Shown here: positions 1 to 64,000 of the stretch, one piece after another
Layout of the letters: every line of letters begins with the position of its first letter
How positions within the stretch are numbered: the first letter of the stretch is position 1
Assembly: GCA_951230915.1 (NCBI GenBank)
Contig: OX579635.1
Coordinates: 39,618,001 to 39,682,000, forward strand
Length of the DNA stretch: 64,000 bases
Origin: Antitrichia curtipendula
Taxonomy: Eukaryota; Streptophyta; Bryopsida; Hypnales; Leucodontaceae
Reading direction: 5' to 3'
The notes under the pieces: model-generated
The model's input: the letters and a program-made list of their open reading frames with translations, nothing else
What the model was told of the DNA's origin: nothing
Database searches by the model: none
Program-made: the position numbers and the translations under genes

Positions 1-441
1 ATGATGGTCATCTTACCACCTAATGCAGTCTTCAGATTTCCTAACACAACCACAAGAATTTTTAATGTGGCCATCACACAAAGGAATAAAAAAACAACTC
101 TTTATGATGAGTTTACACTCACAATGTGTAAGTGTCCTATGACAGTCATTACTAATTCTATCACAATCACCTAATGCACTAATGTGGGCCACTAACCAAC
201 CTAATTAAATTGTAGAAGCAAAAATCTGAAATGGACTGTAATGGGGGGTTATGTAGATGTCTGCATTAGACAGTTGGCCTGTCATAGGCTGGTTTACCTT
301 ACTCTTCATCACACCAATACTCGGGCCAACATATAAAATCTGTCCTGACTGGCTAGCTTATTATTTCGAGAAAAGAATTGTTTGTAGTCTCCACCATGCA
401 GCAATTGCAAGGACAACGATCTTCAGTTTCCATGAAGTCCT
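1..441. other. Intergenic, with relic of an AAGGTA-type miniature transposon end
   Basis: The stretch around 275-297 (ATAGGCTGGTTTACCTTA) matches the ends of the inverted-repeat element at 13,748-14,965, so a decayed copy of that element seems to end here. Nothing else is recognised; the plus-strand frame at 257-598 lacks any recognisable domain. Confidence 0.35.
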
Positions 442-924
442 TCAGCTAGCACCAACTTCCACTTCAAGAGCGGCAGAACGTCCCCCGCCATTGCCGCAGA
501 CTGGGCAGGGGAAGCTGCGGCACACGTGGACGCCGTCTCCGAACAAGATCACGCCAGTCTGCTGGCGGCCATGTAGAAGCTGCTGCACTGCACCATGAGC
601 ATAGACTTCCAGCATTTGTGGTGTCACCACTGATGCGCTGGACAGGACTCCACGTTGAGACCTTCCAGGGTTGCAAACGGGGCAAGGAAACCTCGTGCAG
701 CGATGTCCATCTCCTATGGACGCCATCTTCGGAGATTGGCTCAAGTGCTTTGCGTGCTCAGACTCGGTGTGGAAGTCCGTGATTGTGAAGCCGCAAAAGG
801 CAGCTTCCATTTTGCATTGGGAGCACGTCGAACACTGGCCATGGGCTGATCCCAAGCAGCAGGCGACGTCGGCCTTGTCAGCCAGCTTCTGGTGAGACAG
901 GCTCAATTTAGCGGAGTAATCCAT
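442..924 (-). CDS. Small cysteine-rich protein with duplicated FPCPVC motif, hypothetical
   Basis: I do not recognise the family. The first ATG of the open frame is at 924, giving 160 aa; the frame stays open upstream to about 1,050 without an ATG. A good acceptor-like CGTCAG lies just before CTCATGG, so this could also be the last exon of a spliced gene. Eight cysteines fall in an N-terminal cluster (CC, CSTCSQC, FC), and two copies of a C-x2-F-P-C-P-V-C motif sit in the middle and near the C-terminus, each after a GDG tripeptide. This internal duplication argues for real coding. The same spacing (C-x2-W-x-C-x2-C) ends the small protein at 3659-3886. GC content is higher than in the flanking repeats. 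Metal binding is plausible from the Cys spacing but unproven. If the open region before the ATG were translated from a non-AUG start it would add a hydrophobic leader. Confidence 0.45.
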   Translation of the reverse strand: MDYSAKLSLSHQKLADKADVACCLGSAHGQCSTCSQCKMEAAFCGFTITDFHTESEHAKHLSQSPKMASIGDGHRCTRFPCPVCNPGRSQRGVLSSASVVTPQMLEVYAHGAVQQLLHGRQQTGVILFGDGVHVCRSFPCPVCGNGGGRSAALEVEVGAS

Positions 925-3658
925 GAGCTGACGAGAAGATGTGTAATTGTGTAGAAAAAAATAGAGAAGAAGCAGAGTTGCAAGAGGGCCCAAGCGATCG
1001 ATGAACTGAGAAGTCTTGACTTTATGAATTGGAATGAGTTGCTATCTCCGAATGTTGTAAGTATTTGTTCCTGGTTGCTGGATTTATAGTAACTGAGCTT
1101 GCGAGTCGACCTCCAACAGTCGGATTTTGGAGAAAGTGATCAAGAGCTGCACGATACTTGCTTTGGAGAATTCTGGAGAGCTTGCCTTCTCCAATATTTT
1201 ATCAAGTTTGGAGCATAAAGTAGTGTGCTGTTTAACATCATTGATTGTCCGTCATTTATGCATACAGACTTTCCATCAATAGGGATTCCCGTACCACCAG
1301 TTTGAAACCCGAACCAGTTCACAAAGTCTGGCTTACGTCAGTGAAGGTCATTCGAAATTGAGTCTACGGGATGATTTCGGAGTTGTAGATATTTTGACTC
1401 CAACATTACTTTTGGTCAAGACAGTAGTTGATTTGGACTCTAGATTTGGAGAGCTTCGTGCAATGGGCACTGGAGCACTGACAAAGTAAACTTGCCTTCA
1501 AGTAAGTGATGTCCAGGTTGCTGTCCACAATTAACTCACCTAAAATTGAAGCCTACCACGTAAAGTTAAGGCTAGCTAAACGGACCGTGTAGGGCATTTG
1601 CATTGCGCACCTAGCCTGATCACCAGCATGTATTCCTGAAGAATTAATCACTTAGGCAGATCGAAGCTCCATTTTCCAAAAGCATTTACCCAATTAACCA
1701 GCTCTCCTCCTGGAACAGACAGTTAAAGCCAAATGAATCCAGTCCCCGAAGTCCCTGAATTCCTGGGTACCAACCTCCAGCCGTCTTAGAATTGGAGCCC
1801 ATTTCCACGACCATGACTTTAGAGTTTGTCTGAGGAGGAGATCTACATATACCACATCAAAGTCGTTAAATCGTTACGTTGTTGGGAATGGAATTGATCG
1901 AAGTTTTTTTTTTCACATACGAATTATGTGATTCGTCGAGGAATGTCGACATGAAGGCACACAGTCTCAGACACGCTAGTGCTGCATGCTGTGTTCAATA
2001 CCGACACATTTAGTTTTGAAGTCGGTAATTAACCGTCTCCTCCACCTCCTAAATATCAGTGTCAATCTCTTCAGTTGATTTCGGCCTCTCTTCAGTTGAC
2101 ACTAACTGAGAATCTCAGACACATGTGGATACCGACATGTTGTATAATATATACCCGGCCCATCGATCTCATCCACCTACTTAGTTAATTAATCTCCCTC
2201 GTCAATCTGATCTAATTAATGCCGCACATATATTTTTCACTTGACTTTTCGCTTCTCAGTTATTCTCAACTTGAACTTGCGTGGAGGAAATACCGACTGA
2301 AATTCAAATGAATGGAAATTTCCTGGACCTCGATCTGGGTCACTCACCTCCATGACTTTTAGGTTACCGACAACTCCCGGAGTAGTCTGGTAAACACTAG
2401 TCCAGTCGTTTTAGGAATGACGTTAGGCTTGCGTGGCTTGAGTGGCTTAAGTGGCTGTGGGTACCTAGGGTAGTATAACTGTTTTTTTTGACATGATCCA
2501 CTATCATTTACATCTCATGTACTGGATGTGTTTGACACACCGGTTTTCCCCAAACAAATTAACGTACGGGTTTTATTTTTACCGTTATAAGTTTTTCTGA
2601 AACGGTCGAAAACTTTAAGCCTTAATTCAACAAGGGCTTTCTGAACTTGTGATATTTGCAAAATCGTTTTGTTAAATACTCCTACAGGCGGTATTATTTA
2701 CTTAGTAGCATATTCACTCCTCGCCGCCACATACATTCCAGTCTGTCTGCGAGTATATGGTCGTAGTTCTGTCGATGAATCCAATTTGAAGTCTGCTAGC
2801 TTCATGATTGAGTGGTGCGTGACACCTGTCGGTTCAAGTCGGGTCACTCTCCCTTTATTTTAAACCTTTCGTTTAAGTGCCCGGGAAGAACCGGCGGCTA
2901 GTTCAAAGTTAGCCGGTGGAATTGGGAAAAAAACTGGTTGCAAATTGAAAACATCGGCTAAAAACCCGGTGAAAATGTCTATAAATTTTTTATTTTGAAT
3001 GGAAAAAAGAGAAAATAATCAGACTCGGTACTTGAAAAACCGGTTCAGTATGGAAATTGGAGGAAATTAGCCGGTAAAACTAAAAAAACTTCCCGAACAC
3101 TGTGCCCAAGCCAGACAGTGCTCCGACACGTAACATCTCATCTGGTCGAACACATTCCTTGCAAGCTAGTTTTTCTAGCCGAGTGTACTAGCTAATGTTA
3201 AGAACAAGAACAGCAAGGTATGCACGAACCTGAGTGTACTTGACTTCGGGAGCTAGCTATACTAGCCCTGGAGAATGTGATCACACACATCAGCTCCAGG
3301 AATTTTCAACATTCTCTACGTCAATTTCGTTAAATTGGCGGCCTCAAGTCTGTCTAGAACTCTCACCCGAGAGTAAGGAATGGAAGGTGGGAGGCCGTGC
3401 ATGATTCAAGGTCCGTCGGACTTCAAATTACAATAAATTTTTGGACAAGTGAAGTCGTACGTAGCTATCTCCTCACTGTCTGCAATCCAACCCCATGGCA
3501 ACGAGTACAAATGGACTTGAGACGAGCGATAAATTCACAACTCCAGCTAGCTTATGAAAAGCAATTGCCTTCCGCTCCCTTTGCAAGCAAGCAATTTGAT
3601 ACTACTCGCACATAGTCTACATACTCATCCGAGGCTTGAGTCATATATTTCAGTGAAG
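925..3658. other. Gene-free region between the two small Cys-rich genes
   Basis: Moderately GC-rich DNA without long reading frames. A TATA-like TATAATATATAC at about 2,141-2,152 follows several GTTGAC/TCAGTTGA repeats, but no open frame follows within a kilobase, so it is not called a promoter. No repeat family seen elsewhere in the window was recognised. Confidence 0.3.
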
Positions 3659-3886
3659 ATGGTGAGCACGAGTGTCATGGGTCCGGCAACGACGGCATTC
3701 GCTCCCTCTGGCCAGCTCCCCCGTTTCACTGGAAACGATGACCCCGAACGCGAAACAGGGGTCAATCTTTTGGCTGACAATTCTGCATTAGAAGCTGCTC
3801 ACAACAGAAGTGGCCCAGGGTTCGCCTGCTTTGGAGAGCCAACTTGTAACTGCAAACACTGGACCTGCACTATTTGCAACGGTTGA
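3659..3886 (+). CDS. Small protein with C-terminal CxC..CxxC motif, hypothetical
   Basis: A 75-aa frame starts at ATG 3659 (context AAGATGG) and ends in TGA. Residues 1-50 are hydrophilic with no cysteine. The last 22 residues hold all five cysteines in the order C-x5-C-x-C-x3-C-x2-C, including NCKHWTCTICNG. The final C-x2-W-x-C-x2-C repeats the pattern seen twice in the minus-strand gene at 442-924, which suggests a shared small family. An upstream in-frame-unrelated ORF overlaps the start. An AATAAA at about 4,383 could serve as polyadenylation signal. The pattern recalls Cys-rich metal-binding peptides such as metallothioneins, but it does not match the usual plant metallothionein classes. 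Function unknown. Confidence 0.5.
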   Translation: MVSTSVMGPATTAFAPSGQLPRFTGNDDPERETGVNLLADNSALEAAHNRSGPGFACFGEPTCNCKHWTCTICNG

Positions 3887-5784
3887 TAATCATGATCTCC
3901 GTCTAAATTACGGCCGGGGTGGAGCAGACTTAGCATGTTGCTCTCACTCTGGTGTTAATCTTATTTTGGTATCGTAGATTCGATCGAGTCTGATCGAGTT
4001 TAAAGGTCTTTACATGTGGGCACATGTAGACTACCTCCATTGCTAGTTACTTAGTCAGGTGTTGAGTTCAGTGTGACATTCAAGTTGCTAGAGAGTGCCG
4101 TCTGAAGAGAATAAGTACCAACCATGTCTGTTAGTGAGATTCTTTAGTTGTCTTGGAATCGGAATTGACAGGTTGATTGGTTGAATTGTTAAATAATGGA
4201 CCGACTGAGTAGAAATTTCTTTTGCAGCTGATCATCTGATAATTAGCTCATGTTCCTTAAATTTCTTTCTCCAGTTCGGGCTTCTGAAGTTTGTAGTGAT
4301 AGTGATTTTGGGGTGCATAATTAGGACATAGTGTCGCATTGCGCCCAAGATGTCCAATGTCATTTTATAGGAATGCTTCATAAATAAAAGATTTACATAA
4401 TTTTGCACTACCTGGTGTAATTATGCCCTTGTCAAGAAAGTCAACGTAATGACAATCTAGGGGTGCTTGCATGGAGGGATTATTATCTTGAATTTTGTAG
4501 GGTCTTGTTTATTTTATGTTAATGTAAGGTATCTTCAAAACCAGATTCCATGCTGTGTGCAGTGTCAAGTTCTATAGCATGTTAGATTTTTGTAGACTTG
4601 AAAGTACCATAATCATGTATTCCACACCCTATGTTACTTACAAGCACAATATATTCTTTGAGCAATTTATGGGTGTCCTATGTTACAATTTATAAGTTAC
4701 AAATTTAAATTTTTTTCCTCCATTGTTTAATAAATATCCTATTTTTGAACTCACTAATAGTTCTAAGATTAATTCTAAGTGCCTTCCAAAGGTTTTTGTA
4801 GACAAAAACTTGCTTTGTTGTAGTCAAACATTATGTTTTACAATATAATTTTTTTTAAATAATTTTTTAATTTTTAATGTTTATAATTTTTATAATTAAA
4901 AAAAAATGTAATGTTCTTATAAAGGTATCAAATGGAATGCTATTTGTATATGGTTTTGAGATTTTATAAAAATTAATACAATAATATTAATAAAGAAGAG
5001 AACTTGCGTGAATATAAATATTATTATTATTAATCCCTAAATACATTGACTCATCTCTAAGAGTTGAAATTTTTTCTGAAAATGTCCTATACTCAACAAC
5101 TTCAAAAAATAATTTAGTGTTAATCCCTTAAGTTCTTTGACTATACATTAGAGAGAAAATGAAGCACCAAAAGGGCTGCCAAAAAGTGACCAAACCAGTC
5201 TATTATTCAAAAATAGGCAACCTGACAAATCTAGGCACAATACATTGTCAACTTGAATGTGTGAATTTTGCAAAAGGTGCCAGGATTTAAAAATCAGGAT
5301 ATAGCAAAGATATGTTTATAAATCACCGGCATCATATTACACAATGATTAATTGACAAATTAAACAAATTAAACCAAATGAAGTGGCTTTTGAAGCTACC
5401 AATAGTTACCAAAAAAATTTGAAACATTGATGATTTTGTAATAACTTCACAAGCCACTTAGTTGGTAGCATTTAAAGTAGAGAAGGAGAGATATTTATAT
5501 AAGTGGGATAGTATTAGATAAAACAATCCATGTGGGATATGTAAATTAGGATAAATACACGCACAACCACTCATAGTTAAGTGAAAAGTAAGAATTATAT
5601 TCATGGGCGAATTCAAACCTTGATTATTTAACTTTTTGTATTTTTATTTTGAACCACTAATAGTCATCCGACATCGTGACTTCATGCAAGTGACCATAGG
5701 GAAAAAACAAATCTGTAAGTTAAGTTAAATATTATCGTGGGGTCTTTTCACTTGCTCTGGAGCGGCCCTCTAGAGGCCTCAAAA
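3887..5784. other. AT-rich intergenic DNA
   Basis: 3' flank of the small Cys-rich gene, then AT-rich sequence with A/T homopolymers and no frame over 60 codons that looks coding. No structural RNA recognised. Confidence 0.4.
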
Positions 5785-6679
5785 ATTCTCTAATGGTTTT
5801 TACCAAAACGCTCCAAAACTATCATCATACAATTTTTTGGAATTTTTTTTTTTTTGACACATGTAACTATAGGATCTTGTAGTATGCTAACTTGAGAACA
5901 TGTGGTAAAAATTTCAGCTGCGTGTATTGCAAGATATAAGCATTCAAATTCACTAAAATCATGTTTTTGACCTTGCAAAAAAATGGGCAGCTGCACTTCA
6001 CAATCTCACTAATCTATGAATAAAAGGCCCAAATTGTAGTTCTTTTTTGGATTTTTTTTTCGTAGACAAGTTGGATACATGCTTGAAAATTTCACATCAT
6101 TTGGAATTATACAACATATAGGAAAAATAGTAAGTAGAAAGAAGTAGAGAATTATTCAAAATACAAAATTGTTAAGAATTTAATTCCAAAATTGAAAAAT
6201 GCCAACCCCAATGGTTGTAATGTTGTAATAAACAATCTACATTCTACGATTTTATTTTTTTCAAAAAATATTGAAAAGTGAGTAAGATAAAGGACTTCAA
6301 AGTTTGTTTTAGAGTAGAGAATCCATAACCACCCGCAAACTAAAACTTCTCATAGCTTTTGACCCATTGTTCAAGATGAAATGATTCAAAGCTTTCCACA
6401 TATACATAAATCTAAATAAACAATTTCAAATTTTTGTTTCTGAAAAAAGTAATTTTTCTAATCTGCCCAAACTGCCCACTTGGAAAAATAAGTAACATAT
6501 TAGGCCATAACTTTTGACTTATATTTCCAAATGTCATGAAATTTAGTGCATAAAAAAAATAGTTCTCATGCACAATTTCAATTAAAATTTTAGACAAAAA
6601 TATGAAATTCTCTAGTTACAGGTACTTGCCCAAAATTTCTATATTGCCAAAAAATGCAGGCTTCTCCTTTAGGAGTTAA
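5785..6679 (-). repeat. piggyBac-like miniature element (inverted copy of the 17,119 element)
   Basis: Read on the minus strand, this stretch follows the element at 17,119-18,051 closely over most of its length, including the end TTAACTCCTAAAGG (RC of 6,666-6,679). The other end is decayed (CTCTAATGG for CCCCTAAAG). Short frames inside are not coding. Divergence between copies suggests an old family. Confidence 0.6.
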
Positions 6680-8003
6680 CAGTCATTGCAAAAATGCCTT
6701 GTTTTTGGCTCAAATTAAACTATTTCATTGAATAATGTGACTTTTGAAATAAATATTTTTTAAATAAAGTAAATTATGGGTAATTTGTAAAGCATTGAAA
6801 ATAGTGTTTTTCTAAGGATTTAGACCTAGAAAATTTTATTTCTAAAAGTTATGCACAAAAAAATTACAATGAAAAATACCAAGATAATGGACACTTTGAT
6901 GTTTGATTTTTAGAAAATTAATAAAGATTTTTTTTTAATTGAAGATGCTCCTTCTCAACAATTTTCATTTTTAGAAAAAATAAACAATTGTGTTCTTTGC
7001 ACTTGCACAAAGGTAGTGCATTTTGAGCACATGTGGAAAATGGATAGTTTACTATTTTTAGAAATTCTCTTCATGAAATTGTGTAACTTTATTAAAAGTC
7101 ATGGCATCCCAATTTTGAGCTTCAAATTCTTATTTTTGGGTCAAAAATAGTATTAAAACACCCAAAATGGACAAGGTAGACATTCAATTGGGGATTATTT
7201 AAAAATTACTCAATCTCTACAACTACTACACGGACCTTTATTTCAAATTTCATGTAAAATTGACATACAACATAAAAGTTATGAGCAAAAAATCACTTGT
7301 CCAAGGCCAAAGAGACAAAAAAAACAGGACAAATATATCTTGAAAAAGCTCTAAATTTTGAATTATGAATGGCATTTGTACAATTAGATTTATAATATTT
7401 ATTACCAATATTTATGAATATCTTTTGAAACTTAAAATTGAGGGTTTTTTTCTATGATCAGTCACATCCTAAATATTAAAAAAGTTGAACAAAATTTGTT
7501 GCAATGGATTTGTATTTACAATATAATTTTGAAAATAATGATTATTATTAATATATTTGAAAAATAGATATGTAAAGCTTAGTTTTAGAGTTTACTATCT
7601 CCTGTGTAGACAGGGCGTGATGATTTGTGACCCCCCCCTAAGGCGAGAAAAATCCTGCGCCGTTGATTTTTTTTATTTTTAAATGCTTACCTTCAAAATT
7701 GCCGTTGATTTCTCAAAAAGTCACAAGTTGTTGAGCTTGTGAGATGTAATCTGAGTTGTCCAAATATGAATATGGATATGAATACAAAAATGAATACTAG
7801 ATACGGATATTATATTTTATACAAATACGTAATGAATACTAGATATAGATATCATATTTTATACGAATATGTAATGAATACAAAATGTGGATATAGGTAC
7901 AAGTATGATACTGGATATGAATATATGTATGGGTTATGGATACTGGATACATGTTTGTCCCATATTGTTTGTCAAATATGTTGGTTTCTGAAATTCCAAG
8001 AGC
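6680..8003. other. AT-rich DNA with degenerate GAATAC/GATAT repeats
   Basis: No gene seen. From about 7,760 to 7,940 short motifs such as ATGAATACTAGATA and ATTTTATACGAATA recur as a degenerate tandem array. A TCAACGGCG-type segment at 7,640-7,700 (read on the minus strand) reappears in opposite orientation near 11,517. Confidence 0.4.
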
Positions 8004-8021
8004 GGGGGGGGGGGGGGGGGG
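8004..8021 (+). repeat. 18-nt poly-G tract
   Basis: Uninterrupted run of 18 G in otherwise AT-rich DNA; a strong G-quadruplex candidate and a likely length-variable locus. Confidence 0.9.
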
Positions 8022-8044
8022 TAATGAAAAAACTGAAAATTTTC

Positions 8045-8272
8045 TTAACCCTTAAACGTCGAGGTGTACGTTTTGCGGCCGATGAATGACAAGAGAATCT
8101 CTTGTGTAGGACAGAAGTGCATCTATTCATCCTTCAAATTTTGTGGGAAAAGGGAAGATCATCTACAATAATTAGACTTCCAATGAGTGCTTTTGCATTA
8201 TTTTAATCTAACAATTCCCACGGTGTCAAATAGATGATTTCTACGGTTATGAGCCCGTCGTTTAAGGGTTAA
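8045..8272. repeat. TTAA-bounded miniature element (228 bp)
   Basis: Starts TTAACCCTTAAACG and ends CGTTTAAGGGTTAA, that is TTAA on both sides of an inverted terminus beginning CCC. Same end structure as the other TTAA elements in the window but with a different, short interior. Confidence 0.65.
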
Positions 8273-9590
8273 AGGGTCAGAAGGGATATGAAAAATGAAG
8301 ATTTTATTTTTATTCAAATGAATTAATTCAAATGAACATGTTCTCATTATCCGCTCAACAGACAACCTTACATAATTCTTAGTTCAATTTTTAGTTCAGC
8401 TTAGTTTTAGAGTTCACTTTTGAACTTAAAAGATATGCTTTGTGATTTGAAATACTTCCAATATTCTATTTACAGAAAATTAATAAAAATTTATTTGGAG
8501 GATCCGGACAATTGCACCATTTAAGTGTATGTTATTGACAAAGTTCATGTAAGAAGAAAATTTTGATGGGAAAAAATACACTCTTGAAGACCAATGAATC
8601 CATGTCAAGAAATAGACCTTGAAGCGCTTAGTCCAATGTAATTGAACTAATGTACTACTAGTATGAGTGATTGAGCTCCTTCTAATCCTCAATTTACATA
8701 TCCCATACAAGCTGCTTTACTTCCTAAAACCTCACTTGTATAAATATCTTGTCTTCTTTTCTTGTACCACTCATAACATTAAGTGACATTTTAAACCTCT
8801 ATGAAACAATTGTCGAATATTATGAATTTTTGCTAATTTAATGTTGAATTTTTCAAAAAATAATACTCTAAAGTGTTGAACTTTATTTTGGACTTAAATT
8901 AAATATACAACACCAAAGTGCCGAACTTGCTATCTGAGTACGGTAGTAGACTAAGATAATATTTCAATATACATGCACAAATTGAAATATGTCACTTTGA
9001 TAAATTAGTGTCAAGTGCAATAATAGGACAAGTCAATGTAACCTTCATTTAAGTTGAATGAAATCATTTAAGGTATCTATATCAATTATAATTATTTTTT
9101 TCAACATCTTCTAAAAATTTCAGCTCACAAACTTTGGATTTGTATAGATAAAAAAACGCAATTAGAAGAGGGTCTAGAGTAGATTTGTACATTGTACTAT
9201 TTAACTTATCATACTCGACTTTATGATGCTTTCACACTTTTCTTACTTGCCTAATTTCCACCTAGTTGTGATTTATTTGCAATATTGTCATATTACATTC
9301 TTGCTTGAAATACCCTTTTCAACACCAAAGTCTTGGCTTGATTTTTAGTGCATATATTTTTAATAGTTTAAAATTTTATATTCTATGGATTCGTATATTG
9401 TTCCAAAACTATATGCAAAAAAAAATTCTAATACCCTTTTGACTTCTAATATTAAGATCTAACAAAATTTATAACACTTTAGTAATGGAAACCATACTCA
9501 AATGTTTATTTTGGAAGACTTAAGGTGCAATTAGCTTATTGTATTTTTGCTACTAATTACATTATAGTAGTAGTACTATATTAACCCCTT
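8273..9590. other. AT-rich intergenic DNA
   Basis: No coding frame, RNA gene or repeat boundary recognised. Confidence 0.4.
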
Positions 9591-10141
9591 CAAGACTAAA
9601 TGTTCAAATTTTGAAAAATGGATGAGCACAAATGTGTTCTAAGCATACAAAGTATTGTTTTTTTCATCCATCTAAAAGTTTGTAGATTTTTGTGCTAATT
9701 ATCTTACAGTTGTATAGGATAGATTCTCAAATCTTTTCTTTTTCAAGTATTATAAAGTTTAAGGAATTAGGTATGTATGACCTCAAAAATAATTTTTTCA
9801 ATTGAAAAAATGACCAATCATGATGGACTTGAATAAACAAGTAAAAAAAATACTTAAAAAATTTCCATACTAAAAATTCAACATTTTAAACTTAGAAAAA
9901 AAAATGCTTATGAAAATTACTCAATCAATTTTTCAAAGGATTTTCCATTTTTGATCTCAAAGTTTATTGCAAATTATTGATCAATATAATGGTACATTTA
10001 ACCATATAGATATGATCTATAAATCATATTTTTCAAATTTTGTTTTAAATCCATCATTAAAATATTGTTCTAATTTTTATTTTATGATATTATTTTATAA
10101 TTAGAAAAATTTGAACTAGCCTCTAATCTTTAAGGTGTTAA
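9591..10141. repeat. TTAA-bounded miniature element (551 bp), degenerate
   Basis: Begins TTAACCCCTTCAAG and ends CTTTAAGGTGTTAA. The termini match the family with a few substitutions. Interior AT-rich and non-coding. Confidence 0.5.
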
Positions 10142-11158
10142 ATTATCTTATTAGCAAGGGTACAAAATTGTTGTTTCTACAAATTCTTGTGGATGCTATG
10201 ACAAATGATGACAATACAATATCATTATACAAATGTTTATCTTGCACTAATTAAAAATAATAATAATTTTGGTAGTAATAAACTAATAATTTAAACATGT
10301 ATTAAAAATAGAGTAACTTGTTAAATTAGTATCACTTATACTAGTGAAAATTTGTTTGGCATTGATAAAGAAAATGACCTTGAAAAGACCCATTGTGGGT
10401 CAAATTTATCAATCTAGGCTTTTTATGAGTCATTTCCTTTATATATGAAAAGAATGTTTCCATTATTGAAATTCAAGCATTGTAGTGGTAAAGGTGGTCT
10501 ATCTCATTAAGATTTTCCATTTAAATAGGAGATATAATGGCTTCCCCTACTTATCATAGGAGTTTCCATCACATCAAATACTAATTTCCTATTTCAATTG
10601 CTAGCAAGAGTCAAATATTTTTACTTTGTCATGGTGTCACTATATACATTGACAACCGCTTTGGAAAAAAATAAAACCATGTCTAGTACTTTATAATGAT
10701 GACTAACACACAAAAGCTACTACACCCCATTTCATGAGCCATCAATAGACAATGGCCATTCAAATTGTCTTATGTTATGGTCTCATTTACTATCTCCTTA
10801 AATTAATTACCTTAACATTTTTGGATGTGAAGGAATATAATATTGCAAAGCCTTTGTGATTCCTTTCCACTAGATTCTAAAAAGGGAAGTATATCCCTTA
10901 CTAATATACCTAAGGGAGGCCACCCTAGATTTAAAGGAATGAACAAAGGTCTTTTTTAATATTAGTTAACAATGTTATGAAGGGACCTTCTTGAATAATT
11001 ATAGATATAGTACTTACAATATAGTTAGAATTAATGATCCAAAATATGTTTGCATCTTTGGGATACATAATGGGTACATAGTGAGAAAATGTGGATTTCA
11101 AAGAAAAACATTGAAAAGGCATACAAATCATTTTCAAAGGGGTACAAGTGACATTCAA
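10142..11158. other. AT-rich intergenic DNA
   Basis: No supported gene; short opposing frames around 10,930-11,260 overlap the tandem duplication and look spurious. Confidence 0.4.
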
Positions 11159-11272
11159 CCATTGGTTATTGAAATTTTCCAAAAAAATATAAAAGGAGGT
11201 ATATGTGTCACTTTTCCATTGGTTATTGAAATTTTCCAAAAAATATAAAAGGAGGTACATGTGTCACTTTTC
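11159..11272. repeat. Tandem duplication, two 56-57-bp units
   Basis: Two nearly identical consecutive units, each starting CATTGGTTATTGAAATTTTC and ending GTGTCACTTTTC, differing by one A in a homopolymer and a single T/C; a third partial CATTGGTT follows. Recent slippage or unequal exchange. Confidence 0.85.
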
Positions 11273-12351
11273 CATTGGTTGAAAAAATTGACATGGGTGC
11301 CAACCCTATACTTGTAATTTTGTGACATGTGCTTCACATGCAAACAATATGGGACAATGTATGGACGTATGTATATGTATATATCTCATGTGTATCCCAC
11401 ATGTATTCCACGCATATTTCACATGTTGTACATATTTTGTATTTTGTATATGTCTAATGTATTTGTATTTGTATCTATGTCACAAAGTATCCATATCCAT
11501 ATTATTTATTTTCCAAAATCAACGGCGTTGGAAGAGGGGAGAGGATTTTTGTTTATGAGATCAACGGCTCTTGATTTTTACAAAGAGGGTTGTGTAGGTT
11601 AATTGCAACCTAATTTTTTGCTTGCATTGACTTGCTACATAGTGATCTTGTTGATGAAGAATTTTGCAACAGTAGTACTATTGAACTTTTAATTTAATTC
11701 AATAGTGCTTGTTTATTGTTGAAGAATAATTTATCATTCGTAACATTGTCAAAGAATTATTCCACAATTTAGTAAGGTGTTTACATCCACAATCAACCCT
11801 AATTATAATTTAGCATATTTGTTATTATTAAACATAAATTATTTTTATTAGGCCTTATTATCAACTGAAAGAGGAATCCAATGCACTTTAGTATGCATTA
11901 TTTGGACACCATATAGATAAGTTATGAATTTTCAAAGTATTGTTTATAAGGTGTACCTTAAAAATCAACACTAGGCTCTTGTAGACTTTCTTTTTAAAAT
12001 TATGTTCATCTTATCTAATCAATGTTTAAGAAAAAGTGAAAACTTTTGGGTTCAAATGTAGGTGTCGCATTTTGGATAGGGTTGATTGTGGGTGTACATA
12101 CCATAAAGGAGGACCTTGCATTTTGAATGGAGACAAAAGCTCAATGAATAGGCTGAACCCTTGACCTTTCATCCATGCCACAAACTCAACAACTTCATTG
12201 AACCCCTCTCCCTATGAGGTATGAGGTCTATAAAGCACTCATTTAAAGACTGGAAATTAATTTGGGGAGGCTAGACTCCTGAAAATGTTTTCTAGTAAAA
12301 TTCTATGAAAGACAAATGGAATTGGCATCTAACCAAAGTAGTTCCAATTTT
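11273..12351. other. AT-rich intergenic DNA with TCAACGG segments
   Basis: Holds TGTATT/CATGTG-rich degenerate repeats (11,370-11,510) and two TCAACGGC motifs (about 11,519 and 11,561) that mirror the minus-strand copies at about 7,660. No gene seen. Confidence 0.35.
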
Positions 12352-12778
12352 TATGGTAGAACCACCCATAGTTGACCACTTAAGCAATTCCGCATGTGCT
12401 CTGGAGCAGTAGAAGGTAATGTGAATTTACAACCCTGTAGGAAGATAGAAATGATGGGCATTGCTATGTTTTCATGATTTTTTTCCTTAAATTGAATTTA
12501 CTATGAATTTTGGAAGTCAAAAGTTGGCCTCAATCCATACCCAAGACATAGAGTCTTCCAATTTTGACCATTCCATAACTACTTTCCCACTCACTGCTTC
12601 TTATTTTCTTGCTCACTAAATCAGGACATGTGTCATGAATTTATAGTGCCAACCTTGCAAAAGACAAAAAAATCACATTCTAAACTATGGTTGGAATTTG
12701 TATGAGCCTTGGTTGGAAATAGTTGCACCCTACAAGTTGGTTATTGATAGCCAATTGGTAATGGGTGGTTCTACCATA
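12352..12778. repeat. Miniature inverted-repeat element, TATGGTAGAACCACC ends (427 bp)
   Basis: The left end TATGGTAGAACCACCCAT is matched exactly by the reverse complement of the right end (ATGGGTGGTTCTACCATA). Interior non-coding. Confidence 0.65.
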
Positions 12779-12960
12779 GTTGTAAATTTTCAAAGTTGAA
12801 GTACAGTGGTCACTAATAGCGTCTGCATCTTGAAATGTATACTATTTTTCACATTGTTGGTGTAATGAGAAAGAAAAATGTACCTCTACGTTACAAGACA
12901 CTTTTAGAGCCCAAGCGCTTTATGGAACTCCTACCTAACCAACAAGGACTCCCCTAATGT

Positions 12961-13370
12961 AAGGTAAGATAGGAGGCTCAAAAATGGCACATGTAGGGTT
13001 GTTCTGCCTTTTTCGTGTATTTTTTTGGACGGGAAAAATTATAGCTCATTTTTCAGACAAGAAGAAATAGATGAGGAATCTAACCCAAGTGGTTTTGTAT
13101 TTTTCCAAGCATTTTTGAATTACTTATGAATTTTCAAACGAATTGGGTCATAGGTCCCTATTTGTGACCCTAGGTCTTTTATAAATGGTATACTTGCAAT
13201 TCTAAAGAAAGATGGGGAAAGCAAAGCGAATGATTGACTCTTGCAATTGATAATGCTTTTTTTCATTATTTGATTCATTCAATGACTACATGTCAATTCC
13301 TCATGTTCATTTCACAGTCATTTGTAGGGTCCGTTCTTAATGCCGGCTCCATTTCAGTGCCTCCTACCTT
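12961..13370. repeat. Miniature element with AAGGTA ends (410 bp)
   Basis: Starts AAGGTAAGATAGGAGGCTC; the right end reads GTGCCTCCTACCTT, an imperfect inverted match. Part of the interior matches the reverse complement of the element at 21,867-22,278, so they are one family. Confidence 0.55.
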
Positions 13371-13747
13371 ACGTGTAGGTTGAGCCTCACATTGATTGTG
13401 AATGTTACCTTTTACCTGAGTGTTTGTACTCATCTAAGCTTAGCACCTTTTGATGGACACACCAGGGCTGATTGCCTGAATTCACAGAAGCGCTGAACTC
13501 ATTGACGTTACAGAAGTTGACTGTAACTGAAATTCGATTCAGAATCAAACTTCAACTAATTTACCCTACCAACTCCAATTGCTCAGTAGAAGTGAATCAC
13601 TACCTTTGTGCATGGTCAATAAACGGTAACTCTAGTGATCGTCGTATTCATGAAAGCCGGGGTTAACCGACCCCTCGCTCATCCCTACAAAGTCATTCCA
13701 GGGGGCATGAAAAAAAAGGCCCCCTATTTCGTTATTTCGTGCGTGGG

Positions 13748-14193
13748 TAAGGTAAACCAGCCCATTACGGTCAGATGACCCATAGTGGACATCTTATGAC
13801 CCCATGATGGTTTTTCAGACCACAATCAATATCTAACTTGACACCTGTGGAGTGATTAGTGACCTCATTAGGAACACCCAATTTTTCAGTGTAAATCATT
13901 GTAGGAAGTGATTTTTCATGGCATTCCACAATAGAAATTATTGTGACCACTTTAGGTGATTAAGATGAGCATATTGGATACACTTTCTTTTGGTTATTGG
14001 GCAGCTTGTAGACCATGTTGGGAAGATCACTTCAAAAATACATAACTAATTCACACTTTGTCTGAAACATAAATTTTCAATTGCTCTCACTATTTCTCAC
14101 ACTTATCTTTGAGTGAGAAAAAATTTGAAAATTTTCAGCAATGGCATGAGGGCAGAATCAAAATTCTGACCACAATGGGTTGGTTTACCTTAA
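13748..14193 (+). repeat. Miniature element, AAGGTAAACCAGCCC ends, left copy
   Basis: Begins AAGGTAAACCAGCCCATTAC and ends AATGGGTTGGTTTACCTT, giving an inverted terminus of about 26 bp. Non-coding. Forms the left arm of a large inverted pair with 14,519-14,965. Confidence 0.75.
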
Positions 14194-14518
14194 TTGTCAT
14201 ATTCATGAAGATGGAAAACTTTCAAAAGTTTACACTTTTCCTAGACATCCATCTGGAAACTCAGATCTATCCCAAGCCAAACTTAGGTTGGCTTCCATGA
14301 AGAGTCCGGACTAGCGAAGCTCACCGATCAATGGGGGAATGGGAGTTTGTTTTCTGTGAAACTCCCATTCCACCACTAATAGGTGGGCTTCATCACCCCC
14401 CGACTCCACATGGAAATTGGCCTTTAGTAGAGGAGCTTTGGCATTTGAATGACACAATCTGACGGCTTGAGCACATCATTTTTCACAAAAAAATCATGGA
14501 TTGATTGTGCTTATGGTA

Positions 14519-14965
14519 CTAAGGTAAACCAGCCCATTGTGGTCAGAATTTTGAGTCTGCCCTCATGCCATTGCTGAAAATTTTCAAATTTTTTCTCACT
14601 CAAAGATAAGTGTGAGAAATAGTGAGAGCAATTGAAAATTTATGTTTCAGACAAAGTGTGAATTAGTTATGTATTTTTGAAGTGATCTTCCCAACATGGT
14701 TTACAAGCTGCCCAATGACCAAAAGAAAGTGTATCCAATATGCTCATCTTAATCACCTAAAGTGGTCACAATAATTTCTATTGTGGAATGCCATGAAAAA
14801 TCACTTCCTACAATGATTTACACTGAAAATTGGGTGTTCCTAATGAGGTCACTAATCACTCCACAGGTGTCAGGTTAGATATTGATTGTAGTCTGAAAAA
14901 CCATCATGGGGTCATAAGATGTCCACTATGGGTCATCTGACCGTAATAGGCTGGTTTACCTTATC
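14519..14965 (-). repeat. Miniature element, AAGGTAAACCAGCCC ends, right inverted copy
   Basis: Nearly identical reverse complement of 13,748-14,193 over its whole length (scattered substitutions only). The 325-bp spacer holds the shorter AGCTCACCGATC / CCTTTAGTAGAGGAGC sequence, which is not recognised. Confidence 0.75.
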
Positions 14966-15868
14966 TTATGTGAAGGTGAGCTTCAAAGTTCACAAATTGA
15001 ATTTGTAGTATTTCACCCAATTAAAAAGGACTACAAACTATATTAATTTGTACTATTAGTGCCTATGACACTATTTTACCAAAGTTTTATTGACCATCTG
15101 TAGAATTCTTAAATTAGTGTGGGTTGAACCATTATTATATTGTCCCAATTTTCATAAAATTTTGCTCTAACATTGATTTTGATTTTGCACCGTTATTAAT
15201 AAATAAAAAAATCACTGAACCTAAGAACTAGACCAATTTAATACATACATGGCTTTAACCCCTAATGTTATTAGAGGTCTGATATCAACCTTCTTCTAAC
15301 ATGTGTTTTTATTGTGCTTTGTACATGTAAAATATAAATTGAAAGTAGGATTTGAAAGAAAAGTAGGTATCCTCTCATTCATCTAAGTATATTTTTTATG
15401 TATGTTTTTTAAGGTAACTACACCAAAATGCATCCAAGTAAGCAATTGGACATTGCTCTAAATAAATTGACTAATTTAATGTTGGATGTTATGGAAAGAT
15501 TTTTAATTTTCTTCTTTTACATCTATAAACATAGAATGAACAAACTAAGAATTTTTTTAAAGTTAAAAATTGGTGTACCTAAAAGCAACTTTCATTTTCA
15601 GGAATAGAGGTTGTATGTTCTAGGTAAAAATTGTAGGGGTTAGTTACCTTATATGTGGTTAGACATGGTTAGGGATTAGCACCTAAATGACTAATAAAAG
15701 AGTCTATTTTTAATTTTTTGAAAAATTGGTCAAGCTCTATTGACTGCAAAATTTGGAATTTTAGCATGAAAAAATCTTTGGATTGAATGCTAATCATTCT
15801 AATCTACACATGTGTAGAACTTTGTTACACATTATCCTAATATATATTACAAAATTTGTATAATTTAA

Positions 15869-15916
<48 letters not shown>

Positions 15917-17118
15917 CCGGTTAGCTAATAATATATCATATAAAAATATTAATTACTTTATTTGATTGTTTAGATTGATAACTACAAAAAAATTTAAAAC
16001 ATTCAATTCTAAATACTAAGACAAAAATTATGAGTTTTATTCTATGGGCAATGAAGGAAGAAAACCACATAGTCATTTTATAACTCAAATCTAAAAATTA
16101 TCAAATAAAATCAAAAACATAGAATACATGTTGTTTACTAAAGCACTTTTACTATGGGATTTACAACCTTCAAAATCTTGTCAATGTTATTAGTGATTTT
16201 GGTCTTCTTCATCAAGTACACCTTCCACTTTTTAGTTTTATAAAAGATGAATATAAAAATAGTTTTGGTTTTAAATCCTTGTGTTCTCTATCAATTTTCC
16301 AACATATTGAATAAAACACTGAAGCAATGGAACAAACCTGACTTTCTCTAAAAATGTTGGAAGACAAAACTTCACCTTTTGGAATAGCTATGAAAATCTA
16401 GTTTGTAATGAATCATTGTGCTTATGACAAAGAAGCATGTTCACTCATCACGCTCTAGGTTTTCAATTTTGAACGTTGAATGAAATAATTGGATGATATT
16501 TTTTAGGAATGAAAACATGAAAGATTTTGTGACACGAATCGTAATAGGGATTGTGACAATGTATATTTAATATAATAAATGTACTTGCAATTGTACCCAT
16601 ATACATTCATGATGAATTTAACATATTTGCCTATAGAAGCCCCTCTTATACTAATTTGGATAAATGTTTGATACATGTGTTATATTAGAATAAGCACTTG
16701 ATTAAAAATTTAGATGTAAATTGAATAAATATGATGAAAGTAGATGAAAGTTGGATGGCAATTACATTATTTGAGATAGTATGAAAATATTGTAGCCCAA
16801 ATTATATAGATTTCTTCTTCTATACTATTATTAAATGGGCTTCCATAATCAGATTTTAGAATTTGACTTTTATACTATAAACATAACTATTTTATAAACT
16901 ATACAATGTAAGAGTTATTTCTTATTACAAGCCTATTACTCTAATTTATTTGTTCCAAATATAATGCATTCCAAGCTAATAATACTACAAAAAATTGTAG
17001 TACATATTCAAAAAATGCAAGGCTTTACTCTACAGCTAATATTTGTGCCACCAACATGACTTCCACCTTAGAAGATACTACCATATTATTGATAATACCA
17101 AGACTATTTGTTCATGCC
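14966..17118. other. AT-rich intergenic DNA with TAA microsatellite
   Basis: No gene recognised. Contains the microsatellite at 15,869-15,912 and isolated TTAACCCCTAA and AGGGGTTAG fragments (about 15,258 and 15,638), possibly remains of another TTAA element. Confidence 0.4.
15869..15912 (+). repeat. (TAA)n microsatellite
   Basis: About 14 perfect AAT/TAA trinucleotides in a row. Confidence 0.9.
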
Positions 17119-18051
17119 TTAACCCCTAAAGGACCAGCCTGCAGAATTTGGCAACATAAAAAAATTGGGCAGATACATGTGGCCAGAGATTTACAAGTTT
17201 GAGGCTGAAATTTTAATAGAAGTTGTGGACGAGGAGTACCTTTCATTTGAACTAAATTTTATGACATTTGGAAATACGAGTCAAAAGTTATGGCCTAATA
17301 TGTTACTTTTTTTTTCAGCCGGGCAGTTAGGGCAGATCAGAAAAAAATCACTTTTTTCAGAAACAAAAATTTGAAACTGGTTTTCCAGAGCTATCTATAC
17401 ATGGAAAGCTTTTAATCATTCCATTTTGACCAATGAGTCAAAAGTTATGAGGAGTTTTAGTTTGCGAGCAGTTTTGGAATCTCTACTCTAAAATAAACTT
17501 TGAAGTCTTTTATCTTACTCAATTTTCAATATTTTTTGAAAAAAATAAAATCATAGGATGTAGATTATTTAATACAACATTTCAACCATTGGGATTGGCA
17601 TTTTTCAATTTCATACCTAAATTCTTAACAATTTAGTATTTTGAATCATTCTCTACTTCATTCTACTTACAATTTTTTTCTATATGTTGTACAATTCCAA
17701 ATAATGTGAAAATTTTCAAGCATGTAGCCAACTTGTTTAGAAAAAAGAATCCAAAGAAGCACCACCATTTTGGACATTTTTTCATAAAAAATTGAGCTTG
17801 TGAAGTGCAGCTGCCCTGTTTTTCGCAGGGTCAAAAAAACAATTTCAGTGATTTTGAATGCTTATATCTTGCTATCCATGTGGTGGAAATTTCTGAAATT
17901 TTTACCACATATTCTCAAGTCAGCATACTACAAGATCCTACGGTTACATGAGTCAAAAAAAAGTTTTTTTCAAAAATTTGGTACGTGTACTAAAAATGGC
18001 AGTCCTTGAGCGTTTTCAGTGAAAACATAATCACGAAACTTTAGGGGTTAA
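17119..18051 (+). repeat. piggyBac-like miniature element (933 bp)
   Basis: Starts TTAACCCCTAAAGGACC and ends GAAACTTTAGGGGTTAA: TTAA on both sides and perfect inverted CCCCTAAAG termini. Duplicated TTAA and CCC-starting ends are hallmarks of piggyBac-type transposons; there is no transposase, so it would be non-autonomous. Homologous to 5,785-6,679 (inverted) and 20,192-21,102 (direct). Confidence 0.7.
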
Positions 18052-18670
18052 GTACTAGATTACTACCCTAGAGTATTCAATATAATTATTCTTTTCACTT
18101 TTGCACCGTCTCTATTCTCTACACCTCATTTTAAGCACAAATTTTGCAATAATAGTCATTGATTCTTGTACCTTTGTGTATAACAAGTATAAATTTACAA
18201 GTTATTTTGCCTTGCAAATTTGTATAGTTTTAAAATTAGTGCAAAATAGTTAATATTACTACTGCAAATGATATTGAGTTCACCTATTTGAATACCCCTA
18301 AAATATTTTATTTTCCCTTATTAAAAAATATTTTATAATAATTCGACTCCTATAATCAAATTTTTATTTATTGAAAAACATGTTATTTGACTAAAGTCAA
18401 CAACCTATTGCAACAATCCTATTACAAAAAAATATATATGCCCTTTCAAAATATTGCAAATAGTGAGATTTTGATCTAAAGATTGGTTAGTTCTTCAATC
18501 CATCTATCTTAGTTCCAAATGATATAAGATGAAAACATGAAAACATGATCATCCATTGGAATTAAAATGTAACAATATTTTGTAACTATGTGTATATAAT
18601 ATAGCAGATGAGGCTTATTTCTCTTCCTTACAAGGTAATGTAATCAGTATAAAACTTGAATGGGTTAATA

Positions 18671-18942
18671 TTAACCCTTAAAGTCCCAAGAATCCTATAA
18701 CGGGATTTTTGAAGGCTTAAGCAAGTTCCTATGATTTCAATTTTCAACACTTGTATCTTGTAATTTATATGGTCAAGCTTTTTGGAATTTCTTCCAATCA
18801 TTCATTTATACTAGTCTAGTGCAAGATGATATGGTTGGACATAAAAAATAGCAAATGCCTAAGATTTTAGCTCTTTGCATTGGAAATGGCAACTTTGAGT
18901 GTTTTTGACAAAAAAAAATGACCTTGGAACTTTAGAGGTTAA
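18671..18942 (+). repeat. TTAA-bounded miniature element (272 bp)
   Basis: Starts TTAACCCTTAAAGTCCC and ends GGAACTTTAGAGGTTAA. Interior shares the end-proximal motifs of the longer copies, so it may be an internally deleted derivative. Confidence 0.6.
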
Positions 18943-20191
18943 GGTAATATTATCTAAAAACTTCCTAATAGATTTTGAGCGTGATTCCTATTGCTAATTC
19001 CTAAAAGTCATTGAATGAATAATTGAAAATTGAAATAGGTTCATACAAAATCAGTTTTTATTGAATTTTTCTAAAATTTTGAGACAAAGTGTAGACATGT
19101 ATCCCTTCAATAAGGATTTATATTTTTTTTCCAATTGAATGTCATGATCAAAAGTTACGATGCCCAAAATTTATTGGACAAGGGATAGGCAACCTCCGAA
19201 AATATTTGTAAAACTCCTCATAGACCTCTGAAATTTGGCAAGTATGTAACTAATATGACATAAGATGCAATTGTGAAAAACTCATGTGTAGTGTAAAAAT
19301 TTCACTCTAGTAGGATTTAAAGTTTGTTGACCTTGTTGAATAAGGTTGGAAAAAAAAAATTGTAATTTCAAATGCAAATTGTTTTTGGCCTATGAAGTCA
19401 AAGTTTTAAAAAAAAAAAATTCTATACATTCTTGTAGTTGTCTAGTACATATTTGGACACTTGAATTTTTATTTAAACATTATGTTTTCATTTTCCCCTC
19501 ATTGCCCTAAGAAGTGGCAGTTTTGACAATTCATGCATGAAATGTGCCTTGGTCCTATAGGCATTAAACTACAAGAGTTTTTTTTGGGCCTTGTTGGTAG
19601 CCAAAAGGGGATTCTAGGTTCTCTTAACCCCTAAAGTTCCAGCTTTGGTCAAAAATTAGTAAATACTCCCAAAATCCTTCCAAAACAATACTTTCTATAA
19701 TTGGTCTATAAATCATAGTTTATCCACTTTTTATAATTTATAACACTAATACAATCTTTTTCTTGACTACTATATGGGTCTTGTATAAAAATATGGGAAT
19801 CTGAAAGCATTATATATGTGAAATATGACCAAGCAAAGAGCAACACAATGTTGTTTCCAAGATTGCCCAAGCTTTTGACAATGTGGCTTTGTCAAACTTT
19901 TGAATGTCATAACTCAATTCTACTTTGCAAAAAGATCTAAAGACTTCAAATTTGAGTAGAGCCTCAAGTTAAGGAAAAAGTATGCAAATTTTCAAAGCAA
20001 AATAATACTCTACTCCACTTGCTTGAATTCAAGGTCTAAAATTTTAAAATAGAACTAGCTAGTGAATCTTGTAAAAATTAGATTCCCTAGAAGGTCATTT
20101 GATTTTTCAATCTTGATTATAAAATGAGAGAAAAAAACTCCAAATCTGACACATCACTTGGATGCCCCTCCAAGCTCCAAAACATTTCATA
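18943..20191. other. AT-rich DNA with a half TTAA element
   Basis: A single end, TTAACCCCTAAAGTTCC, begins at 19,624, but no matching right end was found before the next element. No gene seen. Confidence 0.4.
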
Positions 20192-21102
20192 TTTACCCCC
20201 TAAAGGACCAAACACCGTTTTTTGACAACATAGCAATTTTGGGCCGCTCAATACGACCGGAATATTTATTTATTTTTCTTTGAAATTTTCACACAAGATG
20301 TGACCAAGGAGTAACTTTAAGGCCCAATAATTTTGTGGTTAAAAAGTTATTGCATGATATGTCATTTTCATTGGTTGGCAGGCAACCCGGGCAGCTGAAA
20401 AAACTTCTTCAAAAATCCCTTTTTTTTAAAATAAAAATTTGAAGTTGGTTCTTTAGATTTATACATACGTGGGAAGCTTTGAATCATTCCATTTGATCAA
20501 TGAGATGAAAGTTATGAGGAGTTTTAGTTTGAGGGTGGTTATGGAATCTCTACTTTAAGATAAACTTTGAAGTCCTTTACTTAATTCAATTTTCAATATT
20601 AAAAAAAATAAAAGCAGTGGATGTAGATTTTTTATCACAACATTACAACTGTTGGAATTGGAATTTTTCAATTCCATATTTTAGTTCTTAACATTTTAGT
20701 GTTTTGATAATTCTCTACCTCTTTCTACTTACTATTTTTTTCCTATATGTTTTACAATTCAAAATGATCTGAAATTCAAGCATGTAGTCAGCTTGCCTTG
20801 AAGAATGAATCCAAAGAGAAAACACCATTTCGGACATTATTTTATACAAATGTGACCTTGTGAAGTGTAGCTTTCCAGATTTTCGTAGGGACAAAAAAAT
20901 GATTTTTGTCAATTCAAACACTATCATCTTGCAATCCACACGGTGGAAGTTTTTGAAATTTTTTCCACTACTTTTAAAACTAGTTTAATACAGTTGCATT
21001 TTTCCAGAAATGTTTTTTTTTCTAAACTTTGGTATTTGTATTAGAAATAGTAGTTTTGAAGCGGTTTTGGTGAAAACATAATCTTTGACCTTAAGGGGTT
21101 AT
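20192..21102 (+). repeat. piggyBac-like miniature element, degenerate ends (about 910 bp)
   Basis: Direct homologue of 17,119-18,051 along its length; ends have decayed to TTTACCCCCTAAAGG and CCTTAAGGGGTTATA. Confidence 0.65.
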
Positions 21103-21866
21103 AAGAACTTTGGGGTTAAAATACATTTTCTTAACACCATATGAATAAACTGTCAATTTCCAAATGCTGAAAATTGGTATACCTCAAACCAACTATCCTA
21201 TGGGTTGTATAGGAGGAGGCTGTAAAATGGCTCAGGCTTTAAGAACCACCCCTACAAAAGGCTCTAAAACAGTGCACATGGGTGTTGAAATGGAATTAAC
21301 TTTTTGCGATGAGGAACTGCCATCCCATGTGAATGATTTTAGGCTATGGAACAAGTGAGATGGTTCACTATCATGATTGATTTTACTCACAGTAAGAACC
21401 TAAATCTGGTAAGGTCTGCAAAATGGCTTTGAAATGTCTAGAAATTGCAAAAAATCCATCTGTAGCTGAACTCTCTTTTACTAAAATGCCTCTCAGTTAC
21501 TTATAACTTCTTGGATTGCTCTGAAATTTTAACCACACAAACTAGACTAGTATTTGCAACTTCTCCAAAAACTTTTATTGGAAACGGACATTGTATGAAG
21601 AAGTAACAAGCTGCCAAAGTTCACTGTAAATAAAAAATGTCGGGATTTTAAAGTTTGAATTGCTCCCAAACATTCAAGACAACTTCAATTGACATGAAAT
21701 TTTTTCCACAACAACAACACTTCAAGGCAAACATAATACAACAAATTTTATTTAAAAAAAAATTTTGGATGAAGGAGATACAAGCCCCCGAAGTTGCAGT
21801 CATGAAATGCAATTTGAAGGAGTCAAATGGAAACTGCGAACTTAGATTGGCTTCCAAAAAATCAGT
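21103..21866. other. Intergenic DNA
   Basis: No gene supported. Overlapping frames on both strands at 21,648-21,893 have no domain or codon signal. Confidence 0.4.
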
Positions 21867-22278
21867 AAGGTAGTGTGCTCTAAAAGCGCCCATCTTCTTG
21901 AAATTGCCCCTATTTTTAGGTGAAGAATGGAGATGGGGTGATCCTTAAATGGACCAGTTTAGCAATTGAATGCATGGAGGAAAAATTGTTTTTCTATTGC
22001 AAGAGCCAATTATTGTCTTTGATTTCTGCACATCTCTTTACAAGTTGCAAGTGGACAGATTTTGGAAGACCTATGGTCACAAATAGGTGCCTATGCCCTG
22101 AATCTTTGAAAATTCATAAGTAATTCAAAAATGCTTGAAAAAATACAAAACCACTTGTGGTAGGTACCACATCTATTTTTCTTTCTCTGAAAAATGATCT
22201 AAAAATATTTTCGTCCATGAAAGCCTGTGAAAAAGGCAGACCAGCCCTTAAATGGTCGCTTTAAGAGCATACTACCTT
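21867..22278. repeat. Miniature element with AAGGTAGTRTGCTCT ends (412 bp)
   Basis: Left end AAGGTAGTGTGCTCTAAAAG and right end CTTTAAGAGCATACTACCTT are inverted matches. A related end, GCGCTTTCTGGACCTTCTACCTT, occurs at 22,746-22,768, and AAGGTAGTATGCTCTTAAAG recurs at about 31,039. Confidence 0.65.
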
Positions 22279-25200
22279 AAATCTTGGATTCACCTGAAAA
22301 TTTTACCACACAAACTAGAAGAAAGAGCGCAAATTCTCCAACAAATTTTATTGAATTTGAACATCGGATGCAGAAGTTACAGCACTTCAAATCAGAGGAT
22401 GTAGTTTGCATGATTATTAAATCACTAGAGAATTTCTAAATTTCTGACTTGTGTTGGATGCTTTAAAAGCTTTGCATGAACGGTTTTACCCAAATTATTA
22501 ATTGGTTTTTACAACCACTTGATCTTTTCCAGCATGTTGTCTTGTTCATTATTGCAGTATCTATGAACAAGAATAGAGCCCTACTAACATTAGCCTTTAA
22601 AAATTTGCTGTAATTTCATTCTGACTCCAAAAATTCTGAAAAAATCAGCAGAGCGCCATCTTCAAATTCTCTTCCACTGAAAAAAAGGGCAAAAAAATTG
22701 AAGTCCTCCAAGATCTCCAGAAAGGCCTGATTTCCCTTAGATGGGCGCTTTCTGGACCTTCTACCTTACTGCTTGTACATTTTAGTAAAAAGAAATTTGA
22801 GGGGTTGGTTTTCAAAGAGGCTGAAATTTACTTAAGTGGTTGGTGAATGAATCATTCAGGAGGTCACATCCAAATAAAATTTAGGTTCCGTTCCATCTGC
22901 AAAGTGTTGCTGGTCACTGTTTCATTTTGTCTTGTGCAATGGACATCATTAGGTGGTAACAATGGATCCTAACCAGTGCCTTTTAAAACAGTGTGAACAT
23001 AGACATTTCCCATCACGATCAAGATCACTGTGTTCACACAGCAGATGGTAACTTAGTGATCATCATATCTCTTATAGTAAATGCACAATGTGTCACCATT
23101 TCATCCGTCATGTTTTCACCCACCCAATTATTCATTTATTCTAAATTTTATTCTTCTCAACAAAATCTTGCAATTTGAATGAAAGATTTTTGGTGTTGTT
23201 TGCTATGCAAAAGACTTGGTTCTAATTCAATAAAATGACTATTCTAAACTATGACATTGGCAATAGAGATAAGGTAAGTGCACCTAATTATGATCTATTT
23301 TACCTATCATTTCTTTATTTCATTCAATCTTCAAATTTTGGTCATAATTATTTGGATTATGAAGACTCCAATACCTTTAGAGAGGTTTCAAACCAAATGA
23401 AAATTTAAATCTACTAAAAGTTAATTAGTTGTTTGTGATACATTTCATTTTTTTTTGTTTACAACTTTCAAAGTTAAATGAACTCATCATAAACTTCCAA
23501 CCATCATATTTCTTATTCTATACCTCCAATATTTGAATTGATAAAAAAATTAGGTGTGTAGAGATGTAATTAGTCTAAAGAGGCAAGACATATTGCAATA
23601 ATGATTACTTATACTAATTTGTAGGAGGTCAAAAAAAAATACAACATGAAAACTAAAGATGCAAAAGATTCCTCTAAATAATGGTTAATCCTAAAGTCCC
23701 AAGTGGTCATTGAATGACTAATTGAAAATTCATGTAGGTTCCTACAAAGTAAAGCTATAATGGATCTTTTTGAAACTTTGATACAAGGTGTGGACATATA
23801 CCCCCTTGGCAGCTAAAATATGATCCATAGATCATGTAAGTATAATTAGATCAATTAATACACAAACCAATATTTTTTAATAAAATTAGAAGCTAGAAAT
23901 TGAAAATTCCTTCTAAAATCAATTATAGATTGAATATTTGTGATTTTCACAAGATTCTTTTTCCTTGAACTAAAATTCAAAATGTCAACTTGTAATTATA
24001 GAGATTTTTAAGATTTTTAAGTTAATTTTTTATTCAAGTCATTTTTGATGGGTCCAATATTTAGAATTGAAAAAAAATATTTTTTGAGGCTAGATCTACT
24101 AATATACTTTGATTAGTAGAATATTTGCAAAATATAGTCTTCAAAATTTGTGCTGTACAAATGCTAAAAATTGATGGATTAATTTTTTTTTTTTTTGCTC
24201 AAAAAAAGTTTGCATTCAAAATAAGGTTGTCTAAAATAAGAATGTCTAGTCTCGTAAGGTTTGACTCGTCTAACCTCTAAAAGACAAGGCATTCAAATTC
24301 TGAACAACTCCTAATGCAAATACATCATGAGTATACAAAAATGCATTTTTTCATCTATTGATATTTTTGAAGAATCTTGTGTTAGTTCTTTAAGATTTGT
24401 ACAATATAGATTCTAAAGAATATATTTTAAGAATATTTTATTATTCAATAGGTACTAGTGGATCTAACTTCAAAAAATAACCTTTTCAATTAAAAAAAAC
24501 AATCCTTCAAAAACAACTTGAATAAACAATTAAAATAAAAGTCTTCAAAAATTATTATGATCATACTTAAATTATGTGGTTTAAAAAATAAATAAAAAAA
24601 TATTCAATGTACAATCAATTTTAGAAGGAGTTTTTAATTTTTGACTTCAAATATTATTGAAAAATATTGGTTTGTATATTACTTGATCTAGCCGTATGGA
24701 TATGATCTATGGATCATATTTTACAACTACTTGTTTGAAAGTTATAATTAACTTACTATTTTGTGTTGCATTTTATGATATGTCTTTGCAGTTTTGGAAA
24801 TCTAGACTACACCTAGTCCTTTACAAGTAAAACCTACCATCTCATTTTGTTTGGCCTCACAACTTTTTAAATTTCATTGCACTTAATACTATTCCTATAA
24901 AAAGAGATGACCCATTTCCGACAAGAATCCCATTTTCACACCTTAGGTTGCTAAAAATTCCAATCATCTATGTTGTAGGTGACAACTCACATATAGCATG
25001 ACCAGTAGGAGCAACAAAAACATCTGAGAGGTGTACATTAAAAGCATACAATGATCACAATATGTACATTGAAAGCCACAATGATCACCTATATCGGTTT
25101 TGTAACCAACCTACGGTTAAAAATTGGTTTGCCTATATATTGAAAATGGGACAAATAAAATCTTCATGAAAAAGATTCATAGTACTTTTGTTTTAGAGAG

Positions 25201-25550
25201 AGAAATTTTTGACATTTTCTCTCTCGCAAACTGAATCATACCATGCCACACCACACGTAGAGTATGTAGACTTACAAGATTTAACCAGCTGCACAAAGAG
25301 TCAGCTCTCTTTTCGAAGTTGAAACGTAATATTCACTAAATTAAAGCATCCACCACCTGTGAAGTTGAAACGCAGTTGTCACTAAAAAGTGTCCGCCTCC
25401 TGTAACGTACACTTTCTGCACATTGGTTCAGCAATGAGAAAGCAAAATGTCCTCATGATCTACATTTCAGGAGGTGGACACTGATAGAGCCCAAGCGCTG
25501 TATGGACCTGCTAAGCTTAAACCAGTTGCTCAGAATGAATACTGTCTTGC
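22279..25550. other. AT-rich DNA upstream of the P450 gene
   Basis: Contains scattered element ends (22,746-22,768) and AT-rich repeats but no supported gene. Close to the P450, 25,435-25,510 carries a block also found at 12,862-12,932 (AATGAGAAAG..., then GAGCCCAAGCGCT...TATGGA). Confidence 0.4.
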
Positions 25551-25551
25551 T

Positions 25552-25558
25552 TATATAA
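25552..25558 (+). promoter_or_regulatory. Candidate TATA box of the P450 gene
   Basis: TATATAA lies 187 bases before the P450 ATG in sequence that is less AT-rich than the intergenic background, so a 5' leader of about 150 nt is expected. Confidence 0.45.
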
Positions 25559-25738
25559 TTTCCACTACAGTAGAATTTGCACATTGTCATTAATTCACAG
25601 ACCATCACTTCCGTCTACCCTTCAGTACTGAGCCTAGCCTGCAACAGACTGCGGAGCCAGGCTGCGCTATTTTGTACGTGTTTTGAGAGAGACCTTGACT
25701 TGCTTTAATTTGCAGAGTACCGGTTGTGTAAGAAGGCA

Positions 25739-28700
25739 ATGGAAGACTGGGGATCATGGCTTGCGGAGAGGATGAGCGACCTCACGGTGGTTTCTGTCGT
25801 TTTCAGCACCGTCTTGGCTTACCTTCTGTGGGCGATTGCAGATCGCTGGGTGCTGCACAGAGGACGCAAAGGGCCTGCGCAATGGCCCATTCTAGGTACC
25901 GTATGCTTCATCCGTTTCGATCTATCAATGTATAAATCATTTCTCCTCTTTCATCTTTGAATTCTGCATGCAGGCTATAGTTGGGACAATGAAGTCATGC
26001 TTTGGTTCTGAAGGAATTGGATTTCTGTTTCTGTCGTTATAGTTTTTTTGAAATTTTGATCAGGTTGGGGTTCGTATTTGTAGTCTGATGAATATAATTT
26101 TGGTGCATTTGGTCACAATTGTTAGGGGCGACGGTAGAAGTGCTACGAAATTTTCACCAGTTCAACGACTGGGCGGTGTTTTATTTCCTCCGAGACGGGC
26201 TCACTTTTGACTGCAAAATGGCGAATGTGAACTTCATCTTCACGGCTGACCCTGCTAATGTGGAATACATTCTCAAGACTAACTTTGCTAACTACCCGAA
26301 GGTTAGTCTGTTGAATTTGCGTCATTTTCAGTGGCCTTTTGCACATTTTAGGAATCACTAATTAGTGACATTGCTAACCATTTACAGCGCAGTGACCACA
26401 GTGCAAGTTCTTCTTTTTCAGGTACTTTCACACGTATAGTGTGAGGAGATATACTGCGTCGCATTTATTACTCTTTAGTGTTTGTTGCAAAAAATTTACA
26501 ACGTTGTCACGTCTAATTGTTCGAACTTGCTGTACTAGAGAAATTCAAGAGTTCATGGCCACAATTTCTTACTCAGTTGTGAAATTGCATAGTTGCACAC
26601 TGTAGTGAACTTTTTTGTATTCCTCTGGTGCTGGCTCCATGTTTTTTACCTGCTTCGCGGTATAAATATTATGGCACACAAAGTCTTTTAATTTCGGAGT
26701 AGGTATGCGCAAGTGTCGTCTGCTTCACACTGTGTAAAGTCACAGCCTTTCATTTGCTTGAGTGCACGGAGACGAGTTTCCAAGTTGTTGAATACGTTTT
26801 TGAATTGTTGCCAAATAATCCAGGGGAAAATTTTTCACGAAAACTTTGAACTATTTCTGGGAGATGGCATTTTCAACGTGGATGGGGAGAGTTGGAAGCA
26901 GCAGCGCAAGACAGCAAGCTTTGAATTTGCTTCCCGAAAGCTGCGAGATTTCAGCACTGTGATCTTTCGAGATTACTCCGTGAAAGCGGCGTTTATCATC
27001 ACCAGCGCTTGCAGGACGCAGCAGCCACTTGACATGCAGGTCAGTTTCTCGATCATACCTTTGAGTGAGCTTAGCTTGGGGGTCACTTGTGAATTTTAAA
27101 AACTAGGAGAAAGCATGGATTAAGGCATAATAATGAGGAAAAAATGATAACTAACTAGAAATCTGACAAAAAAATCATGATTGCAATGGGTGTTACCATT
27201 ACAGGATTTGTTCATGAGGTTTACTTTGGATTCTATCTTCAAAATAGCGTTCGGGTGCGAGATTGACACGCTGAAGCCGGAGTTGCCGGAAGTGCCGTTC
27301 GCCAAGGCGTTTGATTTCACAAATGAGGTCACTTCCAAAAGGTTTCTGAATCCCTTCTGGAAGCTACAGCATGTTCTTAAAGTGGGCAATGAGGCTGCAG
27401 TGGTGGCCAGTGCAAAGGTGGTCAATGATTTCACTTACAGTGTCATTAAGGCCAGAAAATCGGAGCTGACCATGAGCACAAGAGGTCTCGGGAAAGAGGA
27501 TCTTCATACTTCGGTAAGTGATTGCTTTCGAGATTTTCTCTTCAGAGCTGACTAGAGTCTTCCCGTTAGTATATGATGTGAGGTTTCTGATGAACGTATC
27601 TGATACTTGCAAACATGTGAAGAAGAAAGATTGGAATCTTCAATATCCACGAGAGAAATCCAAATTGTCCATAGACACGAAAGAAAATGCAAATGCAAAT
27701 GACAGTTTAAACCTACCAATAAACTAAAACGTTATCCTTATAAAACTTATTTTTGTTATCTGCACTTTGACCTTGAAGGGTAGTCTGTGCAATTGTGATA
27801 TTACAGGCCTCATCATGATTGTGAAGAAGGGGGATGATTGTTTTGAATGGCCATATTCTGGCACATGTAGACCCCCTGAAATTTGCCAGAAAAATGATTA
27901 TGACCATACTTGGAACACTCTTTCCATGTTAATGTTAATGTGACTCAGTGTGGCACAATGTGGTGCTCACACAGATAACAAAATCATTTTCTCAAATAAA
28001 ATGAGATTGGGTTTATTACATATAATTATTCCGCTTTGGTCAGTTGTGTTCAAATGCAAGAGTCAATTTTAAGACTATATGAAGCCCCTATTTGACAGAT
28101 CAAGGTTCATTCCGAAACATTTTAGACGGTTCTACCTTATGTATGTTCCAAAATCTCCATCATGCAGGGGAAAGGCGACCTCTTCACAAGGTTCATGCTC
28201 TTGAACGAGGAAGGAGGAAAGCAGCAGTTCACAGACAAGAACTTTCGTGATACGCTACTGTCTTTTATAATCGCTGGAAGAGACACCACCGCTGTCATTT
28301 TATCATGGTTTGTGTACATGATCATGTTGCACCCTCATGTTGGTGACAAAATTTTCCAGGAGCTTCTTGCTCTCGACACCCAGTTCCAAGCTGTGAATAC
28401 GGACAGCAAATCTGAGCCCAAGACATTAGGTGGGGAAGATGACTTCAACCAAAGGATTTTGCGATTCTCGGAGTTGCTGACTCTCGACAGCCTCCTCAAG
28501 CTGCATTATCTTCATGCGTGCATCATGGAGACCTTGCGCCTGTATCCTGCTGTACCGATGGTAACTGAATCTCTGCACCCTGATGTACAGGTCAACTTTT
28601 TGTCACACATTTTTTGACTAATGTCATGTATCCTGTGAAATGTTAGGATACATGGGTGAGGATTGTCTATATTATTACGTATTAAGCTTGCTGAAAATTT

Positions 28701-30957
28701 TGAATTATTCTGCTGACAATATTGAATTAATGTACTTTTAGGCTACCGGTAATCACTTTGGGCTAGGCATATTCCGTGGAGTTTCAGTGTTTTGTTATGG
28801 ATTTGGGTGGGTGAGGAAGATAATGCGGCAGGTAACTCAAATCTGGAGCCCAAACATGGGGCTCTGCAAGCTGCAGTGCGTCTTCCACAGCCATGCTGGG
28901 GATTTGAGTTATTCGTATTATTTGAATGGATTTGTCACAATCTAGACCTTGGGAAATTGAGTGTTACATTTAGAAACTGCAAAGAGAGGAGTAGTGGATA
29001 TCTCTTTTATACCATCTCTTCTCATTATTAGGCCTCATTGAATTTTCATACAGAAGGGGAGTGCTTGATCTTGTGGACCAGCATAGTTTTTTTCTATCTA
29101 AGAGTTTAGAGTCCACTCACAAATGACTCAGCAGAGAAAAATATTGATCAGGAAATGTCACAGATTGCGATTGCAAACGCGTGATTCTGTCATTTCTCTT
29201 GAAATCTTGTCCCACTTCAAACTTGAATCTCCTATCAATATCAATTAAAATTTTAGCGCTCTTGCAGAGATTTCAAAAATTAATCTGGTTTTCAAACTAA
29301 CTGCTCCATTCTCACACCACAAGCCTTGAACTCCGACATCCATCCCCTGGACTTGTGAATGTGTGCAGGACGTGAAAAGTGCAGCGGCGGATGACGTACT
29401 TCCTGATGGGACAGCAGTAAAGAAAGGCAACATGGTTACCTACCTGCCCTATGGAATGGGGCGAATGCCTTCTCTATGGGGTCCGGATGCAGCAGAGTTC
29501 AAGCCAGAGAGGTGGCTCGTAGACGGGGTTGTCCAGCCTGAATCTCCCTTCAAATTTTCTGCTTTTCAAGTAAGCCAACCAGTCTTTTTTTTATTGTGAC
29601 TTCAAACCTGAGATGTTGTTGCAATGATGTAGAGTACATCAGTTATTAGTATAACTGTGGATATCATCGAACTTTGCTTTCATAATCACACTATCGTCTT
29701 ACAATCCACTGGAGGCTTGCAAGCTGACATTTAAGAGGGCTGGAGATCTGGGTTTTAAACCATAACCACCTTGGTCCTGGTTTCTATATTGACACTCAAT
29801 TTCTCCAAATTGAAGTTCGCAAAACTGTATCACTCGCCATGAGGTTATGTCAGGACAATCTAGAGCGTGGTAAGTTGTGGACGAGCATGAGACATCCTTT
29901 AAGGTAGAAAGACGTCGAACTGGACATGATTTTCGAAGCTTAGATATCTGAATTAGTCTCCGATTCTTCGCCCGTGTTTCATTGATGGCCCTTCCAGTGG
30001 CAGACATTCTCGAAGAAGGTCCGCGGATTGATTTGATGCTGTTTCGTATTGCCTTCAACACGAGGCCATTCCACAATTCGATCTCGAAATCGATTGCTGC
30101 GGCTTAGGAATGCATGTGTCCGAATCATCCGTCCTCCATGACTCTTGATGTATTTCCAAACCTTGTCAGCGTAGATCTTCGAGGAAAGCTGAATTACATG
30201 TTAGCACTGTGTGTATCCTTCACAAACCTGTTCACAAGCTGGTTATGTAGAAACCCCGTGTGAAACTTAGTAAACACATACCAAGCTCCGGTTTGATCCA
30301 CTCCAGGGATCACAATCCTCGGTTACGTTGCGTGTGCGTGATCAAACTCCCATTTCGTCTGTGAGTCGAAACCGATCCCATACAGTCTTCTTTTATCCCA
30401 GCAAAGGGACATAATCCAAGGGATATTTTCATCTTGAGAGGGAATAAATAAACCCCATTGTGACGGAGGATTGCCATCGAGATTGGAGGGAATTCGACCC
30501 ACTCCAGTCAGTCACAAGTTTCGGAATGAGTGCTGATGAAATGTTCGTCACAAGAAGACTGTTGCCTGCAATGGGCTTTCCGAACTTGTGTCTGGAATGG
30601 GTTCTGACCTCAACATGCTCTATTTTCAGTCCACAGAGCCCTGGGCTCCTGGTTTGAGTTGCCTCACCGATACAGTACGTTTTTGCATTTTCAAGGACCA
30701 TGTTCTAGTAGTTGGTTCCTGCTTGGTGTGGCTTAATAACGATCTTGGGGTGGACCGTGGATGTGACAATGCAGGCAGGGCCTCGGATTTGCCTTGGGAA
30801 GGACTCGGCCATGCTGCAGCTGCGGACGTGTCTTGCTCTTCTATGCAGGTTCTTCAAGTTCCAGTTGGAGCCAGGTTGTGTTGTGAAATACCGCCAAATG
30901 TCTATCCTGCTGTTGGCTAATGGTTTACATGTCAAAATAGTCAAGCGTTCTGATTAG
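25739..30957 (+). CDS. CYP704: Cytochrome P450, CYP704 family (CYP86 clan), seven exons
   Basis: Predicted exons: 25739-25895, 26126-26301, 26824-27039, 27205-27513, 28168-28590, 29369-29569, 30775-30957. All introns are GT-AG and the reading phase is kept throughout, giving 554 aa. An N-terminal membrane anchor lies at about residues 15-35, followed by a basic hinge and a GPAQWPILG proline-rich segment. The I-helix AGRDTT is at 322-327, the K-helix ETLR at 407-410, the FKPERW motif ends at 476, and the haem-binding loop FQAGPRICLG is at 493-502 with Cys500 as iron ligand. FQAGPRICLG with AGRDTT is typical of plant CYP86-clan fatty-acid omega-hydroxylases. CYP704B members hydroxylate long-chain fatty acids for sporopollenin in spore and pollen walls. 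The ER-membrane location and fatty-acid substrate follow from the family; the exact subfamily is inferred. No lesion seen. Confidence 0.93.
29570..30774. other. P450 intron 6 with GC-richer insertion
   Basis: From about 29,690 to 30,700 the base composition is clearly richer in GC than other introns, with open frames on the minus strand (29,699-30,076 and 30,429-30,701). No known domain could be named. A degraded retroelement or captured gene fragment is possible. Confidence 0.35.
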
Positions 30958-30995
30958 TTGATATATGAACTCAGTGTATTGTAATGTAGATTAAC

Positions 30996-32300
30996 TTAAG
31001 GTAGCCGACCTCATTCCGACCAGGGACCTATTTTTGTTAAGGTAGTATGCTCTTAAAGTGCCACTGACTTTAACCCCTAAATGCCCGAGGCATCAAAATC
31101 TGGTGTTTGCAAAACTTTGAAGTCAAATAAAACTCAACCAAGTTGCTATTTTTAGTAGTTTAATATTTTTGGAAAGTTCTTTGTGAAGTCTAGTTTTAGC
31201 ATCAAAAATCCGATCTTGAAAATAATCAATAGTAATTTTTCTATTAAAGATTTTGTGCAAGGGTACCCATTGCAATCTTGACTTCCCGTAGTGTTGAGAG
31301 CTCTTGGAAATGAGCCTCAAATACAATAGACCTTGGATCAAAAATCACATTCAAAATTCATTTAAAAAAACTATAGAGTAGATTTTAAGAAGCCATAAGT
31401 TGATTGGGGTTATACATGTTACGCTCTTTAACCTCATATTTTTTTGGTCACCATTTTTTTAGATTCGACTTGTGAAAAGAAGATTGAAAGTTTTTTGCAG
31501 TTTTAACACCCTCATGGTCAAACATTATAATCTTTCACTCTATAAGTGATATTGTTGTGTTTTCTTTTCCTATGAGATCTCTAACATGTGTAGTTTGAAT
31601 TGGTACGGTTACAATTTAAAAAAATCTGATACAACTTATCAAAATGTTGGCATTTTGTTCAATTTAGAGCAAATTCCAAGTCACTCAAAATAGGCCTTGG
31701 GCATTTAGGGGTTAAACCGCCATCTATAACCTGTGTACATCTCCAGAATCAATTATGTACCTATGTGGAAGAAACGCTTTCAGAACCAAACTTTGTTCCT
31801 TAATAACTTTTGCATACAGTATCTAAATGTCCCATTCTTTGGTGCGTTGGAACCTCCTTTCACTTACCAACAAGAGCATATGAAAATTTGACCAATTTAA
31901 TAATTGTAACTAGGCTCGGTAGCAAAAAGTGGCGGTTTGGGGGGTACCCACCTTATACAGGTTACTCTCTTTCCAATCAATAGGAAAAAAGGAATGATTA
32001 ATTATGGCACAATTCCCAATGCAATTGTGGCACATCACGATCGGTTGTAGTCTTGGTTGTTTATGCAATCAACCTATGGTTGGAAATGGGAAGACCTATG
32101 CCTATGTGACAAGAGTAGGTCGAACAAAATCCTCAACTTAAAAATTCATAGTAATTATGTTTTGAGAAATAAAATTATGAAAAATTATGAAATCCTTCTA
32201 AACTCTATTTTTGTACATGGAAAATTTTCTCCACTCAAGAAATTTGTGCTCCAAATATGCGTAATTGCTTAAATAGTTGGAATGAGGTCGGCTACCTTAA
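30996..32300. repeat. Inverted-terminus element (AAGGTAGCCGACCTCATTCC) with nested insertion
   Basis: The left end TTAAGGTAGCCGACCTCATT is matched by the reverse complement of the right end over about 22 bp, 1.3 kb apart and just after the P450 stop. Inside lies a TTAA element (31,070-31,715), so this one was inserted into. Confidence 0.7.
31070..31715 (+). repeat. TTAA-bounded miniature element (646 bp), nested
   Basis: Starts TTAACCCCTAAATGCCC and ends GGGCATTTAGGGGTTAA: perfect 17-bp inverted ends including TTAA. Nested in the element at 30,996-32,300, so it is the younger of the two. Confidence 0.75.
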
Positions 32301-35300
32301 AGCATTGTTTGTCCATCACCAAAGTTGCAGATCTAATTTTTTTCTTTGGAATAATTAATGATCTCTAGGATTGCATGAGGATGGAAAATGATTCTAAGGT
32401 ACGCAGTCCTATTATGGTTACTATTCCCAATTGCATCTCTATGTACATCTATCTTTTACTTAAGGTCTAACACTTTCAATTGAAGTGGGGTTGAAGTATT
32501 TCCATTTTTAAAAATGTTATTAGGATTATTCAACTTGATGAGTGATGACTACATTGTCAATTTTGTTAAATTGGTGTGATTCCAGGCACCAAAAAATCTA
32601 ACAATTACCTACACAAAGTTCTAAAACTTTAAGCTATGATTGGTTTAAGTTGATGTTGTAAGTGGTGTGGCCTAAAAGTGCCCAAGTTGTGGAATTCTAC
32701 CAAAACAAAATGATGTTCTCCATTATTCATTGAATTTAAACCATTCAAAAAATTTGAATAATGCAAAGCATTTGTGCACTCATTTTAATTTAAAATTACA
32801 TAATTAGTGATAAGATATTTTATACCAAAATTATACATCAATATTTGGTAATTAAAAAGTTTTAAATGTTATTATTAGGATATTCACTTATGATTTAATC
32901 AAAAAAATTAAATTAATGATTCTAATGTAGGAAATGAATATTTAATAAGTATTACGTAAATCAAATGTTTACCTTAAGATATTACTTTGAATTCTTGTAT
33001 AGTGCATATTACAAATTTATTGCATTTTGAAATGCTTACAAGGTTTTGTCAATAGTTTGATAGACAATCATTGACATTATTGATGTAAAACTTTTCAAAA
33101 TTACCTTAGATAAATAAATTAGTCATTTAAATTAATCTAAAGCATTAGCAAATAATATGGAATTTTTTTTGAATTAAAAATTAATTCTTTCCATAGGATT
33201 ATGATTTGTTTTTTCCAAATCTTCATCCTTATCCTAAAGCAAGGTATTCTTGCAGTGTCAGATTATAAAGGTTATTTGATTTCATGATTTTTTTTTAACG
33301 ATATTGTAGAAATCAAAATTTATTCCTACTTGTGTCAAAATAAGGCATACAACTAATTGCAATTTGTAAGTATTTGTATCTACATGACAATGTAATATTT
33401 TTTAATGTCTTTTTGGTATTACTTTGTATTTGTGTTTGGGAGTAGCTACCTTTGTACCGTGGAGGGTGGATTCAACAAAATCTTAAATGGCAATGTCAAA
33501 AGTAGGTCTTTTGAGAGGACAATCCAAATACCATCCACATTTTTCTCAATGCATGGAATTCCAAGATTTCATGATCCCCTTTGCAAACATACACTCTTTA
33601 CTTTCTTTGTTCAAATAGTTTGTCAATAACGTGGAAGATTTGGAAATGACTTTTGCAAGGAAAACTATATTCTTACAGTATCTATAAACCCTCCTTGTAA
33701 ACCTTAGCATGAATGGTTTGAAGTTGAGTTGTGTGTTGACCCTTAAACTGAATTCCATTGTCCTTTGTTCAAGGAACAAAATGGATTTTGGGCAAGCTCC
33801 TATAGCCTCAATATGCATCATGATTTTTTGAAATTTTTTATAAAGACAGAAAAACTTATTAGCTTTTTGGTAATATAGTTGTTTTTTCAGCCGATATCCA
33901 AGAGCAAAAGTTATGACACAAAAGGTCTTTTTTAAAGTGCAAAAAAAACTCTTCATATAAATTTTAAAAATTTAATTTGTTTCTCATAGATTGTAATTTT
34001 ATCTATATGGAAAGTTTTAATTCATTCCATTTGGATTTGTTAACTAAAATTTATAGACTATTTTATTTTTTGGGCAATTAGAGTTTTTTTTTTGAAAAGA
34101 TAATTTATAGAATTCATTTCTAAATGCAATTTTCACAACTAAAAAAAATTGTTTAAAAAGGTTAATTTTGCTTGCTAAAACAATCCCACCGTTGGACTTA
34201 TAGTGTTTCAATTCCATTTTAGAGCTATTAACAATTTTTTTTAAATTTTAATCTTGAACTAATTTTTAAGGATGAAATCAAGTGTTTCTTTTTTGAAATT
34301 TCTTTCCTAGACTTTCAACCCAATTCTTCAATACAGAAGCATATTTAAATTCAAAGTCTATAGTGCAAAACATTTCCACAAATGGAGGTCAGAGTCATTT
34401 GAAATTATAGACCATCATGAGGTTCATAGTCAAATTTTATTTGCTTTAAGAATGGCATGGTGTACTTAGGATCTGCAATGGGAAGTTGTTTTTTCAATTC
34501 AAAATGAGAAGCCACCCTCACTCTACGAACAACTTTGAAGACCCATTCATCAACTGCACTTGAAGTCTAATCTACTGGATTGGAATAATTATCATAAAAA
34601 AATTTAACCAACAAAAATAGCGTCCCTAAACTCTTATTGTACCTAGTAAAAGATTTATAAGAATATGCAAAATTACACATAATGACAAATGTTATTCATA
34701 GTAGAGCAAGAAGATACTAATTCATTTAACAACGAGAACAAATGGAAGGCTTAAGAATTGAAAACAAATATGAAATTAAAAATAAAACTTTGGAAATAAA
34801 CTTGGTAGAAGATTCCATTTAGAACTTGAATTGTTGAAGTGAACCAAATTCTTTTATTTTTATTTTTATTTGGCTTCAGCTATAAGTGAAATCTTCTTGG
34901 AAGAAAAACTCTTCAAAATGAAAGAGTGGTTGCTGAGCAATATTTTAATAAAGTAAAGCTTGTGAACAAAATTTATAGAAACTTAAGATTTTTGTTTTTT
35001 CCTAGAAAAACAAGATTTACTATGTTAAAAAATGTAAAGTGAACATCCAATATTTAAAACAATGACAATGGTGATGGTCATAACTAAACAAACTTCAGAG
35101 ACTAACAAGCCAAATGAAATGAAAATTGATAGAAAAAAAAGGATTACCAGTTGACTTTATAGAACACTGCCAATACAATTGCAACGTCCCTTTGACCTCT
35201 AAACTAATACTTTCAACAACATAATGTCTAGGGAAGTCATTTGTGTGATCTTGGCTAATAGAGTAATAGCATACAACCATGCTTGCAAATGATGGTTGCC

Positions 35301-35869
35301 GTCCCATACTGTAAACATCTTGCCAAAGAAAACTTTGAGATCTTCATCATTTTCCAATTTTTCCTCAAATGCAGTAATTTCCCACACTTAATTGACACTC
35401 CACAATTTAATTATATCATCAATGACATCTACTATGTTTCCCTCATTGTTCTCCAAATCCACATTAAAAAATCCCATTTCCTTCCATGTAACCACAAACA
35501 ACAAAGTGTGTAGTTAGATTTATCACACCATTTTTTAGAATAGACTTTATAATTAGCAATGAAATCATATGACATAAATGAATATTGGTTTTTGATTTTG
35601 CCTTTAGTGATACCTCAACCTCTCAAGACAAGATGAGGTGTTCACATGTTCTTTCTTCAAAAAGCCATGCAATTGTAACTCTAGTTGATTCTCAAAAAGA
35701 AACTCAAGTATAGCATCTAATCTTCTTGTTTGTGGATTCTCTTTTGTTAACATCTCTAAAATGATGTCTAAATGTAATCAATTGCCATGCAATAATAAAA
35801 ATGATTGATGTAATCTAAAAAATAAAATCTGAACCACATAGAAGTTTTTTAAAATTGTTTGTATTGGAT
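32301..35869. other. AT-rich DNA with a decayed TTAA element
   Basis: No gene supported. From about 33,737 the sequence resembles the reverse complement of the right part of the element at 40,352-41,281 (AACAAAATGGATTTTGGGCAAGCTC shared, with differences), so another, right-end-less copy lies here. Confidence 0.4.
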
Positions 35870-36004
35870 CACTACAAAAAAACAAGGGTATAAATGACTT
35901 CACAACTATGACTATAAGTACAACAATGACTATAAAATAGTCATTTTGCAATCATTGTGTAGTCATTGTTGTGAAGTCATTTATACCCTTGTTTTCTTGT
36001 AGTG
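35870..36004. mobile_element. CACTA-type miniature element (135 bp)
   Basis: Ends CACTACAAAAAAACAAGG and CCTTGTTTTCTTGTAGTG are inverted; the element is flanked by the 3-bp direct repeat GAT. CACTA termini with 3-bp duplication define the CACTA (EnSpm) superfamily. Nearly all of it is a hairpin with repeated AGTCATT motifs. Confidence 0.85.
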
Positions 36005-36559
36005 GATGAGCTTAGAAAATAGCTCATATATTAGCACATTTGTATAATTATTGACCAATACTAACAAACAATTTGTATTGGCCAAGCTTCCCTAGGACAT
36101 AAGATATACTTAAAGGATTAGTATTTGATACCTAAATCCTAAAAAAAGAATATCTTTCAATCTAAACCAAAATTACAAATTTCTCTAGTTTGTATATATG
36201 AATTCTACAATATATAATTCAATATAGCAACCATCAATGGTTGTCTACTATGAAGGCAAAAAAACATTGAAGCATTTGACCAAATTTTTTGTCTTGGATA
36301 GTTTATTATATCTTATAATCCATATTTACGCGTGTTGTAGAATAACTTAGGAGCTAAATTAATAAAACTGGAGTATGTAGTAAAGTTTGTTCTAGGGAGA
36401 CTATCTAATAGGAATTCTAAATTAATTCTATTAGTCCATTGCAACAAAGAATTTGATAAGAAAGTGTTCCTTTATTACAAATACATTTGATTTCTCCTCA
36501 CAAGATAAGTCTAATTACTTAATTTTTCTCTCCACTCTTAATGCCCACCAGAATAAAGT

Positions 36560-38700
36560 GTTATTCCAAATTGGTTGATCTTGATTTTATCTTCATCAAC
36601 TTCAACCTTCCTCACCAAATTGGCTTCCGTGCTCTACATGCATTGCAGCAACCCAAATTGGCTTTCTTTTTTTCTACCAGCTAGTAGCTGGTCACTTGTC
36701 TTCGCCTCCCTTTATCACACCAGAAATTTCATGTACCAACTTGGAATTTTCTACATATCACATTAAGGAGCCTTCAGTATTTCGAATGGGACTTCTCAAC
36801 TATAACTTTATCTTTGTCTCCTTGGAAATCACCAAGATTTAATTCACCAACTTGGTTTTAACTGACTGCCTTACATACATTCAATAATATTCTCTCCAAA
36901 TTTCAGATGGCAATATGCATTTACAATAGGCCAAATTGGAACTAAAACAAGACAACACTCAAACTTTTTGAATTGGTATCATGCACACCATACACAAAAC
37001 TCTCAAACAATAAATTAACCATTCATAAATTAATTGATAATATTCAAATAATTTCACGAAGTTTCCTTTAACCCCGAAAGCCCCGTTTGTCCCCTTGGGG
37101 GACAATTTGGGTCCGGGTAGGTTCCTATTGTCTCAATTTGAAGTGAAATTTTTTGAGGTTGTGTAGCTCTGCAAGAGCTTTGTGGATATATAAGTTTTGT
37201 ATAAATCGGATGCCGGATGAAAAAGTTATGGTACAATGAGCAAGAAATAGAGATTGGTGGGCAACCCCCAAAAAATTACAAAAAGTCAAAATAATTTTTT
37301 TTGAATTTTTTTCCCAAAAGATTATGTTTTTACCTACACGCGAAGCTTTGATTCATTCTATTTGGACTAGGGATGAGAAAGTTATGGACAATCTTAGTTT
37401 TTGGGCAATTTAAGCATCTTCTTGAAAAAAAACTTTTTGTTCAACTTTGAATGCTAATATCTTCCAATCCGTACAGTCAAATTTGATGAAATTTTTACTA
37501 CATGATCTCAGACAAGTTAAGTACAATATATTACGATTAAATTCCCCCAAAAACAAAAAAATTGGTTTCTTTAAGTGAATACAACAGAATTGGTAGTTTT
37601 GAGTGTTTTTTGGCAGAAAACACCCTTGGGGCTTTAGGGGTTAAATCCTTCTTCATTCAGAACACTACAACGACACAGCTAACCAACTTTAGGCTTCTCA
37701 TTAAATTAACACACATGTTTTCAACTAACTTGGATTGAAATCACATAGGTATAAATTCTCAACTAGGCTTTCCATAAATTCATTCTAAGTTAATCCATAC
37801 TTTTCAATACTACATTGCATCATTTAAAATATGCGCTCATCATACAAGACACCATATACCAATTAGAAAATATCCTTTCCATTTAATTCCAAATTGGTGA
37901 TCAGATCACCGTTTACAGATTTACAGTTTCGTTAATATATTCCAACTTGGAGCCTAATTGATCTATAATCATACAATTTAAGCTCTTCAACTTCTAACTT
38001 GGCTTCTACTCACTCCATTGCTAAACACACTTGAAGTTCTTGTTCTTCCCAACTTGGACATAATCATTTCCGTCCCATAAACACATAGACATAGACATCA
38101 CACCAATTGCTCTACATAAATTCAGAACTTCCCAATTTGGTGCACCTTTGTGCAACAACGAACTTGGTTTCACTTCACAATTATCCAACTAGGACTTACA
38201 CACATTCATTCACCATCTCCATGGAATTTCACAACCTAGATTTCCCTCATAATACTGCAGATTCACACTCACTCACACATTAAACTTCAACTAGGAAAAA
38301 TTCATCACACACCAAATAGAAAACCAGCTTGCTAATTGGACTCACTATCAAAACTCTCAAAACAATAGTCTCTCCAAAGACAAAGAAAACATCCTAATAG
38401 GAAAATTCCAAATTGGTGCTTACCAATTTGGAATAAAATCAGTTACTACAGCAACTTGCAGTTAACTGCCCGATTTGGAACTTGTCGCCAAACCAGGACA
38501 TTCCGACTTGGTTTACAAATTGCTCACTAAGCAATCACTATGGATCACCACATAGTTCCGACTTGGAATTCACATCCCCAAACTCAAAAGTAGAACCCAA
38601 AATTGTACCTCCAACTTGGTAATAACAACTATAAAACTACCAAATTGGAACAAAAATCAACAATTAAATAGCAAAACACTCCGATTTGGAATTCAAATAC
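36560..38700 (+). repeat. Degenerate array of CAAYTTGG-centred motifs
   Basis: About 30 occurrences of CCAAATTGG, CCAACTTGG, CGACTTGG or close variants, spaced mostly 30-60 bp apart on one strand and often followed by A/T-rich then TTCAC/CTCAC words. The array is interrupted by the TTAA element at 37,068-37,644. No reading frame spans it. Confidence 0.55.
37068..37644 (+). repeat. TTAA-bounded miniature element (577 bp)
   Basis: Starts TTAACCCCGAAAGCCCC and ends GGGGCTTTAGGGGTTAA, inverted with one mismatch. Inserted inside the TTGG motif array. Confidence 0.75.
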
Positions 38701-39956
38701 ACAACAAAAAGACAAAAATAAGAGCTAGAAAGTTTATCTACACATGTCAATTTTTTATATTATGGGGATTATTTAGATATTATTTCACAATAGATATGTC
38801 CCTATTTTTTTCTATTTCTATTTTTTGTCCATTTTCCTACATCCCATGGTACTAGTTAAAATTGAAATTTGGGTTATTTGAACATGTCCCTATTGTAATT
38901 CAAAAATTTGTATGCAATTTTAGGGTTGATCAATACAATATATACACTCTAACTATTGTTGAACACAACACACACAAGCAACACATATACAGACATCATA
39001 TATCAAACAATTCATATAACAAATTATACAATTGAATCATACATGTATAATGGAAGCAAAACCCACAATAACTGAAAATCTCACAAGTAGTATTATGTTG
39101 GCTAAGTATGACTTATACATTTACAAATGTAGTGGTTTAGGATCTCTAAATCTTTCAAATATGCTAGCAAATAGATTGGTTTTTGAGTAAAGGGTTTAGG
39201 ATATAGTTCAACAATAACTTCTAGTACCTAAAATAAAAACCTTGACTATACACATATATAGTCCAAAATGTACTGTTGTTCATTATTTTATCTCTTTGTA
39301 GATAGGAAATGGAAGCTCCTCATGCAAGTTCCCCTCTTCTCTTTTAAACTATCCCTTGTATAGATTTATAAGTTATGTACTATGGATCATTACAATGTAC
39401 TATATAGTAGTTATAATACAATATGCTTTAAAGAAATGATGCTATAATAACTTGAATATTTTCAATTATTAGCTTCAATACTTAAAATGTATCTTATAGT
39501 AGGTCTCAAGTTGTTTCTAAATTAACTGCTAATAAAGTACCCAACATCCTAGTAGATATTCTAAACAAATTGAAATCCATAAAAGCATGGTTGTTAATGT
39601 TTGTCTGTTGGAAAGACAAAAATAATGAAGCATTTGACAAAATCCTAGCATATGTTGAAAGCAAATCAATTCCAAAAAATGCACATGGCGGTTAATGGAT
39701 GTCCATTAGGAAGGCAAAAAACCCGAGCCACGCACCTTCATGTGCCTCACTCCATGCACTTGGTGTCCCCTTGTTTGCCTTGTTTACTGCTTCTTTGTCA
39801 CCATCTTGTTGCTCAAACTTTGCCACAACCTCCCCTTCATCCATATTAGTAGTTCCTTCTTCCTCTTCTACATGTTGTTGCCACACTTTCAACGATGACA
39901 TTCTAAGATGACACAAGGTTTAGAATTTAAAGTCGGTAATAAAAAAAACCTACAAA
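38701..39956. other. AT-rich DNA; short acidic frame of unknown status
   Basis: A minus-strand frame at 39,692-39,916 is hydrophilic and Glu-rich but short and without a recognised domain. A GAAGCATTTGACAAAAT segment at about 39,625 recurs near 36,270, marking a diverged dispersed repeat. No gene is called. Confidence 0.35.
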
Positions 39957-40109
39957 TCCTACAAAAAAATAAGGATATAAATGACTTGTCTACAACGACT
40001 AAAGTAGTCATTTCTTATCCATGGTGATTGCAAAACAGTCATTTTGTAGTAATTGTTGTACTTGCAGTCATTGTGAATAAGTCATTTATATCCTTGTTTT
40101 TTGGTAGTG
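39957..40109. mobile_element. CACTA-type miniature element, 5' end mutated (153 bp)
   Basis: Same family as 35,870-36,004: starts TCCTACAAAAAAATAAGG (CACTA mutated) and ends CCTTGTTTTTTGGTAGTG. Flanked by AAA on both sides, which is compatible with a 3-bp duplication. Confidence 0.7.
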
Positions 40110-40351
40110 AAAAAAATAGAGAGGAGATTTGTAGATTTACCTTGATAGAATTTTTTGACTAACTTCTTCAATTTCTAAGTTTTTATGCCAAGAAATTTAT
40201 ACCCACAAATGATGTGCTTCAAATACACTCCAATATTTTTTGATGTATTGGACACTTGACCAATTTTTTAAAAATCAGCAAATTATGTTGAAAATAAAAA
40301 GGTTGGATTTTGCCTAAATATCTTTGAAGTCTAAAGATTTTATGCCAACTT

Positions 40352-41281
40352 TTAATCTCTAAAGTTCCAATGCCTTTTTCCATAAAAAAACACACTCAAA
40401 ACTGCCATTTCTATAGCAAAGAACAAAAAATTTGAAAAAATGATTTTTTGCATATTTAATTGTAGGATCTTGTACTAGGCTAGTGTAAGAAGGTGTGAAA
40501 GAAAATTCACAAACTCTAAGTGTATAGATTGCAAGATGTTTGCATTTAAAGTGAAGAAAACAATTTTTTTGTACATTTTGCAACTACATTTTTTGGCTTT
40601 GAACCTTGTTAAATTCAAATTTTTGCTCTACTATTTTTGAATTTCTAATTTTATAAGATGAATAATTGCATTGAGAGTCTAAGAAAAAAAATTCTAAGAA
40701 AAACACTTAGTTTTTACTCATTAAAATATTATTAGGTAGAAATAGGCTCAAGATTGAAAGAAAATCTAAATTGGTAGTAGCTCTAAGATGAAATCGAAAC
40801 ATACTAATCTCAAAATAATGTAAGATTGTTCTAGCAAGAAATATTAACCTTGTGGAACTTTCTTTTTTGAAAAATTGTAAAAATTGAGTTTAGAAATGAA
40901 TCCTACAAGTTATTTTTTTAAAAAGATGCTCTAATTGCCCAAAAAATAAGATTGTCCATAATTTGCATAAAAATTCCAAATAGAAAGAATCAAAGCTTTC
41001 CATGTGGATGAAAATACAATCTATATGAAACAAATTTTTAAAGTTTAAAATTTCAAGTTTTTTGAGGGATTTTTTGTGCTTGCTGAACTAAAAAAGGGCT
41101 TTTTGTGCCATAACTTTTGCTCCAGGACTCCAATTGAAATAAAAATTATATTTTTGAAAGTTTAGTGTGATTTTTTATCTCCACCAAAAATTTCAAAAAA
41201 TTTCAAAAAATATTGAGACCGTAAGAGCTTGCCCAAAATCCATTTTGTTTTCTAAGGGGACAATGAGACTTTAGGGGTTTA
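40352..41281 (+). repeat. TTAA-type miniature element, degenerate (about 930 bp)
   Basis: Starts TTAATCTCTAAAGTTCC and ends AGACTTTAGGGGTTTA. Interior resembles 37,068-37,644 and 33,737 onwards in reverse, one subfamily. Confidence 0.6.
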
Positions 41282-42885
41282 GATGCTAAATTAGATTTTA
41301 GGCCATAATTGAGTCAATATGTATCCATTTTTTTACATGCTGTATACCGTTGAAATCATGCTTTTGGCATGAACTAAATGATTGTAAAGTTACAAAATGT
41401 GCATTTGAAAAAAAATCCACATACATTTGAATTTAATATCACTTTGGATAATTCATTTCTTACCATTTTGTTTGTACTTTCAAGCTCTAGCTTTGACTTC
41501 AATGGTTGTTGATGTTATTTTTTTTTCTTCCACCTCTTCATTAATGTATTTAACTAAATTAATTATTTTCTTGATTCCAATCACTTCAACTAAAAACAAT
41601 GTCTAGTTGAGCCTTGTATGAAATAATTTCAACCTCTAATAAAACCTCCCTGAGATCTTTTACAATTGCTTTACATGTATGAAACAATATCTCTATTAAA
41701 TTCTTAGCTTGTTGTGCCCAAAAGGTTAACTATAGTGATTTGAAGCAACCATCCATTCATTCTAGTCCTTGGTAATTGCCTTCTATTTGAATAATGAAAG
41801 CTATTTCTCTTTGTTTTCTTCTTCCTACCCTCAACTAAAGTGACAAACACTAATAATAGATACATGAAGTTTTTCTACATCTAAAATAATCAGCTAGTAA
41901 GGCATTACAATGTCAACATTTTGCACACTACATCACCCATTGTTTGGAACATGCATTTTTAGATATTACTTTATTCCTTTTGCAAGCTCTTATATTCCAT
42001 GAGACTATAACAACTCTTCTCTACTAGGCTACAATTTAATTTTATTACTAAATGATGGCTATTCTTGGCAATTACAATAAATATTTAAAATTTTTGATGA
42101 TAGTCATTGACAACTATACCATTGTAAAGCAACTCAAATGGATCTATTGGTTGTAAAGGCCATTTTTCGCATACATGTACCACCACTACTTTGCTATAAA
42201 GTAAACCTAAGGATGGATGTGGTGCATCTACTATTAATGTGACAATGTCATTGTAAAAGAGGTGGCTTCAAAATGGCATAAACTATTCTTCAATTCTGAT
42301 CATGGGTCCTCACTAGGTAATCATTAACGTTATTGAAAATTTGAAATTTGTGAATTATCTTCATCATCCATGTCATTGACTATTGGTAGTGTTCATATGT
42401 CAATAAATGTTGTGATTTAAAAAAAATTCAAGTAATTCAGTTAACTTTTGCAATCATTAATTACATATGATGGGACTCACGGAAGAAGTCCTTTTAAAGT
42501 CAATAATTTCTTTTATTGTGAGGTTATTGTAGTCACTTCAATTTTGTAGATATGACTTTAATTAGAATTGATAGTCATAAGGTCTATTTGGTGTGGCCTA
42601 TGGGTGAATTGAAACTAGCAAAAATATCTAATCATGTACTTCATGTGCATGTGCAATTCAGATTTGTCAATTTGTTCACATATGTCAAAGAAGAGATGAT
42701 ATTTAGAGTCCTATCAAATGAAAGACTCCATCTTACATCAAAAATCTATAAAAGAATATGGACACTTTTGGACACTTCTTCCAACACACTACAAGGCCTT
42801 TGGCATTCCATCCCCTTCCATGGCAACATCTACTAAAATTAGCAATTGCCATTCCATAACATATACAATAGGTTTGGTGTATGAC
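41282..42885. other. AT-rich intergenic DNA
   Basis: No gene or named repeat recognised. Confidence 0.4.
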
Positions 42886-44867
42886 CACTACAATAAAACC
42901 AATGTTTTATGACTACAAAATATGACTGCAATGAGTCGTAAAAACAAAAAATATGATTGGTCGCAAAAATCACTGTAGATGACTACAACATGACTGACAT
43001 GAGTCATTACCGACAAGTTGCTTTAGACATCAGTCATATTGGCAGTCATATTTTTTGGGGGGTATAATTATCCATAATTAGCCGTATTTTGCCAACAAGG
43101 CATATACTTTGACTATCTTTGAGGGCTTGACTTTTTTTTGAGTTGCCCGGGTAAACAAAAATAAATCCTACGTGGCATGTGACTCCATGTAGTCATTTTT
43201 TTAGCTGACGTGGAATATGACTACGATTAGTCACATTTTGGCTAATGTGGCATATGACTTTGTACAATCATATTTTTTGTAGATGTGGAATATGACTCTT
43301 GTTAGTCATATTTTGGTTGATGTGGTAGTTCATAAGGATGTCATTGGTAGTTTATGACTAATTGCAGTCATATTTTGGAAAATAAAAAGTCTTATTTTGA
43401 CATGTATAACTATGAGCATTATATGACTATAACTAGTTATATCTTGGTCAATATATATTATGAAATGTAACTCAAGTAAGTGATATTCAAGATGATAGAG
43501 GATCAAATGTTTTTAATTTGTAGTCTGTGATTGGAATGATTGAGTTTCAAAATTAGCTTCAATAACAAACTATAGTCACATTTTCTATGCATTTTAAATG
43601 GACATAACACATTACAATTATACATAAAGATGATTTAACAATTGAATAAAAGACTCCACGTAGTTAAAAATAAATACATATGATTTTTTTAGAGATATTC
43701 AAGAGATAATCATATTGGAAAGGGAGAATGTAAGAAGGAAAGCAACTCTCTTCATTGACATTTATTAGTCACCAATACAAAACATATATACCACAATGAA
43801 TCATTTACAAAATTCAATAAGGCCTATATTCCTTACAATAATGTGAAGATGACTCTATTGGGTTGCAAGTAGCCTCCAATGACTTTGTTTCAATTTTTGG
43901 TGCCTGCATATACAATTAAAGAAATGGGAGGTTAATTTTTAGTGAATGAACAACAAAGCTCAACCTTCAAAGGCTTACAACAACACAAAATATGTAACTC
44001 AAGTTTAGGATAGCAAGAATAAGAATGGTGATGGAGAAAACAAGAAGAAAAAATGGACAAGTACTTAGAGATAAACAACAAGCAAGAATTAAGATGCAAC
44101 AAGAAGCAACAACAAAGACACAACAAGAAACAACAAGAAACACAAAAAAACAAAAACAAAAACAAAAACAAAAACAAGAAACAACAAGAAACAAACAAAC
44201 AAATAAAACAACAAGAAACAAGAGTTAAGATGCAAGAATTTAAAAGCAACAAGAGGAAACTAAAAACAAGAACTAAGAAGAAGAAAGAGTTAAAATGCTA
44301 GAAAAAGAAAGAACTTAGATACAACAACAAGAAACAAGAAGCATGATTAGAACTAAAAGGGGCAAGAAGCAAGAGTTAAGATGCAACAAAAGGCAACAAC
44401 TAAGAAGCAATAACAAGTATGAGCTAAGAAACAACAAAAAGCAAGGAAGAAGGGCCAAAAGAAGTGCCAGCTAGGATTTCAAGACCTTTAAAAGCGGTGA
44501 TTAGATTTCAAAATCCTAAAAAATAGGTGAGTAGGAATTCAAAATCCTAAACAATGGTTTGCCCATATTTTTTTTGAAATTGCCCGTAATTTCTTGGACT
44601 GCCCAAAACAAAAAAAATGTCACTACCATGAAAATATGACTGGGAATATGACTCAATGTTCCCCAAACATGTTCCCTATGTTCCCTATGAAGTACTTTGG
44701 TGTTCCCAATGGACATATAGTGTACACTTGTAAAGTGTAAGGCCCAAAAATGATTGGTAGTCATATTTCTCCCCAAGGTGTTGGCCTTAAAGAATATGAC
44801 TGCAATTAATTGCCAGTCATCCTCAATCAAATTTTTGCAGTCATAAAATACATGTTTTCTTGTAGTG
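42886..44867. mobile_element. Non-autonomous CACTA transposon (1,982 bp)
   Basis: Starts CACTACAATAAAACCAATG, ends ACATGTTTTCTTGTAGTG, flanked by the direct repeat GAC (42,883-42,885 and 44,868-44,870). Both subterminal regions hold many TATGACT / AGTCATATTTT motifs in both orientations (42,930-43,450 and 44,630-44,840), as expected of transposase-binding subterminal repeats in this superfamily. The centre (about 43,960-44,450) is a CAACAAGAA-type purine-rich simple repeat that produces spurious frames on both strands. No transposase. Confidence 0.85.
43960..44450 (+). repeat. A/G-rich CAACAAGAA simple repeat
   Basis: Repeated AACAAGAA, AAACAAAAAC and AAGATGCAA words on one strand with few pyrimidines other than C; the apparent Lys/Gln-rich and Cys/Phe-rich proteins are composition artefacts. 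Confidence 0.8.
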
Positions 44868-45304
44868 GACTCATTTTACTAGGGGAGATTTGAGGCCTTT
44901 AAAAGACCGTTTTAGCATAGTTCCCATCCTCGCTCTCCTTAGAAATTCTTAAAGTTCCCACTTATTGGATTCTTTGAAGAAAGCTTAGAAGCACATCTCA
45001 AGAATGTTGATGATTGGTTTGTTGGTTGTCCAAATTTGCCACGTTGTTCCTAAACCACCAATTATTTAACTTTTGACACTTTAAAGTATTATTTATAAAA
45101 AATCAATTTTATTTGACAAGAGTTCTCATTCAAATTTGACAACCATGATATATATAGCTTCAAAAGCTTTTTATTGTGAGTGTGTTAAGTAGAAAAGAGA
45201 AGCTCTTTATACAAGTGAGGTAGTAGCATGTAAAACAATCCATGTGAAATATGAAAATTAGGATCTGTTGGCTCTCAACTGATTATACTTAACTTGAAAG
45301 CAAG

Positions 45305-45676
45305 AATTTTGTTCAAAGTGAAAATTTAGGCCTCATTTAGACATAGTAGAATATGTTTTTTTCACAAAATTTTGAACTAAACAAAGTAGGGAAAGAAATT
45401 TGTATTTCATCTCCAAAAATTTGTTTTGGATTTAGAGCCTTAAATCAAAAGTTATGGACAAAATTCAAAAAAGATGATTGAAATGTAACTAAAAAATATC
45501 CCTTCCAACCCCTCTCTTAATTTTGTCCATAACTTTTGACTAGAGGCTCTAAATCTAAAACAGATTTTTGGAGATGAAACTCAAATTAATTTTCCATCTT
45601 TTTTTACTTCAAAGTTAAAAAAAAAGTTATTCTATTGTACCTAAATGAGGTCTAAAATTTCACTTTGAACAAAATT
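45305..45676. repeat. Foldback element with about 180-bp arms (372 bp)
   Basis: The left arm (AATTTTGTTCAAAGTGAAAA...) and right arm (...ATTTCACTTTGAACAAAATT) are imperfect reverse complements almost to the centre; they share CCTCATTTAG and CCATAACTTTTGA words in mirrored positions. Would form one long hairpin. Confidence 0.75.
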
Positions 45677-46402
45677 CCTATGTTTTGACAAGCTCCTATG
45701 TTTTGAGCAGTCAAGCTCTTATCTTCAAATTATCCCATAGCCTTTGAGGATTCACAATGAACAATGCATTTCATTATAAAAACAACCTCTCCATCTTCCA
45801 ATTTCACAAAATCTCATTGAATTCATTCTTTCATTTAGCCAAAATAAACTTCTTTAAGTAGATGGTCATTTGAAAGCTAGAGAAGCAACTCAATGGATTG
45901 TTAATGAATTTTGTGTATTGTCTTTCATTTTTAATTAACTTATATTGACGTAGTTATATTTGCATACCACAATTTCATTGTTTGATGTAGCAGTGGCTCA
46001 CCACATTGGATTCGTTTCCAAAAGCAACAAAGGTAGGCTTATGGAAACATCTTGACAACTCACAGTCTTTTAATGGCCTCAGATCCCATCTAATGTCCAA
46101 TTTATTGAACCTTCTTTTGCATAAAATCTGTATGTCACACTTTAGAAGCCCCTCAAAGTTTTTTTATTTTTTAAATATTACATCACATTATTAGGTTTTA
46201 CAGACAAAAATTCCTAAAAGGAATGTTAACATATAAATGGGAAAGTACTTGCCAATACATTATTTTGCCCTTAAAAGCCCAAAATGCCCCAAAATGCGTC
46301 AATCTATCACTTTTAGATGAACTAGATGTTCTAAAAGAAACACAGGTCTAGTTTGCAATAAAACAAGGGATCAATAGCAAAATATCCTTCCTAGAGTACA
46401 AC
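45677..46402. other. Left half of the host repeat interrupted by the MULE
   Basis: From about 46,190 to 46,402 the sequence follows 61,945-62,182 (ATTAGGTTTTA[CT]AGACAAAAA, GATCAATAGCAA), the second copy of the same host repeat. No gene. Confidence 0.6.
46394..46402 (+). other. 9-bp target-site duplication, left
   Basis: GAGTACAAC, repeated directly at 61,031-61,039. A 9-bp duplication is characteristic of Mutator-like elements. Confidence 0.85.
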
Positions 46403-46453
46403 CAACGACACTAGCAAGCGAGCTTGGAGCGGTGAGCTTGTGAGCTGTGAGCG
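46403..46453 (+). repeat. MULE terminal inverted repeat, left
   Basis: Repeats of GAGCTTG and GTGAGC give this end internal structure; it pairs with 60,972-61,030. Confidence 0.85.
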
Positions 46454-46618
46454 TGGATCTCGTGAGCTTGGAGCCCCCAAACTTAAAAAAATTGAAAATT
46501 CGGACTCCCAAATTTTTTTTTCCGATTTTGTTGGGAAAAAAGAGGAAAAATGTCAATTTTTTGACCTAACACCGTGTACCCTATAACCGTGGATTTTGTG
46601 AAATTTTATTTTTGATTG

Positions 46619-46923
46619 GGAGGCAATTCCATGACTCACCATATTTATTTTCCTAGAAGTTGTGAAAGCCAAGCCGCACTGATGAACAGAAATTCATCGA
46701 CAAAATTTAATGGGGGCCCAATTCCATCACTCATTGATTTTTTTTAAATATTTTTTGTAAAAGCAAGGCACCATCGGTGAGTAGAAATTCATCTACAAAT
46801 TTCAATGGGGGGCAACTCCGTCACTCAACATATTTTTTTTCCTATAGGTTGTGAAAGCCAATCACTACCAGTGAACAAAAATTCATTCACAAATGGTAAT
46901 GGGGAGGCAACTCCATCACTCAC
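46619..46923 (+). repeat. Subterminal tandem repeat, about 3.2 units of 95 bp
   Basis: Each unit begins GGGAGGCAAYTCCATSACTCA or a close variant and contains TTGTGAAAGCCAA and GAACARAAATTCATC words. Tandem subterminal repeats are common in large MULEs and may bind transposase. Confidence 0.7.
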
Positions 46924-47475
46924 AATTTTTTGTGCCCAAATACAAAGTTGCCTGAATACAAAATACACATGACGTAATTCGTCTTGAACAAAATGCTAGA
47001 GGACCGTTGGGAATATAATATGCCACACAATTACGGCCAAGGTCTATTCCCCAAACAGTCCTCCTGCAATGATTGTTCATTGAACGTAACTACTTATATA
47101 GTGACTCATTCCCAAATGCCAATCGTTATGGGACAACTGAAGACTTAAAAGTGACCTCTGAACATGTGTTGTGGGACACTTGAATAGGAACCTGGACATT
47201 GGTCTTGTCACTCTTCCCCATTTTCAGCTCTCATCAGTATTGTACGCTCATGTATTAGCAAAGGCCGCCTTGTATTTGGGTGTGTAGTATTACAGTAAAA
47301 TATAAGGTTGGAACTCATGCATATGCATTTTAATTATCCACACGTATTCTTACATATGAGACATGCTCCTCTATTTTCTGATACCAATAACTTCTTCTAT
47401 GCCATGTACTTCATATCATTTCAATGTATGAGGGCCATTACAATATTTTGCACTACATAAAAAAAGTAGCCATAC
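46924..47475. other. 3' flank of the transposase gene
   Basis: No open frame of note; probably 3' untranslated and subterminal element sequence. Confidence 0.4.
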
Positions 47476-50400
47476 TTACTCTGGCAATATGATAATCCTT
47501 GCCCGCACTAGGAGTACCTTCAACTCATTGTAGCTATAACTAGGTGCATGAATGAATTTGTCTTCATGAAGGTCCATTTTGCAGAAGTACCTATACAAGT
47601 AGTACAAGTGCTTACAATTCACGTATTCTTGGCAACCTCCAACAGCGGACACAACCATATTCACAAAGTCCGGACATGTGTATGTAGGAAACATACCAAC
47701 AGTAATTCGGTATATATGGCTGTTGGAGTCCACCCCACTCTCGAGTACCACTATTGCTCCAAGGCCAAGAAAAGGGAGAAGGGTCACTCCTAAAATTTGG
47801 CCTCTAACATTTCGAGCACTCTCCCACTTGTTCCGTTGCTCTGTAGTAGGGGCATTTGTAGCTCTCCTAATGGTCCGGTTGTTCCTCACTGTTGGATATG
47901 CATCCAGATTTGGTGGAGATGCTTGGTCAAACAAAACAGGCTCAAAAATATTAGACATGGAGAAGAGCTGACGTGGCGACAATGTAGGCCGTTCTTGGAG
48001 GCGGAAGCCTGCATGCTGCAGCAACAATGTCTCTTCTCGATCCAAGTTGGTTCCAGCCAACACTTGCCAAACTTTCGGCACCTCAGGCCAATCTATGACC
48101 CACTTACGCTTTGTACCTTGCACACATCGTTCAATATCATCCCAACAAAACCAAAAATCGGCCACCACCTCACGCTTACTCCCGTACTCTTCTTTTCTAC
48201 CATGGTAGGTGGGAGCTGGAGTTCCCTTTCTTCCTTTTGCAATTTTCGCGGTACACTTGATCTTTGACATTCGTTGCTGAGCTTGGCATCTTGCATTTGA
48301 TTTGTGACTTATTCTTGCAATGTGCCACTTTGATGTATCGCAGTCACTTTCAAATGTGATTGACACATACTGGTGTGGAGTGACCTCGCTGTGTGATTGG
48401 TTGACTTCCAATGGCTCCGTGAAAACCTTGGTTGACCTTGTTTGAACTCGAGGTTGAGAAAAGTTGACCTTGTCGGGGCGACGTGAATCTTCGGCATCAC
48501 CAATAGGTACGTCCAACTTTCTCTTCGTGCTTCCAAATATTTCTTCTCCTTCCAAATGCGGTACTCGAGTTCCTACACCATGTGCTTCTGGCAATGTGTT
48601 CAATGCCTCCGCAATTTTTTGGGGGCATCCGCTGCGTCTGGCAGCTCTCAACTTCAATTCTCCCTTGGATGGTCCTGAACCAGAAGTGTGACCTCTCAAA
48701 TATGCACGGTAGTTTGTCCTTTGCATCCAAGCACAAATACTATCATCACAAGTGGCGTCAAACAAATTGTTTGCACGTTTACCGGACATTTGAAGCGACT
48801 TGTTATGAACCGTTTCGGACAGATTACAAAAAGGTAAATCTGTCATCTCTTCCAAACTCAAGCCCTACAAATCCAACCGAAGCAATTAGAAACTATTCTA
48901 AGCATACATGAAACATTTGTATGAGAAAAACGAATTCTAAAAATTCACACTGTACAACTAGGATACCTTGTAAGGAATATTGAAAATGTGAATTCTTAAT
49001 TTAGGACCTTTCAAATTCCTTGCAACTAATGAATACCCAAAATAGGAGTAGTACCAGACAACACATGAACATCCATCGGATCCGACGGATGTTTAAGTAT
49101 TGCCTGGTACTACTCCCATTTTTGATATTCATCAATAATTCAAAGAAATTTACTAGTCAGAATTTCACGTATGTTGTCATGTACAGAAACAAAAAGAACG
49201 AAAAGCCATGGACAATTTTTTCTGGTACAAAGTATAATTCTATTTTGCAACACTTTGTAATAAATAAAAAATGAAGCTAGAAACAAAAATTCTTAGTTGA
49301 GCTTACCATGGTCATGAAGCCTCCCCACTGTAAATATCGAAAATGCCAGCCAGTGGTCTAGGTGATGAAGTGCTTCTTCGGTTGCAGCTCCAGACCAAAG
49401 CCACCATGAACGAATTGCAAGGTACCGACTCTCTGCTTCATCCACGGTCTTTGATTCTTTATATTGCTTGCATAACATAATGTGTTGTTGTTGAAATGCA
49501 TGCTTGATGTGCTTCTGTGTGTGTTTTATAAGAGAAGTACTCCAGTGTAGCAAACACGTCCTTTCACGGTTCTCCATTACCTCATTGAGTCTGCCACTAC
49601 CGTACACAATACGAACTGCGTTCCAATTGGCCATGGCGCTATCTGCCATAAATCCCTTGAAGTTCGGATCAACCAATCCATGTCGTGCCATGACCAAATT
49701 CAAACTCTTCCAAAATTGTACTTGGACTTCGGTATCTTCAGATTGCATGTCATACATGGCAATGGTCATCACTTTTTTGTACTGTGAATCATACACGTGG
49801 CAAGCCATTGTGGTCCAGTCCTTCACGCGCTTTACGTGGTCGAACATCATCCACGTGTTTTGCAGATCACCACCTGGTTGCATACGCCTTATCAAGTCCA
49901 CTCCACTTCCAGGTCCTTCAGTGAGCATTTTGAAAATGTACACCTTCTCTTTGCCTTGGCCTGGGAAGACGCTATCATGTATAAATTCGAACTTTGATTC
50001 TTTCTTCATGGTCATAATGTTGTCAATGACTCCTCCTCGGTTGTTTGAGCGAAAAGAAGAGATGACGTTTCGTATACTTAGACTGCTCAGAAACTGGAAG
50101 CGATCCATAACCTCTTCCATTTCTTCTCCCTTCAACATTTCCTTCTCTCCTTCTCCGTGATGAAATAGGTGATTTTGTAGGAAATCTTTGCTAGCAGATA
50201 GCGCAATGGCAGAGTTGGTGGCTGTGGGGGTTCTAGACACCTGCTCTGCAATGAGATCACTAATTTCTTTTGCGGAGTCCCTATACAAGCCCATAGCTAC
50301 CGGATGAATATGATTACCGAGGTGAATAGCAGCCCTACTCATCTTTGCATCATCGCTGTAGCAGTAGTAAATTCTAGCGCCGCATGAGCTCACGCACGTA

Positions 50401-51567
50401 GGTATTGTTTTGCAAACCTTACAAACTAGCCTACAATCTTTAGGAGGACCCTCTCCTATTGCAAAAGGAAAAACTGTAGAACCGCTCCACTCTGTCTCAT
50501 TCTTTCTGGAAGCCCTCTTCATATACTCACACTCAGTATTTTCACAAATAAGATGACCAGCGCAGTATGACTTACGGAACTTTAAGTTGTCGGAGTTGTG
50601 GATGTTTGTTGTCACCAACTTGCACCAAGGATGTCCGTCGTATCGCTTGTCCATTCCTTCCAAGTTCTTTGCACAAGATGAATAAGATTGTGGTCCACAC
50701 GGAGGTAATTCAAAGATGGTGTCCCCATTGTATGTAGGAGGCAAAAACTTCACTTCATGGTGTTCCACAGTGTCAAAGTCCATTGTAGACAACTCACTCC
50801 TAGAACGATGAAGCTTAGAAAGTCTCCTCAAGCACTTCATTATACTAGGTTGGTGGAAAGGCCTTGGGTGCAATGGAGGACGGGACAACACAGAGCGCAC
50901 ATGACTACTAGATGGGGTATTGGATTCAGAGTTCCCATTTCCCTTCTCCTCTAAAGCATTGTTAATTGTAAGGGGGTTTAGTTGAAGGGTTAAGGGTGGA
51001 GAGTCTTCTTCTGAATCGCTAGCCAACTCTATGATAGAATCCAAGTTCTCTATCTTCAGTATAACAAGAATTGGACTTCTAGGAAATACTGAGAGACGTT
51101 CACGACACGGACCTTCTGTAGTTGCCTCTCTCATGAATGGGATATCCACTGTTGAATTCACTGATTGCCGACTTCCTATCTCAAGAGAGGAGGGTACTAT
51201 TGATAGTGAGATACCATAAACTCTAAAATTCCCAGACGCTAGGTACCAACAAAAGCCCTCATCACACATGGACTTTAATATAGGAACTGATTGTTGCAAT
51301 TCACCTAACTCAGACCTTCTTTCTTCCTCTACATAGATAGTCGATTCAACAAATTTGAATCTCACATGAAGCAAATGATTCAGTACTTTAGCTCGCCCTC
51401 CTTCATCAAGTGGAAAACACTAAGGGTGCCTCCTGACCATCTACACGTATGCAGGCCATGTTTCTATCAATAGACAAGTAGATACTGAAATCCAAAAGAG
51501 TCACACTGTATATGAAGGATACACAGGTTACTTGGTTGTCTCCATGTTTTATAGTGATCCATGCCAT
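47476..51567 (-). CDS. MULE transposase with WRKY-GCM1-like and SWIM zinc fingers
   Basis: Two large exons: 51,567-49,307 and about 48,850-47,476. The first ATG (51,567) opens MAWITIKHGDNQ; a one-base frame change near 51,405-51,412 is needed to continue into the 690-aa frame. Exon 1 holds an acidic SIIELASDSEED stretch, then a Cys/His region (CAGHLICENTEC, CKVC, CVSSC) closing in AAIHLGNHIHP, as in WRKY-GCM1 fingers. The MULE core follows: HVYDSQY, GFMADSAMANWNAV, ERTCLLHW and a tail ending WLAF...GRLHDHG at the GTAAGC donor. Exon 2 carries a basic, variable middle and a SWIM-like finger, CPDF...YVNCKHLYYLY. Its first Cys is Tyr (YTC for CxC), possibly a lesion. The acceptor that keeps frame is GGAAG|AGATG (exon from about 48,850); the better-looking TTTGTAG acceptor 15 bases upstream would run into a stop. 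It would excise and integrate the element in the nucleus. Confidence 0.82.
49018..49132. repeat. Long imperfect palindrome 1 (transposase intron)
   Basis: Arms of about 53 bp match at roughly 85% around the centre TCGGATCCGA. Paired words include ATGAATA, GGAGTAGTACCAG and AACATCC. It sits in the intron between the two transposase exons. Confidence 0.85.
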
Positions 51568-52167
51568 TCCCCATTATGGACAAAGGCGCCAAAGGTAAAT
51601 TTGATTATAATTTTTACTTTCATCATTAATGACGGTAGATGCCATCCTTTTGATGTTCTTCAAGTTCATAAGCGCCAGCATTTACTGAATATTTTGGGAA
51701 GGGACAATTGCTACAATACGGTCTCATCATCATTGTAGTGCATTTAGGTATGAAGTGAAGGAATCACTGCAGATAGATTTGACTTAAGATATGTCCTAAA
51801 TTTCTTTTTGAGATATTTATCCTCTTCTGATTATATGACACACAATCCACGCTTGTACCATGGCATATGCAGAATTTCACATTTACCAAAAAAGTACTGT
51901 CAGAATTGATGTTGCTCTTCTTAACTGTCATAGATGTTGACTACACCATCAAGCACCGTGTCGCGGCACGCTTTTGCAACAATAACAAGCATAAATGGCA
52001 GACCTATGCTATAGCACAACTTGTGTGAAGTTATGGAGGCCAACGTCCATTTTCAAAGAGTACTTATAGTCTTTTTGAGGAGGAGGGATTCATTTGTACA
52101 TCATGTTTTTGGTGTGTTAGTGCTTGCTCTCTGAGGTAGTTGTTCTCATTATCCTTTCTCTTAGCAC
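51568..52167. promoter_or_regulatory. Divergent intergenic region of the MULE
   Basis: Lies between the start of the minus-strand transposase and the first plus-strand cargo exon, so it should contain both promoters. A minus-strand frame opening ATGATGATGAGACCG (from about 51,734) reads about 34 codons with a CSNCPF motif and may be an upstream exon of the transposase. No clear TATA box chosen. Confidence 0.45.
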
Positions 52168-55100
52168 ATGCTCATAGAAGACCGGGGAGATTTGTTTAGC
52201 TTGCCATTGCAGGGTAGAAAGAGGAAGAGGCGATCTTCATTCTATTTTTCTTCTTCTAGAGCGTTGAGTAGAGCTAGAATGAATCGATCCAAGAGGGCTA
52301 TGTCAAAGTCCGGAAATTCTGGAGCTGGCGAGCTTCGGAAGACTCTTCACTTCGAGGTGGGAGAAAGTGGGGACGCAATGGGTGTTGTAGGCCAGGAGGT
52401 TGGCGGAGAAGGGGAAGAGTCTCAGCAAAATTTCACGTATGACGAAGTTTCAGCTCATCACGTCAACACTAATGTACGATAATATCTATTCTTTCTATTC
52501 TCAAGAGCTTGTTGTTTTTATCCAGTGCTCATTACGCAAGCGCCATATGTTTGAATGCGATATTCCTTGAGGCCAGACATTAGTTTAATCATGTATTGCT
52601 AATATACATACAAGTACAAAAAGGACACCAAATTGCATATGTTTTAGGATACAAATATATAGGGCCCTTTATAGTTTGCCAACTTGGAACTACAGTAGTT
52701 GTGAGTACTCAAATGAAATTCTAAGAAGAAAGTGAAGCTATGTTCAAGTATTGATGTTGTGATCTGAGTAGAGTCTAATGACAAGGGATCAATAATGTTT
52801 TCAATGTCTCTACAGTGAACATTGTTGTGCTTGAGGACAAGTGCATGCATCACATTACAAGCTGTGCTTTAACCATGACTCCCCAAATCAAAAAATGAAC
52901 CGTATTTAGAATAAATTAATGATTACCCTTTCTTTTTGGTGAAATGGTAGAGATTGATTTATAGATTGAGACTTCGTACTCAGCACTATAAAATAATGAG
53001 TGGATGGTCTCTGGTAGATGCAAAATGGTAAACAAATTAGTTGCTTTGCAAGATTTTTGAAAAGATGGATATCTTTGACTTCAATGGCTTTTTTTCTTTT
53101 TCGAAACTAGCATTCAATCAGTCTAGACTTCAATATTACTCTTTGTACATATTGTACCTTCACTTTGGTGGCTTCAAACTTGGAAATTAGTATTCCAAAT
53201 TCCTGGACCACAACAGAATACATCTCACTATCCACAAAGAACAACATATAAGTAGTCCTAGATTTAAGTCGACTTCATTGTTGCTGAGAAGCTATGAGAG
53301 CGTGCGCGCCATGTCACGCATCTAGCAAGTTCACCGAGACATTCGGGCAGCTAAAGTTGATACATTTAGGCAGTAAGGGAACGACCATTCATGAACCACA
53401 AATCACGCAAGTAAGTGAGGCCACTAAACCGCAACTGAACTCTTAAGCACAGGTGGTGTTAAGTACAGAAAGTAATTCCGATTCAAGGATAGAAAGAAAA
53501 ATCTCTTTTGAACATGATTGCGTTCCTTAGATAATATTTGCATGGATGAGGAATTGAGGATTCGTGGGAAAAGTATCCATGCAATCGGGTCTGCATTCAA
53601 TTTGCCGCCCAAAGATTCCGCTGTCACGGAGGCAAGTCAGCCGAGCAAAAAGCTCCATCGATCACGGCCTGTGATGAGAACTGCGTGTGGTTAAGGAAGC
53701 ATTGAACTCCAATACTAAATTTTCCTTGATCAGTCCCATATCCATCCGTGCTTGCATATCGGCTGAATCACTGAGGGACTGCGCAGGAACAGGGAGCGAT
53801 GAGGAGGAGTATGCGGAGCCGATCCAGGCAGGGCAACTTTAGGAACGAAGTTGGGAGCCACTCGGAGCTAGCTGAATCAACGAAGGTATGTGCTTCACTT
53901 TGATCTCGTTTCGCGTGCATGATCGCGAGGGTTCTGTCACTTGTACTTGGACCTGCCTTGGACTTGTGAGAAGCTTGGGCCTTGTGGCGCAACGCTCGGG
54001 TTGACGTGTATCGGGTTTGTGCGTGGTCTGCCGCATCACGCGTGGCGCGTCCGCAACGAGGCTCCCGGCCGGTGAGTGTCGCGCGTCAGGTGAGAAGCTT
54101 GGGTCTTGTTGTGCGACTCTCGGGTTGACGTGTCTCGGGTTTGTGCATGGTCCTCAAATTCATACCGAACCTGTCATTCAAATTGTGAAGTTGGGATGTC
54201 AGCGGTCCCCTTTTCTGGGGTAGTAGCAGGTAGCCAAGAGACAGGCGTCGGATCCGACGCTACTATTTCAAGTGGCTGCTACTACCCCACCAACTAGAAC
54301 AACAAACAAATTTGGTGACGATCTGTTCCGTTTCCGACCGCAACTGGCGTCTCAATATTTCTTTGACAAAGAAGATTCCTCCGAGGTTCGAGCTCAAATG
54401 AGTATAGGTTTTATTTGCTTCATAAGTTGAATCGCCTCTGTCTTCCATTCGATCGAAAAATCATGTCCCTAGTTAGTTCTGCTCGCTTCTACAACCTGTC
54501 GATGCTAGTCCCAAGCATATTTCATTTTACAGATTGAAATAATGTTTTTGGTGATGATCGAGATTCTGGTGTAGCTTTATTCACTTCTCCGGTACTTGAC
54601 GAGGATCAAGGAGTCTCAAATGGTCAGTACTTGCAGTCAGATTTTTGGAAACAGTTAACGTGTCTTTCGATTTCTGGGGTACCAGCAAAAAGCCACCGAA
54701 TGGGCGTCGGATCCGACGCAGTCTTAGCTGGTGGCATGAGGTACCCATGGAACTGGCAACTTCAGCGGTTCTTTAAAAAAAAATTTAGCACTTGATCGAT
54801 TATAGGACAGACAGAGGACGAATTTACATGTCGAGCTCCGCGAGGGCACGGTGAAGCCATGATTTCCAAGATAGTGAGACCAAATCGGATTTTCCCTCGA
54901 TATATTTGCAAAGTTTCTGGTTTTTTTGTTTACATATCTGATTCCAAATTCTATACAATGCAGGCAAATGATGCATCTCTGGGAACTGCCATGGAAGCTC
55001 AGAGAGAAGGTGAACAGGTAACTCACGAAATCAGCAAAGTCTTAGGGGATGATATGTTGTGATATTATCAAATTTAGATAAAATATTGTTACATAATTTG

Positions 55101-56089
55101 ACGGTGGAATTACTCACTTTTTTCATAAGTAGATTGTTTTGTATATTCTTCATTCACGTTCTAGATAATTCGAAATTGGTCAGTCACAAGGACCCGTTTC
55201 TGGGGTAGCTACAGATACCCAGGAAAGGTCCTTCGGATCCGACGGGTATTTCCTGGGTACCTCGAGGTACCCCGTAAATTGATACCCTGTAAGAAAGAAT
55301 CCTTGAGGTACCCCTGAGGGAGAGTTTCCAGGGGGAACACTTGATATCCGATACCCTAATTGATGTTCCTTCAAATCCTATTATTTTTGTCATTGAATGG
55401 GCGACAATCCATAAATATTATTTGAGGGGTACCTAACTATACTTTCAATGGGTCCGTTTTATCCGACGGTCCTTCTTGGCACTTCTTGAGCTACCCCACA
55501 AATTAGATTCTTTACCATAGCCCTATTGAAATTTTGAATTTGATTTTGCAATGTCATAGGCGTTCACATTGAGACATATGATGCCTAGACCCAAATGATC
55601 AATTAATTTAATTCTTACTTTGTTCTTTTGTAGGTGGAGGGACGCAAAGGCAAGCGTGCAAAAGCTACTTTGGGGACCCCAAAATCACCTGAGATAAAGG
55701 ATTTCCCAGCCCTTCAGATAGGTGCGCCTTCAAATACCAAGAAGTGGCCTCAACCAGGCGTGGACCTCTCAAGCGACTCAAGTGATGAGGAGGACACATT
55801 GGTGAGTTTTGCAGACATTATGGATGCCGCTGAGCAAGCGGCAGATGCTTTTGAGGGCGACCGTGTTAGTCAGACACGTGAGCCTGTCCCTTGGTGGTTG
55901 TCACCAGAGAGCTCTAATATAGAATTTTCCTCTTCTATTGAGCTCTCTAACTCTCCGTGTAGTCCTCAGTTTGAGGGTGGATGTGAGTCTATGTGTGAGT
56001 GCCCGCTTAATGGTAGGGTTTATTCTGACGAGGTCATCATCCTTAGCTCAGATTCAGATGCGGACAATGAAGTGGACGTGGTAGGATAG
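52168..56089 (+). CDS. MULE cargo, acidic N-terminal protein with SUMO-interaction-like motif (three exons)
   Basis: Exons 52168-52473, 54964-55017 and 55634-56089 all join in phase 0 through GT-AG introns, giving about 271 aa from ATG 52168 (an internal ATG in MNRSKRAMSK is another candidate start). The first exon is basic (GRKRKRRSS, a possible nuclear localisation signal), the second is an 18-codon mini-exon, the third is acidic with VDLSSDSSDEED and, near the end, DEVIILSSDSDADNE, a classic SUMO-interaction pattern. It ends in TAG at 56,087. A donor-like GTAGGA six codon positions before that stop would let it run in frame into the next exon at 56,324, so it may be the N-terminus of the ParB-methyltransferase rather than a separate gene. 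No catalytic domain seen. Confidence 0.5.
54203..54295. repeat. Imperfect palindrome 2
   Basis: Outer arms TGGGGTAGTAGCAG / CTGCTACTACCCCA are exact; the centre GCGTCGGATCCGACGC is a perfect 16-bp palindrome; between them the arms are unpaired. Confidence 0.85.
54673..54752. repeat. Imperfect palindrome 3
   Basis: Centre GCGTCGGATCCGACGC; outer GGGGTACC pairs with GGTACCCA, and inner CCAGC/GCCACC words pair with GCTGGTGGC with a shift. Structure as in palindrome 2 with different arm sequence. Confidence 0.75.
55199..55274. repeat. Imperfect palindrome 4
   Basis: Outer TGGGGTA / TACCCC, middle TACCCAGGAAA / TTTCCTGGGTA, centre TTCGGATCCGACGGG. In the intron before the third acidic exon. Confidence 0.8.
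55427..55499. repeat. Imperfect palindrome 5, half core
   Basis: Outer GAGGGGTA / CTACCCCA; the core keeps only its right half (TTTTATCCGACGG for TCGGATCCGACGG). GGTCCG and GGTCC words flank the centre. Confidence 0.65.
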
Positions 56090-56323
56090 GGTATGTCTTG
56101 GTAGTGATCTTCTTGAGCAGCATATTATTAGAATGCCCCATGAAGGCAATCATTTTTTCAATCATGTATGCAGATATCTACCTATCTATCATTAAAGATT
56201 CGTATTTTTTTGGCATAAGCAAAGCATTGTGAATTTCAACTCAAGTGAATGCTTTACATCATTCGTCTCACATGTTTATGATCATGAGTTCTAAATTTAT
56301 CATACATGGATTTGTATATGCAG

Positions 56324-56999
56324 ATGGACATATCGCCGGTCAAAGAAACACAAGAAGAAACTCTTCGAGAGACTCCTGGAACGGATGATACTATGCAGCC
56401 AGAGATTGAAGAGGGAGACGAAGGAGAAGAAGGCGAGTTCATGGAGGAGGATAGTGTTGAAGACGAGGAAGAAAAGGGCTTGCTGGAAGACGATCTGCGG
56501 CGTATTCACAAAGGAGATTCGGTGGAAACGCTCCGTGGCTTGCGGATGAAGCCTGAAGAACTCTTTCGCCTACACATTTCATTGTGTAGGCTTGTAGCCA
56601 TGCCCATGGTCCGGCCTACACTCTCTTGCGACATCAAAAAGTTAGAGCAAGAATTTGCTGGAGGATATCGTGATGGAGCAGCGGTGTTCTACGTTTCAAC
56701 GTCAAATGAGCAAGGAAAAAGCTCAGAATTTACGGAGGCTGAGATGAGCGAGTGGGATGCACTCTGGAAAGAAAAAAATGAAGTCTTCACTAAGTATGTG
56801 GAGTCCAGACCCGAGCTCAAGTTCATGAAGAACTTGAAGTTCTACATATGCGATGGAAACCACCGTCGGATTGCTTGGATGAACTTGATTGGCAGGTGCT
56901 ACGCATTGGATCCAACATGGCATTGTGCCGTCGATTGTATAGTGTTGGACACCAAAGTCAGATTGAAGTTGTCATGCAAGTGATGCATGACATCAACAA
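56324..56999 (+). CDS. MULE cargo, exon with ParB/sulfiredoxin-like domain
   Basis: The exon begins right after TATATGCAG with ATG, so it is either an internal exon or the start after a leader intron. The first 75 residues are strongly acidic. From about residue 85 the sequence fits a ParB-N/sulfiredoxin fold: a KPEELFRLH helix region, and after about 100 residues the signature YICDGNHRRIAWM (56,843-56,878), corresponding to the DGxHR box that binds nucleotide in ParB-type domains. Around 56,950 the frame must shift by one base to reach the GTGAGT donor at 57,000 in a frame that joins the next exon in phase; read straight it stops at 56,981. So this copy has a probable one-base deletion or a sequence error there. 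Confidence 0.65.
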
Positions 57000-57104
57000 G
57001 TGAGTTATCTTTGTATTTTTTGTTTTATTTTTAATTTTAATTTATTATATATCTTTAGAAGATTTAGGCAAAAAATATTTATTTGAATACTGGTTTCATT
57101 TCAG

Positions 57105-58258
57105 ATCGGTTGAAGACTCCCATGTCAAGACTAACTTGGTACACACTCTGTATCAAGTTCAGAAGTATGGACTTCTGCCAGTTCAGCGATTTGCTGATCT
57201 GCTTAGGCTGTCAGAGAGGAAGAGATGTCTTGAAAACACTGTTTCCAAGAAATGGTACTCCATACCAGTGCAGGTCTTCACATCATTTCTTTTTCGGGTA
57301 AGATATTTTGTTTCACATGAGAGTTCACATTCCTTGTCTTCTCATGCTTTTGAATCTTATGAGGTGATTACCTAAAATTGGGGTGCTTGTGTAGCAAGAC
57401 ATTTCTCAAGCCGCAGATGCTGCTGTGCGGAAGTATACTGAGGTCACGCCTGAAAGTGAAAGGAAGGCAGAAGATTTGGCACTTGCCATGAAGGCTGGAG
57501 CAAAAGAGAGAACTAAACATTTGAGTGTGAAGATGGGCAAACTGTTGGCATTGGCGAATCCTGCAAATGGGCCTGGATTTCTAGAACAAGTGAGTAAAGT
57601 TTCTCAAAATTGAGTGATTTACATTTTCCACATGTTATGTTTAGTTGGAAATTGATCTTCTATTGGTGTAGGTGGAGAGGCATTAGAGCACGAATGAGGT
57701 TCCCGAAATGACCTTGGAGAAGTTGCAGATGGTAGCCACATGCAACATGACAGCCGCACACAAGATCAAGATTCTGAAGTGGTGGAACTCCTCTACTCCA
57801 TCTCGTGAAGCGAGGAAGTTCCCACAGAAGCCTGTTTCCGAAAACTACCTTTCTCCTTTTCTTGCCAAATGCGTTTGGTATGCAAGCGTAAGTGAGCAAT
57901 ATTTTTTATGTTCATGTAATTGAATTTGTTGATGGTTCGTATTGAATGTTTGATTCATGAATTTGGAAAAAACTTTGTCATATCCGAAATTATGGAATTT
58001 CATAGTCTGGCATTTTTTTTAGATCAAAGATGCAGCTGTGGAGTACTTCGATTCAGTGGTGAGGCAAGACAACATCAACATCAACTACAATGTACCGCAG
58101 CAGCCACAGTATTTGCCAGAGTACATTGAAGGATGGAGGCAGAAAATATGGGATCATGGCTTCATGACGTACTTCAAGGGACAAAACTATTTCAAGAAGG
58201 GAGAGTCTTTTGTGGCTCACGAAGGTTCAGGCTCCATAGTTCGTAGAGTTCTCTTCCG
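57105..58258 (+). CDS. MULE cargo, linker exons between ParB and methyltransferase domains
   Basis: Four exons follow in phase: 57105-57297, 57395-57589, 57687-57887 (or from 57,672) and 58023-58258. They encode an alpha-helical, charged segment with no named domain: the first continues the ParB region (a helical HTLYQVQKYGLLPVQRFADLLRLS-type part), the second is Ala/Lys-rich. For the third exon, the TTGGTGTAG acceptor leads to an in-frame TAG after four codons, while the next AG (CATTAG) removes that stop and keeps phase. The last exon ends at CTCTTCCG|GTAAGT in phase 2, which does not fit the phase required by the next recognised exon, so a lesion or an unrecognised mini-exon lies here. Confidence 0.55.
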
Positions 58259-58530
58259 GTAAGTACATTGAACTTATTTCTATAAAAATGTAGTTCACTA
58301 TCAAGTACTAATGTAATTTGTCTTTCATCACTTCGAATAAGAACTTATAACTGTTGCTATGGTTCTACACACTTGTGTTTGTGAAATAATTTGTGAGAGA
58401 CAAAGTGAGGGTATAAACCTTGTTCAACCTTACTTGGATTGTCCTTCTAATATTTTAGTTAGTCTTTTATTGTCCTCATAATATTTTTCTTATGGAGAAC
58501 TGTAATTGTGTTGCGGTTATTTCAAATTAG

Positions 58531-59198
58531 AGCTTGAAGCCAAAGGGGCCATTTCTCGCTTGGACCTTCCTCCATTCATATCGTCATTTCTTGACCGCAC
58601 CTCAACGGCTTGTATGTTCAGTCTGCATCAGCTACGCACCTACACCACAGCTCATCTCAGCAGTGGAGGATGGTATTTGGACTGTACAATGGCCTTCACT
58701 CCTCCTTCAGAAGTAGAATTGAGGAGATCTTTGGATGGCAAAGGTGCTGTCGATTTGGACATTGACGAGTTTGCCGGCCTGGATGATAAAGCAAGAACAA
58801 AGGCCATTAGGAAGAGAGATGCTCATGACAAAAAGAAAGAAGCACGAGCGCAAGTGAAACTGGAAACCTCGGAAAAGAGGGAGGCTGAGCGAGCAGCAAA
58901 GAAGGCGGAGAAAGAGAAGGATGATAAAGCCAAGGGCAAGGGTAAGAAGAAGGACGAAGCACCATCTCTCATAGTGGATTATGATTTGGAAATTGTCAGC
59001 GGAGGGAAGCGGAAGGCCACCCTATCGCAGCTCACGGAAGATGTCATTACTCACGTGACCCAAGCGATGGTCTTCACAGAGGATGATGTGGTGAAGACCG
59101 AGGATTTAATCCTCAACGTCTCGATTGAAGACCTTGTGGTTGACATGGAGGAGAAGAAGCCGACTTCGTACAAAGACGTCATTGTCTTTTTGAAAAAG
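58531..59198 (+). CDS. MULE cargo, Lys/Glu-rich coiled-coil exon
   Basis: One 668-nt exon from the AAATTAG acceptor to AAAAAG|GTGACC. The first third is uncharged; the middle (58,780-58,960) is a Lys/Ala/Glu-rich helix with repeated EKRE, AAKKAEKEK and KGKGKKK, probably a coiled coil and nuclear targeting signal. The last third is acidic with VKTEDLILNVSIEDLVVDMEE. It joins the following methyltransferase exon in phase 0. Function of this part is unknown; it may be a spacer or dimerisation arm before the catalytic-like domain. Confidence 0.6.
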
Positions 59199-59302
59199 GT
59201 GACCATCTTTCTCTTCATAGTAATAAATGATTTATTTTTTTGGAGTGACATTATCATTGTTTGTATTCATTCTCTCAATTTTAATGCATGACATGTTTGC
59301 AG

Positions 59303-60677
59303 TCTATGTCAGCTGGAAAAGCTCGCAAGTTCGAAGGGGTGACAAACGCTAAGCCAGGGGTGGACGTCATTTTTATTGATTGCCCAGAGAACTTGCCCGT
59401 GCCAGGGGTCTCTTCTCCAGCAGACGAAGTGCCGGAATGGAATGCAGACGAAGATGCTGAGGCCCTCCAATCAGCATGCAGCTTTGCCGCCGAGCATCTA
59501 CAAGACGACGGATGCATCATAGTGTTTCACTCGTACAACATCAAAGCAAAGGAGGACATTGCTGGAGTGTGTGAGACATACCAGATGGTGAAGAAGAAGG
59601 AGTGGATGGGAATGAACCGTATACACTTGACCTTGGCTGTAGGCAAAACAAAGACGGTAAATTTCATTCAGATTTTTTGGGGCTTTCATGAGCAATTCAC
59701 TTTGTGCTCTACTAACATTCAATGCATTCTAATATCCATTTTGCTTGGCTCCTGCAGACACAAAAGTTTGGAATCACCCTCCTTGTCAAGGACCTTGGCG
59801 CCAAAGGGAATTCCAAATTTTCTTTCAAGCGCACTAACACCATGATCAAGGCTAGTGTTGACATAGCATGTGATGACATGTTGATGAACTATACCCATCC
59901 GGATGACATGGCAATGAATGGAGAAAAGCCATGGCGAGGCGGGCGCGAAAAAGATCCAAGGTTTTTTACAATCCTCCTTGAAGCGACAAGCATCAAAGGA
60001 GATCTGATATTGGATTGCACTGCATCTACAGGTGAATGCTCAATTAAATTATGTTACATTTTAATTGTAATCTTCAAATCTAATAAAGGAACTAAGGTAT
60101 TTCAATTTTTTGGCCTCTAGGTGCATGCATTACAGCTTGTCGTGGCACCGGTCGCCACATTGTGGCCTTGGAGGGGAATAGGGACATTTATAACGTGATC
60201 TTGAAGCCGATGAGGAAGTCAACAGGGATTGTGGTGGCAGCATCAATGCCGGTGTCGATGGAGGTGGTTTTAGAAGATCCGGATGATATGCCCGTGGTGC
60301 CTCGTAAATTTGCTCGCAAGGGGAAATTTAGTAAGTAAGTTGGCACTTTTTAAAATCTTCCATAACATGGTGACTCACATTTCAAAACCCTAACATTATT
60401 TTGTTCATTTTGTAGGGATCGACGATTGATGGCAGCAGGTGCTATTACCCCAAAACCAAGTCTTCTCATTAGTCCGGAGAAGCCTTTTGACCTTCCGGTC
60501 TATGCCGAGCAAATGGCAAGTGCCTTCGCGGAGTTTGGTTGCTCCAAAGCAAAACGCCGTAAAGACACATATGCTCTAAACGTTTTGCAGTACATAGATG
60601 GGTCTGCATCCGAGGGTAGAGAGTCCTCAGAATCATCTACGAGTTCCGAATCTGCACCTGAGTTCATAGCAAATTAG
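59303..60677 (+). CDS. MULE cargo, DNA amino-methyltransferase-like domain and C-terminus
   Basis: Exons 59303-59656, 59758-60031, 60121-60334 and 60416-60677 join cleanly through GT-AG introns, ending in TAG at 60,675. The order matches beta-class N6-adenine/N4-cytosine DNA methyltransferases: first the motif-IV region VIFIDCPENLP, then a helix and LQDDGCIIVF strand. After an insert comes KDPRFFTILLEATSIKGDLILDCTASTG with GRHIVALEGNRD, which corresponds to the family's late motif I and acidic ribose-binding strand (P..l...i..ts..gd.vlD.f.GsG, then gR..igiE). The catalytic [DNS]PP[YFW] is DCPE here and FxGxG is TASTG, so activity may be altered or lost. The tail is Ser/Glu-rich. With the ParB-like exon upstream, the order is ParB then methyltransferase, as in phage and bacterial fusion proteins. 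DNA modification in the nucleus is inferred. Confidence 0.7.
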
Positions 60678-60971
60678 ATTCATGAGGTTGATAAATCTCT
60701 TGGGTCAAACTATTGTCTATTTCATTTCTATTATGATTGGATTTGTGTGTTTTATGGCTACATCTCGGATATTTTTCATTTCCTATTTTTTTTAATTGCT
60801 TCACTTTATTTACAGCCCTCATATTTCACTATTGTTGCCTAGAAAGAAATGTCAATAAATACAAATAGGCACGTAACATCCAAACAAAAACCTTATATTT
60901 TTCACATTGCACTACGTATGTCATCCACGGTCATAGGTCCTTTACACTAAATTTTCAAATTAATTTTTTCC
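60678..60971. other. 3' flank of the cargo gene
   Basis: AT-rich, with AATAAA-like words (CAATAAATAC at about 60,853). Presumably 3' untranslated region and subterminal DNA. Confidence 0.4.
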
Positions 60972-61030
60972 CGCTCACAGCTCACAAGCTCACCGGCTCA
61001 CCGCTCCAAGCTCGCCTGCTAGCAACCCTG
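60972..61030 (-). repeat. MULE terminal inverted repeat, right
   Basis: Reverse complement begins CAGGGTTGCTAGCAGGCGAG and follows the left terminus with an extra CGGTGAGC-type 8-bp unit. Confidence 0.85.
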
Positions 61031-61039
61031 GAGTACAAC
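61031..61039 (+). other. 9-bp target-site duplication, right
   Basis: GAGTACAAC, identical to 46,394-46,402. Confidence 0.85.
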
Positions 61040-61640
61040 TAAGCCCAAACCTACAATGCATGTGTCCAAAGCTTGATTAAATGAAGTCTTACAATTATGC
61101 GTGTCTACTAAAAATATGGATATAATATTTTGTAGCAACCTAAAGCATTTCAGCACAAGTAAGGTACCAAACGGATAGTTCCAACAATTTTTGGCAAATT
61201 TTGAATAAGTTCAAGACGTTGACTGAATTACTAGAGCCTCCAGAACATATGACATCCAAATGAAGACAAAGAATAGAATTTTCTTACTCCAACATCACCT
61301 TTGAATACCTCAAGCAAATCAAAATCCTCGAAAAGTATAAATTACTTCATTTGATATTTTGTAATTCTTTATGTGGATGATTTGCTAACTTTTATAAATC
61401 CAAATGACCTTGGAAGACAAGAATCCAAATTCTAGCTAACTTTAGCCTTTTGGAGCCAATGGTGCAATCCATTTGACATTTAGAGCTTTCCTCCAAAAGT
61501 TAGCATTTAGTCTAGCAATAGATTTGCCTTTTTTAAATAATTAGCAATTAAACACTAAAAATCTTAGTGTTAAATAAGGGGTTGAGGCCTTGAGGCAAAG
61601 TATAAAAAGTCCTCTCCTTTTCTCCCCAAATGAGTTTTTT
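61031..61640 (+). repeat. Right half of the interrupted host repeat
   Basis: Homologous to 62,174-62,992: shared words include GTGCATGTGTC / ATGCATGTGTC, the TTTGACATT region, and GAGGC[AC]TTGAGGCAAAGTAT at both ends. Non-coding. Confidence 0.7.
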
Positions 61641-61924
61641 CCCTAATGTTGTACCTTGTCTTTGGTCCAATAAGTGTCTTTTGATCAATTTTATTTTTAT
61701 CAACATGGTGTTTATTCAAGCATTTTTTTTTCATTTTGTATTATTTTTTGACGCACCCTTAGAAGGATGTTGGTGCCCTTTAAATTTTCTTACCTTGCTT
61801 CTAATATTTTGGAAATTTTTTTTACTAACAATTGTATTATTGTGAATTTTTTTTAAATATTTGTGTCATTATTTTGGTGGTTTTTATTTACACTATTTCT
61901 TTTGCTTGTGCTCAAGTCTTTAAT
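61641..61924. other. T-rich spacer
   Basis: T-rich and A-rich sequence between the two host repeat copies; Phe/Leu-rich frames here reflect composition. Confidence 0.4.
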
Positions 61925-62992
61925 CCCTTTTTTTTACTTCAATATTAGGTTTTATAGACAAAAAATAAATCTTAAAAATAATGTTAGACTACAATTGATA
62001 AAACACTTTATCAATGTAATGCTTAACGTTGAAAAGCTCGGGGTGCCTAAAATATTTTTTTCACTCATTTTTAAATGAATTAGGTATTCTAATGACAACA
62101 TGGGTCTAGTTGCAGGATCAATATAGTTGCAGGATCAATATAGTTGCAAGATCAATAGCAATTGCCCTTTTCAAACTACAACCAAGCTCCAAACTTGTAG
62201 TGCATGTGTCAAAACTTGGCTAAAATTAGAGTTAGTATTCCATATGTGGTAAATATCTTTTAACTTTAGAAAAACTCATGATAGGTTTTTAGTCTTTTGA
62301 AAAAAGAAAGTAGAAAACATGTCAAGAGCTCAATGATACAATCAAGATTCTTCTTCAATCAAAAGAATTTTGGTCCACCAAATATAATAGGAGGCAATGA
62401 TAAACAAACCTTCTCTTGAGTTTGCATATAGTGTAAAGGACCTTGAGTTCTAGAGGTTACATGTAGAATTTTGGATTTTTTTGAATTGTAGAAGTCAGTT
62501 TTTCAAAAAGTCAATCGCATTAACCAATATTGATAAATTTTTAGAAATTATTCAAGTTGCAATAAAATTCTACTGAAAATTAGAATATAATCATCAATAG
62601 AAATAAAGCGGCTCAACAAGTTTTAAGGCATTCTACATCAACCAAAGCTATGAGAGTATACCACATATGAATGAAGTCAAAGTGGAGTATTTTTATACTC
62701 CAACAACTCCTTTTAATACTCTAAATAAGTCAAAATTATTTGAATAATATAAATTCCTTCATCTAAAATTTAATAATTAATTATTTTGACAATTCACTTA
62801 TTTTTACAAGTTTGAATGACCTTGAATTAAGAGGTAGAGGTTCAAAATTGTAGTTTGGCCTTCTGAAGCCAAATGATGCATTCTATTTGACATTCAAAGT
62901 TTTTTTTACTTTAAAAATCTTGGAGTTGAACTAGGGGGTGAGGCATTGAGGCAAAGTATTAAAGACCTCCTCTTCTCTCCCCAAATCACCCC
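61925..62992 (+). repeat. Second copy of the host repeat, uninterrupted (empty site)
   Basis: Left part (61,945-62,182) follows 46,190-46,402 and right part (62,174-62,992) follows 61,031-61,640, with a single AACTACAAC where the MULE copy has two GAGTACAAC. A short tandem triplication of TTGCARGATCAATA lies at 62,112-62,160. Confidence 0.7.
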
Positions 62993-64000
62993 TTTTCTTA
63001 ATGGTTTGCTTGCATTTTGTGTAGGTATTAATTTTTCTAGTCACTCTCATTGACTCATTGTTCCTAGATGCCACATTTAACTACTTTTGGACTTTTACAT
63101 GAATTCTGGACAAAACAGTCAGAAATTTCCGGATAATAACATCTAGAGATCTCCAAATGTTGTATAGATCTTCAAATGTTTTGTATTGATCACTCAATGT
63201 TTTGCATTATCTCCAAATGACCATTTTTTTTTCTATTATTAATTCTAGACCCTTTGAAAGTCCAAAAGTAGTTAAATGCTACATCTAGGATAGTAGGGCA
63301 CCCATTTGAGATTTAAAGTGCAGACTCTTCTTGACACAATTACAATATCATTAAATAATTGTATCGAAAAAAATTTAAGAAAATTTAATGAGGCAAGTTG
63401 TCATTTAAAAAATCTTCATTAAATATTAATAAATGATGTAATACCTTGGTATATATATTGGTGGGGTATAATCATGTACCAATGGTGGTATTGAAAAATG
63501 TGATGCCCAGGTATCTCAGTACTTGTATAGCACAATCCACACTTGACAGTTGGTACCTACAAACTTTTTTATACTTGGTATGTATATTGGTATCTAGTCC
63601 TCGAAGGACAAACCTATGACCATTGATTTCAAGCCTCATTGTCCATGGCTTAGTTTGCTGCCATTTTACAACTAGATATGTATGAAAATATTTATATTTA
63701 TTTTCAAAGATGAAATTACATGTCTTCTTTATTTCATAAAAATCTAGATTTTTTTTGTGAAAAAGTGATTTTTTATAGAATTTTTGAAGAAAAAATGAAG
63801 AAAAATCACATTATATAGAAAAATATTTCTTAAATTCTAAAATTTTCACTATGTGTATATATTGCAATGAAGAACATCATAGTGTAAACTCAATTTTCCA
63901 TGTAATTCTATAATTAGAATTCAATAGACATTGAAAATACATGTAAAGCTCAAATTGCAATAAAATACTCATTAGTAGAATTTAAAAAAAATTCAAATGG
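62993..64000. other. AT-rich DNA at the window end
   Basis: No gene recognised. AATGTTTTGTATTGATC-type words recur at 63,160-63,215. Confidence 0.35.

Follow-up and report, generated by a model that had tools for sequence, protein, structure and literature searches.

What might a large DNA transposon gain from carrying, divergent to its transposase, a gene whose product resembles ParB in its first part and the N6/N4 DNA methyltransferases in its second? The question is raised by a stretch of 64,000 nucleotides from Antitrichia curtipendula (contig OX579635.1, positions 39,618,001 to 39,682,000; hereafter "the window"), which an initial annotation had described as holding a Mutator-like transposon with such a cargo gene. 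Positions 46403..61030 of the window are one copy, whole between conserved ends and 14,628 bp long, of a large family of DNA transposons that have two genes (Table 1), and copies of its parts were sought throughout the genome (400 Mb in 303 contigs).

The element and its two genes

The left end begins CAACGACACTAGCAAGCGAGCTTGG and the right end, as its reverse complement, begins CAGGGTTGCTAGCAGGCGAGCTTGG; the inverted arms of the window copy are complementary at 92% along 36 nt and at 100% along 24 nt. Reading both ends confirmed the terminal inverted repeats and the 9-bp duplication claimed initially, and the 68-bp left end recurs in its own genome with at least 40 scored matches (87-100% identical, from 203 candidates). 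A scored transposase faces inward within 12 kb at 24 of these 40 places, and a scored ParB exon lies inward within 45 kb at 34. All genome-wide copy numbers given here are lower bounds, since the genome search scores the best candidates only. Among the four other copies whose ends were fetched, the left end is 56-59/60 identical in every one and the right end was located in two, where it is flanked by 10-bp duplications (10/10 and 9/10 identical). Three copies of a ~95-bp subterminal repeat lie beside the left end of the window copy (46611-46931; 64-77% alike to the first), and two 63-bp direct repeats (89%) lie between both genes at 53966-54152.

Table 1. Positions of the features of the transposon copy within the window
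Feature	Position	Strand	Remarks
Left 9-bp target-site duplication, GAGTACAAC	46394..46402	.	Read directly
Left terminal inverted repeat and subterminal end	46403..46470	+	87-100% identity at 40 scored places
Probable later transposase exon, 462 aa	47479..48864	-	48% identical to the ORF after the transposase ORF in L080
104-bp palindrome, transposase intron	49029..49132	.	Core 49076-49085
Transposase-like gene, first long ORF, 708 aa	49296..51419	-	Last residues out of family register in window copy
Palindrome between genes	54212..54293	.	Core 54248-54257
Palindrome between genes	54671..54750	.	Core 54707-54716; weakest arms of the four
Palindrome between genes	55197..55278	.	Core 55233-55242
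Acidic ORF upstream of ParB exon, stop at end	55634..56086	+	Conserved
ParB/sulfiredoxin-like exon, 212 aa, with DGNHRR	56324..56959	+	Frame breaks at end in window copy
ParB-like exon end in shifted frame	56962..56999	+	Other copies continue TKGRI..VMQVMHDINK
Middle exons	57105-57297, 57395-57589, 57687-57887, 58023-58258	+	Hand-spliced
Lys/Glu-rich linker exon	58533..59198	+	Junction with 58258 breaks frame in hand-made model
Methyltransferase-like exon 1	59303..59656	+	Motif IV position DCPEN in place of DPPYN
Methyltransferase-like exon 2	59758..60031	+	KPW... to motif I (LDCTASTG)
Methyltransferase-like exon 3	60121..60334	+	Rest of motif I, then ALE
Final exon and stop	60416..60677	+	
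Right terminal inverted repeat	60972..61030	-	Located in two of the four copies whose ends were fetched
Right 9-bp target-site duplication, GAGTACAAC	61031..61039	.	Read directly

The transposase-like gene is real: its first long ORF has at least 63 scored copies (from 1814 candidates), 28 of the 63 free of internal stops. Its place among the Mutator-like transposases is another matter. Mutator and MULE elements make target-site duplications of 8-11 bp, and those of this family, which accompany inverted ends, measure 9 bp in the window and 10 bp in two other copies. Among the aligned transposase copies (alignment A1, which took in 13 of 30 loci) two candidate D residues are nearly invariant and a CxxH is invariant, a D...D...CxxH spacing that we take to fit Mutator-like transposases. 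Pfam MULE (PF10551) and Transposase_mut (PF00872), however, matched none of the 13 copies scanned, and PF00872 (Mutator family) appeared in one outside relative only, at E=0.038 and below the cut-off. Profile comparison with local MULEs, which involved few diverse rows, lent no support, no match was found among PDB sequences, and the fold model (pLDDT 42) was unusable for judging an RNase H-like DDE fold. Because Pfam MULE gave no match, we have not filed the transposase as a MULE; the "Mutator-like" of the initial annotation agrees with the termini, the duplication length and the motif spacing, and as a label for the transposase it is weakly supported. A related transposase, 45% identical in its best segment, is carried by a sequence filed under an uncultured cyanobacterium isolate (L080, 1-4101), probably a misbinned eukaryotic contig, whose later ORF ends in a CxC...CxH pattern that is presumably SWIM-like.

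The second gene lies on the plus strand and consists of ten hand-assigned exons (56,324-60,677) for ~1,088 residues. Its ParB exon and its first methyltransferase exon each have at least 150 scored copies (from 1267 and 1113 candidates), and in 123 of 150 cases the methyltransferase exon follows on the same strand 2.6-7.0 kb past the ParB exon. A divergent ParB exon is found within 15 kb of 55 of the 63 scored transposase copies (chance, 0.003 per copy), and four of the remaining eight have one 19-28 kb off. The ParB-methyltransferase-like gene is therefore a core gene of this family, second to the transposase. The initial claim that a divergent, intron-bearing gene travels with the element is thereby borne out, and the check for copies lacking these exons between the termini came out in its favor.

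Both genes are under purifying selection. Median dN/dS between subfamilies is 0.12-0.14 for the transposase (no pairs dropped), 0.11-0.16 for the ParB exon (after saturated pairs, 152/209 and 22/55, were dropped) and 0.17 for the methyltransferase exons (3/36 pairs saturated); L058, a close fragment, was placed with the diverged group. Within the 97% family the values rise to 0.53 for the transposase and 0.39 for the ParB exon, as expected of young, partly decaying copies. Chance capture of the second gene can be rejected on its co-occurrence with the transposase and this selection. The window copy itself is damaged, in that the frame of the second gene breaks after residue 212, where other copies read on, and the last residues of the transposase ORF no longer follow the family; the initial annotation stated neither defect. 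The acidic ORF that precedes the ParB exon, either a separate small gene or an upstream exon, shows 88-100% identity in 19 close loci (the window's included) and 30-43% in nine diverged copies. One subfamily has six equal-score ParB exons and five equal-score methyltransferase exons, spread over contigs C1, C3, C4, C6, C7, C9 and C10 (for example, C1:44311829 and C9:25082484), which suggests a recent burst.

A predicted ParB-like fold and a methyltransferase-like domain with a lost motif

The ParB-like call had been made on a DGNHRRIA box, of which DGNHRR stands at 56,852-56,869 in the window copy, and it is now borne out mainly by a predicted fold. Sequence comparison gives a weak link: Pfam ParB-N (PF02195) was absent from the ParB exon copies scanned. 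A PHROG ParB profile matches 7 of 12 copies (best E=0.02) and DUF1015 matches two of the 12 (best 0.0043); these 12 form alignment A2, drawn from 30 loci, of which L059 was excluded for a stop and others were left out. The exon is matched by 684 ORFs in public data at E up to 1, and the window exon together with 74 of the 120 listed among them make up a 75-row alignment (A4), from which a fold model was obtained that is confident over residues 121-210. The structures that rank best against it are those of ParB, Noc, KorB and sulfiredoxin, along with phage ParB-type proteins. As the E-values and Z are only moderate, we speak of the first domain as predicted to fold like ParB/sulfiredoxin.

For the second domain the profiles are more explicit. 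The region at 59,303-60,334 shows homology to phrog_498 (E=1.3e-5, alignment spanning 20-248), nine of nine copies match phage methyltransferase profiles (best 2.8e-9), and PF01555 matches eight of the nine (best 1.9e-5), the window copy itself standing at 0.0015, below the Pfam cut-off. A profile of the nine copies finds CcrM (6pbd) at E=3.6e-5, aligned over 17-234 from motif IV to motif I, in the permuted order, IV then I, of the beta-class N6/N4 DNA methyltransferases. Judged from these comparisons, the domain is homologous to CcrM-type N6/N4 methyltransferases. The introns and the prokaryotic-type module of the initial annotation are supported as well. Twelve ORFs in public data match this part (E 5e-61 to 1e-32). 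Relatives surfaced only from alignments of copies: a single-sequence search with the spliced second gene returned nothing, Pfam on single exons of the window gave no relevant domain, and pattern scans of viral contigs found no relatives.

What has been lost from this domain is the catalytic motif. Where the enzymes have (D/N/S)PP(Y/F/W), all 17 readable copies have D[C/I][P/Q][E/K]N: the DPPYNL of CcrM has become DCPENL or DCQENL in each of nine family copies, and the eight ORFs from other sources that span the motif have DCPEN, DCQEN, DCPKN or DIPEN. Motif I reads (T/S)A(S/A)(T/I)GA, a degenerate FxGxG, in all nine copies, which keep three residues of DPPYNL (D, N and L) and, after motif I, an ALE whose acid presumably holds the SAM ribose. 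The loss is common to all copies read, while the rest of the domain is under selection. Going by what is generally known of the motif IV and motif I residues of these enzymes, a site without DPPY should be unable to methylate. Ordinary methylation is doubtful because DPPY is gone in 17 of 17 copies, and we therefore call the domain methyltransferase-like; the beta-class assignment of the initial annotation holds as homology, with a working enzyme in doubt.

Palindromes within the element and the possible role of the protein

Palindromes, which the initial annotation had not noticed, are a further feature of the family. The window has four occurrences of the sequence TCGGATCCGA, each inside the element (chance, 0.29 in the window at up to one mismatch), and each occurrence is the center of an inverted repeat of ~80-104 bp, even that at 54,707, where 25/55 arm positions are paired. 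Genome-wide, the 12-mer GTCGGATCCGAC is found 379 times, versus 3 for a reversed control, and a 14-mer pattern at 90 places, versus 1 for its control. A chance origin is rejected on these counts. Proximity was counted against all 150 + 150 scored exons for the first 50 of the 379 and the first 50 of the 90 places. Of the former 50, 47 have a scored exon of either kind, ParB or methyltransferase, no more than 15 kb away, and 41 have a ParB exon that close; of the latter 50, 47 have a ParB exon no more than 15 kb away; chance would give ~0.7 in each case. The palindromes mostly adjoin the ParB-methyltransferase-like gene, at conserved non-coding places. Six listed places lack a scored exon within 15 kb (C5 31530773, C2:45213271 and C4:12793745 for the 14-mer; C1:20277194, C1:40479980 and C1:43778790 for the 12-mer) and are either element fragments or host sites.

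Of 30 copies, 23 have the palindrome of the transposase intron 210-260 bp beyond the ORF match, one has it in weak form and six lack it. Among five copies that keep the core (one variant allowed), the arms differ between subfamilies and yet remain self-complementary: each of the 10 pairs shows 4-13 symmetric changes, a count that has no null model behind it. At 12 sites the half-sites have TCCGAC in common at the center and TACCCC 31-36 bp outward; the sites were picked by a near-core pattern, so that the constancy of the core is partly by construction and that of the outer block is not. A decayed fifth palindrome with an altered core is likely at 55430-55500, and two close copies (L051 and L055) keep the core at the apparent matching place.

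ParB proteins load on short palindromes. Our preferred reading, held tentatively, is that the element-encoded protein would bind the TCGGATCCGA-centered palindromes of its own element and so shield it from host silencing. The ParB-like part would load or spread on the DNA as bacterial ParB does at parS, the methyltransferase-like part would now serve DNA or SAM binding in place of base methylation, and the outcome would be anti-silencing of the element, like that by VANC of the Arabidopsis VANDAL elements. We favor self-targeted anti-silencing because a protein that has a predicted DNA-binding-type domain and is conserved with the transposase, together with a non-coding dyad, matches the pattern of VANC21 and VANDAL21, and because of the palindrome loading of ParB. 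The fuller picture of a parS-ParB-type system in a eukaryotic nucleus, in which a ParB-like clamp with a retired methyltransferase loads on the palindromes and coats or marks the element against silencing, the former writer having become a reader or a DNA grip, is more speculative, and we put it forward with less assurance. That the gene counters host silencing, as was first suggested, stays the best guess and now has candidate target sites, with ordinary methylation made doubtful.

The main rival, which we consider unlikely and less likely than anti-silencing, is a transposition helper, second to the transposase, that binds the palindromes and shapes or bridges the element for excision or insertion. 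The two-gene layout and the joint selection would suit such a role, mudrB of maize MuDR is said in the available part of PMC6446971 to be apparently required for integration, and in the equal-score young subfamily the palindromes are spread across the element, at ~-8.8, -1.1 and +4.8 kb relative to the ParB exon; in the window, however, they lie in an intron and between the genes rather than at the ends, and the terminal repeats are without the core. The notion that the gene is a mere passenger which, like those of Pack-MULEs, does nothing for the element recalls the tendency of MULEs to pick up host gene fragments (noted in PMC6446971, as far as its accessible text goes), but is very hard to reconcile with a gene that is under purifying selection and that, in one subfamily after another, accompanies the transposase (55 of 63 scored copies), and we give it almost no credence.

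It is also improbable that the protein is an active base-modifying enzyme, whose altered motif would still allow N6-adenine or N4-cytosine methylation and so mark the element's own DNA. Its homology to methyltransferases including CcrM, the retained D, N, L and ALE, the GATC within the palindrome core and the self-modification suggested for algal relatives by the authors of PMC12477816, in the part available, all speak for it; against it, motif IV has its first P and its aromatic residue changed in all 17 copies, and motif I is degenerate in nine of nine. No better a prospect is that the palindromes are hairpin features of DNA or RNA (small-RNA precursors, or remains of nested miniature elements) with no link to the ParB-like protein. 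All four in the window fold strongly as single strands (z -2.8 to -9.6), and a hairpin would account for the symmetric arm changes as well as a dyad does, but the most constant part is the dyad center, which would be the loop (a constancy owed partly to how the sites were picked), and for each pattern 47 of the 50 places listed adjoin the second gene, with none in eight unrelated MULE loci.

Comparison with known systems

Among the Sola elements, which make 4-bp duplications, there is one that bears directly on the novelty of this cargo. In Ectocarpus, Sola1-1_Ec32 encodes, divergent to its transposase, a ParB-methyltransferase protein of 1104 aa that is predicted to make 4mC or 6mA, and green and red algal transposons with such proteins are mentioned as well (PMC12477816, in its available portion). 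The view that nobody has described such a cargo must be rejected: brown (Sola1), green and red algal transposons precede it. The two proteins are alike in having ParB-like and N6/N4-methyltransferase domains in one chain (~1,088 residues, hand-spliced, in ours), encoded divergent to the transposase within a large DNA transposon; having both domains in one gene on a DNA transposon, ours qualifies as a ParB-methyltransferase accessory protein. Compared by description rather than by sequence, our element differs from the accessible account of Sola1-1_Ec32 in its 9-10-bp duplications, its lost DPPY and the palindromes described here. No report of ParB-methyltransferase cargo in a Mutator-like element was found in the open-access literature (most subscription journals fall outside that scope), and as far as literature searches go, three things are new: this family of elements, the loss of its catalytic motif, and the sites that are candidate targets of its protein.

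The bacterial or phage architecture of ParB-N followed by N6_N4_Mtase, as in P0013 (PF02195 + PF01555), resembles the element's protein in its order, ParB-type first and then a permuted methyltransferase. The motif I half matches P0013 by profile (E=7.5e-6), P0013 was not significant in a database search with the methyltransferase part (E=0.61), the ParB exon gave no sequence match to the ParB half, and P0013, unlike the element's protein, has a canonical DPPY. Among eukaryotic mobile elements, DIRS1-like elements also carry a methyltransferase domain, but they are retrotransposons with a tyrosine recombinase, and no ParB-like part is mentioned for them in the text consulted (PMC3266345). The mudrB gene of maize MuDR, with its apparent part in integration, is likewise a second gene of its element (PMC6446971, same portion).

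The likeness to VANC of the VANDAL elements, which are MULEs, would be one of strategy. VANC21 binds its own motif in VANDAL21, and binding goes with loss of methylation; there, as here, the second gene of a MULE-type element is matched by a short motif concentrated in non-coding parts (PMC5735166, from its accessible text). The dissimilarities are that our motif is a large dyad and not an array in the same orientation, that binding is here a prediction, and that DUF1985, the VANC domain, was found in none of the Pfam scans of second-gene pieces. For the algal ParB-methyltransferase transposon proteins already noted, no target is given in the available portion of PMC12477816. In the present family there is a concrete candidate, the dyad that lies mostly beside the gene, as well as many open-frame copies and the loss of a catalytic motif under selection, and because of these the role of ParB-methyltransferase proteins in eukaryotic transposons is directly testable. 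If our preferred reading is right, the family would have solved the problem of anti-silencing in a second way, unrelated to that of VANC.
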